Shown: positions 1 through 64,000 of the stretch, piece by piece | How the letters are laid out: each line of letters starts with the position of its first letter | How positions within the stretch are numbered: the first letter of the stretch is position 1 | Assembly: GCA_902500825.1 (NCBI GenBank) | Contig: CABVRX010000001.1 | Location: 186,001 to 250,000, forward strand | Direction: 5' to 3' | Source of the DNA: an uncultured Nitrospira sp. | GTDB lineage: Bacteria > Nitrospirota > Nitrospiria > Nitrospirales > Nitrospiraceae | DNA length: 64,000 bases | Notes under the pieces: model-generated | Seen by the model: the letters and a program-made list of their open reading frames with translations, nothing else | Database searches by the model: none | What the model was told of the DNA's origin: nothing | Made by a program: the position numbers and the translations under genes

Positions 1-461
1 ATGATGAAGATTTGCGGGCATTATTGGGGTACGACCTGGGCGTGGCTATTACCGGGACTGAACAGGTGGGGTTTACGCTGATCCTGACCGAGGGCTTTGG
101 GACGATTCCGATGGCGGCCAAGACGTTCAAATTACTCTCCGCCCATGTCGGTCGAAAAGCCTCGATTTCCGGCGCCACTCAGATCAGGGCCGGAGTCATT
201 CGTCCGGAAATCATCATTCCACAAGCAGAGACAGCCGTTGGAAAGACTGTTGAGTTGCAACGAGAGGGAATTCGCGTTGGCGATCCGGTCCGCATCATCC
301 GTGATCCGATGTTTGGACGGATCGGCGAAGTGTCGGCGCTCCCGTCTGAACTCATTACGATTCCCACAGAGAGCGACGTGCGGGTGTTGGAAGTGAAGTT
401 TTCCGATGGGAAACGAGTTGTGGTCCCCCGGACCAATATTGAAGTGATCGAAGGGGCATGA
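1..461 (+). CDS. Membrane-cluster protein with KOW-like C-terminus (5' end missing)
   Basis: The reading frame is open from base 3 and enters from outside the window, so only the last 153 codons are seen; the apparent TTG start at 12 is internal. The visible part has a hydrophobic stretch near its start, then a soluble C-terminal segment (about the last 70 residues) with the pattern G-x-R-V-G-D-P-V-R-I-I and G-R-I-G-E-V, resembling a small KOW/SH3-like beta barrel. The stop lies 4 bases before the GTG of the DUF6754 gene, so the two are very likely co-transcribed. Function is unknown; the context suggests a subunit of the same membrane assembly. Confidence 0.75.
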   Translation, partial: DEDLRALLGYDLGVAITGTEQVGFTLILTEGFGTIPMAAKTFKLLSAHVGRKASISGATQIRAGVIRPEIIIPQAETAVGKTVELQREGIRVGDPVRIIRDPMFGRIGEVSALPSELITIPTESDVRVLEVKFSDGKRVVVPRTNIEVIEGA

Positions 462-465
462 AAAC

Positions 466-1725
466 GTGAAGCGTAGAAGCGTTTGTTTGGCTTCGTTCGT
501 GCGCGCGGCGATATTGTGTTGGTTGAGCTTGTGGCCAGCGTATGCCTCAGCTCAAGCACCGATCACCGCTCCACAACAGGTCCAGGTTTTCGATACGCCG
601 AACGATGGGGGCGGAAGTCTCACGGTACAGTGGGCTCCCGCGCCGTGGGATGGACCCGATATCCGGTATCAGGTCTTGGTCGGAGAAGCCTCTGCGACTG
701 ATCCGACGACATTCACGATCAACGCCGAGTTTCCAGCCAATACCAAGTACGTCAAAGACACGAAAACCGCCTGGTGGACACGAAGATCGGATAAGACCTG
801 GCACCAGGCGATCATCAAGAGCACCAAGGGCGTCGAAATGAAGGATGATACGACCTATGCCGTCGCCGTTGCGACAGTGCAAGGGGATCGGCGTGCATTC
901 AGCGCTGTATATGTCGCGACACCAGCTGTCGACTGGTTTAACTGGAACCAGCTCAACAACCTGATCATCGCCGTCTCGTTCGGCGGGCTGGTCTTCTACG
1001 CGATCAGTCACGCGAAGCGGAATAACATTTTTCTTCGTCGTATCCCTGGTCTCGATGCGGTGGATGAAGCCATCGGCCGCGCGACAGAACTGGGCAAACC
1101 GATTCTCTATCTCACCGGCGCACACGACCTGCATGATCCTTCAACCATCGCCGCTGCGGTCATCTTAGGCAAGGTTGCGAAACGGGCGGCTCTGTACGAA
1201 ACGGAACTGATCGTGCCTCACCGGGAACCGATTACGATGGCGGTCTGCCAGGAGATCACGAAGCAGGCCTATTTAGAAGCGGGGAAGCCGGACCTCTTCA
1301 AGGAAGACGCCAACTTTTTTATCACTGCCGATCAGTTCAGCTACACGGCGGCAGTGGATGGGATCATGCTCCGCAAGAAACCGGCCGCGAATTTCTTCAT
1401 GGGACATTACTTTGCCGAGTCGCTGCTGCTCACCGAAACCGGCGCAAGTACCGGCGCCATACAAATCGCCGGAACGGACGCAGACCACCAACTCCCGTTT
1501 TTCGTGACCACCTGCGACTACACCTTGATCGGTGAAGAACTCTATGCGGCCAGCGCGTATCTTTCCAAGGAGCCGGTCCAGATCGGAACGCTCCGCGGGC
1601 AGGACATGGGGAAGGCCATCATCTTGAGCGTGCTCGCCGTCGGAACGGCGTTGGCGACGGTCGGAGTCGTCACCGGCGCGCCATGGCCGCAGATTGTTCT
1701 CGATCTCTTCAGGGACCTCAAATGA
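466..1725 (+). CDS. DUF6754 membrane protein with N-terminal fibronectin-like domain
   Basis: 419 residues from a GTG start, with an AAGGGG ribosome site about 9 bases upstream. Order: signal peptide (about 1-29), a fibronectin-III-like beta domain (about 35-155, rich in W/Y and ending in an A-V-Y-V-A-T-P-type strand), a transmembrane helix (about 161-182), a soluble domain recognised as DUF6754 (about 190-370, including the repeated pattern T-x-A-D-x-F-S-Y), and a C-terminal hydrophobic segment (about 383-405). The family has no known biochemical role as far as I know. The stop overlaps the next start (ATGA), implying translational coupling. It is the most recognisable member of a four-gene cluster (1-4024) of membrane proteins. 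Confidence 0.8.
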   Translation: MKRRSVCLASFVRAAILCWLSLWPAYASAQAPITAPQQVQVFDTPNDGGGSLTVQWAPAPWDGPDIRYQVLVGEASATDPTTFTINAEFPANTKYVKDTKTAWWTRRSDKTWHQAIIKSTKGVEMKDDTTYAVAVATVQGDRRAFSAVYVATPAVDWFNWNQLNNLIIAVSFGGLVFYAISHAKRNNIFLRRIPGLDAVDEAIGRATELGKPILYLTGAHDLHDPSTIAAAVILGKVAKRAALYETELIVPHREPITMAVCQEITKQAYLEAGKPDLFKEDANFFITADQFSYTAAVDGIMLRKKPAANFFMGHYFAESLLLTETGASTGAIQIAGTDADHQLPFFVTTCDYTLIGEELYAASAYLSKEPVQIGTLRGQDMGKAIILSVLAVGTALATVGVVTGAPWPQIVLDLFRDLK

Positions 1726-2372
1726 TCTTTCTGCGACGACAACTTCCCCTCTTGATCACTCTTATCACTGGTTTGCTGTTTGCAGGCCAGTACTATGTGC
1801 CGCATCCGGCATCGGAACAGATGCTCACCTCTGCGACGAAGTGGCTGCAGATCATCGGGGGATTCGCATTGATCTTGGGCGTGACCAGCCTGTTTCATCA
1901 ACATGCGGTCAAGATCAAACGGCAGGAAGCGGGATGGGGCTATAGCCTGGTCTTGTATGTCGGCATGCTCGGGACGATTGCTGTCGGACTGTGGGCCGAT
2001 GGAAAAGAAGCCGTCGATGGGGCCATGACGGCATTCGGCTGGGTGTACAACTTTATGATGGTGCCGCTGCAAGGCACGATGTTCGCCATCCTGGCTTTCT
2101 TCATCGCATCGGCTGCCTACCGTTCCTTCAGGGCCAGAAGCCGTGAAGCAGCGGTGCTGTTGGTGGCGGCCGTAATCGTGATGACGGGACGGGTGCCGCT
2201 GGGTGAGTATTTGATTCCTTTGAGCGGCGATGTGTCTTCGTGGATTTTGAATGTGCTCAACTCCTCCGTGCGCCGGGCCATTTTGATCGGGGTCAGTCTC
2301 GGAGCCATAGCCTTGTCGTTTAAGATTATCTTCGGCGTGGAACGGTCATATCTTGGCGGAGGGAAGGAGTAG
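1722..2372 (+). CDS. Polytopic membrane protein of the DUF6754 cluster
   Basis: 216 residues. I chose the ATG at 1722 because it overlaps the previous stop in an ATGA junction; an upstream in-frame start at 1683 would lie inside the previous gene. About six hydrophobic segments are visible (residues about 5-25, 40-58, 72-92, 110-132, 142-160, 190-208), with few charged residues between them. No catalytic motif is recognised. Position and coupling suggest a structural subunit of a membrane complex with the DUF6754 protein. Function unknown. Confidence 0.75.
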   Translation: MIFLRRQLPLLITLITGLLFAGQYYVPHPASEQMLTSATKWLQIIGGFALILGVTSLFHQHAVKIKRQEAGWGYSLVLYVGMLGTIAVGLWADGKEAVDGAMTAFGWVYNFMMVPLQGTMFAILAFFIASAAYRSFRARSREAAVLLVAAVIVMTGRVPLGEYLIPLSGDVSSWILNVLNSSVRRAILIGVSLGAIALSFKIIFGVERSYLGGGKE

Positions 2373-2413
2373 GAATTGCGGCAGTTCACGGGTGAGGGGA
2401 AACTGGAACAGGC

Positions 2414-3256
2414 ATGAGTCTTTCAGAACGCATGCTCCAGATCGATCGGCGGATTATTTTCCTGGTGATCGGTCTCTGCACCCTCCTGCCGTTGCTCTAT
2501 CCCGTCGGTTTGCCGATCAAGATTTCCTCGGAGGTGCGCGGGGTCTACGACCACATCGAATCGTTGCCGGAACGCTCGGTCTTTCTCCTGTCGATCGATT
2601 TTGACCCTGCCTCGAAACCTGAGCTCCATCCCCAGGCGATCGCGTTGTTGCGGCATGCCTTCAGGAAAAATCTTCGCGTGATTACAATGACCCTATGGGT
2701 ATCGGGCACTGGTATGGCCGATCAATTAGTCACACAAGTTGCGAAAGAGATGGGGAAAGAATACGGACAAGACTATGCCTTCCTCGGCTGGAGTCCAGGA
2801 GGGCAAGCAGTGATCATCAATATGGGGCAAAGCCTCTCTTCGGCCTTTCCCAGCGACTATGGGGGCAAGACTACGAAAGACTTGCCCATTTTGGACGGCG
2901 TGCGAAATTTAAAAGATGTCACCTACATGGTCAGCCTGGGAGCAGGGAGGCCGGGTGTCGAAGAGTGGTACGTCTTCGGCAAAGACAAATACAAGTTTGA
3001 GATGGGCGGCGGATGCACGGGGGTCATGGCCCCAGGACTGTATCCGTTGCTACGGAGCGGGCAGATCAACGGCCTCATCGGCGGTCTTCGCGGAGCGGCG
3101 GAATATGAAAGCCTGATCGGCCAGAAAGGCAAGGCCGTGGCCGGAATGGATGCGCAATCGGCGACGCATGTTGCGATTATTGTGCTGGTGATCATGTGCA
3201 ATCTGTTCTATTTTTCCCTCCGACGAGCTTCTCAAGCACAGGGACAGGTCGGGTAA
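2414..3256 (+). CDS. Bitopic membrane protein with a large soluble domain
   Basis: 280 residues, ATG start, 41 bases after the previous gene. A hydrophobic helix lies near each end (about residues 14-35 and 250-270), leaving a soluble domain of about 210 residues that by topology would be on one side of the membrane. The soluble part is alpha/beta in look: an S-I-D-F-D-P strand near the start, then an alternating pattern ending in a glycine-rich segment with two nearby cysteine/glycine features (G-G-G-C-T-G-V-M-A-P). I recognise no enzyme family. It is the third or later gene of the DUF6754 cluster and 18 bases from the next gene. Confidence 0.75.
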   Translation: MSLSERMLQIDRRIIFLVIGLCTLLPLLYPVGLPIKISSEVRGVYDHIESLPERSVFLLSIDFDPASKPELHPQAIALLRHAFRKNLRVITMTLWVSGTGMADQLVTQVAKEMGKEYGQDYAFLGWSPGGQAVIINMGQSLSSAFPSDYGGKTTKDLPILDGVRNLKDVTYMVSLGAGRPGVEEWYVFGKDKYKFEMGGGCTGVMAPGLYPLLRSGQINGLIGGLRGAAEYESLIGQKGKAVAGMDAQSATHVAIIVLVIMCNLFYFSLRRASQAQGQVG

Positions 3257-3274
3257 CGGATAGGGGAGATCTGG

Positions 3275-4024
3275 ATGGACGCAACGGTGCTCGGGGCCTG
3301 GGTCGCGACAGGGTTAACCCTGCTGATCTTCTCGTTTCTGTATAAGGATAACCCGCTGTTCAAACTAGCGGAACACCTCTACGTCGGAGTCTCCGTCGGG
3401 TACATCATCGTCAAGACATACGATACCGTGATTGTCCACTTGGTCGTCAAGCCGATCGTGGAACATGGAGAGATCGCTCTGCTGATCCCGGTCGCCATCG
3501 GGATGCTCATGTTGACTCGGTATGTGCCGAAGGCAGCCTGGATGTCACGATACGCCTTCGCCTTCATCGTCGGGATGGGGGCGGGGTTGGCGATTCCACG
3601 GACGATCTCCTCCTTCATCTTGAAGCAGATCGAGGATACCGTTCGTCCGTTGTTGTCGATTGCCGGATCGGATGGCGTCACCTTCTCGATGAATCTGCTC
3701 AACCCAGCCAGCAACCTGAACGCGCTCATCATCTTGATCGGGGTCGGTTCAGTATTGTTCTACTTCTTCTTCTCGATCGAACACAGCGGGGCGGGAAGGG
3801 TTGTTGCTCGGACGGGCGTCATCTTCCTGATGATCTCCTTCGGCGCAGCCTTCGGCTATACCGTCATGGCCCGCATGTCGCTCTTGATCGGTCGATTGAC
3901 CGATTTGATCGAATTCTCCGACGCATCGTATGGCCGGCCCACTATTTGGCTGTCGCTTCTCACGATCGGCGCCCTCATTCTGTTGGCTCGGCGAGGCCAG
4001 GCTCAGCCTCCGGAATCGCAATGA
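3275..4024 (+). CDS. Polytopic membrane protein closing the DUF6754 cluster
   Basis: 249 residues, ATG preceded by a GGGGAG-type ribosome site. Seven or so hydrophobic segments are visible, including residues about 5-22, 35-55, 68-85, 92-112, 148-168, 180-205 and 228-243. The long loop after the fourth helix carries an I-x-D-T-V-R-P-L pattern. No transporter signature is recognised. A perfect 11-bp hairpin with a short T-rich tail follows 21 bases later, so this appears to be the last gene of the transcript. Function unknown. Confidence 0.75.
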   Translation: MDATVLGAWVATGLTLLIFSFLYKDNPLFKLAEHLYVGVSVGYIIVKTYDTVIVHLVVKPIVEHGEIALLIPVAIGMLMLTRYVPKAAWMSRYAFAFIVGMGAGLAIPRTISSFILKQIEDTVRPLLSIAGSDGVTFSMNLLNPASNLNALIILIGVGSVLFYFFFSIEHSGAGRVVARTGVIFLMISFGAAFGYTVMARMSLLIGRLTDLIEFSDASYGRPTIWLSLLTIGALILLARRGQAQPPESQ

Positions 4025-4045
4025 GAGCCAAGCCAAGACGAGTAG

Positions 4046-4087
4046 GAACGCGGCTTGCTTCCTAAATCGAAGCCGCGTTCTTCTGTT
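4046..4087 (+). terminator. Intrinsic terminator after the DUF6754 cluster
   Basis: Perfect 11-bp stem GAACGCGGCTT / AAGCCGCGTTC (4046-4056 and 4070-4080) with a 13-base loop, followed by TTCTGTT. It separates the four-gene membrane cluster from the Memo-like gene and implies that they are transcribed separately. Confidence 0.75.
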
Positions 4088-4113
4088 GCAGCCGCTTCTG
4101 TCCATCTCCTACA

Positions 4114-5361
4114 ATGACCATCGCCATGTCTTCCACTATCGTCAAAGATTCAACTCAGTATCCGGTTTTACGGAATCTGCAATTTTCGCCCATTAAGCAG
4201 GGAGAAGATCAACTGATCGTGCTCTGGGACCCCAGCGGCCTGAGCAAAGAGAAACTCGTCCTGCCGCTCAATTTCTTCTTCATCGTGCAGCATTTCGATG
4301 GCGAACATTCTCTACAAGAGATCGGCGTGTTGTATCTGAAACGGTTCGGCGAGTTTCTCTTGCCGAGCAAAGTGGAGCAGTTGGTAGTGGATCTGGATCA
4401 GAGGCTCTTCCTGGAAGGCCCGCGAGCTGAGACGGCACGTCAACAGGCTCGGATCGATTATCGGCAACGGCTGTCCCGCCCGGCGGTCTTTGCCGGACGG
4501 AGCTACGAAGCGGATGGGGCTAAACTGAGAAAGCAGATCGACGGGTTCTTCACATCGGGTGAGGGGCCTGATTTCAAACCGTCGGAACATCGTGGCAAGC
4601 TGGTCAAAGGCTTAGTGACCCCGACCTACGATCTGAAGCAAGCTGGACCGGTCTATGCCTGGGCCTACAAAGAACTACAAGAATGCCGACAGCCTGATGT
4701 CTATATCCTTATCGGGACCGCCCATGCGGGCCTTGAGAATCTCTTTGCCGTCACGGACAAGGATTTTGAGACCGCGCTCGGTGTGGTGCCGGTGAACCGG
4801 CCGATTGTGAATCGCCTCAAGGCGGTTGCGCCGGAATTCTTCGAGGAGGACATCGCTCACCAGTCAGAGCATGCGATCGAATTTCAACTGCCGTTCCTCC
4901 AGACCGTCATCACGAAGCCTTTCACGATTGTTCCGATTCTGTCGTCGTTTTCCGCGTTGAGCCTGAATGATCCGACCGTTCGGAGTTCAGTCGATCGATT
5001 TCTCTGTGCCCTGCGAGACACAATCGATGCCTCGGAACAGTCGGTGTGTGTCATCGCGGCAGGAGAGTTGGCTCATCTCGGCATGCGCTATGGCGATAGC
5101 GCTCCGCCGACCGATTTTTCATTCCACCGCTCGATGCAACGAGACTTAGAGATGTTGAAACCGGTTGAAGAGCTCAAGCCGGAAGAATTTGTCGGATTTA
5201 TCCAAAAAGAGAACGATCAACGGCGCATCTCTGGTTTCTCCCCCATCTATAGCTTGCTGCGACTGATCCAAGCGGACAAGGGCCACGTCCTTCGCTACGA
5301 TCGAGGCATCACCGATCAATACAACTCCACCGTCACCTACGCCAGCATGGCGTTCTTCTAA
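4114..5361 (+). CDS. Memo-family protein (AmmeMemoRadiSam system protein B-like)
   Basis: 415 residues; an alternative ATG lies 12 bases downstream. The N-terminal 110 residues form a small helical/winged-helix-like region not found in the shortest family members. Residues about 130-415 match the Memo fold: G-T-A-H-A-G motif, the E-H-A-I-E-F-Q-L-P-F motif and an A-A-G-E-L-A-H-L-G segment. The usual P-H-A-G-Y metal-ligand motif is replaced by P-T-Y-D, so at least one ligand of the classic three-ligand iron/copper site is missing. No AMMECR1-like or radical-SAM partner is seen nearby. The family resembles class III extradiol dioxygenases, but many members may be non-catalytic. Confidence 0.8.
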   Translation: MTIAMSSTIVKDSTQYPVLRNLQFSPIKQGEDQLIVLWDPSGLSKEKLVLPLNFFFIVQHFDGEHSLQEIGVLYLKRFGEFLLPSKVEQLVVDLDQRLFLEGPRAETARQQARIDYRQRLSRPAVFAGRSYEADGAKLRKQIDGFFTSGEGPDFKPSEHRGKLVKGLVTPTYDLKQAGPVYAWAYKELQECRQPDVYILIGTAHAGLENLFAVTDKDFETALGVVPVNRPIVNRLKAVAPEFFEEDIAHQSEHAIEFQLPFLQTVITKPFTIVPILSSFSALSLNDPTVRSSVDRFLCALRDTIDASEQSVCVIAAGELAHLGMRYGDSAPPTDFSFHRSMQRDLEMLKPVEELKPEEFVGFIQKENDQRRISGFSPIYSLLRLIQADKGHVLRYDRGITDQYNSTVTYASMAFF

Positions 5362-5381
5362 GATTTGAACTAATCGAACAA

Positions 5382-5397
5382 TTACCGTGATCGGTAA
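5382..5397. terminator. Small hairpin between convergent genes
   Basis: Inverted repeat TTACCG-TGAT-CGGTAA lies 20 bases after the Memo-like stop and just beyond the convergent TonB-receptor stop. The stem is only 6 bp and there is no clear T-run, so a bidirectional terminator is only a possibility. Confidence 0.3.
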
Positions 5398-5404
5398 CTA
5401 ATAA

Positions 5405-7453
5405 TCACAGCTTCACCGTGAGCCAACCCATTACGCGGGTGCCAAGGAGGTCACCCAACGGATGTTCGCGGTGGGTATCATGTAAGGCGTTGAACACGGA
5501 AACAGCCAGCTCGGCTTCCCGTATATAATCCGCAGTCTGCTGTCGCCACAGGAGATATCCCAGCCGGAGATTCAACAAGTTGTAATTCGAGACCTGTTCG
5601 TGTGGAAGTACGGTCCCGGCTGGAAAGAAGCGCGCCAAGTTTGTGAATGCGTCAGCCAACGGATATGACGCATCTCCCACATGGTGATACAGCACTTCGC
5701 CTGTGAAGGGGCTCCAATTCATGCGGAGTCCCACATTCACCTTGTGGTGTGGGAACCCTCGGCGGCTGAATCCGCTAGAGGTTTGTCCGACCTCCTGGTA
5801 CGCGTAGTTCGCAAACCCTGAGAGCCAGGAAGTCAACAGGACTTCCGCGCCCACTTCCCCTCCATACACATCGGCCACGCCGCCATTCACCGGACGCACC
5901 GGATTCAAAGGATTGCCTGTCGGATTTCGAAAGGCGATCAGATCCGAAATGTGGTTGTAAAAGCCCGTCACTCTGGTCCGCAATCGGTGCTCCCACCACC
6001 AGCCTTGATAACCGAGTTCATAGGAAGCGATTTGTTCAGGGCTTACATTGCTTGATCCGAGAATGATAGTAGCCACGGGAGGTGATCCGGGAAGCGTTAC
6101 CGGATTCAGGGCGCTCAGGCCGACCTCACTAGTTGTCGGTGGACGGTATGCAAGTGAACTGGACAGCCGAAGTGCATGGTTCGAATTCAGGTGGTAGACG
6201 ATGGCTCCACGTGGCGACAAGGTTGGGGCGATAAAAGTATCCAGGTCATAACGGAGGCCGGCGCTTACCTCTAGTGAGGGTAGTAGCAACCAGTCTCCTT
6301 GAACGTAAAGGCCAAGACGATTATCAGCCGTCCGGTTGTCGAGCATATTCGATGAACTGATGATGCGTCGATAGTTGGCACCAATATTCAGGTTGAGTGT
6401 TTCAGATGGCCTGAATCGATACCGTGTTTCCAAGTCATAAGTGTTAAGGGAAAATTCTTGATTTGTTTGTCCAAAACGGTCGGTGAGCCCGAGCAGTGGA
6501 ACCAGCAGAGGGTGTATGAGAGGATTGGTTTCGGAAAACACCCCATTCCACCAGCCGCGGACCAGTAGACCGCCCTGCTCATAACTGACAAGCCCATAGG
6601 TCTGAGAAAGATGGCTATCCGCGATGTCAATTTGACTCAGGAAGCCGTTGTAGGGGTTAGAACGTGCGAGTCCTGCCTCGGCCCGGACCTTTCCATCGCC
6701 GGACAAGTGATATTCGGCGATCCCACCGATCCGTTGACCATTGAGTGCCGGCGCGCTTCGATCCGACCAGCGTTGTGTCTGCTCATGTCCGCCTGAGATG
6801 CGGTAACCCCACTTCCCCATGGTTCCTGCGTGGACTGCACTGGTGAGTAGGGTGCCGACTTCACCGCCTGCGACCTGCAGGGTGGTTCCTTTCATCTCCT
6901 CCGGAGATTTCGTGATGATGTTGACCACTCCATCGAAGGCATTGAACCCGTACACCGCTGATGCCGGTCCCTTGAGGACCTCGATTCTCTTGATCTCCGT
7001 CAAAGTGACTGGGAGCTGTTTCCAGAAGACAATCCCGGCCTGATCAATATAGATGGAACGGCCATCAACCAGGACCAAGAGCTTATTGGCCGCCAACTGA
7101 TTATTCCCGCGCACACTGACATTAAAGTCCACGGCGTTCGTTTGCATGACCTCCATGCCTGGGATTTGTCGGAGCAACGTTGGAACATCCGTGGCCCCAG
7201 AGTTACGGATATCCTCATCGGTAATCACATATACATCGGACGGGGCACGAGAGATCGGTTGCTCGTAGCGGCTGGCGATGCTCACTGTTTCTTCCTTCAA
7301 GTACAGCGTCTCCTCCTGGATCTGCTTTTCTATCGTTGAAGAGGAACGAGGAATGGGAAGAGACGTTTCAGCGTGCAATAGATTGCACCACTCACAGAGG
7401 CTCATGATGATAATCGTCGCCCATCGAAGGCGTGTACGGTTTGACGTTCGCAT
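5405..7453 (-). CDS. TonB-dependent outer-membrane receptor
   Basis: 682 residues with a signal peptide (about 1-29). Residues about 60-165 form the plug domain: V-Y-V-I-T-D-E-D-I-R, L-R-Q-I-P-G-M-E-V, R-G-N, L-V-L-V-D-G-R and the R-I-E-V-L-K-G-P-A-S-A-V-Y-G segment typical of TonB receptors. The rest is a 22-stranded-type barrel and ends in a hydrophobic residue (L-T-V-K-L). Such proteins import scarce metals, siderophores or vitamins with energy from TonB-ExbBD. The ligand cannot be read from sequence, but the multicopper oxidase next door makes a metal or metal chelate a reasonable guess. It is transcribed divergently from the small exported protein at 7677. Confidence 0.93.
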   Translation of the reverse strand: MRTSNRTRLRWATIIIMSLCEWCNLLHAETSLPIPRSSSTIEKQIQEETLYLKEETVSIASRYEQPISRAPSDVYVITDEDIRNSGATDVPTLLRQIPGMEVMQTNAVDFNVSVRGNNQLAANKLLVLVDGRSIYIDQAGIVFWKQLPVTLTEIKRIEVLKGPASAVYGFNAFDGVVNIITKSPEEMKGTTLQVAGGEVGTLLTSAVHAGTMGKWGYRISGGHEQTQRWSDRSAPALNGQRIGGIAEYHLSGDGKVRAEAGLARSNPYNGFLSQIDIADSHLSQTYGLVSYEQGGLLVRGWWNGVFSETNPLIHPLLVPLLGLTDRFGQTNQEFSLNTYDLETRYRFRPSETLNLNIGANYRRIISSSNMLDNRTADNRLGLYVQGDWLLLPSLEVSAGLRYDLDTFIAPTLSPRGAIVYHLNSNHALRLSSSLAYRPPTTSEVGLSALNPVTLPGSPPVATIILGSSNVSPEQIASYELGYQGWWWEHRLRTRVTGFYNHISDLIAFRNPTGNPLNPVRPVNGGVADVYGGEVGAEVLLTSWLSGFANYAYQEVGQTSSGFSRRGFPHHKVNVGLRMNWSPFTGEVLYHHVGDASYPLADAFTNLARFFPAGTVLPHEQVSNYNLLNLRLGYLLWRQQTADYIREAELAVSVFNALHDTHREHPLGDLLGTRVMGWLTVKL

Positions 7454-7542
7454 GTCTTAGTGTTTATGAGATGGGGGAGCAGAAATTTACAGTAAGGTGA
7501 ATAGCGGTGTCTAGGATGAAGAATGAGCCTCTTTCAGCGACA

Positions 7543-7560
7543 AGTCATGACCGAATGACT
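7543..7560. promoter_or_regulatory. Inverted repeat, possible operator
   Basis: AGTCAT-GACCGA-ATGACT lies between the divergent TonB receptor and the exported protein gene. Perfect 6-bp arms with a 6-bp spacer suit a dimeric regulator site. No regulator gene is adjacent, so this is only a candidate. Confidence 0.3.
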
Positions 7561-7676
7561 CTGTTTTTAGATGCGATGAATCTACTCTTTCCTGTTTACT
7601 TTTCCCCAATCAGCTCCCTAGAATCACCTGATCCAGCAATGAGGAACGTTGCTTCTCCCACCCATATCCTTTGACC

Positions 7677-8315
7677 ATGAGCCGTATCCTGCTTGGTTCA
7701 CCTCCTCTTGGGGTTGTGTTGTTCACGTTGGTGTTCTTGTGTCTGCTCTCGAAACCTCTCCTGGCCGCGCCGGGAGGAATGACGGAGGTCTTCCCAGCTC
7801 AGAAAGCCGCACCAGTCGCGGTCGTGATAGACACGACCGGGAGCGAAGCCGAACTGCGGCGCCACATGCGTGCCAAGAACGGCGTGGCTGAACTCTCCAC
7901 CGGAACCATGCGGTTTTCCGAGGCGCCGATAGGGAGCGTTGGCTTCATTTCGCCACCGTCTCTCGGAATAGCGTTGGTCACGCAAAGTCCTGATTTTGAG
8001 TTGGAGCAGGTGGCGTCAACTTCCAATGCCTATGAAATCCATAAAGTTGCGGATGGCAATGGATTGTTGGTTGGATTCATGAATAGGGAGGCGGCATCTC
8101 AGATTTCCCCCAGTGAACGGCCAAAGAATCTGCGCATTGCGCTCTACTCGAACTCCGTGGATCAAGCGCCCACCATCGTCGCGGTCCCTTTAAGTAAGTT
8201 GATGGTAGACCGGATGCCCATCAGGCTTGATCCTAAAAAACCGGAGAGTCCCGTGATGCTGAACATGGATTTGCTCACTACGGCCAACCGGAAGTCACCA
8301 GGTCGTGGACAATAG
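7677..8315 (+). CDS. Small exported protein of unknown function
   Basis: 212 residues from the ATG at 7677 (a TTG lies two codons upstream). A clear signal peptide runs to about residue 31 (ends P-L-L-A-A). The mature part is about 180 residues with no cysteine, no recognised domain and a mixed beta character, including an R-I-A-L-Y-S-N-S-V segment. It lies between the TonB receptor and the multicopper oxidase and may be part of the same periplasmic function, but the 243-base gap to the oxidase contains its own good promoter. Confidence 0.7.
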   Translation: MSRILLGSPPLGVVLFTLVFLCLLSKPLLAAPGGMTEVFPAQKAAPVAVVIDTTGSEAELRRHMRAKNGVAELSTGTMRFSEAPIGSVGFISPPSLGIALVTQSPDFELEQVASTSNAYEIHKVADGNGLLVGFMNREAASQISPSERPKNLRIALYSNSVDQAPTIVAVPLSKLMVDRMPIRLDPKKPESPVMLNMDLLTTANRKSPGRGQ

Positions 8316-8354
8316 CCATGTGAAACATGACGAAGGTCGCCGACTGAGAACATA

Positions 8355-8383
8355 TTGACAGTCCATGCGGAGTTGAGTATCTT
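8355..8383 (+). promoter_or_regulatory. Sigma-70-type promoter for the multicopper oxidase
   Basis: TTGACA (8355-8360), a 17-base spacer, then TATCTT (8378-8383). The -35 is a perfect consensus and the -10 matches at four of six positions. Transcription from here would leave a leader of roughly 165 bases before the oxidase start at 8559. Confidence 0.5.
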
Positions 8384-8558
8384 TCGGCTCTTATTGTCTA
8401 TTACATAGCGAACGTGAACATCACATCTTTCGGGCAGGTCGAGTTGGTTGTTGCCGAAGCGAATTTGTCTTTCCGCTTTATCAGAATTGTTTAGGAGGCC
8501 GGCTGAGTAGCCTGCGCTGCTCACTTATATTTTTCATGTTATGAAGGAGGGTCGGTTC

Positions 8559-11500
8559 ATGTCTCACCGTCATTACACATTCACCCGAGTCTTGAGCGGA
8601 CTCGCAGCCATCGCGCTGTGTATCGCGCCGTCGGCTGTGCTCGCTGAGGCTCCATCGCATGTGGCGATGAACCATCAGACGCCCGGTTGGGCTGAACAGC
8701 TGAAGGGGCAGACGATCATCGAAAATACGATGGAGGGCCAACCGGAGCGTACCACCATGGTCGACCGGCAGCACCAGCGGGTCATGCAACAGATGCAGCA
8801 TGACGCGACCGTGCAACGCGCCGGCGGGTACTACAACGACCTGAACATGATGCACCAGTACGGCGCCGGGAATCAGGACGTACTGCTCATGTCGAATCCC
8901 GGCACGGAACCGGTGTCGATGTCGGGCGGGCGCTGTCCCGTATCCGCACCGGTCCGGAAGTACGACATCTCGGCGATCAACGTCGAGATTTCGCTCAACA
9001 TGTGGCTCGACTTCTACCCTGGGTACATGTACGTCCTGACCGACAATCTGGCAAACGTTCGGGAAGAAGAAGCGACTAATCGGGCGGCCCGTGAGAAGGA
9101 AGGCTATGACCCTGGAGCCGTCAAGAACGGATTGCAGAGCCAGTGGATCCAGCCGCTGGTGATTCGGGGTAATCAGGGCGATTGCGTCAAGATGACGCTT
9201 CGCAATGAACTGGAGGGCGGCGAAGACGTCAGCCTCAATATTCACGGTTCCAGTATGATCGTCGCCTCCACGGGCAAACCGGCGACGACGACAAATCCGG
9301 ACAGCATCGCGGCTAAAGGAAAGGCCGTGGATCTGGAGTGGTATATTCCGCCGACTCAACAAGAGGGCGGTCGGCAGTTCCATTCGTACAGCAACGATCG
9401 CGAGCTGACGGTCATGGGTTTGTTCGGCACGTTCGTCGTTGAGCCCAAGGGGTCTCAATATCTCGACCCGCTGGGAACCGGCGAGCCGACATCAATGGCC
9501 AGCGGATGGCAGGCCATCATCAAGAATGGGGCCGGACCTGACTTCCGGGAATTCGTGTTGATCTATCATGAGGTCGGGGACGAGGCGTTCCGACCGCTGA
9601 ACAAGAAGGGCGATTTCATTCCTCAGCGGGATCCATTGACCGACGTGTACCGTCCAGTGGCTCGTGCGTTGAATTACCGGAGCGAGCCTTTCGGCGTCGA
9701 CAACATGCAGACGCAGCACGAGTACTTCGGCTTTGAAGACGAATCCATGGCTTACAGCGCCTATACCTTCGGCGATCCGGCCACGACCGTGCCCCGTAGC
9801 TATTTGGGCGACCCGGCAAAGTTTCGGCTTGTGCACGGCGGGTCTGAAGTGTTCCATTCCCATCATCCGCACGGAGGATCGATTCGTTGGCCGAGGAGTC
9901 CGCGCGCCATCGACGAAATGCCCTTGTGGCATGCGGCCAAGAACGGGCCGGTCAAGTATCCCGTGATTCGAATAAAGTCCGACCGAGTTGATGTGGAAGT
10001 CATCGGACCGTCCGAGACGATGGACCTGGAAACCGAATGCGGATCCGGTCTCTGCCAACAGTTGGCCGGGGACTTCCTGTTCCACTGCCACGTCGCTCAC
10101 CATTACATTGCGGGGATGTGGGGTTATTGGCGGGTGTACAACACGCTGCAGCAGGGCGAGCATCACAACGACGTGATGCCGGATCTGCGCGAATTGCCGG
10201 ACCGGGCCGGCCGTATTCAAACGGGTATTACATCGGATCAGCTCATCGGCCGTACCGTGGACTGGTTCGGAAAGATGTTCACGATCGTGAAGGACCGGAA
10301 GACGGACTGGAAGGCGTCGCCTGCCATCGTCAACATAAAGGATTGGGTCAACATGATGCTGCCGCCGCAGGGACAGCCTGGGCATCAGAAAGATGAGCGC
10401 GCCCAGACTCGTTCCTACGATGCGAGCGTGCTGGATTGGGCTTGGCAGGGTGATCGTGCGGTGACCGAACCAGAAAACAGCGTGGACAATCCGAGGTACA
10501 AGTCAACGACTCCCGGCAAGCGGGTGCCGATCCTCTTTGAAAGCGCCACCGGCAAGATCGCGTGGCCGCATTTGAAGCCGCATTTCGGCCGTCGCGTGCC
10601 CTTCTCCCAGAATCACAATCCTGCTCCTTGGCTGGATATGATTCACCTCGACGACGACGGGTTGCCCAGTTCCTATCCGGCCAAGCCGGGAGAAAATGGA
10701 CGCTGGAGCATCTGCCCCGAGAACGCGGGCTCGAAGAAATACAACGTGCATTTCATTCAGACGCCGATGACGCTGGCCGACAAGCAGGGGGATACGCCGG
10801 CCATCGTAGACAAGGACGGCTTGATCTATGTGCTGCACGAGGAAGAAGCGCAGACCAGGAAGAGCGACATCAAGTATCCGCTGGTCGTCCGCGCCAACAT
10901 TTATGATTGTATCGACTGGATGTTGACCAGCGAGTGGTTGGACGATGACCATATCAACTTCCAGGCATCGAAAATCAATACGCACTGGCACTTTCTGCAG
11001 TTCGACAATCAATCGTCCGACGGCGTGATCACCGGCTTTTCCTATGAGCAATCGGTGCGTCCGTTCACGATGCTGGAGAAGAAGGTGAAAAAGGGCCTGC
11101 CTGTGCCGATGAATACCGTGTTCACCAAGGCGGCGAAGAAGGGTGACCGGGTCATTACCGTCAAAAACGCCGCTCAATACCATCCGAATGTGGAGATCCT
11201 GATCGGAGCGGATAACGTCGAAGGCAACGAGATCGGTCGAGTCAAGTCGATCCAAGGCAATCAGATCACGCTCTATCGTCCGCTGAAAAATGCCCATCCG
11301 GCCAACGATATCGTGACGGTGGAGTTCGTCAGACAGCGATTCTGGGCGGATTCTGACGTGGGGACGGTCTTTTGGCACGACCATGCGCTGGGGCGTGTCA
11401 CATGGCCTCACGGGGGCTTCGGCACCCTTATCACCGAGCCGGTCGGTTCGACCTACCATGATCCCAAGACCGGGAAGCAGATCCGGAGCGGGCCGATTGC

Positions 11501-13382
11501 CGATATCAGAACGGCGGAGCCGGTTGGGTATGGAGTGAACGGCAGCTTCCGGGAGCTGATGGTGCAGCTCAATGACACCGTGCCGCATACGGTGAACATC
11601 GTCACGGCGGGTAATCCGCCGGGACAACCGATCGAAGTGGCGTTGGAGGCCGGGAAAACGGTGTCCTTCCCGATGCCGGAAAAAATTCCTATGACGCCGA
11701 TGCCCTTCCTGAACGGCGGAACGCATACGACCGGCGGCGGGTTAAATTTCAAGGCCGAGCCGATTTCGAGTCGCTTGGCCGCGAATCCTGATTCGTCGAA
11801 GTTGTTCAGCAGTGCAGTGCACGGCGACCCCTATACGCCGATGGTACGAGCGTATCTTGGCGATACGGTGGTGTTCCGGCTGCTTCAGACCATGGCGAAC
11901 GAGACGATGGTCTGGACGGTCTCAGGCCATACCTATCTGACTGAACGCTATGCGGGCGATGCGAACCGGAAGAACTCGATTCATATCGGCATTGCCGAAC
12001 GGTACGATCTGGTGGTGCCGCAAGCGGGCGGACCACGTCTCCAGACGGGAGACTACATCCACTTCAACGGCCGTGGGTCCAAGTTCTCGGAGGGTGCCTG
12101 GGGCATCATGCGGGTGTTGGACAAGGAGGTGCCGGATCTTCAAAAGCTGCCGGCCGGGTACAGTCGTCGAAATGAGATTCCCAAACCGTTGGCAGTCTGT
12201 CCGGCTGACGCTCCGGTGAAGAGCTTCAACGTCGTGGCGTTGGATTATCCGTCGATGAAGTTGAACCCCAAGGCGCCTGACACCATCGAGGTCGATTTCG
12301 AACGGACGATCCAGATGGTCAATCCGAACGCCAAGATTTACGCGTTGGAAGAGGACATGACAAAGGTCGCTGGGGGTGTTCAGCCCATGCCGCTGACCCT
12401 GAGGGCCAATGTCGGCGATTGCCTTAAAGTGAAACTGACCAACCGGATGAAGGAGAGCCGAGCGTCGTTCTCCGCCATCGGGTTGGCGTTCGATCCCAAG
12501 GATTCGCTCGGAGCCAACGTCGGGAATAATCCGGGCGATCAGACCGTCGCGCCGGGGGAGAACCGCACCTACACGTACTACGCGGACCCGTTCCTGGGAG
12601 AGACCGCCTCGTTGGTGTGGGACTGGGGCAATGTGATGATCAATCCACGGAGCGGGCTTTACGGAGGGGTGGTGATTGGCCCGAAGGGTGCCCAGTACCG
12701 TGACCCGAAAACCGGCGCGGATATTTCGACGAAAAACAGCTGGGTGGCCGATGTCATCGTTGATCGGACGATTCAGGGTTACGAGCATCGCGTCAACTAC
12801 CGCGACGTGGCCCTGTTCTTCCAGGACGAGGACAACATCATCGGAACAAGTTTCATGCCCTATGTGCAGAACACGGCGGGCTTGACGGCGGTCAACTACC
12901 GAGCGGAGCCATATAAGTTCCGCGAAGAGAAGGGTTGCACCCTCGGCAAGGTGTTCCAGCCTTGCGTCGTGGACAAGCCGGAAGATCCGGCGACGCCGAT
13001 CATTGAGGCACATGCAGGGGATCCGGTTCGGATCCATGTGTTCGGCGCGAGCAACGAGCAGAACGGCATGTTCAGTGTCGAACGCCATGAGTGGCCGATT
13101 GAGCCGTTCATGCGCGGCGCCGATATGATCAGTGTGGTCGAGTTCTCCGGATCGGAAACACTGGACGCGTTTATTCCGAACGCGGGGGGACCGTTCCGGA
13201 TGCCCGGCGATTATGTCTGGAGCAATCAGCGGTTACCGTACTCGCAGTCCGGACAGTGGGGGTATCTGCGGGTATTGCCGGCCGGAGATCAACGGCTACT
13301 GCCGCTCTCCGGAGCCGGAACTGGAGCGAAGAGTGCTTCAGCTGATGAGGGGGTGCATGTCGTTCCTGTAGCAAGACAGTAA
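8559..13382 (+). CDS. Giant multicopper oxidase (MnxG/McoA-like size and layout)
   Basis: 1607 residues. I chose the ATG at 8559: an AAGGAGG ribosome site ends 8 bases upstream and a clean signal peptide follows (to about residue 29); the ATG at 8541 precedes the ribosome site. All four copper motifs are present: HxxHxH as H433-S-H-H-P-H438, HCHxxxHxxxxM at 509-520 (T1 ligands H433, C510, H515, M520), HWH at 809-811 and HDH at 940-942. The order is III, IV, then I, II, a rearrangement. The chain holds about three repeats of a multi-cupredoxin unit; the last third (about 1210-1600) lacks copper motifs. A beta insert (about 845-930) lies between HWH and HDH. Predicted periplasmic or exported oxidation of a metal ion, with O2 as acceptor; Mn(II), Fe(II) and Cu(I) cannot be told apart. 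A terminator follows. Confidence 0.9.
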   Translation: MSHRHYTFTRVLSGLAAIALCIAPSAVLAEAPSHVAMNHQTPGWAEQLKGQTIIENTMEGQPERTTMVDRQHQRVMQQMQHDATVQRAGGYYNDLNMMHQYGAGNQDVLLMSNPGTEPVSMSGGRCPVSAPVRKYDISAINVEISLNMWLDFYPGYMYVLTDNLANVREEEATNRAAREKEGYDPGAVKNGLQSQWIQPLVIRGNQGDCVKMTLRNELEGGEDVSLNIHGSSMIVASTGKPATTTNPDSIAAKGKAVDLEWYIPPTQQEGGRQFHSYSNDRELTVMGLFGTFVVEPKGSQYLDPLGTGEPTSMASGWQAIIKNGAGPDFREFVLIYHEVGDEAFRPLNKKGDFIPQRDPLTDVYRPVARALNYRSEPFGVDNMQTQHEYFGFEDESMAYSAYTFGDPATTVPRSYLGDPAKFRLVHGGSEVFHSHHPHGGSIRWPRSPRAIDEMPLWHAAKNGPVKYPVIRIKSDRVDVEVIGPSETMDLETECGSGLCQQLAGDFLFHCHVAHHYIAGMWGYWRVYNTLQQGEHHNDVMPDLRELPDRAGRIQTGITSDQLIGRTVDWFGKMFTIVKDRKTDWKASPAIVNIKDWVNMMLPPQGQPGHQKDERAQTRSYDASVLDWAWQGDRAVTEPENSVDNPRYKSTTPGKRVPILFESATGKIAWPHLKPHFGRRVPFSQNHNPAPWLDMIHLDDDGLPSSYPAKPGENGRWSICPENAGSKKYNVHFIQTPMTLADKQGDTPAIVDKDGLIYVLHEEEAQTRKSDIKYPLVVRANIYDCIDWMLTSEWLDDDHINFQASKINTHWHFLQFDNQSSDGVITGFSYEQSVRPFTMLEKKVKKGLPVPMNTVFTKAAKKGDRVITVKNAAQYHPNVEILIGADNVEGNEIGRVKSIQGNQITLYRPLKNAHPANDIVTVEFVRQRFWADSDVGTVFWHDHALGRVTWPHGGFGTLITEPVGSTYHDPKTGKQIRSGPIADIRTAEPVGYGVNGSFRELMVQLNDTVPHTVNIVTAGNPPGQPIEVALEAGKTVSFPMPEKIPMTPMPFLNGGTHTTGGGLNFKAEPISSRLAANPDSSKLFSSAVHGDPYTPMVRAYLGDTVVFRLLQTMANETMVWTVSGHTYLTERYAGDANRKNSIHIGIAERYDLVVPQAGGPRLQTGDYIHFNGRGSKFSEGAWGIMRVLDKEVPDLQKLPAGYSRRNEIPKPLAVCPADAPVKSFNVVALDYPSMKLNPKAPDTIEVDFERTIQMVNPNAKIYALEEDMTKVAGGVQPMPLTLRANVGDCLKVKLTNRMKESRASFSAIGLAFDPKDSLGANVGNNPGDQTVAPGENRTYTYYADPFLGETASLVWDWGNVMINPRSGLYGGVVIGPKGAQYRDPKTGADISTKNSWVADVIVDRTIQGYEHRVNYRDVALFFQDEDNIIGTSFMPYVQNTAGLTAVNYRAEPYKFREEKGCTLGKVFQPCVVDKPEDPATPIIEAHAGDPVRIHVFGASNEQNGMFSVERHEWPIEPFMRGADMISVVEFSGSETLDAFIPNAGGPFRMPGDYVWSNQRLPYSQSGQWGYLRVLPAGDQRLLPLSGAGTGAKSASADEGVHVVPVARQ

Positions 13383-13416
13383 CTCAATCGCCTCCTCAGA
13401 GGCAGTGAGTTCAGAG

Positions 13417-13446
13417 AAAAGGGGGAGGCCTGCGCTCCCCCTTTTT
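13417..13446 (+). terminator. Intrinsic terminator after the multicopper oxidase
   Basis: Perfect 11-bp stem AAAAGGGGGAG / CTCCCCCTTTT (13417-13427 and 13435-13445), 7-base loop, then TTCTTT. A strong rho-independent terminator 34 bases after the oxidase stop. Confidence 0.85.
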
Positions 13447-13506
13447 CTTTATGACGATCATTTGATACGATGAGGAGAACCGACCTCAATTGAAGGTGAG
13501 ACTGCA

Positions 13507-14424
13507 ATGAAAACAACTATACCTGCTATCTTCGTTCCAGCCCTGCTCATCTTGATGTGTGCTTCAACGGCCTGGTCCTATCAAGAAATTGAAGTGAAAG
13601 ATGGCGGGACCATTACGGGACAAGTAAGAATGACGGAAGGGAAGCCGATCCCCAAAGGGTTCAATCTCATCACTTTTCCAGATCCCGTCTATTGTGGAAG
13701 AATTTCCACCGGGACCGGGTGGAGGATTTTGGAAGAATTTAACCTTTCGGCGGATCGAGGTCTCAAAGACACAGTTGTTGTGCTGATTGATGTGGCGAAG
13801 GGGAAGCCGTTCAAATTCGTGCCCCCCACCATCGAGGCGCGCGATTGCCGGTTCTTGCCGTTCGTGAGTGTGGTGAAGGACCGAGCCGAGGTTCGCGTCG
13901 TCAATATGGATCCGGTATTTCATGACATTCAGGCGTATGAAACGTCGGAATTGGGTCCACGTGTGTTATTCAACACACCGCTTCCGATGAATCCCCTGCA
14001 TGTGCGTGATGCCGGGTCCGAGAGTCATGAGCATCTGGCCGGACAACCGATGACTGAAATCGTCAAGCTGACGAAAAACCGTCGGTTCTTCGTCATGCAG
14101 TGTGGCTTCCATGCCTACATGGAAAGCTGGGGGCTTGCCGTGGACAATCCGTATTACATGGTGACCGATTCGGATGGACAGTTTTCGCTGTCCGATGTGC
14201 CGGCCGGCGAGTATACCTTGATAGCGTGGCATCCCGGCGTAGGGACTGTGCTCGAAAAGAAAATATCGGTATCGGCGAAGCAGACGCATCAAGTAGATTT
14301 CACGTTCGAGTCTCCCAAAGGGCGTCGAAGCGTCCACCAAATCGCGGAAAATACGCATTACGGGTTGGAGGCGCTGGGAAAACCCATTGAGATTCGTCCG
14401 ACACTCCAACTGCAGACGCCATAA
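13507..14424 (+). CDS. Cupredoxin-like protein with carboxypeptidase-regulatory domain (copy 1)
   Basis: 305 residues, signal peptide to about residue 26 (A-W-S-Y). The middle part reads N-M-D-P-V-F-H-D-I-Q (H139) and later Q-C-G-F-H-A-Y-M (C199, H202, M205), the H...C-x2-H-x2-M set expected for a type 1 (blue) copper site. It is followed by a beta domain of the carboxypeptidase-regulatory/PEGA type (about 212-260: S-D-V-P-A-G-E-Y-T-L). Predicted periplasmic electron carrier or copper binder. It is a paralogue of the next gene, and both sit directly behind the multicopper oxidase. Copper loading is inference; the N-terminal cysteine (C-G-R-I-S) is also conserved between the two copies. Confidence 0.8.
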   Translation: MKTTIPAIFVPALLILMCASTAWSYQEIEVKDGGTITGQVRMTEGKPIPKGFNLITFPDPVYCGRISTGTGWRILEEFNLSADRGLKDTVVVLIDVAKGKPFKFVPPTIEARDCRFLPFVSVVKDRAEVRVVNMDPVFHDIQAYETSELGPRVLFNTPLPMNPLHVRDAGSESHEHLAGQPMTEIVKLTKNRRFFVMQCGFHAYMESWGLAVDNPYYMVTDSDGQFSLSDVPAGEYTLIAWHPGVGTVLEKKISVSAKQTHQVDFTFESPKGRRSVHQIAENTHYGLEALGKPIEIRPTLQLQTP

Positions 14425-14453
14425 TTTGTTCGTTTGAATTGGAACATTGCGCG

Positions 14454-15383
14454 ATGAAGAGAGTTGTTTGGATGTTCAGCGTTAGTGCCGCCCTTGTCTC
14501 AGCGGTAGTCTTGTCATCGGTCACGCCGGCAAGCGCCTATGAGGTGATCGATGTCCGCCACGGTGGAACCATCGAAGGGACGGTGACTCTCGATGGGTCG
14601 GTGCCGGAGCCGAAGGGGTTCAATCTGATCACCTTTCCGGATCCTGCCTATTGCGGTCGTATCTCCAACGGCCGAGGGTGGCGATTGCTGCATGACTTTG
14701 TCGTCGGTCGTCAGGGAGGATTGAGGAGCGCCATTGTGCTCCTGGAAGGGATCGAAGCAGGGAAACCGTTTGAGGTGTCTGTTCCCTTGATCGAAGCCCG
14801 CGACTGCATGTTTCAGCCGTTCATGACCATTGTCCGCAATGGGCATGCCGTCGAAGTCATTAACATGGATCCCGTGATGCACGACATCCAAGGCTATGAG
14901 ACATCGCCGGAAGCCGGTGCGCGAGTCTTGTTCAATACCCCTTTGGTCATGAATCATCAGCATCGGCGAGGGGATATCCATGCGACACACGACCATGCGC
15001 CGGGAGCATCGTTGGTCGGGCCGATTTATTTGAATAAGGGGCGACGTACATTTTATATGCAATGTGGCTTCCATGCCTACATGGAAAGCTGGGCCATGGC
15101 CGTGAACAATCCTTACTATGCCCTGACGGATGCTGAAGGGAAGTTCTCGATCGAGGGCATTCCCCCCGGCACGTATCAGTTGGTGGTATGGCACCCGCAG
15201 ACCGGGCCCGGAACGACAAGGACGGTCGTGGTGCAACCGGACGGCAAACTGCGTGAGCAACTTTCGTTACCCGCTCCCAAGGGGAATCGAACCGCGTACA
15301 AGGTCGTGGATAACCCTCGGTTCGGCCCAGAATCTTTAGGATACGCTGTTGATATCCAGCCGGTGGTCGAACATCAACAGTGA
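14454..15383 (+). CDS. Cupredoxin-like protein with carboxypeptidase-regulatory domain (copy 2)
   Basis: 309 residues from the ATG at 14454; the longer frame begins at a TTG without a ribosome site. Signal peptide to about residue 27. The layout matches copy 1: C-G-R-I-S near residue 65, N-M-D-P-V-M-H-D-I-Q (H143), Q-C-G-F-H-A-Y-M (C204, H207, M210), then a beta domain (G-I-P-P-G-T-Y-Q-L). Copy 2 has a histidine-rich insert after N-T-P-L-V-M-N-H-Q-H-R-R (several H over about 20 residues) that is weaker in copy 1 and may bind metal. Tandem duplication is evident. The gap to copy 1 is 29 bases, so the two are probably one transcript. Confidence 0.8.
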   Translation: MKRVVWMFSVSAALVSAVVLSSVTPASAYEVIDVRHGGTIEGTVTLDGSVPEPKGFNLITFPDPAYCGRISNGRGWRLLHDFVVGRQGGLRSAIVLLEGIEAGKPFEVSVPLIEARDCMFQPFMTIVRNGHAVEVINMDPVMHDIQGYETSPEAGARVLFNTPLVMNHQHRRGDIHATHDHAPGASLVGPIYLNKGRRTFYMQCGFHAYMESWAMAVNNPYYALTDAEGKFSIEGIPPGTYQLVVWHPQTGPGTTRTVVVQPDGKLREQLSLPAPKGNRTAYKVVDNPRFGPESLGYAVDIQPVVEHQQ

Positions 15384-15500
15384 ATCGGGCGACGCTCTCC
15401 CTCTTGAGCTGAAATTCTCCGGCGCGCTCGTCAAACAGGTCACAGACCAACACGATAAGAAGCGCATGAGTGAACCTGCCAGCGCTGTGAAGGATAGAGG

Positions 15501-16862
15501 ATGAATCCGTTGAACCCACGACGAGGTGTGATCGTCTTGTTTGTCTTGGCCTGGTGTTTGTCTATGGCCGGGTCTGCTCTTGCAGGGACGGCATCCAGCG
15601 TTCAGCAGAGTCAGGCACTCTATGACAAGAAGGAGTATCAAAAGGCTCTTGAGGAACTGGACAAACTCGATCCTCAGGCGGCAAGCGCGTCGGATGTTCG
15701 TCGACTCAGAATTCGCACCTTGCTGAAATTGGGCAACCCGAAGGACGCCCTTGCCGGCTATGAGGAACTTGTGCAGGCGCTGAAGCAGGAGGATCAGTCG
15801 ATCCTTCGTGAGGTCTCGCTTGGATTTGTCCTCGTCTTGACGAAAGACATGCGTGAGCAGATGCGCGGTGTGGCCTATACCGCCCTTAAGGAATGGCAGA
15901 GTCCCGAGTCGATTCCATTTTTGGAAGATGGGCTCGCTGACGGATCCGGCCTTGTCCGAGCCTTGGCGGCTGAAGGACTTGCAAAATTGGACCAGGGCCG
16001 CCGCTCGGCTCGATTCAGGAAGGCCTTGGACGATCAGGCGGCGTTGGTGAAGGAAGCGGTACTGAAGGGGTTTGCAAAGTCCGCTGATATATCGGCCATT
16101 CCGATCGTCGAGCCGTTGCTGAAAGATCCTGAGGCACGGGTACGAGTCGCAGCCGCCCAGGTGCTTTGTCATCTGAAACGAGTCAATGGCTGTGAACTGC
16201 TCTTGCAGTACGCGAAAAACGCGCTGAATCCAGATGAGCGAGCCTCGGCGATTCGCGCCTTGGCCGATCAGCCGACGGCAGAGGTATTGTCGATTCTTCT
16301 TGAATCGAGCGAACACAAACAGCCGTCGGTGCGCGGGGCTGTCGCCACAGGGTTGGCCCATGTGCCGGCTGCCGAAGGAGTCGCTGCACTGACCAGGCTG
16401 CTGAAAGACCCCCTCCCACCCGTGCGGACCGCCGCGGCCGTCAGCCTAGGGCAGCTGCAGGGATTCGAGACACGTGCGCCGTTGAATAAGGCTCTTGATG
16501 ATCGTGATCCTGCAGTCAGAGCGTTCGTCATCGGTGCGTTGCTGGGACAGGGGGAACGGTATGAAATCGTGGCCGGCCCGGTGCAGGTTCTCAGCCATCT
16601 GAATGAGCCGGCCGCCCGCGCTGCCGTGGCACGAGCGTTGGGCCATGCCGTAGAATCGAATCGCGAATCGGCGCAATCGGCCGTGATGCTGATGGTGCAG
16701 GATACGGTGCCCCGAGTGAGGATTGCGGCGGTCAAGTCGATGGCAAAAGTCGAAGGTGCGCGTGCGATTCCACTCCTCAAGCACAGCCTGCACGATGAAG
16801 ATGATGCCGTTCGGGCAACGGCCGGAGGGGCCCTGTTGAAAGTTCTCTCAGCAAAAGAATAG
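15501..16862 (+). CDS. Exported HEAT-repeat protein
   Basis: 453 residues. Signal peptide to about residue 28 (G-S-A-L-A-G). Residues about 30-95 look like a TPR-type helical pair (A-L-Y-D-K-K-E-Y-Q-K-A-L-E-E-L). Residues about 115-450 are HEAT repeats of the PBS-lyase type, each carrying patterns such as D-P-x-x-x-V-R-x-A-A-A and A-V-P-L-L. No catalytic residues. Probably a periplasmic scaffold or protein-binding protein; its place between the cupredoxin pair and the SUMF1-fold gene suggests a role in assembly of that system. Confidence 0.8.
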   Translation: MNPLNPRRGVIVLFVLAWCLSMAGSALAGTASSVQQSQALYDKKEYQKALEELDKLDPQAASASDVRRLRIRTLLKLGNPKDALAGYEELVQALKQEDQSILREVSLGFVLVLTKDMREQMRGVAYTALKEWQSPESIPFLEDGLADGSGLVRALAAEGLAKLDQGRRSARFRKALDDQAALVKEAVLKGFAKSADISAIPIVEPLLKDPEARVRVAAAQVLCHLKRVNGCELLLQYAKNALNPDERASAIRALADQPTAEVLSILLESSEHKQPSVRGAVATGLAHVPAAEGVAALTRLLKDPLPPVRTAAAVSLGQLQGFETRAPLNKALDDRDPAVRAFVIGALLGQGERYEIVAGPVQVLSHLNEPAARAAVARALGHAVESNRESAQSAVMLMVQDTVPRVRIAAVKSMAKVEGARAIPLLKHSLHDEDDAVRATAGGALLKVLSAKE

Positions 16863-16966
16863 GTTCGAGATGTGCCCTTGTGTTGCCCCGTTCCTTGATA
16901 TTCTTGAATCAGGCATGCTTTCCAAGGCTCTGGTTCAGTGAACCAAATTCTGATCGTGTGGAAGGA

Positions 16967-17848
16967 ATGATGTCCATGGTTCTTCGCGCTCTCGTTATGT
17001 CGGCGCTGTTGGGCGTTTGGCTCAACGCGTCCTTTCTGTTTGCGAATGAGCAAACAGCCCACCATCCGATCGAGCCGCCGGCGAGCAAAGACGGCGCACC
17101 AATGATCGTGGTCCCCGCCGGCTCGTTCCCAATGGGTGTACCGGCTGGAGCCCGTGACGGGGGACGTGATGAATATCCACGGCATGAGGTGTTTATAGAC
17201 ACGTTTATGATCGACACCTATGAGGTGACAAACGGCCGTTATCTGGAATTCGTGAAGTCCACAGGACATCGTGTTCCCCAGAATCCAAGAAATCCGACAA
17301 GAAACCTCTGGCAAGGAGAGAGCATCGCCGATTCGTTGACCGAGCGACCCGTGATCAATGTGGATTGGTTTGATGCCGAAGCCTACTGCAGATGGGCAGG
17401 CAAACGACTCCCCACTGAAGCCGAATGGGAAAAGGCGGCCAAGGGGACGACCGATAGGCGATTCCCTTGGGGGAACGTCGAACCGACCGCTAAACATCTC
17501 AATTACAATCAACGGTGGATCGGGGAGAAGACGCTCATGCCCGTCGGAAGTTATGAGGCGGGCAAAAGCCCGTATGGCCTGTATGACATGGCCGGCAATG
17601 TGTGGGAATGGGTCAACGACTGGTATGATGCCGGATACTATGAGAAGAGCCCGAGCAAGAATCCAAAGGGTCCGGCCACAGGCACAAAGAAAGTGATTCG
17701 TGGCGCGGGCTGGCAAAATGAGTCGCCCACGGTTCGCATCTTTACTCGCGTGGAGAGCGACCCAACCGTCCGAAACGAGTCCACAGGATTTCGTTGCGCG
17801 TCCGATGCACCGATGAAGCAGTCAACAGGGAATCCGACAACTCCCTAA
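16967..17848 (+). CDS. Exported SUMF1-fold protein lacking FGE cysteines
   Basis: 293 residues from the first ATG of the A-T-G-A-T-G cluster; a GGAAGG site just upstream could also favour the ATG at 16976. Signal peptide to about residue 25. The rest is the formylglycine-generating-enzyme/sulfatase-modifying fold: V-P-A-G-S-F-P-M-G, E-V-T-N-G-R-Y, R-L-P-T-E-A-E-W-E-K-A, F-P-W-G, Y-D-M-A-G-N-V-W-E-W, V-I-R-G-A-G-W and G-F-R-C. The two active-site cysteines expected after R-G-G-S-W are absent, so true sulfatase activation is unlikely. Such proteins often act as accessory or ligand-binding factors. It converges on and overlaps the stop of the next gene. Confidence 0.8.
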   Translation: MMSMVLRALVMSALLGVWLNASFLFANEQTAHHPIEPPASKDGAPMIVVPAGSFPMGVPAGARDGGRDEYPRHEVFIDTFMIDTYEVTNGRYLEFVKSTGHRVPQNPRNPTRNLWQGESIADSLTERPVINVDWFDAEAYCRWAGKRLPTEAEWEKAAKGTTDRRFPWGNVEPTAKHLNYNQRWIGEKTLMPVGSYEAGKSPYGLYDMAGNVWEWVNDWYDAGYYEKSPSKNPKGPATGTKKVIRGAGWQNESPTVRIFTRVESDPTVRNESTGFRCASDAPMKQSTGNPTTP

Positions 17849-18762
17849 CCAGGGTTCTTCAATGATCGCGCGCACCGGAAGCCGATCGTCGTGGCACGTT
17901 GGTCCGGCAAGGCGCCGCCTCGGGTGGCCGTTCGAAGCATGACGCGTTTACTTTTCCAGGAACCACCGCGGACGCTCTTGTAGCGGCCGGTGCTTGGGCC
18001 CGGAGGATTACGTTCCGGCATGTACGCATAGTAGTCGAATCCGAACCAGTCCTGCACCCATTCGGCAATGTTGCCCGCCATATGGTGGAGACCATAGGGA
18101 CTTCTGCCTTCCTCATGGGAATCGACTGCTGCGAGAATGGGGATTTCATGGACATGGTGCTGGCCGAATATCGCGAGGGTGGAGCTGGGAGTCGCTTCAC
18201 CCCAGGGGTAAGGAATGCCGTCAAACCCTCGCGCCGCTTTCTCCCATTCGGCCTCGGTCGGTAGTCTGGCCTGCTTTGCCGCGCATAGACTGTTCGCCTC
18301 CTCCCACGTAACATAGAGGGCAGGCCAGCGGGATATGGTTTGGTCCGAGACAGAGTGGACGGTGATGACATGCCAGAGGAGTTTCTGCAGCTCATCGGAA
18401 GGATGAAGCTTCTGTTTGTACAGGAAGGCCAGATATTCTCCGAGACTCACTTCATCTCGATCCATCTCATAGGCATCCAACCAAACTCGATGTTGAGGCA
18501 GTTCCGTATCGTCAAATTGGGTCGAGTTTCCATAAGGGTCGTTATCGACTCTATTGCTTCCGAGCAAAAACGTTCCGGCTGGGACGCTCATCATCGGCGC
18601 CGGTCTGGCCAGCGTGACGATCTCTGTCAAATGGCGGGCCAGTTCCGATGAGGGTTTGGAGCCGGCCTCCACGACAGAGGGGCTTCCCATGAGGACCAGG
18701 AGAGCGAGCGTGATCACCGACCATGCACAGCAGGGCGGCATAGCCTTGTCCGGGAGATGCAT
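17845..18762 (-). CDS. Second exported SUMF1-fold protein lacking FGE cysteines
   Basis: 305 residues with a signal peptide (to about residue 33; an internal ATG at codon 8 is an alternative start). Same fold as its convergent neighbour: V-P-A-G-T-F-L-L-G-S, R-L-P-T-E-A-E-W-E-K-A-A-R, Y-P-W-G, H-M-A-G-N-I-A-E-W-V-Q-D-W, V-R-G-G-S-W-K-S, G-F-R-C-A-R-S. The segment after R-G-G-S-W has no cysteines, so oxidase chemistry is not expected. Stop codons of the two SUMF1 genes overlap by three bases (17846-17848 area). Two divergent paralogues tail to tail suggest an old duplication with inversion. Confidence 0.8.
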   Translation of the reverse strand: MHLPDKAMPPCCAWSVITLALLVLMGSPSVVEAGSKPSSELARHLTEIVTLARPAPMMSVPAGTFLLGSNRVDNDPYGNSTQFDDTELPQHRVWLDAYEMDRDEVSLGEYLAFLYKQKLHPSDELQKLLWHVITVHSVSDQTISRWPALYVTWEEANSLCAAKQARLPTEAEWEKAARGFDGIPYPWGEATPSSTLAIFGQHHVHEIPILAAVDSHEEGRSPYGLHHMAGNIAEWVQDWFGFDYYAYMPERNPPGPSTGRYKSVRGGSWKSKRVMLRTATRGGALPDQRATTIGFRCARSLKNPG

Positions 18763-18913
18763 GGCGTTGCACTATAAATCGGACGGCTGTTGCTTACAAT
18801 AGTTTGAATCGCAAGCAGGTTGTCCCTGAGTCCTTCGGCACGCTTTCAGTAACAGCAGGATCTGAGTATAGTTGCACCCCTAACGTATGCACCGCGTTTG
18901 AAAGGAACATTGC

Positions 18914-19948
18914 ATGAGCACGGATCACCTATTCGCAGCGTACTCCCTGCGTCTTTCCGCATTCGGCGTGTGGATCCTCATGATGATGTGTACCCTCCCG
19001 CTCAACGCTGAAACAACGCTGCTCAACCAGGATGCGTTTCTTCGGGCGAGACAGGCGACCGTGGGAATCCTAGCGGATACGCAAGATCAACGAATGCCGG
19101 AGAAACCCGGGAGGGTCGTTGTCCGAGGAACAGGGTTTCATTTGCGAGACGGTTATGTGATTACGGCGAGACATGCTGCGGAGAAACACGAGCTTTCGAC
19201 AGGCGTCGCCCTTCCAAAACAAATTCGTGTGCTCACGAATGATCTTCATGAACTTCCCGCCGATCTCGTGGGCGACAGCGCGTTCATGGATGTCGTCGTG
19301 TACCGAGTGGCCGGACAACATCGCTCCAAGTTGCAAACGGGGACGTCATTTTCCACGGATGAGGCGTTGCCTGGTATGGGAGTCTTCACCGTCGGCTATC
19401 CGCTCGGGTGGGGGCCGACCATGGCTTTTGGGAAGATCGGAAATACGAATGTGTTTTTGCAAACCGTCGATACTCGTCTCATCCAGACCGACCTTTCGAC
19501 CTGCAACGGAAGTTCAGGAGGCGGGTTGTTCAACGAGCAAGGAGAAATCGTCGGCATCGTACATGCCGTGATTCAAACCGATAAAGAGGAGACCCAGGCT
19601 CATTGCAGTCGCATGACCTTTGTTATCCCGGGAACTCTCTCGGAGCGCATCATCAGCGCGGCGCTTTCAGGAAAGCCGCTTGCCTTCTCAAGACTTGGGG
19701 TCCACATGACTTCGGTAAGAGACGGCACGAAGTTGCGCGTTGCGGCCAAGGAAGTCGCGGAACCCGCAAAATCTGCGGGCATTCAGAAACACGACATTTT
19801 GCTGGCTATTGAGGGCACGGAGATTCTTGATGGAGCTCAGCTGAAGAATTTCCTCATCGAGCGTACAAGCCCAGGCCAAGAAGTGTCGGTCAAAGTGCGC
19901 CGCGTTGATGTCGATTTGACGGTCCATGTCGTACTGGGCGGCGGGTGA
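18914..19948 (+). CDS. Periplasmic trypsin-like serine protease with PDZ domain
   Basis: 344 residues, signal peptide to about residue 32. Chymotrypsin-fold protease domain: catalytic H in V-I-T-A-R-H-A-A, D in M-D-V-V-V-Y-R, S in C-N-G-S-S-G-G-G-L-F. A PDZ domain follows (about 255-344: A-G-I-Q-K-H-D-I-L-L-A-I-E-G). HtrA/DegP-like organisation with one PDZ. The R-x-G-T-G-F-H oxyanion/strand region is intact, so activity is expected. A role in quality control of the exported copper proteins nearby is inference. Divergent from the second SUMF1 gene. Confidence 0.88.
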   Translation: MSTDHLFAAYSLRLSAFGVWILMMMCTLPLNAETTLLNQDAFLRARQATVGILADTQDQRMPEKPGRVVVRGTGFHLRDGYVITARHAAEKHELSTGVALPKQIRVLTNDLHELPADLVGDSAFMDVVVYRVAGQHRSKLQTGTSFSTDEALPGMGVFTVGYPLGWGPTMAFGKIGNTNVFLQTVDTRLIQTDLSTCNGSSGGGLFNEQGEIVGIVHAVIQTDKEETQAHCSRMTFVIPGTLSERIISAALSGKPLAFSRLGVHMTSVRDGTKLRVAAKEVAEPAKSAGIQKHDILLAIEGTEILDGAQLKNFLIERTSPGQEVSVKVRRVDVDLTVHVVLGGG

Positions 19949-20042
19949 GGGAGCGAGGGCCGGTAATACCTGAACCAATTTTCAGGTGGTACGGATCATC
20001 AAAAGCACGTAGAAATTGTAGGCGTATGGTATAGGGCCCTTG

Positions 20043-21044
20043 TCACGGCGCTGCGCAGCGGCGCAGGCGATCCATGATTGCGACTCCAAGTCCCTCTTCC
20101 TTACAAGGTTCCGCATAGATTCTATCCAGACCAAGAGAGTCCAGCCTTCGCAGCGCTGCAAACAAGCCGCGTGCGGTTTCTCTGAGATCTCCTGTTGAAG
20201 ATAGAACTTCAACGGCGATAAAGCGATCATCGGGATCTCTTGCTTGCGACTGGCTCAGTAAACACGCGCGCTCGCCATCCTTCAGGATAGGCCTTGCTCC
20301 AATTGAGGCCAAGATTGTCAGTTGCGTCCGTGTGGCGTAGTGGCGTGATAATTGACCGGGTGCGATCGGTTTTTCGTTCACAGGAGACGACCTTCGAATA
20401 GAGCCGATGACGGCGCTGAGTTGTTCGATGGTAATGCTGCCTGGGCGCAACAGTTCTGGCTGTGACCCTGCCAGCGAAACAATCGTTGATTCGACCCCGA
20501 CCTGGCATGGTCCTCCGTCGAGTATGAGATCCACGTTGCTCCCAAGCCCGTCAGCAACATGTTGGGCGGTCGTCGGGCTCACATAACCAAAGGGATTGGC
20601 GCTAGGACCGGCGATCGGAGTCCCTGCTTCTCGAATCAGCGCTTGTGCCACCGAATGGTTGGGCATGCGAACCGCGACCGTTGAAAGCCCGGCCGTGACG
20701 AGATCCGGGATTGCCGGCTGTTTTGGTAATACCAAAGTCAGCGGACCTGGCCAAAAAGCATCCATGAGCCGCTGACCCAGAACGGGCAGGGATCCAATCA
20801 CATCATCCAACTGCTTTGTATCGACGATATGAACGATGAGGGGGTCGAACTGAGGACGTTGCTTGGATTCGAACACCTTTGCTGCCGCATCGGCATTCAT
20901 CGCGTCGCAACCGAGGCCATAGACCGTTTCGGTTGGAAACGCGACGAGGCCACCTGTTTTGATGATCCGTCCGGCTATCCGGATGGATTCAGGATCTTCT
21001 GCTGAGACAATGCCGCTTTTCAAATGCTTGGCCTCTCCACCCAT
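20043..21044 (-). CDS. L-threonylcarbamoyladenylate synthase (long Sua5 form)
   Basis: 333 residues, the length of the two-domain Sua5 rather than the short TsaC. The N-terminal YrdC domain (about 15-205) has V-A-F-P-T-E-T-V-Y-G-L-G, K-Q-R-P-Q-F-D-P-L-I, the S-A-N-P-F-G motif and R-P-G-S-I-T; the C-terminal Sua5 domain (about 240-333) includes L-S-R-H-Y-A-T. It makes threonylcarbamoyl-AMP from threonine, bicarbonate and ATP for the t6A modification of tRNA. It lies 27 bases downstream of the cyclophilin gene on the same strand. Confidence 0.93.
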   Translation of the reverse strand: MGGEAKHLKSGIVSAEDPESIRIAGRIIKTGGLVAFPTETVYGLGCDAMNADAAAKVFESKQRPQFDPLIVHIVDTKQLDDVIGSLPVLGQRLMDAFWPGPLTLVLPKQPAIPDLVTAGLSTVAVRMPNHSVAQALIREAGTPIAGPSANPFGYVSPTTAQHVADGLGSNVDLILDGGPCQVGVESTIVSLAGSQPELLRPGSITIEQLSAVIGSIRRSSPVNEKPIAPGQLSRHYATRTQLTILASIGARPILKDGERACLLSQSQARDPDDRFIAVEVLSSTGDLRETARGLFAALRRLDSLGLDRIYAEPCKEEGLGVAIMDRLRRCAAP

Positions 21045-21071
21045 CGGAATGCCGTGAGAACCCCTGATCGC

Positions 21072-21593
21072 TTATTCTTTCACGGTCATCGTCATCCTGA
21101 TCGGATCGAGCGGGTTGTCTCGCTCGTCGCGAGGGACGCCGACAATCTTGTCGACAACCTCGATCCCGCGAAAGACTTCTCCGAACACGGTGTAGCGACG
21201 ATCTAAACCGCTGTTCTCTCCGACGCAGATGAAAAATTGTGAGCCATTGTCGTTGAAGTCGCGCGTGCTGTTGCTTTCGCGAGGCATTTTCGCCATGGAT
21301 ACTGCGCCGCGCTTGTGCGGACGGTCATTCGGCTCGGGAGAAAGAAAGTATCCTGGTCCGCCGGTGCCGTGGAATGCGCGATCGGGAGTTTTGCTCAATG
21401 GATCGCCGCCTTGAATAATGAATCCCGGCACCACACGATGGAATGTCGTGCCGTCATAGAACCCCATCTTGACGAGATTGATGAGGTTTTCCACATGGCG
21501 AGGTGCCGCATCAGAGTAGAAGCGAATCTTAATTTCACCGAATCTCGTGGCGATCGTGACGCGGGGATCTTTCTTTCGAAACTCAAGTTCCAT
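21072..21593 (-). CDS. Cyclophilin-type peptidyl-prolyl isomerase
   Basis: 173 residues without a signal peptide, so cytoplasmic. Cyclophilin motifs: F-H-R-V-V-P-G-F-I-I-Q-G-G-D-P, the catalytic R of F-H-R, N-D-N-G-S-Q-F-F-I-C, and Y-T-V-F-G-E-V. Length matches single-domain bacterial enzymes. It is followed 27 bases later by the Sua5 gene and probably shares its transcript. Confidence 0.93.
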   Translation of the reverse strand: MELEFRKKDPRVTIATRFGEIKIRFYSDAAPRHVENLINLVKMGFYDGTTFHRVVPGFIIQGGDPLSKTPDRAFHGTGGPGYFLSPEPNDRPHKRGAVSMAKMPRESNSTRDFNDNGSQFFICVGENSGLDRRYTVFGEVFRGIEVVDKIVGVPRDERDNPLDPIRMTMTVKE

Positions 21594-21695
21594 AATTATA
21601 AATGTAGCAAGGCGATCATCATAGTGACAAGGTCTTGCTGACAGTGTTGAGTTCTGCGTTCTGATTCTTGAGAGACATTACTCAGTGTTCGTGTT

Positions 21696-23051
21696 TCAGC
21701 ACTCAGCACTGTCTCTTGCCAGCCCATCTCCAGGTCGAATGCGGAACCACATCATTCCACCGAGAAGGGAAATAAAAGCAGCAAGGCCGAGAGAAGCGCC
21801 CCAACCCCACTGTTGGGCGATCCATGGCGTCAGTGTCGGAGAAATGGCTCCGCCGAGATTGGCCCCCATATTCATGAGACCTGAGAGGCTACCGGCGTGG
21901 GTTGGTGATAGATCGCTCGCTGAAGACCAATATGCGCCGACTGTGAAATAGAGCCAGCCGGCACCCAACGACAAGCTGACGATGGCGAGATAAGGAGATT
22001 CTACGGCGGCCCCCAAGGCGATAGAGCTTGCTGCCAGCCCCATACCGAGCATGCCCACAATCTGACGGCCTTTCGTCACTCCTTGTCGAATCGCCAGTCG
22101 ATCAGTAACCCATCCGCCAACAGGGCAGGATACAAGAATCGTAAGGAACGGGGCGGCAGCAAACAATCCACCGCGTAAGACATTGAAGCCGCGCTCATTC
22201 ACGAGATAGAGATAGAACCAGGACATGTAGACATAGGCAACATAGCCCAAGCATCCGTAACTCAGCATCAGCCACCACACGCTCGGTGTCCTTCGTAGGA
22301 TAGCCCATGGGATCGAATGGCGTGTTGGAACAACTGAAGCTGTGGAGGGGGTTGCTTCGTCATGACGGTACCATGGGTGATGCGATGGACGATCGGCGGC
22401 CAAGAACCACCAAATGATTGCAAGTGCGAATCCTATCCCACTGGACAAATAAAATGCAGATTGCCAGCCATGGTTGACCATGATCCAAGCCGTGACCGGC
22501 GGAGTGATCGCTGCACCGATCCCGATCCCGCCGATGGCAATACCGATGCCAAGACCGCGCTCGTGAGCCGGAAGCCAGTCGGTGACGGCGCGGTTGAATG
22601 TCGGTAATGCCGCTGCCTCTCCGACACCAAGAAGAAATCTGACAACGACCAGCGCACCGACGATTCCGAGCGGCGCAGCCAGGAAAGACGTGGCGGCAAA
22701 GGCAGTCCAAGCGGTAAAGCAGGACCACCAGATCAGTGCGATCAGAAGGACGACGCGAACCCCCCAGCGATCACTCAGCCATCCACCGGGAATCTGAAAC
22801 AACGCATACCCGATGACGAATGCGGAAAAAACGAATCCCATTTCCTGTTCGGTCAGTCCCAACGCCGGCATCATCTGGCGCGCAGTGACTGAAATATTGA
22901 CGCGATCGATGTAGGTGACGACGCTGATGGCAAAAAGGAGTCCAAGAATCAGCCAACGTAGGGGCGATGGAGGTGTGCTGCCGCCGCGATTCGAGGAAGT
23001 CGTTTCGCTCACAATAGTTCCGCTATACGATTCATTGGGGAGAGCAGCCAC
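21696..23051 (-). CDS. MFS transporter of the anion:cation symporter type
   Basis: 451 residues with 12 hydrophobic segments. The first loop carries G-W-L-S-D-R-W-G-V-R, the MFS signature between helices 2 and 3. The start T-Y-I-D-R-V-N-I-S-V and the G-V-G-E-A-A-A-L-P segment resemble the ACS family (hexuronate, glucarate, phthalate or similar organic anions). The substrate cannot be assigned. N-terminal 30 residues are hydrophilic. Upstream of the cyclophilin/Sua5 pair on the same strand with a gap of about 100 bases, so probably a separate unit. Confidence 0.85.
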   Translation of the reverse strand: MAALPNESYSGTIVSETTSSNRGGSTPPSPLRWLILGLLFAISVVTYIDRVNISVTARQMMPALGLTEQEMGFVFSAFVIGYALFQIPGGWLSDRWGVRVVLLIALIWWSCFTAWTAFAATSFLAAPLGIVGALVVVRFLLGVGEAAALPTFNRAVTDWLPAHERGLGIGIAIGGIGIGAAITPPVTAWIMVNHGWQSAFYLSSGIGFALAIIWWFLAADRPSHHPWYRHDEATPSTASVVPTRHSIPWAILRRTPSVWWLMLSYGCLGYVAYVYMSWFYLYLVNERGFNVLRGGLFAAAPFLTILVSCPVGGWVTDRLAIRQGVTKGRQIVGMLGMGLAASSIALGAAVESPYLAIVSLSLGAGWLYFTVGAYWSSASDLSPTHAGSLSGLMNMGANLGGAISPTLTPWIAQQWGWGASLGLAAFISLLGGMMWFRIRPGDGLARDSAEC

Positions 23052-23086
23052 GCTGGGGTTCGGCAGGCGTCCGGGGATTGAATAGC

Positions 23087-23112
23087 TTGCCGCCTCCTTG
23101 CAGAGGCGGCAA
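23087..23112 (-). terminator. Hairpin downstream of the FKBP gene
   Basis: Perfect 10-bp stem TTGCCGCCTC / GAGGCGGCAA with a 6-base loop, located 10 bases after the FKBP stop in its direction of transcription and before the MFS gene. There is no clear T-run, so termination strength is uncertain. Confidence 0.5.
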
Positions 23113-23122
23113 AGCGTAGCGG

Positions 23123-23800
23123 TCAGTTGGTGACGATATCGAGTAACTCAACTTCGAAGACCAAGGTGGCTCCCGGCTTAATGGTCGGCGGTGACCCCCC
23201 GTCGCCATAGGCCAGATTGGATGGGCACACCAGCCGGCTCTTTCCTCCGACCTTGATCTGTTGAACTCCCTCGGTCCAACACTTAATGACCTTGTTCAAC
23301 GGAAATGTCGCGGGCTCTCCTCGTTTGATGGAACTATCGAATACCGTTCCATCGGTCAAGGTGCCATGATAATGGACCTTGACGGTATCCGTTGCCTTTG
23401 GCGTGGCTCCGGTGCCAGGCTTGATGGTGGTGATGATGATCCCTGACTCCGTCTTCGTCGCGCCTTTTTCGGACGCCGCTTTTGTCGTAAACGCAGCCCC
23501 TGCCTTCTTCTCACTTTCAGCAGCGACGGCCAATCGAGATTGTTGCAGTTGTTGAATCTTAGGCCCAAATGTTTGGAGGTCGACTTTTTGAGGGCGCTTC
23601 AGCACGCCGTCGGTGATGCCATGTTTGACCATATCGAGCTCGGTCTCGCTCAAGGAGAATGTTCCCAATGATTGGCTGATGGCCAACCCAAGAGCATACA
23701 AGGTTTTCTGATCATCATTTGCCGGATCCGGCGAGGCAGCCAGTAGCGGGGTCGTGAGAAGGAGAAATCCTATGGCAAAACATAATAGACGAATTCTCAT
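23123..23800 (-). CDS. Periplasmic FKBP-type peptidyl-prolyl isomerase (FkpA/Mip-like)
   Basis: 225 residues. Signal peptide to about residue 21, a helical dimerisation region (about 25-115, including an alanine/lysine-rich linker), then an FKBP domain (about 120-225) with V-K-V-H-Y-H-G-T-L, G-T-V-F-D-S-S, V-I-K-C-W-T-E-G-V, and L-A-Y-G-D-G-G. These match FkpA/Mip chaperone-isomerases of the cell envelope. A hairpin follows the gene. Confidence 0.92.
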   Translation of the reverse strand: MRIRLLCFAIGFLLLTTPLLAASPDPANDDQKTLYALGLAISQSLGTFSLSETELDMVKHGITDGVLKRPQKVDLQTFGPKIQQLQQSRLAVAAESEKKAGAAFTTKAASEKGATKTESGIIITTIKPGTGATPKATDTVKVHYHGTLTDGTVFDSSIKRGEPATFPLNKVIKCWTEGVQQIKVGGKSRLVCPSNLAYGDGGSPPTIKPGATLVFEVELLDIVTN

Positions 23801-24115
23801 AGAGTAGAGGTCCTTTCTTGTGATGGGCCATGGGCCAATATGGCACGTAAGAATACGATAGGCTTTTCGATCTCACAACAGAAATTTTACCGAATAGGTA
23901 TGGTCAGCGAGGCGAGGTTCTGTGCTTCATGTAAATACGAGCTTGTGGAGATGGCGGAACAGGGCGCTCCACTTTAAAATCCATGTAATGGCATTGATTG
24001 CCTAAACCACAATCAATACACCTTACACGGATCGTTCTAGAGAGCGCAATACTGGAAACTTGCAAGGCTAGCTAGGGTGAGTGTCTTCAAGTCGTATTGG
24101 CTCGTCGGTCAAACT
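23801..24115. other. Intergenic region with an 8-bp inverted repeat
   Basis: No gene is seen. A perfect inverted repeat ATTGATTG / CAATCAAT (23993-24000 and 24010-24017, 9-base spacer) lies about 100 bases beyond the end of the next minus-strand gene. It could be an operator or weak terminator. Composition shifts toward lower GC here, at the edge of the accessory island. Confidence 0.4.
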
Positions 24116-24427
24116 TCAACACCAATAGAAGTAGTCGCCGTTTGCTTCGATCATCCTTCGGACTACATCATAGCTGTCTAACTCAGCTTGGGTCTTGGCT
24201 GGGGTATTACTCTGGTCTGAAAGGCGAGGCCCGCTCACCTTAAGTTTGTAGCTCTCGTACAGCTCAACGTTCGTCACGATGAACATGTGATACTCATTTA
24301 GACCTGAGACTTCCTTGAGGGTATAGTTAAGAAATTTATTCTTGAGATAAGTCCGGATGATGTCCAAATTCGCTTCAATTCGTTCTTGTTCCCCAGGATT
24401 AGACATGCTCTTCTCAACGATTACCAT
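24116..24427 (-). CDS. Small unknown protein, tandem paralogue B
   Basis: 103 residues from the ATG at 24427, which shares one base with the upstream stop (TGATG), so it is translationally coupled. It is a clear paralogue of the preceding gene: both share I-R-x-Y-x-K-x-K-F-x-x-Y-T, F-I-V-T-N-V-x-L, S-Y-x-L-x-V and R-L-S-D. The family is not recognised. Soluble, predicted alpha/beta. GC and codon use are lower than in neighbouring household genes, as in an accessory island. Confidence 0.65.
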   Translation of the reverse strand: MVIVEKSMSNPGEQERIEANLDIIRTYLKNKFLNYTLKEVSGLNEYHMFIVTNVELYESYKLKVSGPRLSDQSNTPAKTQAELDSYDVVRRMIEANGDYFYWC

Positions 24428-24822
24428 CACCAGGAATAAATCGTGTCGCCTGCACGGACCATCGCACTCGCGATAAAGCCGCTATTCAATGACAATCGAG
24501 TGCGTTCCGTAGTATTCCTCCGGTCGGAGAGCCGTGACCAGTCCACTCTGAGTCCATAGCTCTTGTGCAGCTTCACGTTCGTTACTATGAACTTGTGGTA
24601 CAGACTGTGAACTGAGTCTTCCGTGATGGTGTAGCCGGGGAACTTGCTCTTGATATAGTGCCGAATAGTGGCCAGATTGCCTGCAATCCGCCTGTGTTCT
24701 TCTACCTCAACAATCATAGGAAGGTCACTCACAAGTGAGCCGCCACTGTAGTGCCGATCTTTATGTGAATCAAGATACGTACGGGTTCTTAGGGAGTGCG
24801 AAGATGAGGGAAGCGAAGGCAC
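24427..24822 (-). CDS. Small unknown protein, tandem paralogue A
   Basis: 131 residues as an upper bound; the conserved region starts near residue 36 (M-I-V-E-V-E), so a later start at that methionine is possible. It shares about 80 residues of clear similarity with paralogue B. Stop and next start overlap. No known domain is recognised; no membrane segment. It lies 480-900 bases from the IS3-family element and may be acquired DNA. Confidence 0.6.
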   Translation of the reverse strand: MPSLPSSSHSLRTRTYLDSHKDRHYSGGSLVSDLPMIVEVEEHRRIAGNLATIRHYIKSKFPGYTITEDSVHSLYHKFIVTNVKLHKSYGLRVDWSRLSDRRNTTERTRLSLNSGFIASAMVRAGDTIYSW

Positions 24823-24978
24823 TCCTCATTAATGTGTGAGGAGTCCGCTAAGACAAACCGCAGAGATCTATGGATACTCCGATTTTTAACACCTTGAATT
24901 GAGAATGCAACTCGTGTACAAACCCGCCTCCGTTAAGGCGCCAATACGGGAAAAGCAAATTACAACAAAGGAGTCGAG

Positions 24979-25182
24979 ATGGGAGATCAGTGGTCCCTTA
25001 GTCAAGAAGAAGAAGACAAGAATCGACAGAGTCTGTTTCGGAAGGCGAGAAAGGGCGACGAAAAAGCCAAGCAGGAGTTGCAAGAAGTCTATGGCGTGCG
25101 ACTCTGGTCAGAGCATGAACGTGCAGAGTTGGTGTATGAGAATCCCCGACACGCTGCCAGACGCGGTAACCAGAGGTCTTAA
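24979..25182 (+). CDS. Small charged protein
   Basis: 67 residues with a strong ribosome site (AAAGGAG, 5 bases before the ATG), which is the main reason to accept it. Very rich in E, K and R, predicted mostly helical, with the segment K-A-R-K-G-D-E-K-A-K-Q-E-L. Function unknown. The gene ends about 95 bases before the IS element. Confidence 0.5.
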   Translation: MGDQWSLSQEEEDKNRQSLFRKARKGDEKAKQELQEVYGVRLWSEHERAELVYENPRHAARRGNQRS

Positions 25183-25185
25183 AAT

Positions 25186-25276
25186 TCACCAGGCATGGAT
25201 CACAGCCAATACCTCAGATCGACCTAGAACCCTGCCGTCATCAAAATCAATAGCACGAAGACGTTCCAGCAGCAGG
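25186..25276 (-). pseudogene. Possible gene remnant abutting the IS element
   Basis: On the minus strand an open frame runs from the IS boundary to a stop at 25186-25188 and reads about 30 residues, including L-L-E-R-L-R-A-I-D-F-D-D-G-R and S-E-V-L-A-V-I-H-A-W. It has no start of its own. It does not look like the missing end of the RelE-type toxin on the other side of the element. Family not recognised; low confidence. Confidence 0.25.
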
Positions 25277-25304
25277 CTGAGCGGCTGCCGGTTTCAAAGA
25301 CACC
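25277..25304 (+). repeat. Left inverted repeat of the IS3-family element
   Basis: Matches the reverse complement of the right end over CTGAGC, one mismatch, then GCTGCCGGTTT, and again at GACACC after a 4-base mismatch. Confidence 0.7.
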
Positions 25305-25338
25305 GAGTTAGGTGTATGAAGGAAACCGGAGGTAGGTC

Positions 25339-25629
25339 ATGGAGCGACGCAAGTTTACGCGAGAGTTCAAAGTGGAGGCGGTGAAGTTCATCCAAGAGCG
25401 CGGGGTCTCCGTGGCGCAAGCCGCACGGGATTTGGGCGTACACGGCACGGTGTTGCGCCGATGGGTGCGGGAGAGGACAGCGGACCCGCAGCAAGCCTTC
25501 CCTGGCCCGGGGCAGATGAAACCGGATCAGCTGGCTGATTGAGCGCCTCCGACGCGAGGTGACGAAGCTTAAAGCGGAGCGGGACATTCTAAAAAAGCCG
25601 CGGCCTACTTTGCGAAGGAGTCGCTGTGA
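25339..25629 (+). pseudogene. IS3-family orfA, disrupted by two compensating frameshifts
   Basis: The N-terminal half encodes a helix-turn-helix (F-T-R-E-F-K-V-E-A-V, A-A-R-D-L-G-V) and stops at 25540-25542. The typical orfA continuation (I-E-R-L-R-R-E-V-T-K-L-K-A-E-R-D-I-L-K-K) is found in another frame from 25538, after one extra base near 25534. Just after the run of six A (25591-25596) the frame returns and reads A-A-A-Y-F-A-K-E-S-L to a TGA at 25627-25629, which overlaps the orfB start. So orfA carries a +1 and a -1 change. An A-AAA-AAG slippery site at the second point could also allow programmed frameshifting, but not rescue of the first shift. Confidence 0.75.
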
Positions 25630-26477
25630 AGTGCGGCTTCATCGTGAAGCACCGGGGGCTCTGGCCGACGGCGTGGCTCTGTGAGGCGCTCGGTGTCTCG
25701 CGGGGTGGCTTCTATGCGTGGCTGACGCGTCCACAAAGCTCGCGCGCTCGTCGCGACGAGGTGTTGGGGGCCAAGATCCGGACGAGTTTCCTGCAGAGTG
25801 ACCGGACCTCTGGGGCGCGCCGCGTCTGGCACGATCTTCTGGCCGAGGGGGAGGTCTGTGGCCTGCATCGGATCGAGCGGCTGATGCAGCGACAGGCCTT
25901 ACGCGCACGGCCAAGCCGACGTCGGATGCCCGCCGAGACCGGCCCACAGGGGCCCAGCGCAGTCTCGCCGTATGTGCTCAACCGCCAGTGTCACGCCCCT
26001 GCCCTCAACCGCAAATGGGTGGCCGACTTCACCTATCTCTGGACCGCCGAAGGGTGGCTGTACGGCGCGGCGGTGGTGGATCTCTTCTCGCGCCGAGTCG
26101 TCGGGTGGTCGATGCAGGCGACGATGACCGCGCAACTCGTGACGGCGATCTGGCGTCGGGGCAAGCCCGAGGCCGGGTTACATCACTCCGATCGAGGCAG
26201 TCAGTACACCAGTGAGCCGTTCCAACGCTTGCTGGCGGACCAGGGCCTCTCATGTAGCATGAGCCGCTCTGGCAACTGTTGGGACAACGCGGCGATGGAA
26301 AGCTGCTTCTCCTCGCTGAAGACCGAGCGCACGGCGCGGACCATGTACCGATCTCGAGATCAGGCGAAAGCCGACGTGTTCGATTACATCGAGCGCTTCT
26401 ATAATCCCCGACGGCGGCATTCCACATTGGGGTATCTCAGTCCGATGGAGTTCGAACGGCAAGCGAAAAAAGCGTAG
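25626..26477 (+). CDS. IS3-family transposase orfB (DDE integrase)
   Basis: 283 residues from a GTG that overlaps the orfA stop. N-terminal HTH_21-like part (about 40-95), then an rve integrase core with the DDE residues in V-A-D-F-T-Y, H-S-D-R-G-S-Q-Y and A-A-M-E-S-C-F-S, and the C-terminal Y-N-P-R-R-R-H-S-T-L-G-Y motif. The frame is intact, but orfA is broken, so the element may be unable to move by itself. Confidence 0.92.
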   Translation: MKCGFIVKHRGLWPTAWLCEALGVSRGGFYAWLTRPQSSRARRDEVLGAKIRTSFLQSDRTSGARRVWHDLLAEGEVCGLHRIERLMQRQALRARPSRRRMPAETGPQGPSAVSPYVLNRQCHAPALNRKWVADFTYLWTAEGWLYGAAVVDLFSRRVVGWSMQATMTAQLVTAIWRRGKPEAGLHHSDRGSQYTSEPFQRLLADQGLSCSMSRSGNCWDNAAMESCFSSLKTERTARTMYRSRDQAKADVFDYIERFYNPRRRHSTLGYLSPMEFERQAKKA

Positions 26478-26482
26478 GGGGG

Positions 26483-26510
26483 GGTGTCAATTAAACCGGC
26501 AGCAGCTCAG
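26483..26510 (-). repeat. Right inverted repeat of the IS3-family element
   Basis: Contains GGTGTC, then AAACCGGCAGC and GCTCAG, matching the left end in inverted order. Confidence 0.7.
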
Positions 26511-26669
26511 TGCCGTCCTAAACCCCTGTAGCTTTTTGATGCGCTTTCCATCCGGGATCGGATCGTCAGCAAGCCGAGCGCAGTCGGCAAGAATCTGTTT
26601 GGCTATCTTGTCGGAGAATTGATCGAGATCGCGTTGAGCGCGGGACGACAGGAATACGTGGTAGGTCAC
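26487..26669 (-). pseudogene. RelE/ParE-type toxin truncated by the IS element
   Basis: The first 53 codons resemble the RelE/ParE superfamily (Y-H-V-F-L-S-S-R-A-Q-R-D-L-D-Q-F and K-R-I-K-K-L-Q-G-F). Full-length relatives have about 85-95 residues and end with a conserved R-x-G-x-Y-R core; that part is missing. The last codons (C-C-R-F-N) are read from the IS right end. Its ATG overlaps the antitoxin stop by 4 bases, the usual arrangement. Very likely inactive. Confidence 0.75.
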
Positions 26670-26941
26670 GCCGTACGAGTTTTCTTCTTGAACCGTGCAG
26701 TCCGATAGTCGGACAATGCCAGGGTTCTGCCGGCACGAATATCTCTTAAACCTTCCTCGATTTTCTTTCGCAGCTTAGGGCTATAGGCCAATAGGGCGTC
26801 TTCGATGTCGTCTTCCGTGACAGGGACCAGCATGGCGGTCGGGCGCCCATGTGTCGTCACCAGAACGGTATTTCCACGCTCCACGGTTCGAAGCATCTCG
26901 GATGTTTTGCTCTTCAGTTCACGCACATTGGTAAATTTCAC
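26666..26941 (-). CDS. Phd/YefM-type antitoxin
   Basis: 91 residues. I chose the GTG at 26941 since an AGGAG site lies 5 bases upstream; longer frames begin without one. The sequence K-F-T-N-V-R-E-L-K-S-K-T-S-E-M-L-R and V-L-V-T-T-H-G-R-P-T-A-M-L-V-P is typical of the Phd/YefM N-terminal DNA-binding fold, followed by a basic C-terminal tail that would bind the toxin. Now an orphan because its toxin is cut by the IS element; it may still repress its own promoter. Confidence 0.85.
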   Translation of the reverse strand: MKFTNVRELKSKTSEMLRTVERGNTVLVTTHGRPTAMLVPVTEDDIEDALLAYSPKLRKKIEEGLRDIRAGRTLALSDYRTARFKKKTRTA

Positions 26942-27031
26942 GCGATCTCCTGTGGTTGCAACTGTGACCACAGTCTAGAGAGTGCTCGTGGTGGAGTCAA
27001 GAAAGAACCAAGAGGTTATGATGGGCTGAGC

Positions 27032-27718
27032 TTATCGCCGGAGGAACGCGATCCAGCGCCACAAGTTCAGCAGGCTGGCGAGTGAGGCCGCGACGTAGGT
27101 CAGCGCGGCGGCGGTGAGAATGCTGCGAGCCCCTTGCTCATCTTCAGGCGATAGATAATTGCCCTGCCGAAGGACGGGGAGGGCACGCCGGAAGCTGGCG
27201 TCCCACTCGACGGGAAGCGTAAGGAGATGGACCAGCGTGGAGATTCCCATCGTCGCCATTCCGGCCATCATAACGACGACACTCGCGACCGGCGTTCGAG
27301 CCACCGCCGCCGCGATTGGAATCCCCATCATCAAGACCGCTCCGACCTTCTCGGCCTTCTGCGCGACCAGCACAAGCTTGGTGCGCTCTGCGAGCGGCTG
27401 GTAACCCAGATGATCTTGAATGGCATGCCCGACCTCGTGAGCGGCGATCGTAATTGCCGTGAGAGATTTTCCATCGAAGATAGCAGGCGTCAGGCGAACC
27501 GCTTTGCTGACTGGATCGTAGTGGTCGCCGGTTTCGGTCGGTTCGACTTTGATGTGCGGCATGTCGAACCGATTGAGCAGGTGCCTGGCCAATTCTCCCC
27601 CGGTGCCCGGATAGTCGGCGCGGGGCGCACTATGCTTGGCAAACACCCGCCTGGTCCAGAGTTGCGGCCCGACAAGAACCAGGACAACCACGATCAAAAG
27701 AAGGACGAGACGCACCAT
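27032..27718 (-). CDS. YugP-type neutral zinc metallopeptidase
   Basis: 228 residues from the ATG that opens the first membrane helix (M-V-R-L-V-L-L-L-I); a longer frame to 27793 adds a hydrophilic, basic stretch without support. Order: N-terminal helix, a soluble part with the zinc motif A-H-E-V-G-H-A-I-Q, then two or three hydrophobic segments (about 125-170 and 205-222). This is the layout of the YugP/DUF neutral zinc metallopeptidase family, whose substrates are unknown. Divergent from the dienelactone hydrolase gene. Confidence 0.85.
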   Translation of the reverse strand: MVRLVLLLIVVVLVLVGPQLWTRRVFAKHSAPRADYPGTGGELARHLLNRFDMPHIKVEPTETGDHYDPVSKAVRLTPAIFDGKSLTAITIAAHEVGHAIQDHLGYQPLAERTKLVLVAQKAEKVGAVLMMGIPIAAAVARTPVASVVVMMAGMATMGISTLVHLLTLPVEWDASFRRALPVLRQGNYLSPEDEQGARSILTAAALTYVAASLASLLNLWRWIAFLRR

Positions 27719-27940
27719 GTATCTCGATCTCCGCACCACGCTTGTTGGCCGAAGCACCCGGCCAAGACTATGGGCACACTCACAGGCTAACACAATTAAA
27801 GACAGGAACCGAAAACTTGGCTACAATTCCCTGCTGTCGAGAGAGGAACGAGCTCCTTGCACGACAGAGCTGACTCTCAATGATCTTGGCACTCCTCAGA
27901 GCATGGCGCATGTTGCCGCCCCATTGTCTCGGAGACTTAC

Positions 27941-28693
27941 ATGACGATCACTGACATCGAATCGACTGATCTTCCGACCCCGACTGGGCCGATGCGGACG
28001 TATGTCTTTCGCCCTGTGGTGAAGGGACGTTATCCTGGGCTCGTCCTGCACTCGGAGATTTTCCAGGTCACGGCGCCTATCCGACGCATGGCGGCGATAC
28101 TGGCGAGCCATGGCTTCGTAGTGGCAGTGCCGGAGATTTTCCACGAGCTGGAGCCGGCAGGCACCGTCCTCGCCTACGACGAGGCGGGCGCGGCACGCGG
28201 CAATCGGCACAAGATCACCAAGGCCTTGTCGAGCTACGACGACGATGCGCGCGCGACGCTGGACTATCTTACGTCTTCACCGTACTGCACGAGCAAGGTG
28301 GGCGTGGTGGGGATTTGTATCGGGGGGCACCTGGCGTTTCGCGCGGCGATGCAGCCCGATGTGTTGGCCGCCGCCTGTTTCTACGCGACCGACATCCACA
28401 AGCGCGGCCTGGGGCAAGGCATGCAAGACGACAGCCTGGACCGGATCGGCCAGATTACGGGCGAGCTGCTGATGATCTGGGGCCGGCAGGACCCGCACAT
28501 TCCCCGCGAAGGGCGGGCGCTCATTTACAACGCGCTGAGCGATGCCGGCGTGCATTTCCAGTGGCATGAGTTCAATGCCGCGCACGCGTTCATGCGCGAC
28601 GAAGGTCCCCGCTACGATCCCGCTGCGGCAAGGATGTGCTACGACATGGCGTTGGAGTTATTTCACCGTCGGTTGGGTGAATGCGGAACATAG
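27941..28693 (+). CDS. Dienelactone hydrolase family protein
   Basis: 250 residues, alpha/beta-hydrolase fold. The nucleophile is a cysteine in V-G-I-C-I-G-G-H, as in true dienelactone hydrolases; the acid is D in W-G-R-Q-D-P-H and the histidine in A-A-H-A-F. Cytoplasmic. True carboxymethylenebutenolidase activity is not implied; the family hydrolyses varied esters and lactones, and no aromatic-degradation genes are nearby. Confidence 0.88.
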   Translation: MTITDIESTDLPTPTGPMRTYVFRPVVKGRYPGLVLHSEIFQVTAPIRRMAAILASHGFVVAVPEIFHELEPAGTVLAYDEAGAARGNRHKITKALSSYDDDARATLDYLTSSPYCTSKVGVVGICIGGHLAFRAAMQPDVLAAACFYATDIHKRGLGQGMQDDSLDRIGQITGELLMIWGRQDPHIPREGRALIYNALSDAGVHFQWHEFNAAHAFMRDEGPRYDPAAARMCYDMALELFHRRLGECGT

Positions 28694-28819
28694 TCTCCAT
28701 GCCTGATTGATCCGACTTTAGCTTTCATGTTCGATCTCCAATAGCCACATCGCGTCAGATGGGTTCCGACGGTGGAAAAGCAGGTGGAATCTTCCTTGAA
28801 ATGGCCATAGGCATAACGC

Positions 28820-29986
28820 ATGAACTCCACCTATGACGTCATTGTGGTCGGCAGTGGACCGGCCGGGGCTTGCGCAGCGTGGCGTCTGGCGAAGACGGGC
28901 GTTTCGGTCGCCGTACTCGAAAAGGCCGCGCTACCACGGTACAAGACCTGTGGCGGCGGAATCGTTGGACGGGCCGTGCAAGCGCTGCCTATAGATGTGC
29001 GCCATGTTGTCGAACAGGGCTGTCACACCGCTCAATTAAATTTTCTCCCTGGAAGATTGTCCTTCACGACGCATCGACCAACTTCCATCGTTTCCATGAC
29101 GATGCGTTCTCAGTTTGATTTTGCCATTCTGTCAGCCGCGCAGGAAACCGGGGCTATCGTTCATCAACGCTGCGCTGTAGAAAATGTTTCGTTCCATGAC
29201 GACTTCGTCACGCTTAGCACAAGCTCAGGCTCGATGCGTGCCAAGTTCGTTGTGGCAGCAGACGGGGCGCTCAGCACGGTCGCGCGAACAATGGGTCCGG
29301 CCGGTGGACCTGTTCTCATTCCGGCGATTGAGTACGAAGTGACGGTGCCCCATGACCGGTTGGACAAGTTTCACGGCATAGCGCGATTTGATTTTGGACT
29401 GCTCCCCCAGGGGTATGCCTGGGCCTTTCCCAAGCAACACCATCTGTCGATCGGTGTCCTATCGATGACGCAGCGAGAAAGCGACCTCAAACGCGCGATG
29501 GCGCAGTATCTCGACCTCCTCGGCTGTGGCTTCTTCACACAGGTCGAGCGCCACGGCTTTGTTATTCCCATCCGACCACGACGGGGGCCGTTCATCAACA
29601 AGCGCATCCTGTTGGTCGGTGATGCCGCAGGATTCGCCGATCCCGTCACCGGAGAAGGGATTTCGTTTGCCATTCAAAGCGGTCTGATGGCGGCTGAATC
29701 TTTGATCGACATGCAGCTTGACGAGGAGTCCGTACGGAACGCGTACAGCCGCTCAGTGACTGGAACAATCATTCCTGAACTACGAAGAGGACGAGTGCTG
29801 GCCCGACTGCTGTACGACTTTCCTCGGATACGATCATGGGCGTTTGCACAACATGGGCAGCGCCTCTGTGAAGCGGTGACGGACGTGATGGCCGGGAAGA
29901 GACGGTATCGAGACCTACGGTTCACGCTCAGAACTCTGCTCCGGCTGCTATCGCCAAACGGATGGCGGACCTCGGAAGAGACCTAG
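28820..29986 (+). CDS. Geranylgeranyl reductase family flavoprotein
   Basis: 388 residues. FAD Rossmann motif V-I-V-V-G-S-G-P-A-G-A at the N-terminus, then L-P-R-Y-K-T-C-G-G-G-I typical of geranylgeranyl reductases, and G-D-A-A-G-F-A-D-P-V-T-G-E-G-I that binds the FAD ribityl chain. The family reduces isoprenoid chains or other hydrophobic polyenes, e.g. in quinone or lipid tail saturation. The substrate here is unknown. It lies alone in a small gap before the dead signal-peptidase lipoprotein. Confidence 0.88.
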   Translation: MNSTYDVIVVGSGPAGACAAWRLAKTGVSVAVLEKAALPRYKTCGGGIVGRAVQALPIDVRHVVEQGCHTAQLNFLPGRLSFTTHRPTSIVSMTMRSQFDFAILSAAQETGAIVHQRCAVENVSFHDDFVTLSTSSGSMRAKFVVAADGALSTVARTMGPAGGPVLIPAIEYEVTVPHDRLDKFHGIARFDFGLLPQGYAWAFPKQHHLSIGVLSMTQRESDLKRAMAQYLDLLGCGFFTQVERHGFVIPIRPRRGPFINKRILLVGDAAGFADPVTGEGISFAIQSGLMAAESLIDMQLDEESVRNAYSRSVTGTIIPELRRGRVLARLLYDFPRIRSWAFAQHGQRLCEAVTDVMAGKRRYRDLRFTLRTLLRLLSPNGWRTSEET

Positions 29987-30089
29987 GTATGCGTACCCGG
30001 ATGGTCTTTCCTATCGAGACCCAGTGAGGTATCCTTCCTGAGCTCACGAACGAGAGGAGTGTTGACTGAACATCAAGATTCTCTCCCGC

Positions 30090-31085
30090 TTGTTCCGCAT
30101 CCTTGGTCGATCTTCACATCGCGTCGCTTTCTGTCTGCTTATTGCCGGCAGTGGGCTCTGGGCCGGGTGCAGCACTGCTCCGCTGGCTCAGCCTGATCAT
30201 GATAGAGAGTCGGAGGCCGTTTTTCATCGACTGGCCGACCTGGAGATCGCGTCAAATCGGTTATACGAGTCGATCGCGGATCAAGCCGATGTGATGGGAT
30301 TCAGTCATCAGTTGGAGATCGAATCTGATCTTGCCAGTCCGTTCACCGCATCGGATAAGGAGCACATCGCACAATCGTTTGTGCTTTCGCTCAGGGTGAT
30401 GCTGTTCGACCTGGCGCCGGAGAATTTCTGGGAATACCATCTGACGCAATACTATGCCTCACTGTTATCGCCTACCGAGGCCCGGCGGTTGGTCGAGGGA
30501 TATGACAGCGAGATTCTCATTCCGACATCCAGGGTTCAGGAACTTCGCTGGAATTTTGTGAGGGACCGCCTGCCGGACCTGCTGCCTGCGCTGCGAGCGC
30601 GGTCGCATTTGCTCAAGATTTCGAATAAGGCGATGGCGCCGGCGCTCTTAGCGGGAGACCATGTGATTGCGCACAGGGCTGCATATCACGTGGCCGACCC
30701 TCAGCGCGGCGATGTCGTCGTCTATCGCTATCCGGATGAGAATGGAACACTCTTTCTTCACCGCGTGGTCGGGGTTCCCGGCGATCGGGTTGAAATCCGT
30801 GAGCAGGTGGTCGCCCTGAACGGAGAGGCATTGACGGACGGTTACGCCCAACATACTGACCTATCCAGTATGGCCGGAAACGTCCGTGATAACCTTGGAC
30901 CTGTGACCGTGCCTCCCGACGCCTATTTCGTCTTGGGCGACAATCGGGAAGAGAGCCTGGATAGCCGTTTCTTGGGACCGATCAGCAAAGAACACATCCT
31001 AGGGCAGGCGGTGTTCATCTACTGGTCGGTTGATCCCGACACGAGGATGCCTCGCTGGGATCGCCTCAATCAACCTGTGCGGTGA
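30090..31085 (+). CDS. Lipoprotein with catalytically dead signal-peptidase-I domain
   Basis: 331 residues from a TTG start, since no ATG or GTG is available in frame after the upstream stop; a good AGAGGAG lies further upstream, so the exact start is uncertain. Signal sequence with a lipobox-like L-W-A-G-C ending near residue 26. A helical domain follows (about 30-165), then an S26 signal-peptidase fold (about 170-325). The catalytic serine position (S-x-M-x-P) is alanine (A181 in K-A-M-A-P) and the catalytic lysine position (K-R-V-V-G) is histidine (H224 in L-H-R-V-V-G-V-P-G-D). The structural G-D-N-R-E-E-S-L-D-S-R box is intact. So the fold is kept and catalysis lost. Confidence 0.8.
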   Translation: MFRILGRSSHRVAFCLLIAGSGLWAGCSTAPLAQPDHDRESEAVFHRLADLEIASNRLYESIADQADVMGFSHQLEIESDLASPFTASDKEHIAQSFVLSLRVMLFDLAPENFWEYHLTQYYASLLSPTEARRLVEGYDSEILIPTSRVQELRWNFVRDRLPDLLPALRARSHLLKISNKAMAPALLAGDHVIAHRAAYHVADPQRGDVVVYRYPDENGTLFLHRVVGVPGDRVEIREQVVALNGEALTDGYAQHTDLSSMAGNVRDNLGPVTVPPDAYFVLGDNREESLDSRFLGPISKEHILGQAVFIYWSVDPDTRMPRWDRLNQPVR

Positions 31086-31201
31086 CTGTGGCATGGAAGC
31101 CGATCCCAAGTCCTGTAGAGCATGTCTGCCTTGCCATAAATCGGGAGACGTTTCCGTGATATCGACAACGCCCATTGACGCCGCCTGAGTGGAGTTCTGC
31201 C

Positions 31202-33976
31202 GTGCTCGGAATATGCGATCCCTTGCTGGCCGTTTCTTCGATGCTGCTGGGTGGCGCGGCTGCCTATGTCATCGTCAGCATTGCCGAACGGATGCGCGCC
31301 TCCGACCCAGGCCCCGTCAAGTTTCGGTGGCTGACGATCGGCGCCGTCGCAGCCGGCCTTGAAATATGGGCGATTCACTACATCGGCAATCTGGCGCTCT
31401 GTCCGCCGAGCTCAGCGGCACAGGACTCAGCGCTCGCCGTGCTTTCCCTTTTGTCCGCCGGGGCGACGGGAGCCTTGGCCGTGTACCTGATCAGCAGCCA
31501 TACCGACAGTCGAATGCGGCTCGTCTCCGGGGGAATGCTGATGGGTGCGTGCATGAGTCTGACCCACTTTTCCAGCGTGCTGGCGGTCCACCGGCAAATT
31601 GATCTCCAGAATGACGCGCTGCTCTTTGTGCTGTCGGTGGTGGGAATCGTCGCGCTCAGCATCCTTGTCCTCGCGCTCGGAACGTGGAATATCGCGCACG
31701 TAAACTGGCGGGTGACGGAAAAGGCCAGCGCCATGGGGTTTGCACTTGCCGGATCCCACCTGGTCGGGATGATTCCGACGCACAGTGTGTCCGGCATGAC
31801 GACCGGTGCTCCGCCGGGAATCGAAGTGGATCTCCTCGCAGTCGTCGCGGTATCGCTTTCGACGCTCCTGGCCATCATCGATCGGCACGTGACGTCGGCC
31901 GCAAAGTTGGCGCGTGACAGCCATGCCCGGATGACCGAGGCGATCGAGAGCGTTCCTCAATGGTTTGCACTGTTCGATCCGGATGATCGCCTGGTGATCT
32001 GTAACCGCAAGTATCGCGAGGTGGTGTCCGGAGCAGGTACCGAAGTACAGCTTGGCGACTCCTTCGAATCAATCATACGCCGTACCGCGGAACGGGGTGA
32101 GATCCCGGCGGCGATCGGTGATGTCGAATCCTGGATGCAGAAGCGCCTCGACATACACCACAATCCTCAAGGCCCCTATATTCAATACCGTTCCAGCGGA
32201 GACTGGATCCAGATTAATGAACGGAGGACGCACGACGGCGGCATTGTCTTCATCGCCACCGACATTACGGCTCTGAAACGCGCGGAACAGGCTGCCGAGG
32301 ATGCCACGGCGCGGTTAGCGGATTCCTTGACGCTGGTCAAGGCCGCAAAGGCCCGCATGCAGGAAGAATTGAACGTCGGTCGGGATATTCAACGGAGCAT
32401 GCTCCCTCGCGTGTTTCCGGCTTTTCCCGACCGGAAGGAGCTGGAACTCTATGCGATCCTCGAACCGGCTCTGGAGATCGGAGGGGACCTCTATGATTTC
32501 TTTCTGGTCGACGACCATCGGCTCTGTTTCGTCATCGGCGATGTGTCGGGCAACGGGGTTCCTGCTGCGTTGTTTATGGCCATGACAAAAATTATGGTAA
32601 AGACTCGAGCGTCATCGGATCCTTCACCAGCCAGTATCGTCACCCATGTGAACGACGCGCTCAGCGCAGAGAACGACAGCTGTATGTTCGTCACTCTGTA
32701 TCTGGGCATCTTGAATCTCCGCGACGGCACGCTTCTCACGACCAATGCCGGTCATAATCCTCCGCTGCTGAAACGACGGGATGGGCGGTTTGAGTGGCTG
32801 ACGGCCCAAGATGGGCCTCTCGTCGGTCCGATGCCGGGCATCGCCTTCAAGGAAAGTCTCATCCAACTGGGACCGGGGGATGAGCTCTTTTTGTACACCG
32901 ACGGAGTCACCGAGGCCGACAATAGGCGGCGCGAATTATTCGGCAAGGACCGGTTGAAATCGGTACTGGACCAATCCAAAGCTACTTCGGTGGTCGATCG
33001 TATCGGTGACGTCATGAAGGCGGTGAAGACCTTCGCCGGCGACGCCCCGCAGGCGGACGATATCACCATATTGGGGATCCGGTATCTCGGCGTCGCCCCG
33101 TCCGATGTCGCCGTCAGCGTGTTTCGTCAGTCCATGCTCAACCAATTGGCGGCCATTCCCATGATGCAGACGGCGCTCGAGCGGTATGTGGCGCAATGGG
33201 AACGGGCCAAGCCGTTGATCCCCACTCTCAACATGGCGCTGGATGATTTGCTCAATAATGTCGTGCAGTACGCCTTCCCCAATGATCCGACAGAACATGC
33301 CATTGTGGTGGAAGGCGAAGTGCGCGATGAATGCGTGGTCCTGACCATCACGGACGACGGGATTCCGTTCAACCCTTTAACGGTCGCCACACCGGATCTG
33401 TCGCTGCTCCTGCATGAGCGCGAGATCGGCGGTTTGGGAATTCACTTGGTGCGCTCCATGTTCGATGAGGTGACGTACCATCGCAACGTGGGACGCAACG
33501 TCTTGACGATGAAGAAGAAGTTCGTCCGTGAACCGGCTGCCTCTCTGAACCCTCCCGATCGGACCGGAATCGAGGCCTTTGAAGGCACAGGGAAGCCGCC
33601 GCAACCAGGTCCTGACTCAGCGAGCATGGCCATGAGTGTCACATCACATCGAAGCGGTGGCGTCATGATCGTCACCCCGCAGAACCGCTTCGACACGAAC
33701 AGCGCGCCGGAGGTCGAGCGTGTCCTGACGGAGCATATCGAGCGTGGTGAACGACAGATCGTACTGGATCTCTCGCGAATTTCGTACATTTCATCTATTG
33801 GATTGCGAGTGATCCTGAAGGCCGTGATGACGATGACTCGAACAGGCGGAAGAGTTGTACTCAGCGGAGGGAACGACCACGTCGGAACGGTGCTTCAATT
33901 GAGCGGAGCGCTGATGATGAGCCTGTATGCCCCCACACTTCAAGACGCCATCTCAAAGGTACGGGAGCCGCACTAA
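31202..33976 (+). CDS. One-chain partner-switching sensor: MHYT-like, PAS, SpoIIE, HATPase, STAS
   Basis: 924 residues from a GTG with a GTGGAG site 7 bases upstream (a TTG at 31175 gives a longer form). Order: seven membrane segments (about 1-225) with degenerate MHYT-type spots (I-H-Y-I, T-H-F-S, S-H-L-V), a PAS domain (about 235-360), a coiled-coil linker, a SpoIIE/PP2C phosphatase (about 390-620: G-G-D-L-Y-D-F, G-D-V-S-G-N-G-V-P-A, Y-T-D-G-V-T-E), a GHKL/RsbW-like ATPase (about 640-775) and a STAS domain (about 800-905) with Y-I-S-S-I-G-L-R. It combines RsbU, RsbW and RsbV-type functions in one polypeptide, sensing through the membrane part. A separate STAS gene follows at 34152. Confidence 0.88.
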   Translation: MLGICDPLLAVSSMLLGGAAAYVIVSIAERMRASDPGPVKFRWLTIGAVAAGLEIWAIHYIGNLALCPPSSAAQDSALAVLSLLSAGATGALAVYLISSHTDSRMRLVSGGMLMGACMSLTHFSSVLAVHRQIDLQNDALLFVLSVVGIVALSILVLALGTWNIAHVNWRVTEKASAMGFALAGSHLVGMIPTHSVSGMTTGAPPGIEVDLLAVVAVSLSTLLAIIDRHVTSAAKLARDSHARMTEAIESVPQWFALFDPDDRLVICNRKYREVVSGAGTEVQLGDSFESIIRRTAERGEIPAAIGDVESWMQKRLDIHHNPQGPYIQYRSSGDWIQINERRTHDGGIVFIATDITALKRAEQAAEDATARLADSLTLVKAAKARMQEELNVGRDIQRSMLPRVFPAFPDRKELELYAILEPALEIGGDLYDFFLVDDHRLCFVIGDVSGNGVPAALFMAMTKIMVKTRASSDPSPASIVTHVNDALSAENDSCMFVTLYLGILNLRDGTLLTTNAGHNPPLLKRRDGRFEWLTAQDGPLVGPMPGIAFKESLIQLGPGDELFLYTDGVTEADNRRRELFGKDRLKSVLDQSKATSVVDRIGDVMKAVKTFAGDAPQADDITILGIRYLGVAPSDVAVSVFRQSMLNQLAAIPMMQTALERYVAQWERAKPLIPTLNMALDDLLNNVVQYAFPNDPTEHAIVVEGEVRDECVVLTITDDGIPFNPLTVATPDLSLLLHEREIGGLGIHLVRSMFDEVTYHRNVGRNVLTMKKKFVREPAASLNPPDRTGIEAFEGTGKPPQPGPDSASMAMSVTSHRSGGVMIVTPQNRFDTNSAPEVERVLTEHIERGERQIVLDLSRISYISSIGLRVILKAVMTMTRTGGRVVLSGGNDHVGTVLQLSGALMMSLYAPTLQDAISKVREPH

Positions 33977-34151
33977 TGTCTCCTTGTCGATCGACCAAGA
34001 CACAGGAAATCATTGACGCACCCAATGGAGGATAGCGTTCGGATGGAATTGGGAACGTATCGATGGTATCATGGGCACGCTGTAGCGGCAGCTGGTCCAG
34101 TTTGAAGACGACAGCCGATTTGAACGAGGCAAAGAAAAAAGGAGTGCGCCC

Positions 34152-34535
34152 ATGAACCAAGAGACCAGACACACGTTGGCAGTCACTTCTCGCGAGAGCG
34201 CCGGCGTCACGTTCGTCAAGATGCAGGGCAGCCTCTCAGGCACCACCGCCGAACAGGGGAACCAGGAGATGAAAAAGATCGTGGACTCGGGCGCGAAAAA
34301 GGTCGTCATCAACCTGGCCGATGTGGACTATATCAGCAGCGGCGGCATCCGGGTCCTGATCCTCGCGTGCAAGCAGCTCAACACCGTTCACGGCGAGATG
34401 AAGATCGCCGCGGCGAAGGGAATGGTCAAAGAGGCTCTTGAAGCCAGTGGGTTCAATCTGCTAAGCCGCGTATACGGTGAAAATATTCAGTTATGCAACA
34501 CGGAAGAGGAGGCTGTGGCCACCTTTAAAGGCTAG
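34152..34535 (+). CDS. STAS-domain anti-sigma factor antagonist
   Basis: 127 residues, single STAS domain with the phospho-acceptor region D-Y-I-S-S-G-G-I-R. Gene context puts it 175 bases after the multi-domain partner-switching protein, so it is the probable free substrate of that protein's kinase and phosphatase domains. The sigma factor or other target is not visible in this window. Confidence 0.88.
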   Translation: MNQETRHTLAVTSRESAGVTFVKMQGSLSGTTAEQGNQEMKKIVDSGAKKVVINLADVDYISSGGIRVLILACKQLNTVHGEMKIAAAKGMVKEALEASGFNLLSRVYGENIQLCNTEEEAVATFKG

Positions 34536-34655
34536 GCTCTCATTCCTCTGAATATCGCGCGTATCCAGACCCGACAAGAGGCCCTCCTCCCGCCACTGAC
34601 CAATCGCGTGACGAACTCACGTTAGGATGGCTTCCAGTCTTTTCCATCGCAACCC

Positions 34656-35435
34656 ATGCCCTCGGACGATCCCGACAGAAGCAAATCTTCCCGAGCCGGG
34701 GCTCGCCGACTCATCGAGCAGACGCCGAAGGCATTAGCCGGATTGGCCGCCATGAGCGGCGTGGCGTATCTCGCCGGATCGATTTACACGAAAGCTTATT
34801 TTTCAGAATTTGGAGCCTTATGGATCTTAGAGGAGGTTCCTGCAGCGACCTATTTTAGTCAAAGCTGGGTGCCGCTGTTACTGATGCTCTACTTCGGATA
34901 TCTGGCGACGACGAATCTTGCGGTGATCGGGAATCAAGGCGACGTAACGGGGAGCTTTCAGTTCAGGCTCTCCGTGATCTTGGTTCGGTATGGTTCATGG
35001 TTCTTGCTCGCGCTTTTCGTCATGATCCCGATCCTGAGCGCATTCGACTATGTCATGTCGGCGATCGTGTTGTCGATGATCGGTGTCGCCGCGATTCTGC
35101 TCTTGTTCAGCTCGGCGATTGAACTGGTCGTCGTGAGGCTCACGACAGCGGGCAGGCTCCTTGATCTGTCGCCGGTATATATCGCATTCGCCGTGATTGC
35201 CGCCGGTCTGTATGTGGTCCCTGCGCAACTCGGCCTGAATTGGGCACGGGTCGATAAACAACCGACATCCTCGCTGCACACTGTGTATCTGCACAGTGAT
35301 GCCGAAAGGGAATATCGGCTGTTGTTTTCAGTCGGGGAGCGATTGTACGTGTTTCCGGCGAAATTCGAGGGAGCCTATCCCCCGGTCCATGCCACTGCCA
35401 TCGCCAACGTCGACTTCGTCCCCCCTGAGCGATAA
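34656..35435 (+). CDS. Membrane protein of unknown function
   Basis: 259 residues. A basic N-terminus, then four or five hydrophobic segments (about 25-48, 68-88, 105-130, 133-155, 170-190) and a soluble C-terminal domain of about 65 residues with W/Y-rich beta strands (L-L-F-S-V-G-E-R-L-Y-V-F). No family recognised. Its neighbours (STAS protein and lipoprotein) give no clear functional link. Confidence 0.7.
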   Translation: MPSDDPDRSKSSRAGARRLIEQTPKALAGLAAMSGVAYLAGSIYTKAYFSEFGALWILEEVPAATYFSQSWVPLLLMLYFGYLATTNLAVIGNQGDVTGSFQFRLSVILVRYGSWFLLALFVMIPILSAFDYVMSAIVLSMIGVAAILLLFSSAIELVVVRLTTAGRLLDLSPVYIAFAVIAAGLYVVPAQLGLNWARVDKQPTSSLHTVYLHSDAEREYRLLFSVGERLYVFPAKFEGAYPPVHATAIANVDFVPPER

Positions 35436-35484
35436 GAACAATCATGTTGTGCGATCAGACGGGCAGAGGCTACACTTCCGCTCC

Positions 35485-35913
35485 ATGACCTGTCTGCATT
35501 ACATGGCGCGGTCGGCATACCCCATCTACCGGTCCTGGACTGTCTCCCTGGCAATCGTCCTTACAATAGGGGGCTGCGCCTCGATGGCTAAGGTAACGAA
35601 TCTCGCAGAGGAATCCTGCCGCACATCGTTTACTCAACACCTATCGGCGATTCTCGCTCACGAGGGTGAACAGCCCGAGGCTGCCGATGCTCTTGCGGGC
35701 AAGACCGTCTCCACTCTCACGACCTACGATCTTGGGCCACGCCCCTTTGCCATTGCAGCCCCATCCGGCACCGATTATCGGTTTTTTATCGACCGTAAGG
35801 GGGCAGACTGTGTGTTGACCCTCTTCGGACGCCGGAAAGGGTTTGTCTCCTACACGAACAACCTGACCTACATTGCCACCGAGATCCTCCCTGACTGCAC
35901 CTGCGCCGACTAG
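35485..35913 (+). CDS. Small lipoprotein of unknown function
   Basis: 142 residues from the ATG at 35485; the longer frame would start inside the previous gene. Signal sequence with lipobox V-L-T-I-G-G-C near residue 32. The mature part has three further cysteines, two of them in a terminal C-T-C-A-D. Unknown family. The stop codon overlaps the start of a 127-bp palindromic repeat. Confidence 0.65.
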   Translation: MTCLHYMARSAYPIYRSWTVSLAIVLTIGGCASMAKVTNLAEESCRTSFTQHLSAILAHEGEQPEAADALAGKTVSTLTTYDLGPRPFAIAAPSGTDYRFFIDRKGADCVLTLFGRRKGFVSYTNNLTYIATEILPDCTCAD

Positions 35914-36039
35914 CAAGCTGTTGAAAAAGGTCCGCCAGCGGTGTTCTCGCGGCGCTTAGAGGTCAACGTACGACCCAGAGTACGCTTCGCCTCTTCGCTT
36001 GCTGCGGCCTTGCTGGACGGCCTTTTTGAGCAGCTTGCC
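35913..36039. repeat. 127-bp palindromic intergenic element
   Basis: The ends are inverted copies: GCAAGCTGTTGAAAAAGG at the left and its near-complement CCTTTTTGAGCAGCTTGC at the right, with further complementary stretches inside (GTCCGCCAG / CTGGACGGC). The whole forms a long hairpin. I recall similar elements scattered between genes of Nitrospira genomes, but that is memory, not a search. It may act as a bidirectional terminator or mRNA stabiliser. It is about 212 bases upstream of the next gene. Confidence 0.7.
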
Positions 36040-36251
36040 AAGCGTTTGCTATCGTCTATTCCCTCCATACAGCCGCGACGAGGCGCGACTTCCAATCATT
36101 TATGAAGAAGTTTTCATCTTCTCCTAATGATCTCTTCATGTTCCGGGATTATAAAGTGATACCAGAATGAGATGAAACTGTTGAGATCAAGGCGCTCGAG
36201 TCACGAAGATCAAGACGACGGTGCTGGAACATTGCACAAGGAGGCTGCGCT

Positions 36252-36572
36252 ATGAAGGAAGCGACAAAGGGACTGACTGTATCCACCTCTTTGATCCCCG
36301 CTCCGGTGAAGCAAGGACCCAAGCGGTTATCACCGAACCACCTTTTGGAATTGGTCACCCGGTTGTGCATCTTCAAGGCTGAGCGTTGGGGACGCCGGGC
36401 GCTCTTTTACGAACGGCACCGTGACTATTTTCCACGGCTATCCGCCGGTCGATTTGTGAATCGGTGCCGTGAGTTGGAAGCGAGGTATCGAGCACTCGCA
36501 CAGGTCATGTTCCTTATCCCGGCGGAGGATCGGCTAGTTCCGATACGCGCATTGGCTCTGCCCAAGCTATAG
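36252..36572 (+). CDS. Small basic protein of unknown function
   Basis: 106 residues. An AAGGAGG site 7 bases before the ATG supports translation. Rich in R and L, mostly helical, with E-L-V-T-R-L-C-I-F-K-A-E-R-W and a C-terminal V-R-I-x-A-L-A-L-P. No family recognised. Confidence 0.6.
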   Translation: MKEATKGLTVSTSLIPAPVKQGPKRLSPNHLLELVTRLCIFKAERWGRRALFYERHRDYFPRLSAGRFVNRCRELEARYRALAQVMFLIPAEDRLVPIRALALPKL

Positions 36573-36901
36573 AAGCAACGGGTCTCTCTGTCCGGCGGTG
36601 TCGCTGCACGGAGGATGACTCGTATCCAATGGTCACTATGTCCTGGCGGGCAGGCGTCGAACATCCTGTCCGCCCGGTCGTGACAGCAATCCTCGCCCTG
36701 TACAACGGACCCAAAATCGATCTCACCTCCACTTACCTGCTGGTGTTCATCCATCAGTCTTAGGATGATCGCTGAGGACCGGGCCGAACCCGATCTTGTA
36801 CTACCGCCGCATTCAACGTAACATGACGTTTTTCGTGAGTCGTCGTTCCATACTCTTCACCATTCCACGACTCTCAATGGCAGAAAGGCGCTGAATACTA
36901 T
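36573..36901. other. Leader region upstream of the DEAD-box helicase gene
   Basis: No gene is seen in these 329 bases; open frames here are short and unlike known proteins. Long untranslated leaders are common for cold-inducible helicase mRNAs, so part of this may be leader, but no element can be assigned. Confidence 0.3.
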
Positions 36902-38641
36902 ATGAAACATGGCCCGTCCTCAGAGTCCGCTACTCCGACCGTCACTGGATTTTCACCGGGCTTCGCCGCCTTAGGGCTTGAGGCGCCGCTGCTCACGACA
37001 TTGGAAACGCTGGGCTACGAAGAACCGACCCCAATCCAACGCGAAGCGATTCCTCCGCTTCTCGCCGGTCGGGATCTGCTTGGACAGGCGGCGACTGGCA
37101 CCGGTAAGACCGCGGCCTTCGCGTTGCCGATGCTGCAGCGAATCAGTCATGCGGCAAAGGGACGCCCATCTGCGCTTGTGCTCGTACCGACCCGCGAATT
37201 GGCGATTCAAGTCGGGGAAGCGATGCAGCGATACGGAAAGGAATTACGGACGAGCGTGTTACCTGTGTACGGTGGACAAGCGATCGGCCCGCAGTTGCAC
37301 GCGCTGAAGCGGGGAGTCGACGTGATTGTCGCCACACCTGGCCGCGCACTGGATCATATTCGCCGTGGAACACTGAAACTGCAAGAGGTGAAGATCGCCG
37401 TCTTGGACGAAGCAGACGAAATGCTCGACATGGGGTTTGCGGATGATCTGGAAGCGATCCTGGCCGGAACGCCCAAGACCAAACAGACGGCACTGTTCTC
37501 AGCGACCATGCCTCCAAGAATCCGCGCGATCGCCCATCGGCACCTTCAGAACCCGATCGAAATCACCATTGCAAAAGAACCGGTCAAGGCCGGCACGGCC
37601 CCGCGCGTTCAGCAGACGGCGTACATCGCCGCGAGGCCGTATCGGGCGGCGGCACTCGCCCGTGTGCTCGACGTGGCAGGCGCAAACGCCGTGCTGATCT
37701 TCTGCAGAACCAGACTGGAGGTCGATGACGTGACGGCGATGCTAGCGGGCCGTGGTCATCGAGCCGAGGCCATTCATGGCGGCATGAGCCAGAGCCAGCG
37801 CGACCGTGTCATGCAGGCCTTCAAGGCCGGGCAAACCGAATTACTGGTGGCGACCGATGTCGCGGCGCGCGGTCTGGATATTCCACAGGTGTCTCATGTG
37901 ATCAACTACGACCTTCCATCTTCCGCTGAAGTCTATGTCCATCGGATCGGGCGGACCGGCCGGGCCGGCCGGGAGGGTACAGCGATCACGATCCTCGACC
38001 CCCGTGAACAACGCCTCCTACGAACCATTGAACAGCACACAAAAGCTCGGGTCGCCGTTCTGCCGATCCCGAGCGTGGCCGATCTCCGTGCCAAGCAGTT
38101 GGGTCGCATACAAGGTGCAGTTGAACAGGTATTACGCGATGGCCAGTTGGAGACCTTCATGCCTCTCGTGGATCGGCTCTCCGCCCATCCACCGGCAGCG
38201 GTGGCGGCAGCGGCGTTGAAGCTACTCATTCGTGCGCAAGGCGGCGAACGTGAGGAGCAAGAGATTCCTGCCATGCCTGTCAGGCAACCGGAACTTGGGC
38301 GGCCGATTCGGGATACACGACATTCGGGCGGTCGGCTTCACGGTGGATCGGCGCGAGCGGAACGTCCGCCGACAGGACGAACGCGACACGGCGGGCGGGA
38401 GGCCGGTATGGCACGGGTGTATGTGGGAGCGGGACGCGAGGTAGGAATCAGACCGAGTGATCTCGTGGGCGCCATTGCCAACGAGGCCAAGGTCCATTCG
38501 AACGTGATCGGCGCCATCGAAATCGAAGAGCGGTTTTCCATCGTGGATGTACCGGCCTCCATGGTCTCGGGCATCATCGAAGTACTCAGCCGCGCACGTA
38601 TCAAAGGTCGGAAAGTCTCGGTGCGAATCTTTCGAGAGTAG
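36902..38641 (+). CDS. DEAD-box RNA helicase with DbpA-type RNA-binding domain
   Basis: 579 residues. Helicase motifs in order: Q motif with P-T-P-I-Q-R-E, Walker A A-T-G-T-G-K-T, P-T-R-E-L-A, V-L-D-E-A-D-E-M-L, S-A-T, D-V-A-A-R-G-L-D, H-R-I-G-R-T-G-R-A-G-R. A Gly/Arg-rich linker (about 455-500) leads to a DbpA RNA-binding domain (about 505-579: V-Y-V-G-A-G-R-E-V-G-I, V-D-V-P). This is the CsdA/DeaD arrangement: ATP-driven RNA unwinding in ribosome assembly, mRNA turnover and cold adaptation. Probably cytoplasmic. Confidence 0.94.
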   Translation: MKHGPSSESATPTVTGFSPGFAALGLEAPLLTTLETLGYEEPTPIQREAIPPLLAGRDLLGQAATGTGKTAAFALPMLQRISHAAKGRPSALVLVPTRELAIQVGEAMQRYGKELRTSVLPVYGGQAIGPQLHALKRGVDVIVATPGRALDHIRRGTLKLQEVKIAVLDEADEMLDMGFADDLEAILAGTPKTKQTALFSATMPPRIRAIAHRHLQNPIEITIAKEPVKAGTAPRVQQTAYIAARPYRAAALARVLDVAGANAVLIFCRTRLEVDDVTAMLAGRGHRAEAIHGGMSQSQRDRVMQAFKAGQTELLVATDVAARGLDIPQVSHVINYDLPSSAEVYVHRIGRTGRAGREGTAITILDPREQRLLRTIEQHTKARVAVLPIPSVADLRAKQLGRIQGAVEQVLRDGQLETFMPLVDRLSAHPPAAVAAAALKLLIRAQGGEREEQEIPAMPVRQPELGRPIRDTRHSGGRLHGGSARAERPPTGRTRHGGREAGMARVYVGAGREVGIRPSDLVGAIANEAKVHSNVIGAIEIEERFSIVDVPASMVSGIIEVLSRARIKGRKVSVRIFRE

Positions 38642-38819
38642 CTTGTGTGCCCACACCTACCGCGAGCCGGTGTCAGCTGCCCATTCGTACAAACCGTGTA
38701 ATTAGGTTTTCAGCTCGATCGTAGCTTCCAGGTTTGCATCACAGGTTGTATCGAGGTTGACATCCCCAGAGTGTCGGAGTAGGTTTTTCGACCATTCACC
38801 GCAACAAAGGGAGACTCCT

Positions 38820-39095
38820 ATGCGTTCAGTACTCCTGACTTTGTTATCGTTCGGCGCCTTTCTTTTTTTCGCTCCGTCGGTCACGCTGGCCGGCGAGGCA
38901 GCCGCCACCATGGAAGCCATGAAGGGGGAAACAAAAGCCACCGTGGAGGAAGCAAAAGGCGAAGCCAAGGCAAAGATTGAAGAAGCGCAGGGCAACAAGA
39001 TGAAAGCCATGGGTGAGCGCGCCAAAGGGAAGGTGAAGGCCGCCGGTGAGCGTGCCACAGGTAAAGTGAAGGAAATGAAGGCCAAGACAGAGTAG
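38820..39095 (+). CDS. Exported LEA-like amphipathic helix protein
   Basis: 91 residues from the ATG with a GGGAG site. Signal peptide to about residue 24, then repeats of A/K/E/G in an 11-residue-like pattern: T-K-A-T-V-E-E-A-K-G-E-A-K-A-K-I-E-E-A and K-G-K-V-K-A-A-G-E-R-A. This is the composition of late-embryogenesis-abundant or similar stress-protective proteins. A periplasmic protective role is likely but unproven. Confidence 0.65.
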   Translation: MRSVLLTLLSFGAFLFFAPSVTLAGEAAATMEAMKGETKATVEEAKGEAKAKIEEAQGNKMKAMGERAKGKVKAAGERATGKVKEMKAKTE

Positions 39096-39220
39096 TATTC
39101 TCTTGCGCTTCAGCGAACGCACCTAAGACGGCAGGTCTGAGTGATTCAGTTTGCCTGCCATCGTTGTGTCCTCAAGTCATGACTTGTGTGATCGTCAAAG
39201 GCCGACTATCATGATCGGCC

Positions 39221-41224
39221 ATGAAAGATTCCCAACCTCTCGTTCCTGCCACGGTCCGACTTCCTGAGATTACCGTCAAAGCGGTCGTGTTGTCGGTCAT
39301 CCTGGCCGCGATTTTGGCGGCCGCCAATGCCTATCTAGGCTTGTTTGCCGGGATGACCGTATCTGCGTCTATTCCTGCGGCCGTCGCTTCCATGGCGATT
39401 CTGCGGTTGTTCCGCGAGTCGAACATTCTCGAAAACAATCTTGTTCAAACCGCTGCTTCATCGGGGGAAGCGTTGGCGGCCGGCGTCATCTTTACGATTC
39501 CTGCGCTCCTGCTGGTCGGGTATTGGTCCGACTTCGACTACTGGCAGACGGTTCTCATCGCTGCGGTCGGTGGATTGCTCGGTGTGCTCTTTACAATTCC
39601 ACTGCGGCGGGCGTTGATCGTGACGGCGGGTTTGCGGTTCCCAGAGGGATTAGCCACGGCGGAAGTCCTCAAGGTCGGCGCAGCGGAACGGAGTGAAACC
39701 GGTTCACGCGAATCAACAAAGGGTTTTCAGTCCCTGTTGTCGGCTGCTCTGCTCGGTGGCTTGGTGAAGTTCGGTGAGAGCGGTCTGCGCCTGTGGACCG
39801 AATCGCTGGAAGGGGCTATCCAAGTTGGGCGCACCGTGTTCTACGCAGGTCTCAATCTTTCGCCGGCGCTTCTTGCAGTTGGATTTATCATCGGTCTCCA
39901 GACCGCCGCGGTGGTCTTTCTTGGAGGGGTCATTGGATGGGTGATCCTGATGCCTGCTTATGGACTCGTCCATGGGCTGCCACCTGATCGGACCGGACTC
40001 GAGGCGGCGATGTCGATCTGGAGCGGGCAGATTCGATATGTCGGTATCGGGGCGATGCTGACCGGCGGGCTGTGGACGCTCACGAAATTGCGTGAGCCGG
40101 TCTGGAAGAGTCTCATGACGCTCCGAGCAAGTTATCGTGCATCCAGGACACCGGAAAAAACGTCGGGCCTGTTACGGACGGAACAGGATGCTTCATTTCT
40201 GTGGATCGTCGTTCCATTTGGCCTGTCGCTCCTGCCGATGGCCTGGATCTATTCCACGGTCGTAGACAATTTCCTTCTCGGTCTGCTGATGACCATCCTA
40301 ATGGCACTGGCAGCCTTCCTCTTCTCGTCGGTCGCCGCCTATATGGCTGGAATGGTCGGCAGCTCCAGCAACCCTGTCTCAGGCGTGACGATTGCCACCA
40401 TTATGGTCGCCGCCCTACTGCTCGTGTTCTTCATGGGAGCCGGGCATCCGGCGGGACCGGCGGCCGCATTGGTCATCGGCGCGGTCGTCTGCTGCGCCGC
40501 CGCGATGGGCGGAGACAATCTCCAAGACCTTAAGACAGGTCATCTGGTCGGGGCGACGCCATGGAAACAACAAGTCATGCAAGTCGTCGGAGTGGTGACG
40601 GGCGCTCTGGTCCTCGTGCCGGTTCTGTCTCTCCTCCAAGCCAAGTATGGAATCGGCGAACCGACAAACAGCCATCCACATCCGCTCAGTGCGCCACAAG
40701 CCACGTTGATGGCGAACTTGACACGAAGCGTGTTCGTGGCTGGATTACCCTGGCCCCTCGTAGGACTGGGCGCTGTGATCGGGTGTCTGATCATTCTGGC
40801 GGATCGACGGCAAGAACAATGTGGCAGTGAGTGGAGGTTACCCGTGCTTGCCGTGGCGCTTGGGATCTACTTGCCGTTGAAACTTTCGGCGACCATTTTT
40901 GTAGGTGGGCTCATTGCAGCTTTGGCAAATAGGGACATGGGCGGATGGCATGAACCGTCGCAACGGGGATTGCTCTTTGCCGCCGGGGTGATCACCGGCG
41001 AAGCCTTGATGGGTATCATGCTCGCGATGCCGATCGCACTCGCCGCCCTATGGCCAAACTTCAGTACCGATCCGTTTACTCTCTTTACGTCGCCGCCGCT
41101 GGACGGGTGGCCAGGTCTTGCTATGGTGGCCATCGTGGGATTCGCACTCTATCGGATCGCGGTGGGGCGTGGCCGGATCACTTCAACATCCTCGATTGAA
41201 GCGGCGTCGCAGGATAAATCATAA
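39221..41224 (+). CDS. OPT family oligopeptide transporter
   Basis: 667 residues with about 16 hydrophobic segments. N-terminal L-P-E-I-T-V-K-A-V-V-L-S-V-I-L-A-A-I-L-A and N-A-Y-L-G-L-F-A-G-M-T-V-S-A-S-I-P-A match the OPT family; E-N-N-L-V-Q-T-A-A-S-S-G-E-A-L is a signature. Members move short peptides or metal chelates by proton coupling. It is followed by the RuBisCO-like gene with a 4-base gap, so the two are co-transcribed. Confidence 0.9.
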   Translation: MKDSQPLVPATVRLPEITVKAVVLSVILAAILAAANAYLGLFAGMTVSASIPAAVASMAILRLFRESNILENNLVQTAASSGEALAAGVIFTIPALLLVGYWSDFDYWQTVLIAAVGGLLGVLFTIPLRRALIVTAGLRFPEGLATAEVLKVGAAERSETGSRESTKGFQSLLSAALLGGLVKFGESGLRLWTESLEGAIQVGRTVFYAGLNLSPALLAVGFIIGLQTAAVVFLGGVIGWVILMPAYGLVHGLPPDRTGLEAAMSIWSGQIRYVGIGAMLTGGLWTLTKLREPVWKSLMTLRASYRASRTPEKTSGLLRTEQDASFLWIVVPFGLSLLPMAWIYSTVVDNFLLGLLMTILMALAAFLFSSVAAYMAGMVGSSSNPVSGVTIATIMVAALLLVFFMGAGHPAGPAAALVIGAVVCCAAAMGGDNLQDLKTGHLVGATPWKQQVMQVVGVVTGALVLVPVLSLLQAKYGIGEPTNSHPHPLSAPQATLMANLTRSVFVAGLPWPLVGLGAVIGCLIILADRRQEQCGSEWRLPVLAVALGIYLPLKLSATIFVGGLIAALANRDMGGWHEPSQRGLLFAAGVITGEALMGIMLAMPIALAALWPNFSTDPFTLFTSPPLDGWPGLAMVAIVGFALYRIAVGRGRITSTSSIEAASQDKS

Positions 41225-41228
41225 AGCC

Positions 41229-42359
41229 ATGAGTCTCACCGCCCACGATGCTTCGGAATTTCTCACGGCGATTTACGAGGTCGATGGACCTGAGTCGCTG
41301 GCTCGACGCACGGCGGAGCGTATCTGTTCTGACCAGACTATTGAAGCCGAGAGCAATCTCCTTCCGCCGTCGCTTCAATCCATGATTCTCGGCCGAGTAG
41401 AGGATCTGCAAGCAACCGACGAGGGTCGATATCGCGCCACCATCCGCTTTCACGGCGACCTGCTCAGCGGCGAATGCAGTGATCTGCTCAATGTCTTGTT
41501 TGGGGCAAGCAGTCTTCGTGGAGACGTCACGTTGCTGTCGTTCACGATGACGAACGGACTGCTCTCGTCGTGGCCTGGACCACGATTTGGGATCGACGGA
41601 CTCAGGCAGGCGGTCAGCGTTCCCAATCGTCCGCTCCTCTGCGCGGTACTAAAACCGCTAGGCCGCACTCCTCAGGAACTCGCCGAGCTGGCCGTTCGAT
41701 TTGTCGAGGGCGGCGTCGATGTGATCAAGGACGATCAAAGCTTGGTCGATCAACCATGGTGTCGCTTTGAGGAACGAGTCGCTCGCTGTGCCGAAGCTAT
41801 TGTGAGGACAAGCGCCAGGAGAGGAAGACCCTGCCTGTATCTTGCACACGTCAGTGGATCAATGGATACGATGCGCCGGCGAGCGGCACAGGCCCGAAGT
41901 CTGGGCGCATCAGGCCTCTTGGTCGCGCCCGGTTTGACCGGCTTCGACGCCTTGAGAACACTTCGATCAGACGGGGAGATTGCTCTGCCGCTTGCGAGCC
42001 ATCCATCCATGCTTGGCACCTTGGTCGATCGGGGAGGGAGTGGGCTCGCCTCTCCTGTCGTCTATGGGCTCCTGCCTCGATTGGCCGGCTCAGACCTGAG
42101 CATCTATCCGGCGTTCGGTTCCGATTACCCGATGTCGCAAGAAGACTGTGTCTCGGTGGCGGAGCACTGTCGGCGATCTTGGGGTTGTCTCAGATCGATG
42201 ATGCCTGCGGTCGGTGGACGCATCGGCCCTGAGCGTTTGGGCGAGTTGGGCTCGGCCTTAGGCAAGGAGCTGATTGTTATCTTGGGCAGCCGCATCCAGC
42301 AATTTCCCGGAGGTATTGAGGCGGCGATGAAGGAGTTTCATCGTATCCTGGAAGCATGA
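41229..42359 (+). CDS. RuBisCO-like protein (form IV)
   Basis: 376 residues from the ATG 4 bases after the transporter stop; a longer frame starts inside that gene. N-terminal ferredoxin-like domain followed by a TIM barrel. The lysine of L-K-P-x-x-R-T and K-D-D of V-D-V-I-K-D-D-Q are present, but the glutamate that ligates Mg in RuBisCO (K-D-D-E) is glutamine. A-H-V-S-G-S, A-S-H-P-S-M and F-G-S-D-Y-P fill the other barrel-loop positions. Shorter than true large subunits (about 470 residues). CO2 fixation is not expected; related form IV proteins isomerise or enolise sulfur-containing sugar phosphates. Substrate unknown. Confidence 0.85.
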   Translation: MSLTAHDASEFLTAIYEVDGPESLARRTAERICSDQTIEAESNLLPPSLQSMILGRVEDLQATDEGRYRATIRFHGDLLSGECSDLLNVLFGASSLRGDVTLLSFTMTNGLLSSWPGPRFGIDGLRQAVSVPNRPLLCAVLKPLGRTPQELAELAVRFVEGGVDVIKDDQSLVDQPWCRFEERVARCAEAIVRTSARRGRPCLYLAHVSGSMDTMRRRAAQARSLGASGLLVAPGLTGFDALRTLRSDGEIALPLASHPSMLGTLVDRGGSGLASPVVYGLLPRLAGSDLSIYPAFGSDYPMSQEDCVSVAEHCRRSWGCLRSMMPAVGGRIGPERLGELGSALGKELIVILGSRIQQFPGGIEAAMKEFHRILEA

Positions 42360-42462
42360 TTCCAACATCCTGACCAAACAAGACTTCCTAAAATCGCTGT
42401 CCCTTGGTATCCTACATCGCACCGGGTGTTTGTGGCACAGGCCGGTTGTCTGGGAGGTGAGT

Positions 42463-42768
42463 ATGAAGATATCAACGAAGCTCTTTGAAGTATTGCGGAT
42501 GATCGGTCGCCTCTGGACGGATCTTCCCCTCTTGTTTCGACTGCTGAAGGCGTGGAAAAACGGCAGCTATCGAGGTCTATCCGTCCGCACGCTTGCCTCA
42601 ATGGTGGCCGCATTGCTCTATGTATTGAGCCCAGTCGATCTCATACCGGACTTTATTCCCGGTATCGGCTTGATCGATGACGCAGCGGTACTCGCGTTCT
42701 TGCTGCACAATATGGCGCAGGATTTAGCGGCATTTCGAGCCTGGGAACAGAGCCGCGTCAAGATGTGA
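42463..42768 (+). CDS. YkvA-like DUF1232 membrane protein
   Basis: 101 residues from the ATG at 42463, with a GGGAGGTGA site. The core L-Y-V-L-S-P-V-D-L-I-P-D-F-I-P-G-I-G-L-I-D-D is the DUF1232 signature. One or two hydrophobic segments. The family is widespread and its role is unknown. It is convergent with the OB-fold gene at 42810. Confidence 0.85.
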   Translation: MKISTKLFEVLRMIGRLWTDLPLLFRLLKAWKNGSYRGLSVRTLASMVAALLYVLSPVDLIPDFIPGIGLIDDAAVLAFLLHNMAQDLAAFRAWEQSRVKM

Positions 42769-42809
42769 CCGTCGCTGTGGAAATCGACGAGGAGGCGACC
42801 GGGCTGTGC

Positions 42810-43217
42810 TTATCCTACCAAGTCGGAGTTGAGCTGATTGAGCGGCCGTATGGTGAGTGCCTGTACTTCGCTGTACACAGTGAGGCGGCCACTTTGTCGA
42901 CGCCGGGTAAACGTACCTTCGACGATGACTTGATCCCCATTCTGAACCTGGATTCGGCTGGTCACTTTGAGCGTACCGTCGCTGTCGGCCAGGAGAAACT
43001 TGAACGTCGGTTCACCTTTCTGATCGATGACCAGTTGAACATCCTTCACCAAGCCGATGACGACCACAGTTTTATGATCATACACTTCGGGGTGGGCCAT
43101 GAGGTCAGCCATCTCAAGCAAGTCGGCATTAGCAAGGGGAACAAACAGAAGACTCACGAAGACAGCCAGTGGCGCACAGAGTCTACACCGCATATGAAAT
43201 CGGGTTTTACCTGCCAT
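42810..43217 (-). CDS. Exported OB-fold-like protein
   Basis: 135 residues, or 127 from the methionine at codon 9. Signal peptide to about residue 31 (A-N-A-D). The rest reads as a small OB-fold: V-V-V-I-G-L-V-K-D-V, F-K-F-L-L-A-D-S-D-G-T-L-K-V and V-I-V-E-G-T-F. Similar periplasmic proteins bind nucleic acid-like or cationic ligands; the role is unknown. It lies 110 bases behind hrpB on the same strand. The plus-strand frame over this region was rejected as antisense. Confidence 0.7.
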   Translation of the reverse strand: MAGKTRFHMRCRLCAPLAVFVSLLFVPLANADLLEMADLMAHPEVYDHKTVVVIGLVKDVQLVIDQKGEPTFKFLLADSDGTLKVTSRIQVQNGDQVIVEGTFTRRRQSGRLTVYSEVQALTIRPLNQLNSDLVG

Positions 43218-43327
43218 GACCGAGATGTATTCTACCGAAGATCACGACAAGTACAAGTGGGCAATTACCTTACTCAAAGGTCTCTCAGTTCTGTTACGGG
43301 GTAAGTGAGCAAGCACGAGGAAGAGCC

Positions 43328-45853
43328 CTAGCGGTTTCTCTGCTTTGCCTTGGCCGTTGGCGCGGCACCGATGGGATCTTCGGGCCAATGGTGCTTGGGA
43401 TATCGGCCGCGTAATTCCTTCCTGACGTCATGATAGCCTCTCTTCCAAAAGCCATCGAGGTCTTGGGTCACTTGCACAGGCCGTTTGGCGGGGGACAGGA
43501 GATGCAGAATCAGAGGAATCTTTCCGTCCGCTAGGCGCGGCGTATCCTTGCAACCAAACATTTCTTGCAATCGTACAGCCAACACCGGAGACTCGGGTTG
43601 CTCGTAATCGATGGGGAGGCGGGAGCCACTTGGAACAGTGATGTGAGTCGGGGCTAAGCGGTCAAGACGACGTTGTTGTTCGTGCGTCAGTAAGGCATGA
43701 AGCGGAGTCGTCAGATCCAGCCGCTTCACTCGATCGAGGGTGGTCATACCGGTCAAGTAAGGACCAAGCCACTGATCCGCAGTCTGAAGCAATGTCTCAT
43801 CGGAAAGATCAGGCCATTCTGATCGAGGACCATCAATCCGTCTGAGCCACATCACGCGAGCACGCCATTGTCGGAGTACATGACCGAACGATAGAACCTC
43901 AAGTCCAGATTTATGAATGCCTTGCAAGAGCGCGTTCCTTACCGTACTTGCATCAGGCGATGAGACTGCTTCCTCGACAATGATCATCGCTCCAAGCCGT
44001 TGACGGTGCACGGCTCGAACTGCGCTGATGGTCTCATCCCAGATCACCTCTTCTTCCTCAAGTAACCTGTCCAGATAAAGGGCTTCAATATCTTTTGGTG
44101 TGATCGGAACAGCGAGATTGATCTCGGACCACTGATCGCCCCCATCCAAGTCGGCAATCACGAGAAAGGGTTCCGTGGCCAAAGGATCGGCCATCCGAAA
44201 CCGAGCGCCTCGGCCATTCACAAGGCGGTACCGGCCTTCACAATCCGACTGACGCCGAGCAATTCGATCGGGATAGGCAAGTGCAACTAACCGCCCGACT
44301 TGGCTTGAACAATCATGTTTATTATCTCCCCTCGCACGAGATTGTTCCCTGATGAGCCGTCTCCGCCAGAGACTGGCTGTTCGTCTTACTCGGTCAACTG
44401 TGGCTGGATTCACCTCCAGACCGATTGAATCGTACTGTCCCCGCAGAACGTCCAGCCTAACCCGTAAGTCAGCGTTCTGCCGTTCGCGTGGTCCATGAAG
44501 AATATCTCGTTCGCTCAACAGTGCCGCCACCTCGCAAGCAAGATCGACAAGACCTACTGGGACTGCCCGAAGCATCATGTGCGCGAGGCGTGGATGCAGG
44601 GGAAGCTCGGCCATTCTTCGGGCATGATCAGTCGGCCGACCATCAGCGGAGAAGGCTCCCAGTTGGACCAATAAATCTCTAGCTTGAGCAACCGCGCCGG
44701 CAGGCGGCGGAGTGAGCCACGACAATTCCGACGGGTCATGAGCGCCCCACTGTGCGAGATCAAGCATGAGAGGAGCGAGATCTGCCTCCAGAATTTCCGG
44801 TGGACGACGGGGAGCGAGCAGAGCCTGCTCTTTTTCGGTCCACAGCCTGTAACAAGTCCCCGCTACAAGCCGTCCGGCCCTGCCCCGGCGTTGTTCTGCA
44901 GAATCTTTTGTGACGCGAATGGTCTCCAGTCGAGTCAGACCAGAGCGTGGATCGTACCGTGGAATCCGTACCAGGCCCGCATCGATCACGACGCGAATGC
45001 CGTCGATCGTCAGGCTGGTTTCGGCAATGGAGGTGGCAAGCACAACCTTTCTTACCCCAGGAGCTGTCGGTCGAATTGCGACATCCTGCATGTCCTGAGG
45101 AAGATCGCCGTGCAGCGGCGCAATCTGTATGGAATGGTCTAAGTTGGAATCCAGCAGTATGCGTTCGACTCGACGAATTTCAGCCATCCCCGGCAAGAAG
45201 ACCAACAGACTACCGTGGTCTTTTGCGAGCGATCGCCGGATGAGCTGCGAGACGGCCACATCGAGCCATCCGGTGAGCGGCTGGTCAAGGTACCGGGTCT
45301 CGACCGGAAATATCCGGCCTTCGCATGTGATGACGGGAGCTCCACCCAACAGTTCGGCCACCGGAGCGCAGTCCAGCGTGGCAGACATGATGAACAGACG
45401 AAGGTCTGGACGGAAGAGGCGTTGAGCTTCGAGGCACAGAGCAAGCCCCACGTCCGCTTGCAGGTTTCGCTCATGGAACTCGTCGAACAGCACGATTCCA
45501 TAGGACTCCAGCGACGGGTCTTGTTGGAGCAGCCTGGTCAAAACCCCTTCAGTGATCACCTCGATCTTCGTCGTCGGTCCGATCTTCGTTTCGAGACGCA
45601 TCCGATACCCGACGGTCTCCCCGACATACTCTTGTAATACTTCGGCCATGCGATAAGCGGCGGCTCGTGCAGCGAGCCGCCGGGGTTCGAGCAGCAAGAG
45701 TTTTTTACCCGACACCCAGGGCTCGTTCAGGAGCGCTAAGGGGACACGAGTGGTTTTGCCGGCCCCCGGAGGGGCGGTCAGCAATGCATTCGAGCCTGCT
45801 CCCAATGCTCGGCAGACCGATGACAGTACGTCTTCTATTGGAAGTCTGGACAT
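43328..45853 (-). CDS. hrpB: ATP-dependent helicase HrpB
   Basis: 841 residues, close to the usual 800-830. DEAH-type motifs: A-P-P-G-A-G-K-T-T, V-L-F-D-E-F-H-E-R, S-A-T, T-S-I-A-E-T-S-L-T-I, Q-R-R-G-R-A-G-R. The C-terminal part has the HrpB-specific domain (L-H-L-L-S-P-A-K-R-P, V-R-K-E-L-R-G-R-Y-P-K-H-H-W-P-E). Predicted cytoplasmic RNA helicase; the physiological substrate is not firmly known. Confidence 0.93.
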   Translation of the reverse strand: MSRLPIEDVLSSVCRALGAGSNALLTAPPGAGKTTRVPLALLNEPWVSGKKLLLLEPRRLAARAAAYRMAEVLQEYVGETVGYRMRLETKIGPTTKIEVITEGVLTRLLQQDPSLESYGIVLFDEFHERNLQADVGLALCLEAQRLFRPDLRLFIMSATLDCAPVAELLGGAPVITCEGRIFPVETRYLDQPLTGWLDVAVSQLIRRSLAKDHGSLLVFLPGMAEIRRVERILLDSNLDHSIQIAPLHGDLPQDMQDVAIRPTAPGVRKVVLATSIAETSLTIDGIRVVIDAGLVRIPRYDPRSGLTRLETIRVTKDSAEQRRGRAGRLVAGTCYRLWTEKEQALLAPRRPPEILEADLAPLMLDLAQWGAHDPSELSWLTPPPAGAVAQARDLLVQLGAFSADGRPTDHARRMAELPLHPRLAHMMLRAVPVGLVDLACEVAALLSERDILHGPRERQNADLRVRLDVLRGQYDSIGLEVNPATVDRVRRTASLWRRRLIREQSRARGDNKHDCSSQVGRLVALAYPDRIARRQSDCEGRYRLVNGRGARFRMADPLATEPFLVIADLDGGDQWSEINLAVPITPKDIEALYLDRLLEEEEVIWDETISAVRAVHRQRLGAMIIVEEAVSSPDASTVRNALLQGIHKSGLEVLSFGHVLRQWRARVMWLRRIDGPRSEWPDLSDETLLQTADQWLGPYLTGMTTLDRVKRLDLTTPLHALLTHEQQRRLDRLAPTHITVPSGSRLPIDYEQPESPVLAVRLQEMFGCKDTPRLADGKIPLILHLLSPAKRPVQVTQDLDGFWKRGYHDVRKELRGRYPKHHWPEDPIGAAPTAKAKQRNR

Positions 45854-45946
45854 GACGTGGTAGGGTCACAAATAGGAATTGCATACTGTACCAGAATAAG
45901 AAGATGAGGAGGAATGAAGAACCGTTCAGAACATAAGGAAGACCCC

Positions 45947-46144
45947 ATGTCGACCTATCGTTGGAACCACAACAAACCAACAAGGCCGGGATGGTATTGG
46001 TTCCGCGGGCAGGCCCACGAAGCCGACCCATTTATCGTACTTGTCGATCATGCGGGCGAGTTCCAATGGCCGGACGGCGGATTTCAAGAGGTATCGCTCG
46101 CCAACGGCGAATGGGCTGGTCCGATTGAGGAACCGAAAGAGTAG
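45947..46144 (+). CDS. Small tryptophan-rich protein of unknown function
   Basis: 65 residues from the ATG at 45947 with an AAGGAAG site; an upstream in-frame ATG at 45914 is too close to its own ribosome site to be favoured. Contains P-G-W-Y-W-F-R, F-Q-W-P-D-G and G-E-W-A-G-P-I. Small beta-rich domain with several aromatic residues, family not recognised. It is 27 bases upstream of zwf. Confidence 0.6.
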   Translation: MSTYRWNHNKPTRPGWYWFRGQAHEADPFIVLVDHAGEFQWPDGGFQEVSLANGEWAGPIEEPKE

Positions 46145-46171
46145 ATCGGGCCTGTGCATGAAAGAAGACTG

Positions 46172-47635
46172 ATGAAAGAAACGGTCGAGCCACATCTGTT
46201 TATTATTCTGGGGGCGACAGGAGATTTAACGCGACGCAAGCTGCTGCCCGCACTGTTTCAGTTGCGAACCTCTGGCGAGCTGGAGAAGCAGAATACGCTC
46301 ATCGTCGGAGCCGCATTGCCTGAAATGAGCGCGGATGCGTTCCGCTTGTGGGCGTATGAGGGGCTGCGCAATTCAGGTGCTCGTAACGTGTCTGATCTCC
46401 GGCGATGGTGTGAAGACCATCTGTACTATCAGGCCCTGCGGGAAGGCGGATCCTCGGACTACCAAGCCCTCGCCGCGTGTATCGCCCGCCTTGAAGTGAC
46501 CAGGAACCTGCCTCAAAATCGCATTTTCTATCTGGCGCTTCCCCCGACGATTGTGCCTGAAACCTTGGAGTTACTCGACCAAGCCGGCTTGCTGAAAAGC
46601 CGTGGGTGGGTGCGCGCCGTCTTGGAAAAACCCTTTGGTCACGATTTTCATTCTGCCCGTGCGCTCAATACCCTCTTGCACCGCTATCTGGACGAATCGC
46701 AGATTTATCGCATCGATCACTATCTCGGCAAAGAGACCGTCCAGAACTTACTGGCCTTTCGCTTCGCAAACCCCATTTTTGAGTCGCTGTGGAATCGCAA
46801 TACGGTGGAGAGCGTGGAAATCACCGTCGCTGAAGACCTCGGCGTCGAACATCGTGGAGCCTACTATCAAAAAGCCGGTGCCTTCCGTGACATGGTGCAG
46901 AACCATTTAACGCAACTGTTGACCGTTGTCGGTATGGAAGTGCCGACCTCCTTCGAAGCCTCCGAAATTCGGGCTGAAAAACTGAAAGTGCTTCGCTCTA
47001 TTTCACCGATTCGCCCCGAAGACGTGATCTTCGGCCAATATACGGCGTGGGATGTCGCCGGTCAAAGGATTGCCGGCTACCTGGAAGAACCAGGTGTCCC
47101 TCCGGACTCGACCACCGAGACCTACGTGGCGCTGAAGTTGGAGATTCACAATTGGCGCTGGAGGGGAGTGCCGTTTTATTTACGAACCGGGAAGCGGCTT
47201 CCGCGCAAGATCACGCAAGTGGCCGTCACCTTCCGAGCGGCGCCCACTCAAGTCTTTCGATCTTTGGAGCCGGATAGTCTGAATTCCAACAAGCTGTTGA
47301 TCACCTTGCAGCCGGGTGAAGGCTTCTCGCTCTGCTTTTCCGTGAAAACTCCTGGGCGGCCCTTCAAGTTTACCGATCGGTCTCTGGGATTCGACTATGG
47401 TCAAGGATTCGGCGGTGAGTTGCCGGAAGCCTACGAGACGCTATTGCGTGACGTCATGATCGGCGACCAGACATTGTTCGTCACCGCCGATTTTACGGAA
47501 ACGGCCTGGCGACTCTATGACCCGCTGTTGCTCGCTCCCCGGCCTGTGCATGTCTACACAGCCGGATCGTGGGGCCCAAAGGAAGCGGATGCGCTCGTGG
47601 AACGGGATGGTCTGAACTGGCAATTGGGTTGGTAG
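46172..47635 (+). CDS. zwf: Glucose-6-phosphate 1-dehydrogenase
   Basis: 487 residues from the ATG at 46172 (GTG at 46154 is an alternative). NADP-binding motif G-A-T-G-D-L-T-R-R-K-L and the substrate motif R-I-D-H-Y-L-G-K-E. Oxidises glucose 6-phosphate to 6-phosphogluconolactone in the oxidative pentose phosphate pathway, making NADPH. Length fits bacterial enzymes. Followed by an MFS gene on the same strand. Confidence 0.95.
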   Translation: MKETVEPHLFIILGATGDLTRRKLLPALFQLRTSGELEKQNTLIVGAALPEMSADAFRLWAYEGLRNSGARNVSDLRRWCEDHLYYQALREGGSSDYQALAACIARLEVTRNLPQNRIFYLALPPTIVPETLELLDQAGLLKSRGWVRAVLEKPFGHDFHSARALNTLLHRYLDESQIYRIDHYLGKETVQNLLAFRFANPIFESLWNRNTVESVEITVAEDLGVEHRGAYYQKAGAFRDMVQNHLTQLLTVVGMEVPTSFEASEIRAEKLKVLRSISPIRPEDVIFGQYTAWDVAGQRIAGYLEEPGVPPDSTTETYVALKLEIHNWRWRGVPFYLRTGKRLPRKITQVAVTFRAAPTQVFRSLEPDSLNSNKLLITLQPGEGFSLCFSVKTPGRPFKFTDRSLGFDYGQGFGGELPEAYETLLRDVMIGDQTLFVTADFTETAWRLYDPLLLAPRPVHVYTAGSWGPKEADALVERDGLNWQLGW

Positions 47636-47686
47636 GCGCTCCAGACATTGGACAGACGGCAATCCGTTGCCGTATTACTAGTAAGC

Positions 47687-49141
47687 ATGCCTTCCGGAAT
47701 GCCGATCACTACCAATATTCCGCAGCGGATGGACCGGTTGCCCTGGGCACGCTGGCACTGGTTGGTCGTCAGTGCGTTGGGCGTGACCTGGTTGCTCGAC
47801 GGGCTTGAAGTATCCATCGTGGCCTCACTCGGCCCGATGCTGACCCACCCAGACACATTACATCTCACACAGTCGGAAGTAGGCCTCACGGCGTCCGCCT
47901 ACCTGGCTGGTTCAGTCCTCGGCGCGTTTGTTTTTTCTTATCTCACTGATCGGCAGGGACGAAAGAAATGGTTCATGATCACCCTGGCGCTGTATCTCAC
48001 GGCGACGGTGCTTACGGCTTTCTCATGGGACCTCATGAGCTTCTTATTCTTCCGATTTCTGACCGGAGCCGGCATCGGAGGCGAGTACGCAGCCATCAAC
48101 TCCGCAATCGATGAATTAATTCCCGCGCGAACTCGTGGTCATGCCGATTTGGCGATCAACGGAACCTGGTGGCTTGGATCGGCAGCCGGCGCCTTGATGA
48201 CCCTACTCTTGTTGAATCCGACGATCTTTCCTGAATCCATCGGCTGGCGGCTCTGCTTTGTCCTCGGCGCCGTACTTGGAGTCGCCATCATCATGGTTCG
48301 GCGCATCGTTCCGGAAAGTCCACGCTGGCTCATGACCCACGGTCGAGTTTCAGATGCGGAAGCCATTGTGTCACAGATTGAACAAGAGGTGGCGCAGAGT
48401 CGAGGCCTATCCCTGGAGGATCCCCAAGGCACGATCACGGTACGTGCCCGTCCTCATGCGACGATTGCAACCGTAGCGCGAGAGCTTTTTCAGTCTTACC
48501 CGCGGCGGACAGTCTTGGGGATAGGTCTGATGGTCACACAATCGTTCATGTACAACGCCGTGTCGTTCACGTATCCGCTGTTGCTGACGAAGTACTATAC
48601 CGTACCTCCTGCCGACATCGGTCTCTACATCCTCCCGTTCGCACTGGGGAATTTTTTGGGACCACTCTTATTAGGTCGATTGTTTGATACAGTCGGCCGC
48701 AAACCAATGATCACTCTTACGTACGGGATCTCCGGTCTCCTCTTAGGGCTAACAGGATATCTATTCTGGACGGGTTCCTTGATGCTCACCACACACATGC
48801 TGTTGTGGTCCTCAATTTTCTTTTTTGCATCAGCCGGGGCCAGCGCCGCCTATCTGACGGTGAGCGAGGTGTTCCCGATGGAGATCCGCGCGATGGCGAT
48901 CGCCTTTTTCTTTATCGTGGCACAAGGAGCCGGCGTGGCGGCGCCGTGGCTCTATGGGATGCTCATCGAGACATCTGCGACGAGCGTCTTCTACGGATAT
49001 CTCGTGGGCGGAGGCATGATGCTCCTTGGTGCGGCGATCGAGCTGTGGCTGGGAGTCAAAGCGGAAGGGCAGTCGCTCGAGGAGTTGGCACCGCCGTTGT
49101 CGACACACAGCTCTCCCGAAGGTCCGGTTCAATCAGCCTAA
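47687..49141 (+). CDS. MFS transporter, sugar/aromatic-acid porter-like
   Basis: 484 residues from the ATG at 47687 (another at 47699). Twelve hydrophobic segments; S-Y-L-T-D-R-Q-G-R-K-K between helices 2 and 3 and R-F-L-T-G-A-G-I-G-G-E-Y match the sugar-porter and aromatic-acid:H+ symporter families. V-P-E-S-P-R-W-L lies in the central loop. The substrate is unknown. It follows zwf by 51 bases, so a link to sugar or sugar-acid supply is possible. Confidence 0.85.
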   Translation: MPSGMPITTNIPQRMDRLPWARWHWLVVSALGVTWLLDGLEVSIVASLGPMLTHPDTLHLTQSEVGLTASAYLAGSVLGAFVFSYLTDRQGRKKWFMITLALYLTATVLTAFSWDLMSFLFFRFLTGAGIGGEYAAINSAIDELIPARTRGHADLAINGTWWLGSAAGALMTLLLLNPTIFPESIGWRLCFVLGAVLGVAIIMVRRIVPESPRWLMTHGRVSDAEAIVSQIEQEVAQSRGLSLEDPQGTITVRARPHATIATVARELFQSYPRRTVLGIGLMVTQSFMYNAVSFTYPLLLTKYYTVPPADIGLYILPFALGNFLGPLLLGRLFDTVGRKPMITLTYGISGLLLGLTGYLFWTGSLMLTTHMLLWSSIFFFASAGASAAYLTVSEVFPMEIRAMAIAFFFIVAQGAGVAAPWLYGMLIETSATSVFYGYLVGGGMMLLGAAIELWLGVKAEGQSLEELAPPLSTHSSPEGPVQSA

Positions 49142-49203
49142 CCGATTCTCTGTTACCGACTTCCACCATGAGCCGATATCCGGTGATCGGTATGAACTTC
49201 GTG

Positions 49204-49989
49204 TCAGTTTCCTTGGGCTGCGGAATCCGCTTTGCCGCGAGAATACCGGTTGTGCAGCTTGATGGGCGGTCTTGTGCGCGATCGAATGCGTAGGTTGATC
49301 ATCTCGACAGCGACGGAAAATGCCATCGCAAAATAGATATAGCCCTTGGGCACATGAACATCGAATCCCTCAACCATCAAGGTCACGCCGACAAGGATGA
49401 GGAACGACAATGCCAAGATTTTGATCGTTGGATGGGCATCGACGAAATCGCCGATGGGCCGAGCGGCGAACATCATGACGAGCACGGCCGCAATGATCGC
49501 TGTCGCCATAACGGACACTTCCTCGACCAACCCGACCGCCGTGATGACGGAATCCAACGAAAAGACGATATCCAGCAGAGCGATCTGAAACAGCATCATG
49601 CCAAGGCCGACCGGAACGGCCGAGAGGTTCTGTTCGTCCGTCCCTTCCAGGCTGTTATGGATTTCGTGGGTCGCTTTAATGAGGAGAAATAGTCCGCCGA
49701 TGATGAGAATCAGATCCCGCCCTGAAATGGCTTGATGCAGCAGCGTGAATAGAGGAGCCGTCAGTTCCATCATGAGTGAAATGGAAAATAACAAGCCCAG
49801 CCGTGCCACCATCGCAAGACCGAGCCCAAGGCGCCGAGCCAAATTCCGCTGATGCTGAGGAAGGCGCCCCACGAGGACCGAAATGAAAATAATATTGTCG
49901 ACCCCCAGCACGACTTCAAGAGCAGTCAGCGTGCCGAGCGCGATCCACATCTCTGAATGAGTCATCCAATCAAACATGCGATTCTCCAT
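49204..49989 (-). CDS. TerC family integral membrane protein
   Basis: 261 residues with seven or eight hydrophobic segments. E-V-V-L-G-V-D-N-I-I-F-I and D-I-V-F-S-L-D-S-V-I-T-A carry the acidic residues typical of TerC/YgjT proteins, which take part in metal export (manganese in well-studied relatives) or tellurite resistance. The C-terminal 25 residues are basic. Convergent with the MFS gene; no ter operon is nearby. A manganese role would fit the window's oxidase but is unproven. Confidence 0.88.
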   Translation of the reverse strand: MENRMFDWMTHSEMWIALGTLTALEVVLGVDNIIFISVLVGRLPQHQRNLARRLGLGLAMVARLGLLFSISLMMELTAPLFTLLHQAISGRDLILIIGGLFLLIKATHEIHNSLEGTDEQNLSAVPVGLGMMLFQIALLDIVFSLDSVITAVGLVEEVSVMATAIIAAVLVMMFAARPIGDFVDAHPTIKILALSFLILVGVTLMVEGFDVHVPKGYIYFAMAFSVAVEMINLRIRSRTRPPIKLHNRYSRGKADSAAQGN

Positions 49990-50458
49990 CTAAACAGAGG
50001 GCAATAGAGTCTGGCATCTGATAGTCCCGGTCCGAGCAGTCATGGAACGGCACGCGCCCAACGCCCATGCGTAAATCAAGATAGGTCTAACAGGCCTTAG
50101 TTTGCACGCACAGACTAGGGCTATTAATCACTATCCGTCTATTACGCTCAATGCTATTTATCTGGAAATACATTTAATCTGGTTAGAAACTGGCGATTTC
50201 TCATGAAATGCGAAGTATGTGTAGAACTGTGCAGGTAGTTCTACTAGATCCATCGGGTCGATCCATGGTATACGCTGGTGTCTCAACGATATCTCACGTT
50301 GTTGTATGAATTCCCATTCATCCTCGGTGTCCTCTTCGTGAGTGGGAATTTCAAACCTTTGAATGCAGGACGAAATCTGATCGTATAGTGGACATATACT
50401 TGATGAAAGGCAAGACCTCGGGGAAACCATTGTAGGAATCCGCTCCAGGGAGGTGCTT
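49990..50458. other. Intergenic region upstream of the sigma-54 activator
   Basis: No gene is recognised in these 469 bases. GC is lower than in the flanking genes. No clear -24/-12 sigma-54 promoter (GG-N10-GC) was found. A receiver domain, which usually precedes this type of activator, is not visible in any frame here. Confidence 0.3.
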
Positions 50459-51550
50459 GTGGGAATCGTGGATGAAATGGTGGGAGCAAGCCCCGCCATC
50501 TGTGCAGTCTTCGACTTAGTTCGCAAAATGGCGACTACCGAGATGCCGGTGCTTATTACCGGAGAGACAGGCACGGGTAAGGAATTGACCGCACAAGCGA
50601 TCCATGAGCGAAGCCTTCGGAAGCACGGGCCGTTCGTGCCGATCAATTGTGGAGCCATCCCCGAAACCCTGTTGGAATCGGAACTGTTCGGTCATGAACG
50701 TGGCGCCTTCACAGGGGCCGTCCAACAAAAGAAGGGGAAATTGGAAGCGGCCGGCGGCGGCACCGTATTTCTTGATGAGGTAGGCGATCTGTTGCCCACT
50801 CTGCAAGTCAAACTGCTTCGGTTTTTACAAGAGGGCACATTCGAACGGGTCGGGGGACAAGAGACACTTCATGTCGACGCGCGTGTCCTTGCCGCGACTA
50901 ATGTCGATCTGAAAACGGCGATCAGCAAGAACCTCTTTCGGGAAGATCTCTATTATCGGCTCGGCGTGTTACATATTCATCTGCCGCCGCTACGGAACAG
51001 AGGCGAGGACCCCTTGCTCATGGCCACGATCTTTCTCAAGCAGGCCGCCGTGACCTATCGCAAGCAGATCCGAGGCTATACCCCCCAAGCCATCGATGCG
51101 TTGCGTACCTATTCTTGGCCGGGAAATGTGCGAGAGTTAAGCAATCGAGTTCGACGCGCTGTCGTCATGGCGGAGGGAATGGAGATTACTCCGCAGGATC
51201 TCGATCTGGCCGTGGAAGACCTCCAAACAGTGGATTCATTGAATTCCCTACGGGCGGCTCATCGCCGGATCGAAATGGAATTGCTGGTGAAGGCAATTAG
51301 TTTGCACCGAGGGAATTTGACCCGGATGGCCCGAGATTTGGAAGTGAGCCGTTCGACGTTATACCGCAAACTGCGGGCTTATGGGCTTGAAAAGTTTATG
51401 CCCGCCGCAACTCCGCTTTCTTTTCGCTCAAAAACCAAGTTCAATAAATCGAAACAATCCTTACCTCAAGAGCATGGGCGGGGGATCTCACCTGAACCTA
51501 TACCGGACCTTCCCTTGAAGCCTGCGCATGAAATTCCTCAATCGGTCTAA
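50459..51550 (+). CDS. Sigma-54-dependent activator without a receiver domain
   Basis: 363 residues from the GTG at 50459, 6 bases after an AGGGAGG site. AAA+ domain: G-E-T-G-T-G-K-E Walker A, E-L-F-G-H-E-R-G-A-F-T-G-A (GAFTGA loop for sigma-54 contact), G-G-G-T-V-F-L-D-E-V Walker B, R-E-D-L-Y-Y-R-L. A Fis-type helix-turn-helix follows (about 270-315: N-L-T-R-M-A-R-D-L-E-V-S-R-S-T-L-Y-R-K-L), then a hydrophilic tail. The core resembles the PEP-CTERM response regulators (PrsR), but the N-terminal receiver is missing, so activity may be controlled by abundance or by another partner. Confidence 0.9.
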   Translation: MGIVDEMVGASPAICAVFDLVRKMATTEMPVLITGETGTGKELTAQAIHERSLRKHGPFVPINCGAIPETLLESELFGHERGAFTGAVQQKKGKLEAAGGGTVFLDEVGDLLPTLQVKLLRFLQEGTFERVGGQETLHVDARVLAATNVDLKTAISKNLFREDLYYRLGVLHIHLPPLRNRGEDPLLMATIFLKQAAVTYRKQIRGYTPQAIDALRTYSWPGNVRELSNRVRRAVVMAEGMEITPQDLDLAVEDLQTVDSLNSLRAAHRRIEMELLVKAISLHRGNLTRMARDLEVSRSTLYRKLRAYGLEKFMPAATPLSFRSKTKFNKSKQSLPQEHGRGISPEPIPDLPLKPAHEIPQSV

Positions 51551-51594
51551 CGGAGCTGTTTCGTCATGGAACGGCGCTTTTGTACATCTATCCG

Positions 51595-52115
51595 TTACGA
51601 CTCGATTTTGATACCTCCCACGAAAACGACTGCAGTTAAAAAATAGCGTGTGCCGCCGGCTTCAGTTGGTATTCGACGACGGAATGAAATCGTCGACGCG
51701 ATTAAAAGTTCACTCGACATAAATGAATCGGCAAGCAGAACCTCGAAGAGGTGTTTCACCGTGAAACGCTTTGTAAGAGAAATGTTCCTCAACATCTAGG
51801 TAGGTCTTGGAACTGATCTGTATTCCATGTGGTGAGATTGTCAAATCAAGGGAGTGGAGGGGCAATCTCTTCTGTAAAAATCGATATCCAGTGTCCAATA
51901 ATAGAACACCTTGCGATGACCTTTGATTCATCTTCACGGTAGAAAATAAAATCAAATTTCAAAAATGCCAGGCGATTCACTTTATTTTTCGATGAAGAGC
52001 CTGGGCGACCAGGGAAAGAGGAGTTTCTACTTGAATGAGACCCGTGTTCCAGAATAATACAAATGGATACAATTTCATACAAAGTGCGCCCCTCACCGTT
52101 CACACAATGATTCAC
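51595..52115 (-). pseudogene. Decayed gene, possibly PilZ-like
   Basis: Three overlapping minus-strand frames each give protein-like text in turn: about 51950-52115 (V-N-R-L-A-F-L-K-F-D-F-I-F-Y), then about 51790-51950 (H-S-L-D-L-T-I-S-P-H-G-I-Q-I-S-S), then 51595-51790 (T-R-Y-F-L-T-A-V-V-F-V-G-G-I). Joined, they resemble a PilZ domain (a D-x-S-x-x-G-I strand and a final V-x-F strand). At least two frameshifts would be needed. The rest of the 652-base gap (51551-52202) holds nothing recognisable and is low in GC. Low confidence. Confidence 0.3.
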
Positions 52116-52202
52116 AACACGTTATCAAATATAAATATTACGCCTTGGGCACCTGAATTGCTTAAAGTCTAAAATAATTCGGGTTTGCCTTGAGAATGAA
52201 AA

Positions 52203-52514
52203 ATGGTGGATAGCCCAACAACACAGCTTCGATCCTTGCCGATGCCTTGCGTGAGGATCTCGGAAGGAGAGACAGCACCAGGCTGGTGGTTTCAGAGTTT
52301 CGAACCGGTCTGGAGACCATTTATTCACCGGCTCTGCCGTCAGAAGCACATGACGTTGTTTGAGTTTGAACGAGCCGCCTCTCAAATTCCCGGGCTGACA
52401 CATATTGAGAAAGCAATCGCCATGTCCGCGTTCCGTCAACAGCAAAATCAAGGATTGGTACTTTCCCGCGACACCACTGCATTTCGGAGTGAACCCCGCT
52501 TGTCCGCCGTTTGA
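52203..52514 (+). CDS. Small protein of unknown function
   Basis: 103 residues, ATG start without a strong ribosome site. Contains P-G-W-W-F-Q-S-F-E-P-V-W-R-P-F and a helical segment E-K-A-I-A-M-S-A-F-R-Q-Q-Q. No family recognised, and the gene could be a chance frame; it is kept because it stands alone and is well spaced. Confidence 0.45.
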   Translation: MVDSPTTQLRSLPMPCVRISEGETAPGWWFQSFEPVWRPFIHRLCRQKHMTLFEFERAASQIPGLTHIEKAIAMSAFRQQQNQGLVLSRDTTAFRSEPRLSAV

Positions 52515-52595
52515 CCAGTTCCCTAAATCCTAAAACATATGCGGATTGCGCGTGGTCTGGAGCCGGCTACGGGGCGAGATCGACGGAGTGTCGAT

Positions 52596-53438
52596 CTATT
52601 GCGGAGTTTTGTTCTCGGCCAGATTGTAGTACTGGATCTGGCGTTCATGCACGATAGAAACGGCTGAAGCCGGAGCTTTCCGTGAAGGAGGAAATTGTTC
52701 TGCGGTCAGTTCTTTGATCCAGTTGCCCATATCATCATACTCATAGGTTGTGATCCATTTTCGTCGCTGATCCTCGCCGAATGTTTCGGTGGTCATCCGC
52801 ACACACCTTCCCATATCATCGTACTCGTTCGCCACACGACCGGCCACAACCCCTTGCGCATCGTAAATGACGAGCTCATGTAAGCGTCCCTGTACGTCAT
52901 ACTGATGTCTCAGCTCACTGAACAACACACCCTTCCTGTACCGGGCGGAATAAATCCGCCGTCCGAGTATGTCGAACAGACTCTTGTATGCAATCGAATG
53001 GGTGACCCACAGGTGTTCCCACAGGTAGCCCCGTTGATCATACGAAGAAAACTCCGCAGACTGAAAACCACCGTTGTCGGAGGTCGCCACAGACGCGGTA
53101 TCGCGGCCTTCTGCGTCTCGTGCATGGACAACCTGCTTCCGAAATATCAGTCTCCCTTCCGAATCGAGTGCGAGTTCTTCTTGGAGGTGTCCGTTCTGGT
53201 CGTACCGGAACTGGGAATAGGTGGCAGTGTTCGCATAGGGGAGGTCGATGACGGCCTCTATGAGGCGGCCGACACGATCATAGGTTTCAGTCGAGGAATA
53301 GGCAAGTTTCTTGATCGTCACGCTCCGAACGGGCCCAGTGAGCTCGTTCGTCATTTTGGTTGTCTCGGCAAAACCGGCCGTATCACAAAGACTTCCCGTA
53401 ACAACGGCGAGAAGAATCCAGACGAATCGAACATTCAT
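52596..53438 (-). CDS. Exported protein with RHS/YD-like repeats
   Basis: 280 residues with a signal peptide (to about residue 24). The mature part has several YD-type repeats: Y-D-R-V-G-R-L, Y-D-Q-N-G-H-L, Y-D-Q-R-G-Y-L, Y-D-V-Q-G-R-L, Y-D-D-M-G-R-C, Y-D-D-M-G-N-W. Such repeats usually build beta-cage or beta-sheet shells in RHS proteins; here there is no toxin domain or export partner, so it may be a small envelope scaffold. Function unknown. Confidence 0.75.
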   Translation of the reverse strand: MNVRFVWILLAVVTGSLCDTAGFAETTKMTNELTGPVRSVTIKKLAYSSTETYDRVGRLIEAVIDLPYANTATYSQFRYDQNGHLQEELALDSEGRLIFRKQVVHARDAEGRDTASVATSDNGGFQSAEFSSYDQRGYLWEHLWVTHSIAYKSLFDILGRRIYSARYRKGVLFSELRHQYDVQGRLHELVIYDAQGVVAGRVANEYDDMGRCVRMTTETFGEDQRRKWITTYEYDDMGNWIKELTAEQFPPSRKAPASAVSIVHERQIQYYNLAENKTPQ

Positions 53439-53624
53439 GCAGACCTCCGACGGTCATTCTACGACCGGGCTCAAAAAATATGAACAAGAGAAGACATTTT
53501 TGCGAGAGCTGCCCACAAGGCAATGAAAATCCCCGATGTTTTGCGAACCACATACATCCTGGCCGCCGATTCTTCAGTTTCTCTTCGGCGGCTCGGTCGA
53601 TGGTGCTAGGCTCTATTTCAACCT

Positions 53625-53933
53625 ATGCCTCTTTCATCTCCTCAACTTCCAATTTCTGAAGCCCCCATAGCCTCTCCACTAGACCCAGCTCTCTCGCAAG
53701 CGGCTGTACGTGCACTTGTGAAAGGCCAGGTTCTCGAAGCCATCAAGCTGGTTCGGTTTGAACGGAACGTCGGTTTACATGAAGCCAAGGACTTGGTCGA
53801 GACATTTCTCCGGTCACAGCCGGCTCTCAAGAATCGAATCGATGAAGCCGAAGCTAATGCGCGAGAAGGAGTGCTCCGCTGGCTGATCTTTCTGCTGATC
53901 GGTGGTGCAGGGCTAGGGTATTTTCTGATGTAA
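53625..53933 (+). CDS. L7/L12-C-terminal-like domain with membrane anchor
   Basis: 102 residues. After a proline-rich N-terminus, residues about 28-62 resemble the ribosomal L7/L12 C-terminal fold (V-L-E-A-I-K-L-V-R-F-E-R-N-V-G-L-H-E-A-K-D-L-V-E), then a C-terminal membrane helix (W-L-I-F-L-L-I-G-G-A-G-L-G-Y-F). Proteins of this sort tether an L7/L12-like fold to the membrane; the role is not known. The next two genes also encode small membrane proteins. Confidence 0.75.
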   Translation: MPLSSPQLPISEAPIASPLDPALSQAAVRALVKGQVLEAIKLVRFERNVGLHEAKDLVETFLRSQPALKNRIDEAEANAREGVLRWLIFLLIGGAGLGYFLM

Positions 53934-53952
53934 GGAATGGGAGCGAGCCGGA

Positions 53953-54156
53953 ATGACGGATGCTGATCAAGTTCTGCTGGCATTGATCGGATCCGGCTCG
54001 TCATTCGTGACATTTTGTCTCATGCGGTTCCCGCAGACTCGACGACCGCAGTTTCAACAGTACGGTCAGTTCTCACTGATAGCCTCCTTTTTCGGCGCCT
54101 TGACGATCCTCCTTATCTCCGCCTTGACCGTCTACGCACAAGCTGTTTGGCACTGA
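53953..54156 (+). CDS. Small two-helix membrane protein
   Basis: 67 residues, ATG 19 bases after the previous stop. Two hydrophobic segments (about 6-24 and 40-63) with a short basic loop (R-F-P-Q-T-R-R-P). Family not recognised; probably co-transcribed with the L7/L12-like gene. Confidence 0.6.
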   Translation: MTDADQVLLALIGSGSSFVTFCLMRFPQTRRPQFQQYGQFSLIASFFGALTILLISALTVYAQAVWH

Positions 54157-54221
54157 GACACTCTTCCCGCTTCACATGGTGTAGAATGTGAGGGGTCACT
54201 TGGTCCCTTGAAAGACCGACG

Positions 54222-54404
54222 ATGTTCCCCATATCCGAAAACTGTCTCGCCATAGGCTCACTTCTATTCATCGGAATGTGGGTTGTGGGACTTGCCATAT
54301 GTATTAGAAGGTTGATCATCCGGCTTTTCGGAACAGGGCGAGAGACGAGAGAACCATCCTGGGATAAGGCGTCGGTAAAGTCTGAGATCCATGAAGCCGC
54401 ATAG
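54222..54404 (+). CDS. Small single-helix membrane protein
   Basis: 60 residues. One hydrophobic segment (about 8-30: L-A-I-G-S-L-L-F-I-G-M-W-V-V-G-L) with a basic cytoplasmic-type tail (R-R-L-I-I-R-L-F). Ends 9 bases before the hemerythrin start. Unknown function; short, so moderate confidence. Confidence 0.5.
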   Translation: MFPISENCLAIGSLLFIGMWVVGLAICIRRLIIRLFGTGRETREPSWDKASVKSEIHEAA

Positions 54405-54413
54405 TCAACAGTG

Positions 54414-54941
54414 ATGCAACCACGAGGATATAAATCTGGGTCCGTCACGCGCTTTCTCGCAGAGGATCATCGACGATTAGAACAACTTCTTCAGACAGCC
54501 GTTGTTTCCGCAGACCAGATGGTGCAAGGAGCCTACGACCATTTTCGAGCCGGACTGCTTCGGCACATCGGGATGGAAGAAAAGATTCTCCTGCCTGCGG
54601 CCCAACGATGGAACGGAGGAAAGCCAATTTTGATTGCGACAAAGCTTCGGCTTGATCATGGAGCCCTAGCAGCCTTACTTATGCCGACACCCACGACCGA
54701 CATCATCGCCATATTGCGCAGGATTTTGGAACAGCATAACCTTATTGAGGAAGGACCTGATGGTTTATACGAAATCTGTGATAGATTAGCAGGGGTCGAG
54801 GTCGAGCAACTGATGACCAAGCTTCGAGCCACCTCGGAGCCGGCGGTGCTCCCACATTCCGATACGCCAGTTGTTCTTGGCGCAGTCCACCGAGCAGTGG
54901 AACGGGCCGGTTATATGTGGACAAGAATTCCCGCTGAGTAA
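54414..54941 (+). CDS. Hemerythrin HHE-domain protein
   Basis: 175 residues from the ATG directly after a GTG. Candidate iron ligands in order: H in A-E-D-H-R-R-L, H/E in R-H-I-G-M-E-E-K, H in L-D-H-G-A-L, H in L-E-Q-H-N-L-I-E-E. All belong to the four-helix hemerythrin pattern that binds a di-iron centre and O2 or NO. Predicted cytoplasmic sensor or oxygen-binding protein. No output domain is present. Confidence 0.85.
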   Translation: MQPRGYKSGSVTRFLAEDHRRLEQLLQTAVVSADQMVQGAYDHFRAGLLRHIGMEEKILLPAAQRWNGGKPILIATKLRLDHGALAALLMPTPTTDIIAILRRILEQHNLIEEGPDGLYEICDRLAGVEVEQLMTKLRATSEPAVLPHSDTPVVLGAVHRAVERAGYMWTRIPAE

Positions 54942-55076
54942 CGGAGTCAAGAGAAGGCTTACGAAAACTCCACGCATTGTTCGAACTGGAATCGAACAGA
55001 CTGACTCGACGGATCGACCTCACCGCGTGAGAATCATCCCTCTTCACACACGATATGCTATGTTGCTTCTCGCACC

Positions 55077-56681
55077 ATGATGACTGAGACGACTCCGCTA
55101 AGCGAACTTGCCTCCGCCACCGCGCGGAGACGCACCTTTGCCATCATCAGCCATCCGGATGCCGGTAAGACGACGCTGACCGAGAAGCTTCTCTTGTACT
55201 CCGGCCTGATCCGAACCGCTGGTATGGTGCGCGGACGAAAAGGCGGCAAGAGCACCGCCTCGGATTGGATGGGGATGGAGCAGGAGCGCGGCATTTCCAT
55301 CACGGCTTCGGCCATGCAGTTTCCCTATAAAGACGCCGTGGTGAACTTGCTGGATACGCCAGGCCATCAAGACTTCTCCGAAGATACCTATCGCACCTTG
55401 ACGGCCGCCGACAGCGCCATCATGGTCATCGATGCAGCCAAGGGTGTGGAAACCCAGACGCGCAAACTGTTCGCCGTGTGCCGCATGCGTCGGATCCCGG
55501 TCCTGACGTTGATCAACAAGATGGACCTGCCGGGGCGTCCACCACTCGACTTGATGACAGAAGTGGAGCAAGCGTTGAACATTCATGCGAGCGCGATCAA
55601 TTGGCCGATCGGATCGGGCAGTGATTTCGTCGGCATTGTCAACCGGGCCGACAGTCTGGTGCAATTGTTCAGCAAAACCGTGCATGGCGGGGCGACGAAA
55701 GTGGAGACAGATACCTTGCCGCTGGACGGACTCCGCTCAACCGGCCGGGTCTCGCAGGAGACCATGGCCGAGGTGCGGCATGATTTGGAGCTCTTGGAGA
55801 TCGCCGGAAATTCCTTCACGCGTGAACAGTTCCTTCAGGGGGAAGTCACCCCGGTCTTCTTCGCGTCCGCGCTGACGAATTTTGGGATTGAAAGCTTTCT
55901 CGACGCGTTTGTGGATTTGGCGCCAAGTCCCGGCATGCGGCCGGCCGACCGCGATGATGGGTCCGAACTCTTCGTGAACCCAATGGACATCCCGTTCAGC
56001 GCCTATGTCTTCAAACTGCAAGCCAATATGAACCCCAAGCATCGCGACAGCACGGCATTTCTTCGCGTCTGCTCAGGACGTTTTGAGCGAGATATGGTGG
56101 TCAAGCATCACCGATTGGGTCGGGACATTCGACTGGCGAGACCGCACAGTTTGGTGGCGCAGGAACGCAGTACGGTCGAAGAAGCCTATCCCGGCGATAT
56201 CATCGGCATCATCAATCCCGGAGTCTTCGCCATCGGTGACACGGTGTCTTTGACAGGGGGCTTCAATTTCAAACCGCTCCCGCAATTCCAACCGGAAATT
56301 TTTGCGCGTCTCAGACCAACGGATGTCGGCAAACGCAAAGCGTTCGACAAAGGCCTGTCCCAGATGGCGCAAGAGGGTACGGTGCAGATCATGCGAAGTC
56401 TCAATGATCAGGAGGCATTGGTCGCCGCGGTCGGCCGTCTCCAGTTTGATGTGCTGCAATACCGACTCCGGCAGGAGTACCGAGTGGAAACCATCTTGGA
56501 TGCACTGCCCTTTACCTGTAGTGCGTGGCTGGACGGAGACCCTTCCACCTTCAAGTCACCGTCGGCATCCATGATGGTGAAGGACCATCGGGATCGAGTC
56601 GTCGTTCTCTTCGGCGATCAGCTCATGAAGACCATCGCCCGTGATCGGAATCCCGATCACCAGCTACGGGATATGGGGTAG
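55077..56681 (+). CDS. prfC: Peptide chain release factor 3
   Basis: 534 residues. GTPase motifs: S-H-P-D-A-G-K-T-T (G1), D-T-P-G-H-Q-D-F (G3), N-K-M-D (G4). The N-terminal R-R-T-F-A-I-I-S-H and central R-P-H-S-L are those of RF3. It recycles class I release factors on the ribosome using GTP. Length is as expected (about 525-535). Confidence 0.95.
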   Translation: MMTETTPLSELASATARRRTFAIISHPDAGKTTLTEKLLLYSGLIRTAGMVRGRKGGKSTASDWMGMEQERGISITASAMQFPYKDAVVNLLDTPGHQDFSEDTYRTLTAADSAIMVIDAAKGVETQTRKLFAVCRMRRIPVLTLINKMDLPGRPPLDLMTEVEQALNIHASAINWPIGSGSDFVGIVNRADSLVQLFSKTVHGGATKVETDTLPLDGLRSTGRVSQETMAEVRHDLELLEIAGNSFTREQFLQGEVTPVFFASALTNFGIESFLDAFVDLAPSPGMRPADRDDGSELFVNPMDIPFSAYVFKLQANMNPKHRDSTAFLRVCSGRFERDMVVKHHRLGRDIRLARPHSLVAQERSTVEEAYPGDIIGIINPGVFAIGDTVSLTGGFNFKPLPQFQPEIFARLRPTDVGKRKAFDKGLSQMAQEGTVQIMRSLNDQEALVAAVGRLQFDVLQYRLRQEYRVETILDALPFTCSAWLDGDPSTFKSPSASMMVKDHRDRVVVLFGDQLMKTIARDRNPDHQLRDMG

Positions 56682-56741
56682 ACTGCTTCGTTTCTAGAAA
56701 CTTGCCTGTTCGAGGAAGACTTCCGACCGGCCCGTTCTTCT

Positions 56742-56849
56742 TCAGACAAAGATCAATCTCCATCCCATCTCGAATGCCGTCGAGACCGTGTGATGAGAGA
56801 GCGCGTGGCGAAGAGGGACGGGCGTTCCTTGATCAAAGAGAATGTTCAC
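56742..56849 (-). pseudogene. Truncated DUF5615 PIN-like toxin
   Basis: The GTG at 56849 opens a frame that reads N-I-L-F-D-Q-G-T-P-V-P-L-R-H-A-L and T-A-F-E-M-G-W, the N-terminus of DUF5615 PIN-like proteins (normally about 110-120 residues), and then stops after 35 codons. The rest of the domain is not seen downstream. It lies 14 bases after the DUF433 gene, the usual toxin position. Probably inactive. Confidence 0.65.
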
Positions 56850-56863
56850 TCGAAAGAATCGTT

Positions 56864-57085
56864 TTAGATTTCGGCGAGGCTTGCTCCGGCATGTTCCAAG
56901 ACCGCTTCGATCTGAGCGCGAGTGACACCCGGAAACCATTGCAGGATGTCGTCGACTCTGGCCCCGTCTTCAAGATTCTCAAACAGCGCTTTCACAGGGA
57001 CACGGATCCCCCGGAATACCCATGTGCCGCTGACCTTTCCTGGCACTCGCTCTACCGCCGGGCATTGACTCCAATCCAGCATCAT
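56864..57085 (-). CDS. DUF433 antitoxin-like protein
   Basis: 73 residues from the ATG at 57085 (a longer TTG form reaches 57121). Contains P-G-K-V-S-G-T-W-V-F-R-G-I-R-V-P-V and F-P-G-V-T-R-A-Q-I-E-A-V-L, matching DUF433, a winged-helix family often paired with DUF5615 toxins. The partner here is truncated. Located just before the restriction-modification operon. Confidence 0.8.
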   Translation of the reverse strand: MMLDWSQCPAVERVPGKVSGTWVFRGIRVPVKALFENLEDGARVDDILQWFPGVTRAQIEAVLEHAGASLAEI

Positions 57086-57299
57086 GAGAGAGAGCCTACG
57101 CTCTGCAATCGTTTCAGTCAAGAAAGCGAAGAACCTTCAGGTTCACTTGAGCCACTAACTCAGCACTTTGCACTCAGAACCCAGGACTTCCTTTTCCTCT
57201 TTGGGTGCGTGATTTCTTAGAAGGAAACGGGTAAGCTTCAGCCCAATTTATCCAGAGTCCTGTTGTACGCTTTCCTTCCAATCAATTGGAGAGCCGGGC

Positions 57300-58886
57300 A
57301 TGCCGAAATCGAAAAAGGAACCAGAGAAGGCTAAAAACGGTGAGTCCTCAGGACTCGAAGCGAAACTCTGGGCTGCGGCAGATGCGCTGCGCAACAACAT
57401 GGACGCAGCAGAGTACAAGCACGTTGTCCTTGGGTTGATTTTTCTCAAGTACATTTCCGACGCTTTCGAAGCGAAGCATGCTGAGCTTGACGCGCAGAGG
57501 AAACAGGGGGCTGATCCGGAAGATCCAGACGAATACAAGGCCGTGAGGATCTTCTGGGTGCCAAAAGAAGCGCGGTGGTCACATCTGAAAGCCAAGGCAC
57601 CGCAGCCGACCATCGGCACGATCGTCGATGATGCGATGAGCGCCATCGAGCGGGATAACCCATCGCTGAAGGGAGTGCTACCCAAAGACTATGCCCGCCC
57701 GGGGCTCGACAAGCAGCGGCTTGGTCAGCTCATCAATCTCGTCTCTGACATCGCGCTTGGTAGCCCGGCAGATCGTGCGAAGGACACACTTGGTCGCGTC
57801 TACGAGTACTTCCTCTCACAGTTCGCGAGTGCCGAGGGCAAGAAGGGTGGGCAGTTCTATACGCCGTCCCGCGTCGTGCGCGTGCTTGTCGAGATGCTGG
57901 CGCCCTATAAGGGACGAGTCTACGACCCCTGCTGCGGATCGGGTGGCATGTTTGTGAGCAGCGAGAAGTTCATTGAAGCCCACAGCGGCAAGCTAGGGGA
58001 TATCTCCATCTACGGACAGGAGTCCAACTACACGACCTGGCGACTCGCCAAGATGAACCTCGCCATCCGCGGCATTGACGCGCAGATCGCGCACGGCGAC
58101 ACATTCCACAACGATAAGCACCCGGACCTCAAGGCCGACTATGTGCTGGCCAACCCACCGTTCAACGACAGCGATTGGCGCGGCGAGCTGCTTAAGGACG
58201 ACAAGCGCTGGGTCTACGGGACTCCGCCCACGGGCAATGCCAACTACGCCTGGATGCAACACTTTATCCATCACCTGGCGCCGACCGGGCTTGCGGGGTT
58301 TGTGCTGGCCAACGGCTCAATGTCGTCAAACCAGTCAGGCGAAGGCGAGATCCGCAAGGCCATCATTGAAGCCGATCTCGTGGACTGCATGGTGGCGTTG
58401 CCGGGCCAGCTGTTTTACTCGACCCAGATTCCGGTGTGCCTGTGGTTTATCGCGCGCAACAAAAAGAACGGCCGCTTCCGAGATCGGCGTGGTGAAACCC
58501 TGTTCATCGATGCGCGCAAAATGGGGGCACTGATTGACCGGGTCCATCGAGAGCTCAGTGAAGAGGAGATCGGGAAGATTGCCGGGACCTATCATCTCTG
58601 GCGCGGCGACAAAGAAGCGGTTCGCCCTTCGACAGGCTCAGGACGAACCGCTTACGAGGACATCCCCGGCTTCTGCAAAGCCGCGAAGCTGGAAGAGATC
58701 CGCAAGCACGGTCACGTGCTCACCCCTGGCCGTTACGTCGGCGCAGAGGCCGTCCAAGACGACGGAGAGCCGTTCGATGAAAAGATGAAGCGACTCACCG
58801 CAACGCTGCGCGAGCAACAGAAGGAATCCGCGAAGCTCGATGCCGCCATCGCCGCAAATTTGAAGGAGTTGGGGTATGGAGGGTAG
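57300..58886 (+). CDS. hsdM: Type I restriction-modification system methyltransferase subunit
   Basis: 528 residues. N-terminal HsdM_N helical domain (about 20-150), then an N6-adenine methyltransferase core: [20 protein letters not shown]-binding motif I, and the catalytic N-P-P-F motif. It methylates host DNA and forms the M2S trimer with HsdS. An in-frame insert of about 11 residues ([11 protein letters not shown]), encoded by a REP-like palindrome at 58619-58649, lies between K-E-A and Y-E-D-I-P-G-F in the C-terminal region. First gene of the operon. Confidence 0.95.
58619..58649. repeat. REP-like palindrome inside hsdM
   Basis: A 31-base element with outer arms GGTTCG and CGAACC and a core CCTTCGACAGGCTCAGG, closely like short repeats found between genes of many bacteria. 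Here it lies in the coding sequence in frame and encodes the extra [11 protein letters not shown]. That it is an insertion is inferred from memory of HsdM sequences. Confidence 0.65.
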
Positions 58887-58937
58887 GCGGATGGAGTCGG
58901 CGGTACTGGTGGGACTCGGATCACGAGGGCAAGCGGC

Positions 58938-59360
58938 ATGATTGATTACGACAAGCTTCAGAAAGCGCTCAAGCATCTGGAATTGCAATACGCCAACCAC
59001 AAGCAGGCGCAGACCCGTCCCGAACTCACCGAGATCGATCGTGAAGCGATCGCGGAATCTGTGATCCGGCGATTTGAAACTTGCTACGACACCCTGTGGA
59101 AAGACCTCAAACGGTACCTCATCGAAGAAATCGGTTTGCCGGATGTTCCCAACAGTCCCAAGCCACTGTGGAAGCTGGCCGGACAGAATGATCTCTTTGC
59201 GTCTTCTGTGGAGCAGTGGCTCAAGTACGCCGATGCCCGCACCAGCACGGCTCATGACTACAGCGGGAAAAAGGCAAAAGAAACCCTCTCCCTCATGGGT
59301 GACTTCATCGACGATGCCATCGGCCTCTACCAGACGATGTCGGGAGCCACGTGGGAATGA
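58938..59360 (+). CDS. HEPN toxin-like protein (HepT / HI0074 family)
   Basis: 140 residues, all-helical. R101-T-S-T-A-H106-D-Y108 is an exact R-x4-H-x-Y motif, which in HepT toxins forms the RNase site and whose tyrosine is the target of AMPylation by the MNT partner. Annotated in databases as nucleotidyltransferase substrate-binding protein, HI0074 family. The stop overlaps the start of the next gene (ATGA), so expression is coupled to the MNT-HsdS fusion. The gene sits inside the type I restriction operon, between hsdM and the specificity gene. Toxicity is inference. Confidence 0.88.
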   Translation: MIDYDKLQKALKHLELQYANHKQAQTRPELTEIDREAIAESVIRRFETCYDTLWKDLKRYLIEEIGLPDVPNSPKPLWKLAGQNDLFASSVEQWLKYADARTSTAHDYSGKKAKETLSLMGDFIDDAIGLYQTMSGATWE

Positions 59361-61075
59361 CCGATGCGATAGATCTCACGACAAAGCAGCGCAGCCAGTT
59401 GAGCGCGCTCTTGCGCCGGTTTCTTCCCGGTGTCGCCGTGTGGGCCTATGGTTCTCGTGTGAAATGGACCGCCCGTCCTAATTCTGACCTCGACCTCGTT
59501 GCCTTTGCCGTTCCCGCCCAACGCCATCAGGTGGGTGATCTCAAAGATGCCCTTGCCGAAAGCAATCTGCTCTTTCCGGTGGATCTCCACGTCTGGGATG
59601 ATGTACCAGAACGTTTCCGCGAGATCATTCGCAAGGACTATGTGGTGGTGCAGGAGGCCAAACAGCCGGATAGTAGACCAAGTATGCCGGGTGAGTCTTC
59701 TGTAGTCCATATTCCTTCAATAGCCGTCCCGCTGCCGTCTGATTGGCGATGGGAACGACTCGATGAAGTCTGTGATGGCGTCTTTGATTGTCCTCACTCG
59801 ACCCCTGTGTTGACGGCGGATGGCCCTTTTGTTGTTCGCTCTCAAGACATGAGGACCGGTGTGTTCCGCATGGAGGAGGCTGGGCATGTATCTGAGGACA
59901 CATATCAAAAGCGAATCGTTCGGGCAGAGCCAAAATATGGCGATCTTTTTTACAGCCGTGAAGGTACTTATTTTGGAATTGCAGCGGAGGTGCCTACTGG
60001 TATTCGTGTTTGCCTTGGGCAACGCATGGTTCTTCTCCGTCCAAAGCTCTCTAAGTGCAATCACCGTTTTCTTCGATACTGGCTGAACTCTCCTGTTATG
60101 GCTTCCCATACGCATGGGCATAGAGACGGCACAGTAGCCGAACGGCTAAATCTTCCGACCATCCGCCAACTACCTGTAGCTGTTCCACCGCTCTATGAGC
60201 AACGCGCCATCGCCCACATCCTCGGTACGCTGGACGACAAGATCGAGCTGAACCGGCGAATGAACGAAACGCTGGAGGCGATGGCGCGGGCGCTCTTTAA
60301 GTCATGGTTCGTGGACTTTGACCCAGTCCGCGCCAAGGCCGAAGGCCGCGACCCTGGCCTGCCTCAGCCCCTTGCTGACCTCTTCCCGAATTCCTTCGAA
60401 GACTCAGAGCTAGGAGAGATTCCGAAGGGGTGGGATGTGGGAACGGTTGCAGACATGTCAGCGCTAAATCCTGAAGTGTGGTCGAAGATGACCCGACCGA
60501 ATCAGATCCGATACGTCGATCTTTCCAATACAAAGTGGGGTCGTATTGAAGCAGTCAGCATGTACCGGGAAACCGACGCACCAAGCCGAGCACAGCGAGT
60601 GCTGAGGCACCGCGACACAATCGTCGGGACGGTGCGTCCAGGAAATGGCTCCTACGCTCTCGTCACAGAGGATGGACTCACTGGTAGTACGGGTTTCGCT
60701 GTTCTACGACCGATACGTCCGGAATACGCTGAATTCGTGTATCTCGCCGCAACGGCATCCGAGAACATCGAGGCATTATCTCATCTATCAGATGGCGGCG
60801 CTTATCCAGCGGTGCGCCCTGAAGTCGTCGCTGCGACGCAGATTGTGCGACCCACCGATCAGGTGATCGACATGTTTTCCCAAGTGACTGCACCCCTTTT
60901 TTTAAGGATGTCCCAGAATGAGTGCGAATCCCGCAATCTCTTTGCTCTCCGCGACACGCTGCTGCCCAAACTCATCTCCGGCGAGCTGCGACTAAAGGAC
61001 GCGGAGCTGTTGCTACAGAAGCGCGTCTCTTGCGAGGTGAGATCGAGTAATGCGGTCGCAGAGCTTGGAGACTGA
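59357..61075 (+). CDS. MNT nucleotidyltransferase fused to type I specificity subunit HsdS
   Basis: 572 residues from the ATG overlapping the HEPN stop. Residues about 1-100 form an MNT domain: G32-S33, ten residues, then D44-L-D46, the exact G-S-x10-D-x-D motif of MntA antitoxins; D76 in F-P-V-D-L is the likely third acidic residue. From about residue 115 the chain is HsdS: first target recognition domain (L-P-S-D-W-R-W-E-R-L), conserved helix (L-G-T-L-D-D-K-I-E-L-N-R-R-M-N-E-T-L), second target domain from about 340, and final helix L-R-D-T-L-L-P-K-L-I-S-G-E-L. Both halves look complete. The protein should AMPylate the HEPN partner and also direct restriction and methylation. The covalent link is unusual. 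Confidence 0.9.
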   Translation: MTDAIDLTTKQRSQLSALLRRFLPGVAVWAYGSRVKWTARPNSDLDLVAFAVPAQRHQVGDLKDALAESNLLFPVDLHVWDDVPERFREIIRKDYVVVQEAKQPDSRPSMPGESSVVHIPSIAVPLPSDWRWERLDEVCDGVFDCPHSTPVLTADGPFVVRSQDMRTGVFRMEEAGHVSEDTYQKRIVRAEPKYGDLFYSREGTYFGIAAEVPTGIRVCLGQRMVLLRPKLSKCNHRFLRYWLNSPVMASHTHGHRDGTVAERLNLPTIRQLPVAVPPLYEQRAIAHILGTLDDKIELNRRMNETLEAMARALFKSWFVDFDPVRAKAEGRDPGLPQPLADLFPNSFEDSELGEIPKGWDVGTVADMSALNPEVWSKMTRPNQIRYVDLSNTKWGRIEAVSMYRETDAPSRAQRVLRHRDTIVGTVRPGNGSYALVTEDGLTGSTGFAVLRPIRPEYAEFVYLAATASENIEALSHLSDGGAYPAVRPEVVAATQIVRPTDQVIDMFSQVTAPLFLRMSQNECESRNLFALRDTLLPKLISGELRLKDAELLLQKRVSCEVRSSNAVAELGD

Positions 61076-61077
61076 TA

Positions 61078-62310
61078 GTGAGAGACGAACGAAACTATCT
61101 ATTCTGCGAACACGACCTTGGCGCAGTTTTAAGCAACCAAGCTAACAAGATGGTCGGTGAGATCGACTCCATGGACCCCAATGCCTTACTGAATGCCAGT
61201 GTTCAGAGCCTAACTGAGGCTCTTGCAGACAAATACAAGGTCGGGATGATTCAGCTCAAAGAAGACCAGATCACTGTGGAGCAGATAGAGGCATCGATTG
61301 ATGTCAGCGGAGACCCATTCAGGGTGATCTTCGATAGGAATGAGCCATTCTATGTGAAGGGAACTGGTATCTCGTTCTATATCCCATTCGATGGCGATAA
61401 AGAATTGTTCAAGTGCAAGCCAGCTACATATACCTTGAACCCTCCTCACGGTTCTGTACGAGGTAATGAGCTCATTCTCTATTACCAAAGGACCGACCAC
61501 AACGCTGAAGCCATCAAGTCGACATTTGAAAATGAGATCGGGCGTATTCGGCAATATTTGCAATGGATATCAGGTGACGTTTCACAATTCAATCAATCAC
61601 TGACCAGCAGCGCCAAAAGTCATATCGAGGAGCGCCGCAGCAAACTTTTAAGGGACCGAGGGCTTGTGAGCGCTCTCGGGTTTCCGCTTCGGCGTAGAGA
61701 AGGCGTACCTCAGACCTATACAGCACCAGCAGTGCGACGCAAGACCCCTGTTTCAAGACCGGTCGAACGTAGTGCTCCGTTCAAGCCAGAACCCGCCTTG
61801 GAGATGCAAGAGTATGAGCACATCCTTTCGGTGGTCTCTAACATGGTAGCTGTGATGGAGAGAAGCCCAAAGGCTTTCTCTGGCATGGGAGAAGAAGACT
61901 TGAGACAACATTTTTTGGTTCAACTAAATGGGCACTATGAAGGACAGGCAACTGGAGAAACTTTCAATTTCGAAGGAAAGACCGACATTCTTATTCGTGT
62001 AGAAAGCAAGAACATCTTCATCGCCGAATGTAAGTTCTGGAGAGGCCCTGAGACATTTTCACAAGCATTGGATCAATTGCTGGGCTATGCGACCTGGCGG
62101 GACAGCAAGCTGGCCTTGTTGATCTTCAATAGAGAACGGCAACTTTCCACAGTGCTTTCCAAGATACCCGAACTCGTGAAAGCCCATGGGTGCTTCAAGC
62201 GACACGTCACCTATGGAACAGAAACGGGTTTCCGTTTTGTCATGCGACATAAGGATGATTCGGAGAGAGAAATGACATTGACAGTCTTAATTTTCGAAGT
62301 GCCGGCATAG
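61078..62310 (+). CDS. Restriction-endonuclease-like (PD-(D/E)XK) protein in the RM operon
   Basis: 410 residues from a GTG two bases after the fusion-gene stop. The N-terminal 200 residues are unknown, mixed helical and beta, with a segment [10 protein letters not shown] basic, proline-rich linker (about 205-245) leads to a C-terminal nuclease-like domain: D303 in G-K-T-D-I-L-I and E317-C-K319 in I-A-E-C-K-F-W, the D...E-x-K of the restriction-endonuclease fold, followed by Q-A-L-D-Q-L-L-G-Y. It lies between hsdS and hsdR, so it is probably co-expressed. Whether it cleaves DNA is unknown; type I systems do not need such a protein. Confidence 0.75.
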
Positions 62311-62321
62311 CAAGCTACAAG

Positions 62322-64000
62322 ATGGGCCATACTTTCACCGAATCTGTTGTCGAAGACGCCGCCCTCGGCTGGCTCGAAGCGCAGGGCTACCAGGTGCTTC
62401 ACGGGCCAGACATCGCGGCAGGCGAACCCCACGCCGAACGCGGTGACCAGAACTACCGTGATGTGGTTCTCGATCGGCGGCTGCGCCAAGCGCTGGTGCG
62501 GCTGAATCCGGAGCTTCCTTTTGAAGCCATCGAGGACGCATTTCGCAAACTCACTCGGTCTGAGGCTCCTTCTTTGATTGAGCGGAACCGCGCTGTTTAT
62601 CGGATGCTTGTGGACGGAGTGAACGTTGAGTATCGGCGAAAAGACGGCTCGATTGCCGGAGCGCAAGCACGGGTGATCGACTTCGACAAGCCCGAGAACA
62701 ACGACTGGCTCGCCGTGAATCAGTTCACGGTTTCGGAGGGGCAGCACACTCGGAGACCGGACGTCGTCCTCTTCGTGAATGGGTTGCCACTTGCAGTCAT
62801 TGAGCTGAAGAACCCGGCGGATGAAGACGCCACGATTTGGAGTGCCTACCAACAGCTCCAGACTTACCAGGCACAGATTCCCTCCTTTTTCTCTATCAAT
62901 GTGGCGCTGATCATTTCTGACGGTGTCCAAGCTCGCATTGGGGCTCTTGGGGCTGGGAAGGAATGGTTTAAACCTTGGCGTACGATTACGGGCACTCAGG
63001 ACGCGGCGCCCACGATTTCCGAGCTGCAAGTGGTCCTGGAAGGAATCTTTGAAAAACGCCGGTTCCTCGACTTGGTGCGGCATTTCGTTGTGTTCGAAGA
63101 CGAGGGCCAAGGAAAGCTCATTAAGAAGATGGCGGGCTATCATCAGTTCCATGCGGTGAATGTGGCTGTCGAGGAAACCTTGCGGGCAGCCCGCCGTGCG
63201 GCAGAGCATCGAGCCGCCGATCCCTTGGGTCAATACAAGTCTGGGTATCAGCCGGGTGGTGAACCAGGCGATCGACGGGTGGGAGTGGTGTGGCATACGC
63301 AGGGATCGGGAAAGAGTCTCACGATGGCCTTCTATGCGGGGCGGGTCATCCTGCATCCGACGATGGCGAACCCAACCATCGTCGTGCTCACTGATCGCAA
63401 TGATCTTGACGATCAACTCTTCGGGACATTTGCTCGGTGCCGTGAGCTGCTCCGACAGGACCCAGTTCAGGCAACCGACCGGGCTGACTTACGCACAAAG
63501 TTGAGCGTAGCTTCCGGTGGCGTGGTGTTTACCACCATTCAGAAGTTTTTCCCTGAAGAAAGAGGCGATCGGCACCCCGTGCTGTCCGATCGCAGGAACA
63601 TCGTCGTGATCGCGGACGAAGCCCATCGGAGCCAGTATGACTTCATCGATGGCTTTGCTCGCCACATGCGTGACGCGTTGCCTCACGCCTCGTTCATCGG
63701 ATTTACCGGAACGCCGATCGAAAAGACCGATGCCAATACCAGAGCGGTCTTTGGCGACTACATCAGCATCTATGACATTCAGCGGGCGGTCATCGATAAG
63801 GCGACCGTTCCTATCTACTACGAGAGCCGGCTCGCGAAGCTCGAACTCAAGGCGTCGGAGCGGCCAAAGATCGACCCCAAGTTTGAAGAGGCGACTGAGG
63901 GGGAAGAAGTCGAGCGGAAGGAGAAGCTCAAAACCAAGTGGGCGCAGCTGGAAGCCGTGGTGGGATCGGAAAATCGGATCAAATTGATCGCGCGAGACCT
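62322..64000 (+). CDS. hsdR: Type I restriction enzyme HsdR (3' end outside the window)
   Basis: The ATG at 62322 opens a frame that stays open to the window end (about 559 codons visible; full proteins are about 1000 or more). Order: nuclease domain with D147 in R-P-D-V-V and E161-L-K163 in V-I-E-L-K-N-P, Walker A Q-G-S-G-K331-S, the helicase box D432-E-A-H435 and the G-F-T-G-T-P motif III. It cleaves DNA after ATP-driven translocation when the HsdM-HsdS complex meets unmethylated sites. 11 bases separate it from the preceding gene. Confidence 0.94.

Follow-up and report, generated by a model that had tools for sequence, protein, structure and literature searches.

In trimeric two-domain copper oxidases, domain 2 of each unit and domain 1 of the following one hold a trinuclear centre between them, and a fused trimer may keep one such junction, at domains 2/3, 4/5 or 6/1. 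The small laccases are of the trimeric kind, with separate subunits of about 300 amino acids and three active junctions. Among fused forms, all bacterial six-domain oxidases analysed in PMC3600357 have the trinuclear centre at domains 2/3 and the mononuclear site in domain 2 only, with remnants at the other junctions. Ceruloplasmin and hephaestin are also six-domain fused trimers of two-domain units with a single trinuclear centre, which in their case is found at domains 6/1, with T1 copper in domains 2, 4 and 6 (PMC3600357).

Oxidases of this kind were noted in Nitrospira and Nitrospina as early as 2013, and the passages of PMC3578206 covered here describe the MnxG-like oxidases of Nitrospira defluvii and Nitrospina gracilis as periplasmic and similar to the manganese oxidase of Bacillus SG-1. 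MnxG genes have since been recorded in Nitrospira or nitrifier genomes (PMC12070406, PMC11995701), with their activity regarded as unproven in PMC11995701. The six-domain layout, the placement of the motifs and the existence of MnxG-like oxidases in Nitrospira are already known. The same passages of PMC3578206 do not mention motif order, class-wide copy number or linked blue-copper proteins, and the searched passages of nitrifier papers from 2019-2020 hold nothing on the giant oxidase. What is new in our analysis is the near-universal presence of the oxidase in the class Nitrospiria, its linkage to blue-copper proteins and its occurrence without a recognisable NxrB.

The oxidase gene and its kinship with MnxG

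The window analysed here is a stretch of 64,000 nucleotides from an uncultured Nitrospira. Translation and homology identify a giant six-domain MnxG-like multicopper oxidase of 1607 amino acids at positions 8559-13382 of the plus strand, and its 1607 codons are read through with no internal stop. The ATG at 8559 is the better start because a ribosome-binding sequence, AAGGAGG (8544-8550, plus strand), can be read 8 bases before it; an in-frame ATG at 8541 was considered and is disfavoured. On inspection, the N-terminus resembles a Sec signal peptide ending at about ...SAVLAEA.

Four copper motifs were located on the plus strand by sequence and alignment. Motif III, HSHHPH (residues 433-438, positions 9855-9872), and motif IV, HCHVAHHYIAGM (residues 509-520, positions 10083-10118), lie in domain 2, while motif I, HWH (residues 809-811, positions 10983-10991), and motif II, HDH (residues 940-942, positions 11376-11384), lie in domain 3. 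We take it as established for multicopper oxidases that motif III supplies one T1 ligand and two trinuclear-centre ligands. In motif IV, Cys510, His515 and Met520 are the T1 ligands and His509 and His511 the trinuclear ones. The full set of 12 ligands (H433, H436, H438, H509, C510, H511, H515, M520, H809, H811, H940, H942) is identical at 12/12 positions across nine members picked for divergence, namely the four Nitrospira paralogue types, a Streptomyces protein, the MnxG of a Priestia mnx operon, and haloarchaeal, alphaproteobacterial and actinobacterial proteins. This invariance excludes a chance origin of the motifs. The original prediction had placed the four motifs and all their expected ligands at exactly these residues, as both translation and alignment now confirm. 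One copy from a Nitrospira MAG (L016) reads PSHHPH for HSHHPH, and so lacks the first T1 histidine of motif III; this proline could be a sequencing error or the sign of a degenerate copy.

The kinship with MnxG, to which the original prediction had pointed, is borne out by collinear matches. In a profile comparison with Priestia MnxG (hhalign), residues 132-1583 of the oxidase align with residues 2-1213 of MnxG (Prob 100, E 1.4e-95, 1125 columns), and further alignments appear when the register is moved by one unit or by two. The sole long PDB match by phmmer is the MnxG of 9bxa (E 9e-79), followed by two-domain copper oxidases. Pfam reports weak Cu-oxidase domains only. In NCBIfam the MnxG equivalog NF041487 is the only strong match, yet it scores 132 bits against a curated cut-off of 3100, which the MnxG of the Priestia mnx operon also fails to reach (353 bits). 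This Priestia protein comes from a Priestia megaterium plasmid with a gene set that reads as an mnx operon; it aligns with 9bxa from end to end (1700 bits), and a small gene beside it matches the MnxF of 9bxa.

The oxidase and the MnxG of Bacillus and Priestia (PDB 9bxa) both have six cupredoxin domains, are collinear over the full length, confine the T1 ligands to domain 2, and carry their ligands at identical positions, with the motifs ordered III-IV-I-II. In the 9bxa chain an alanine stands at the position of the T1 ligand His515, which is probably an engineered change. The two differ in sequence (about 28% identity to the mnx-operon MnxG), and the Nitrospira protein is about 380 residues longer and carries the putative signal peptide. 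Their gene neighbours differ as well, with blue-copper proteins beside the Nitrospira oxidase and MnxE/MnxF beside the Bacillus-type MnxG; no small MnxE/MnxF-like gene was seen in the neighbourhood of the oxidase.

Domain architecture and motif order

The oxidase consists of three two-domain cupredoxin units arranged head to tail, at residues of about 128-545, 735-1200 and 1222-1590. Units 1-3 match one another in profile comparison with Prob 99.0-99.7, and with 26-27% identity where this is printed. Together with the shifted-register matches to MnxG, this identifies the oxidase as three copies of a two-domain oxidase fused into one chain. In a six-domain alignment of the nine members, all 12 ligands are confined to domains 2 and 3 and the T1 set is found only in domain 2, while domains 1, 4, 5 and 6 have degenerate residues at the equivalent positions. 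Judging by this alignment, the copper sites at the other two unit junctions are decayed.

The layout of three-domain laccases, CueO and CopA, with the order I-II-III-IV, does not apply to this protein, which has six domains and the order III-IV-I-II instead. Motifs III and IV precede I and II because the former, in domain 2, are predicted to meet the latter, in domain 3, at one unit junction. The same order is common to the Streptomyces, Priestia, haloarchaeal, alphaproteobacterial and actinobacterial relatives, and it is found in 26/26 sequences from deep-branching members of the class Nitrospiria that have all four motifs readable. As far as these sequences go, III-IV-I-II is the rule of the MnxG-like family and not an oddity. 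The original prediction had called the motifs rearranged. The order itself is real, but the term is misleading for what is normal in six-domain fused trimers (PMC3600357, and the relatives aligned here). A unique rearrangement in this protein is rejected, since every aligned relative shares the order and PMC3600357 reports the same layout.

Compared with the small laccases, which are among its second-best PDB matches, the oxidase is predicted to have the same kind of trinuclear junction, between a domain 2 and the domain 1 of the next unit, with one active junction instead of three. Unlike ceruloplasmin and hephaestin, it appears from its sequence to place the trinuclear ligands in domains 2/3 and to have a single T1 site. 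An AlphaFold2 model of residues 110-1225, built with 12 homologues, reached a mean pLDDT of 39.9, which is too poor for geometry or a fold search. From homology to the described oxidases, we infer that the four motifs would converge into one trinuclear centre.

Blue-copper neighbours and distribution in the class Nitrospiria

Two genes for blue-copper proteins follow the oxidase on the plus strand. Ligands, model and homologues indicate that the first (13507-14424) encodes an exported plastocyanin/amicyanin-like protein; the second (14439-15383) encodes an exported homologue of it, whose reading frame may instead begin with the ATG at 14454. In the first protein, H115, C175, H178 and M181 (mature-fragment numbering) are invariant in 23 homologues of 29-91% identity, and the model (pLDDT 83) matches plastocyanin with Z 10.5 and amicyanin with Z of about 9.6 over residues of about 80-188. 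Sequence and model point to a cupredoxin fold with a His-Cys-His-Met T1 ligand set, and so to a predicted copper site. For the segment 13579-14421, the model matches the structures of Ig-like proteins over residues of about 7-247 and those of cupredoxins over residues 78-189; a carboxypeptidase-regulatory/Ig-like domain thus seems to contain the blue-copper core as an insertion. Between the oxidase and the first of these genes, a strong terminator-like hairpin with a T-rich tail is predicted at 13413-13450 (-21 kcal/mol), which suggests that the oxidase has its own transcript. Because this hairpin separates the two genes, we do not assume that they are co-transcribed. Further downstream of the cluster, at 16880-18762, there are two convergent formylglycine-generating-enzyme-like (FGE-sulfatase) genes, which are kept in close relatives.

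Our survey covered 395 Nitrospirota genomes, 178 of which gave a match to the oxidase; the class counts were made by hand from the result table. The oxidase is found in 171 of the 172 sampled class-Nitrospiria genomes, usually in two or more copies, whereas matches outside the class are limited to 7/223 other Nitrospirota and are all weak. The one class member without the oxidase (G355) also lacks the blue-copper neighbour genes. A quick tree, which was used only for paralogue groups within Nitrospira since its deep long branches are not trusted, separates four groups. Group A holds the window oxidase, N. moscoviensis L011 and N. defluvii L073; group B (about 75% identity) includes L022 and L045; group C has about 65% identity; and group D (55% identity) includes the window genome's other copy of the gene (L006/L107). 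Two N. defluvii loci, L045 and L073, evidently belong to the same family as the oxidases described in PMC3578206.

The linkage to blue-copper genes varies between these groups. Among loci with enough flank, such genes come after the oxidase at 40/41 type-B, 3/4 type-C and 2/2 type-D loci, and at 8/21 type-A loci, leaving 13 of the 21 without this neighbour. Across the 20 deep-branching class genomes outside the order, a blue-copper gene adjoins 27 of 30 oxidase genes, lying downstream of 23 and upstream of 4. One deep-branching class member (G136:C7:16714-29621) has three blue-copper-like genes between two giant oxidases. At the type-D locus of the window genome (L107, 551-8591, minus strand), a blue-copper-like gene comes after the second oxidase, and past this gene lies a type I restriction-modification system that includes a RhuM-family gene.

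PMC3578206, in the part covered, places the MnxG-like oxidase of Nitrospina in the NXR cluster. In agreement with this, NxrA/NxrB are found near the oxidase at five loci (L010, L011 of N. moscoviensis, L018, L075 and L100). In contrast, the oxidase is present in 20/20 deep-branching class-Nitrospiria genomes in which there is no convincing NxrB (none, or weak ferredoxin-like matches), and this weakens the idea of a tie to nitrite oxidation; the retention of the oxidase without a recognisable NxrB argues against a purely NXR-bound role. The window genome itself yielded no NxrB, compared with a match in 16/20 relatives, and of NxrA only the first 29 residues, at two contig ends (G000:C26:1-87 and G000:C37:1-87). 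Its assembly probably broke at the repeated nxr genes, so absence of NXR is not to be concluded.

Proposed function

From the observed ligands, repeats, homology, distribution and linkage, we infer export, assembly of the copper centre, O2 reduction, the kind of substrate and a partner role for the neighbours. On balance we regard it as fairly probable that the protein acts in the periplasm as an O2-reducing metal-ion oxidase (for Mn, Fe or Cu) and works with blue-copper carriers. One T1 copper would be bound in domain 2 by H433, C510, H515 and M520, and one trinuclear centre would be formed by four histidine pairs, from motifs III and IV in domain 2 and motifs I and II in domain 3. Electrons of the substrate would enter at T1 and reach the trinuclear centre by way of the Cys-His bridge, and O2 would be reduced to water there. 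The reducing substrate would most likely be Mn(II)/Mn(III), Fe(II) or Cu(I), and the neighbouring blue-copper proteins are likely partners in electron transfer or copper delivery. The suggestion in the original prediction of a candidate metal oxidase is plausible and had been put forward for Nitrospira before (PMC3578206, PMC12070406).

The choice of metal is less firm. A manganese oxidase proper, which would make Mn(III)/Mn(IV) outside the cytoplasm as protection from reactive oxygen species or as a side reaction, is a tentative reading that we would put below an even chance. Among characterised relatives, the Mn(II) oxidase MnxG is the closest, and manganese oxidation with protection from reactive oxygen is proposed for Nitrospina/Nitrospira in the covered passages of PMC3578206. 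Nitrospira has also been implicated in manganese removal in sand filters (PMC12070406), and all 'Ca. Manganitrophaceae' encode two multicopper oxidases, of whatever family (PMC9040806). On the other hand, identity to mnx-operon MnxG is about 28%, an MnxF query run against the window genome without a positive control gave no match, and multicopper oxidases are promiscuous, with manganese oxidation by nitrifiers unproven (PMC11995701).

A role as an oxidase of Cu(I) or Fe(II) that serves metal detoxification or homeostasis, comparable to CueO or ceruloplasmin, is rather doubtful. The sequence suggests an O2-reducing multicopper oxidase type with the same core site, predicted copper-binding proteins are encoded next door, and the Streptomyces relative adjoins a gene annotated as copper resistance protein CopC. 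But four further PF07732 oxidases are encoded in this genome, some of which, at least, could serve for this purpose, and general detoxification would leave the restriction to the class Nitrospiria unexplained. It is unlikely that the protein is a soluble periplasmic O2 reductase fed by the neighbouring blue-copper protein and draining the electron transport chain: the adjacency to proteins with a T1 ligand set in a plastocyanin-like fold is conserved, but adjacency does not show interaction, the terminator-like hairpin lies between both genes, and the neighbour is often missing at type-A loci.

One further reading, which we regard as very improbable, concerns the oxidase together with its blue-copper carriers. 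Throughout the class Nitrospiria, the two could act as a metal-oxidation module that lets T1 electrons from Mn(II) or Fe(II) pass through the carrier to the respiratory chain. If this were true, the module would hand electrons to the respiratory chain and not only to O2, metal oxidation by a multicopper oxidase would be energy-conserving, and the missing step named for 'Ca. Manganitrophaceae' (PMC9040806) would be supplied.

Nitrospira are leading nitrite oxidizers and are suspected to take part in the removal of manganese in drinking-water filters. The anatomy of the oxidase narrows the question of function to one testable protein pair, and the class-wide linkage of oxidase and blue-copper genes is the part worth following. 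The near-universal occurrence of the oxidase, usually in multiple copies and beside blue-copper genes, whether or not an NXR is recognisable, suggests a basic function common to the class.

Follow-up and report, generated by a model that had tools for sequence, protein, structure and literature searches.

Why should the putative antitoxin of a toxin-antitoxin pair form the N-terminus of the specificity subunit of a restriction enzyme? The question is raised by a type I restriction-modification (R-M) operon of the order hsdM – HEPN – MNT::hsdS – accessory gene – hsdR, located at the end of a 64,000-nucleotide stretch of a Nitrospira-like genome (hereafter the window; Table 1). An earlier note, made from the letters of the sequence, had described a HepT/MntA pair inside a type I R-M operon, with a HEPN gene carrying R-x4-H-x-Y and overlapped by a single ORF that holds an MNT (minimal nucleotidyltransferase) domain and a complete HsdS. 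It had further proposed that any event disabling the specificity subunit would release the toxin. We analyzed the locus with Pfam, PADLOC, AlphaFold2 and Foldseek, which agreed on the described arrangement, and compared it with its relatives in other genomes.

Architecture of the operon and of the fusion gene

The operon is complete: hsdM, an hsdS with two target-recognition domains (TRDs) and hsdR are all present in one operon, and hsdR, which is cut by the window end, is intact in the genome as a 1057-aa ORF (locus L148).

Table 1. Features of the operon and of the HEPN and MNT::HsdS genes, in window coordinates.
Feature	Position	Strand	Evidence
hsdM, type I DNA adenine methyltransferase subunit, 528 aa	57300..58886	+	Pfam N6_Mtase E 6.7e-109, HsdM_N E 3.3e-28; PADLOC MTase_I E 1.5e-213
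HEPN protein, predicted RNase toxin, 140 aa, HI0074/PF08780 subfamily	58938..59360	+	PF08780, 1jog profile, model, dN/dS
R101-x4-H106-x-Y108 of HEPN: predicted catalytic R/H, predicted AMP-acceptor Tyr	59238..59261	+	sequence; alignment A10
MNT::HsdS fusion gene, 572 aa from ATG 59357	59357..61075	+	ORF, Pfam/PADLOC, AlphaFold2 model, relatives
MNT domain	59357..59662	+	Pfam PF18765 + PF01909; 1no5 profile; Foldseek
MNT motif positions	GS 59450-59455, W37 59465-59467, D44 59486-59488, D46 59492-59494, D76 59582-59584	+	
Disordered linker between MNT and HsdS, residues 104-117	59666..59707	+	pLDDT < 50
HsdS part: two TRDs + two long helices	59714..61075	+	PADLOC Specificity_I; Foldseek 1yf2
Accessory gene between hsdS and hsdR, PADLOC phage-defence candidate PDC-S54, 410 aa	61078..62310	+	PDC-S54 E 5.3e-162
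hsdR, runs past window end	62322..64000	+	HSDR_N E 1.3e-48; SWI2_SNF2 E 1.4e-78

The HEPN protein is a single domain that matched PF08780 (NTase_sub_bind) in a Pfam search with an E-value of 1.2e-17 (64.6 bits, against a cut-off of 31.8) and the profile of HI0074 (1jog) with an E-value of 7.6e-25. Its R-x4-H-x-Y motif is intact, the R, H and Y being invariant in the alignment. A structural model of the protein (pLDDT 94.6) matched 1jog and 8xdj in Foldseek, with TM-scores of 0.84-0.87 against HI0074 and of about 0.8 against the AMPylated HEPN of Legionella.

The fusion ORF may be read from GTG 59351 (574 aa) or from the ATG listed in Table 1, which gives the usual 4-nt ATGA overlap with HEPN instead of one of 10 nt. 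With either start, HEPN and MNT are adjacent, overlapping and presumably co-transcribed genes, as in type VII gene pairs. Residues 1 to about 100 matched Polbeta (E 2.2e-7) and NTP_transf_2 (E 3.2e-5), both above the Pfam cut-offs, as well as HI0073 (1no5; profile E 5e-38, Foldseek TM 0.88 with 41% identity), and carry an intact motif (G32-S33-x10-D44-x-D46) with a third Asp, D76. The remainder is a full-length HsdS that covers positions 3-444 of the 446 of the PADLOC Specificity_I profile (E 7.8e-96) and matched the HsdS structure 1yf2 in Foldseek (E 5e-22). In an AlphaFold2 model of the whole chain (31 natural fusions), a confident MNT fold (residues 1-100) and a two-TRD HsdS with two long helices are joined by a disordered linker of 14 residues, whose sequence and length differ among relatives.

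The name HepT/MntA given in the earlier note needs amending. This is indeed a HEPN/MNT pair with both motifs, and the Foldseek and model matches of its two members place it in the HI0074/HI0073 subfamily, the strict HepT and MntA models not being matched: PF01934 was not among the matches listed for HEPN in the Pfam search, and the NCBIfam MntA model NF047752 gave MNT 30.1 bits, below its cut-off of 60. HEPN also scored below the curated cut-off of the HI0074 family TIGR01987 (41.2 against 55.8 bits, E 1.4e-10), to which it is related while falling outside its limit. By sequence and fold, the closest known pair is thus HI0074/HI0073 of Haemophilus influenzae (1jog, 1no5), in which HI0073 is not fused to HsdS. 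RX4HXY, GSX10DXD, overlapping genes and folds are also shared with the type VII pairs HepT/MntA of Shewanella oneidensis (PMC7641770) and HEPN-MNT of Legionella (PMC11586414), but the MNT proteins of these pairs stand alone with less than 150 aa, whereas that of the window is the N-terminus of HsdS in an hsd operon; the window pair further differs from them in being PF08780/HI0073-like, in having HEPN first and in a Trp (Trp37) in the MNT loop. In published work, the HEPN RNase is silenced when MntA attaches AMP units to the RX4HXY tyrosine (PMC7641770). MNT also modifies HEPN in Legionella pneumophila, where the RX4HXY residues are reported not to be the RNase site (PMC11586414). By analogy, the HEPN of the window is a putative RNase, though the Legionella result counts against the reading preferred below.

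The PDC-S54 gene is probably the cargo of a variable slot, outside the HEPN/MNT mechanism, since other genes fill the same slot in relatives. Such slots were seen between hsdS and hsdR and between hsdM and HEPN (window 61078-62310; L042:7614-9359; L023:6630-7397; L062:3558-5309), with differing, defence-like contents (PDC-S54, an OLD-like ATPase, PDC-M24B and others). A DUF433 (antitoxin-like) gene immediately precedes hsdM on the opposite strand (window 56864-57121, minus strand); a partner gene for it was not found. The window's own genome also holds a second, distant HEPN gene (34% identity; G000:C27:50141-50434, L029).

Distribution of the fusion and selection on its parts

In seven relatives that belong to the same taxonomic order as the window and fall into two families, the fused gene is present with an identical overlap. 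Using an MNT alignment, we scanned 84,980 species genomes and kept the best 80 of at least 531 relatives. MNT and HsdS form one ORF in 37 of these 80 nearest MNT loci, which is not a prevalence figure because the sample is centred on the query. In the fused loci, HEPN nearly always overlaps the fused gene from upstream and is itself preceded by hsdM. Judging by record titles, the fusion spans about ten phyla (including Nitrospirota, Pseudomonadota, Acidobacteriota, Bacteroidota, Verrucomicrobiota, Kiritimatiellota, Thermodesulfobacteriota, Bdellovibrionota, Rhodothermota and KSB1), many of the genomes being metagenome bins, and is therefore not a local accident. The earlier note had left room for a stop or frameshift between the MNT and HsdS parts; as the same junction is open in the seven relatives and in many other, independent genomes, we excluded a missed stop, a frameshift or a sequencing error as the cause of the fusion. 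A separate HsdS start at the in-frame ATG 59684, located at the junction, was also discarded: in the alignment it is missing in most relatives and is thus not a conserved feature.

Both fused and unfused versions of the operon occur on plasmids. The plasmid pZMOB01 of Zymomonas mobilis ATCC 10988 has the fused order hsdM-HEPN-MNT::hsdS-hsdR. On Acetobacter plasmids, MNT is a gene of its own (hsdM-HEPN-MNT-hsdS-hsdR), an order that shows what the fusion joins; with HEPN first, MNT adjoins hsdS. A single origin of the fusion was rejected, as the tree requires about 15 changes, of which at least 6 are forced by well-supported branches, with gains and losses mixed. A viral origin was likewise set aside, with HEPN relatives not found in viral contigs and MNT relatives not found in phages.

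Some operons hold two HEPN/MNT pairs, one stand-alone and one fused to HsdS (L053, L065, L072, L057, L067). In some Nitrospirales fusions, a DUF559 (Vsr-like nuclease) domain lies in frame inside HsdS (L025:3996-6191, residues 329-434; L028; L137) and looks like an in-frame mobile element; in L025 it is flanked by repeat-like peptides (..TPPLRGSR..PQ.RRWG), and a similar peptide breaks the HEPN active site in L056/L028.

Between close pairs, dN/dS was 0.06-0.27 for HEPN and 0.04-0.24 for MNT, indicating purifying selection on both and ruling out a decaying HEPN. Identity in the closest pairs is mostly 85-95% for HEPN, MNT and HsdM but about 30-35% for the HsdS part; for MNT domains carried on HsdS, identity is 74-94% in close kin, with the HsdS remainder down to about 30%. 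The MNT domain thus stays on the S subunit while the DNA specificity is swapped, and its retention through HsdS divergence implies that the tether is selected independently of DNA specificity. HEPN distances correlate with those of MNT (r 0.75) more than with those of HsdM (0.42) or HsdS (0.22).

Recurrence of the same fusion across about ten phyla suggests that the restriction enzyme probably restrains a second defence, one that harms the cell itself. This spread, together with persistence through specificity swaps, ties one branch of HEPN/MNT pairs to restriction. The reading that we tentatively place first is that the HEPN RNase is restrained by an antitoxin displayed on the R-M complex and serves as a PrrC-like second line when the complex is lost or blocked. 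The observed architecture, intact motifs, conservation, selection and retention through specificity swaps fit this reading; for catalysis, AMPylation and trigger, we infer the following steps. A HEPN/MNT pair of the HI0074/HI0073 subfamily would have been built into a type I operon with its antitoxin domain as the N-terminus of the S subunit. The MNT domain would bind HEPN and, judging from characterised relatives, most likely AMPylate Y108. Each S subunit, normally part of M2S or R2M2S, would bear the antitoxin on a flexible tether beside the first TRD, and with MNT so displayed the restraint of HEPN would depend on the presence, and perhaps on the state, of the R-M complex. Loss or degradation of the complex, or its blockage by an anti-restriction protein, would leave HEPN free or unmodified, and translation would stop.

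A tryptophan in the MNT loop and natural knock-outs

Position 37 of MNT, in the active-site loop, separates fused from unfused loci better than any other HEPN or MNT column: it is Trp in 39 of the 42 fused sequences but in 2 of the 50 unfused ones, and Gly occupies it in HI0073, the Legionella MNT and most stand-alone kin. For this column, chosen as the best of about 260, the association with fusion on the best tree was strong (LR 55.5, p 2.5e-11), with about 13.7 of 16 independent pairs for it and 0 against; on well-supported branches only, 5 pairs are left, about 3 for and 0 against, and the association is not significant. Divergent Nitrospirota are mixed at this position: among fused loci, L126 and L127 have G, L144 has N and L129 and L137 have W, and the unfused L123 has W. 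The genome scan relied on two peptide patterns, one of which admitted only W or G there; this does not favour W in fused loci but hides other residues. With Trp where stand-alone kin mostly have Gly, AMPylation may be altered in the fused MNTs, and we treat W37 as a lead, drawn from sequence comparison, that the fused enzyme may work under changed conditions.

The loci also include natural knock-outs of each component. The GS-x10-D-x-D motif of MNT is intact in all 37 fused loci, and the R, H and Y of the HEPN motif are present in 33 of them. HEPN function is gone in three fused loci that retain MNT::HsdS, making the toxin dispensable for the R-M side: HEPN is deleted except for about 14 C-terminal codons in L051, its active site is interrupted by an insertion in L056, and in L042 (5390-5960), a close Nitrospira relative, its place is taken by two genes that resemble another toxin-antitoxin pair, one with DUF4258 (apparently frameshifted) and one for a small two-CxxC protein. 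In L067, the HEPN (~5582-6004) reads R-x4-H-x-N, the predicted AMP-acceptor Tyr being changed to Asn with R, H and the MNT motif remaining. Using HEPN as the query, we found no intact HEPN clearly without MNT among 26 HEPN-first loci; of the two that deviate, one lies near a contig end and the other is a pseudogene. In L046, MNT carries a stop and HEPN is absent. A possible exception to this pattern of losses is the stand-alone pair of L109, with a shortened MNT loop and an intact HEPN motif. Overall, the losses, like the selection on both genes, fit a toxin and its antitoxin.

HsdS can die without loss of MNT. Only a decayed remnant of it is left in L131, next to an intact HEPN and MNT. The unfused operon of A. 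pasteurianus pAPA01-020 likewise keeps HEPN and MNT, which are separate genes there, intact although its hsdS is disrupted by an IS. The proposal that any event disabling the specificity subunit frees the toxin is therefore not well supported: MNT is N-terminal and made before HsdS, so that nonsense mutations, frameshifts and IS insertions in HsdS should leave it in place. Nor is the coupling between R-M and HEPN/MNT obligatory, given that the unfused collinear order exists and that HEPN/MNT survive without R-M.

Survival of HEPN/MNT where hsdS has decayed is also what one would expect of an addiction or retention module, in which the fusion would tie antitoxin supply to hsd expression and loss of the operon or plasmid would arrest cells left without S protein, with no sensing of infection. 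The location of several loci on plasmids, the rare loss of HEPN and constant presence of MNT among fused loci, and the translational coupling given by the ATGA overlap point the same way. A covalent fusion is not needed for this, however, as the unfused arrangement works in Acetobacter, and we hold pure addiction to be possible but rather unlikely.

A different role for HEPN has also to be weighed. HI0074-type HEPN proteins were first read as substrate-binding subunits, and the fused MNT might no longer neutralise HEPN. The two would instead form a nucleotidyltransferase acting on the R-M complex or on some other target, with HEPN as the subunit that binds the substrate. The persistence of MNT::HsdS where HEPN is gone and the Trp that fused MNTs usually carry, in place of the Gly of HI0073, of the Legionella MNT and of most stand-alone kin, would agree with such a role. 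The retention of R, H and Y in nearly all fused loci and the purifying selection on HEPN are, by contrast, expected of an RNase and AMP acceptor, and make this role very improbable.

Parallels in other immune complexes

HEPN nucleases beside R-M genes and PrrC-like guards are known already. PrrC, of the HEPN superfamily, is encoded in an hsd operon (EcoprrI), as is the window HEPN, and in the PrrC model the nuclease is held silent by the type IC R-M enzyme and activated by T4 Stp (PMC3874165, PMC3710099). PrrC is an ABC-ATPase-HEPN anticodon nuclease without an MNT, controlled by binding, whereas the window HEPN lacks an N-terminal ABC ATPase and is paired with a nucleotidyltransferase fused to HsdS. 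At least 16 HEPN clades are reported to adjoin R-M genes, for which a multi-pronged defence was proposed (PMC3710099). The same text describes HEPN fused with nucleases, helicases and ATPases and has no mention of an HsdS that carries an MNT antitoxin. We found no description of an MNT-HsdS fusion or of Cmr1-MntA in the literature searched, which included few subscription papers and preprints. The MNT-HsdS fusion supplies a molecular link by which the proposal that R-M enzymes keep RNases in check can be tested.

A second fusion of this kind was found in two Nitrospirota loci, where a Cmr1(RAMP)::MNT gene lies beside HEPN (L141:1474-3157 and L147:1480-3184, minus strand); it matches 'Cmr1-MntA' entries of the PDB, from type III-B CRISPR (9z7q, 9z7v, 9z7x). 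As in the window, MNT is carried on a subunit of a nucleic-acid-recognising immune complex with HEPN adjacent in trans; in Cmr1-MntA, however, the complex is type III-B CRISPR and MNT is C-terminal on Cmr1, whereas in the window the complex is type I R-M and MNT is N-terminal on HsdS. Two different immune complexes that read nucleic acids have thus acquired an MNT on one of their subunits. Plain addiction leaves three things unexplained, namely that MNT stays on S when specificity is swapped, the W37 signature and the Cmr1 parallel; together with the fusion as such, these speak for a functional link to the complex instead.

The Cmr1 parallel, which again puts MNT on a target-reading complex, could also argue for a target-gated effector. 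On binding unmethylated foreign DNA, the S subunit would then alter the tethered MNT, so that HEPN is released or not AMPylated and abortive infection follows even with R-M unblocked. In the model, MNT adjoins TRD1 on a short flexible linker, and W37 suggests changed MNT chemistry in the fused form. Yet we saw no sign of a conformational signal; the linker is disordered and variable in length and sequence, and unmethylated host sites would be a hazard. Target gating seems improbable to us. Restraint by the assembled complex, the reading preferred above, may itself be one case of a general design of antitoxins tethered to immune complexes. MNT would have been built repeatedly into HsdS and Cmr1 complexes, the change from Gly to Trp in the GSxxxG loop would make AMPylation depend on an assembled, undisturbed complex, and the RNase would fire when the complex is blocked or engaged. 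We put this generalisation forward as a possible but rather unlikely proposal.

The fusion also bears on annotation and strain engineering. Deleting R-M genes to obtain transformable strains could be affected, since removing such a fused hsdS takes the antitoxin with it. The domain goes unlabelled in 'restriction endonuclease subunit S' annotations and in a public profile library: positions 2-98 of the PADLOC profile PDLC03138 'Specificity_I' correspond to an MNT domain and matched the MNT of the window with an E-value of 3.3e-18 and that of Zymomonas with an E-value of 2e-29.
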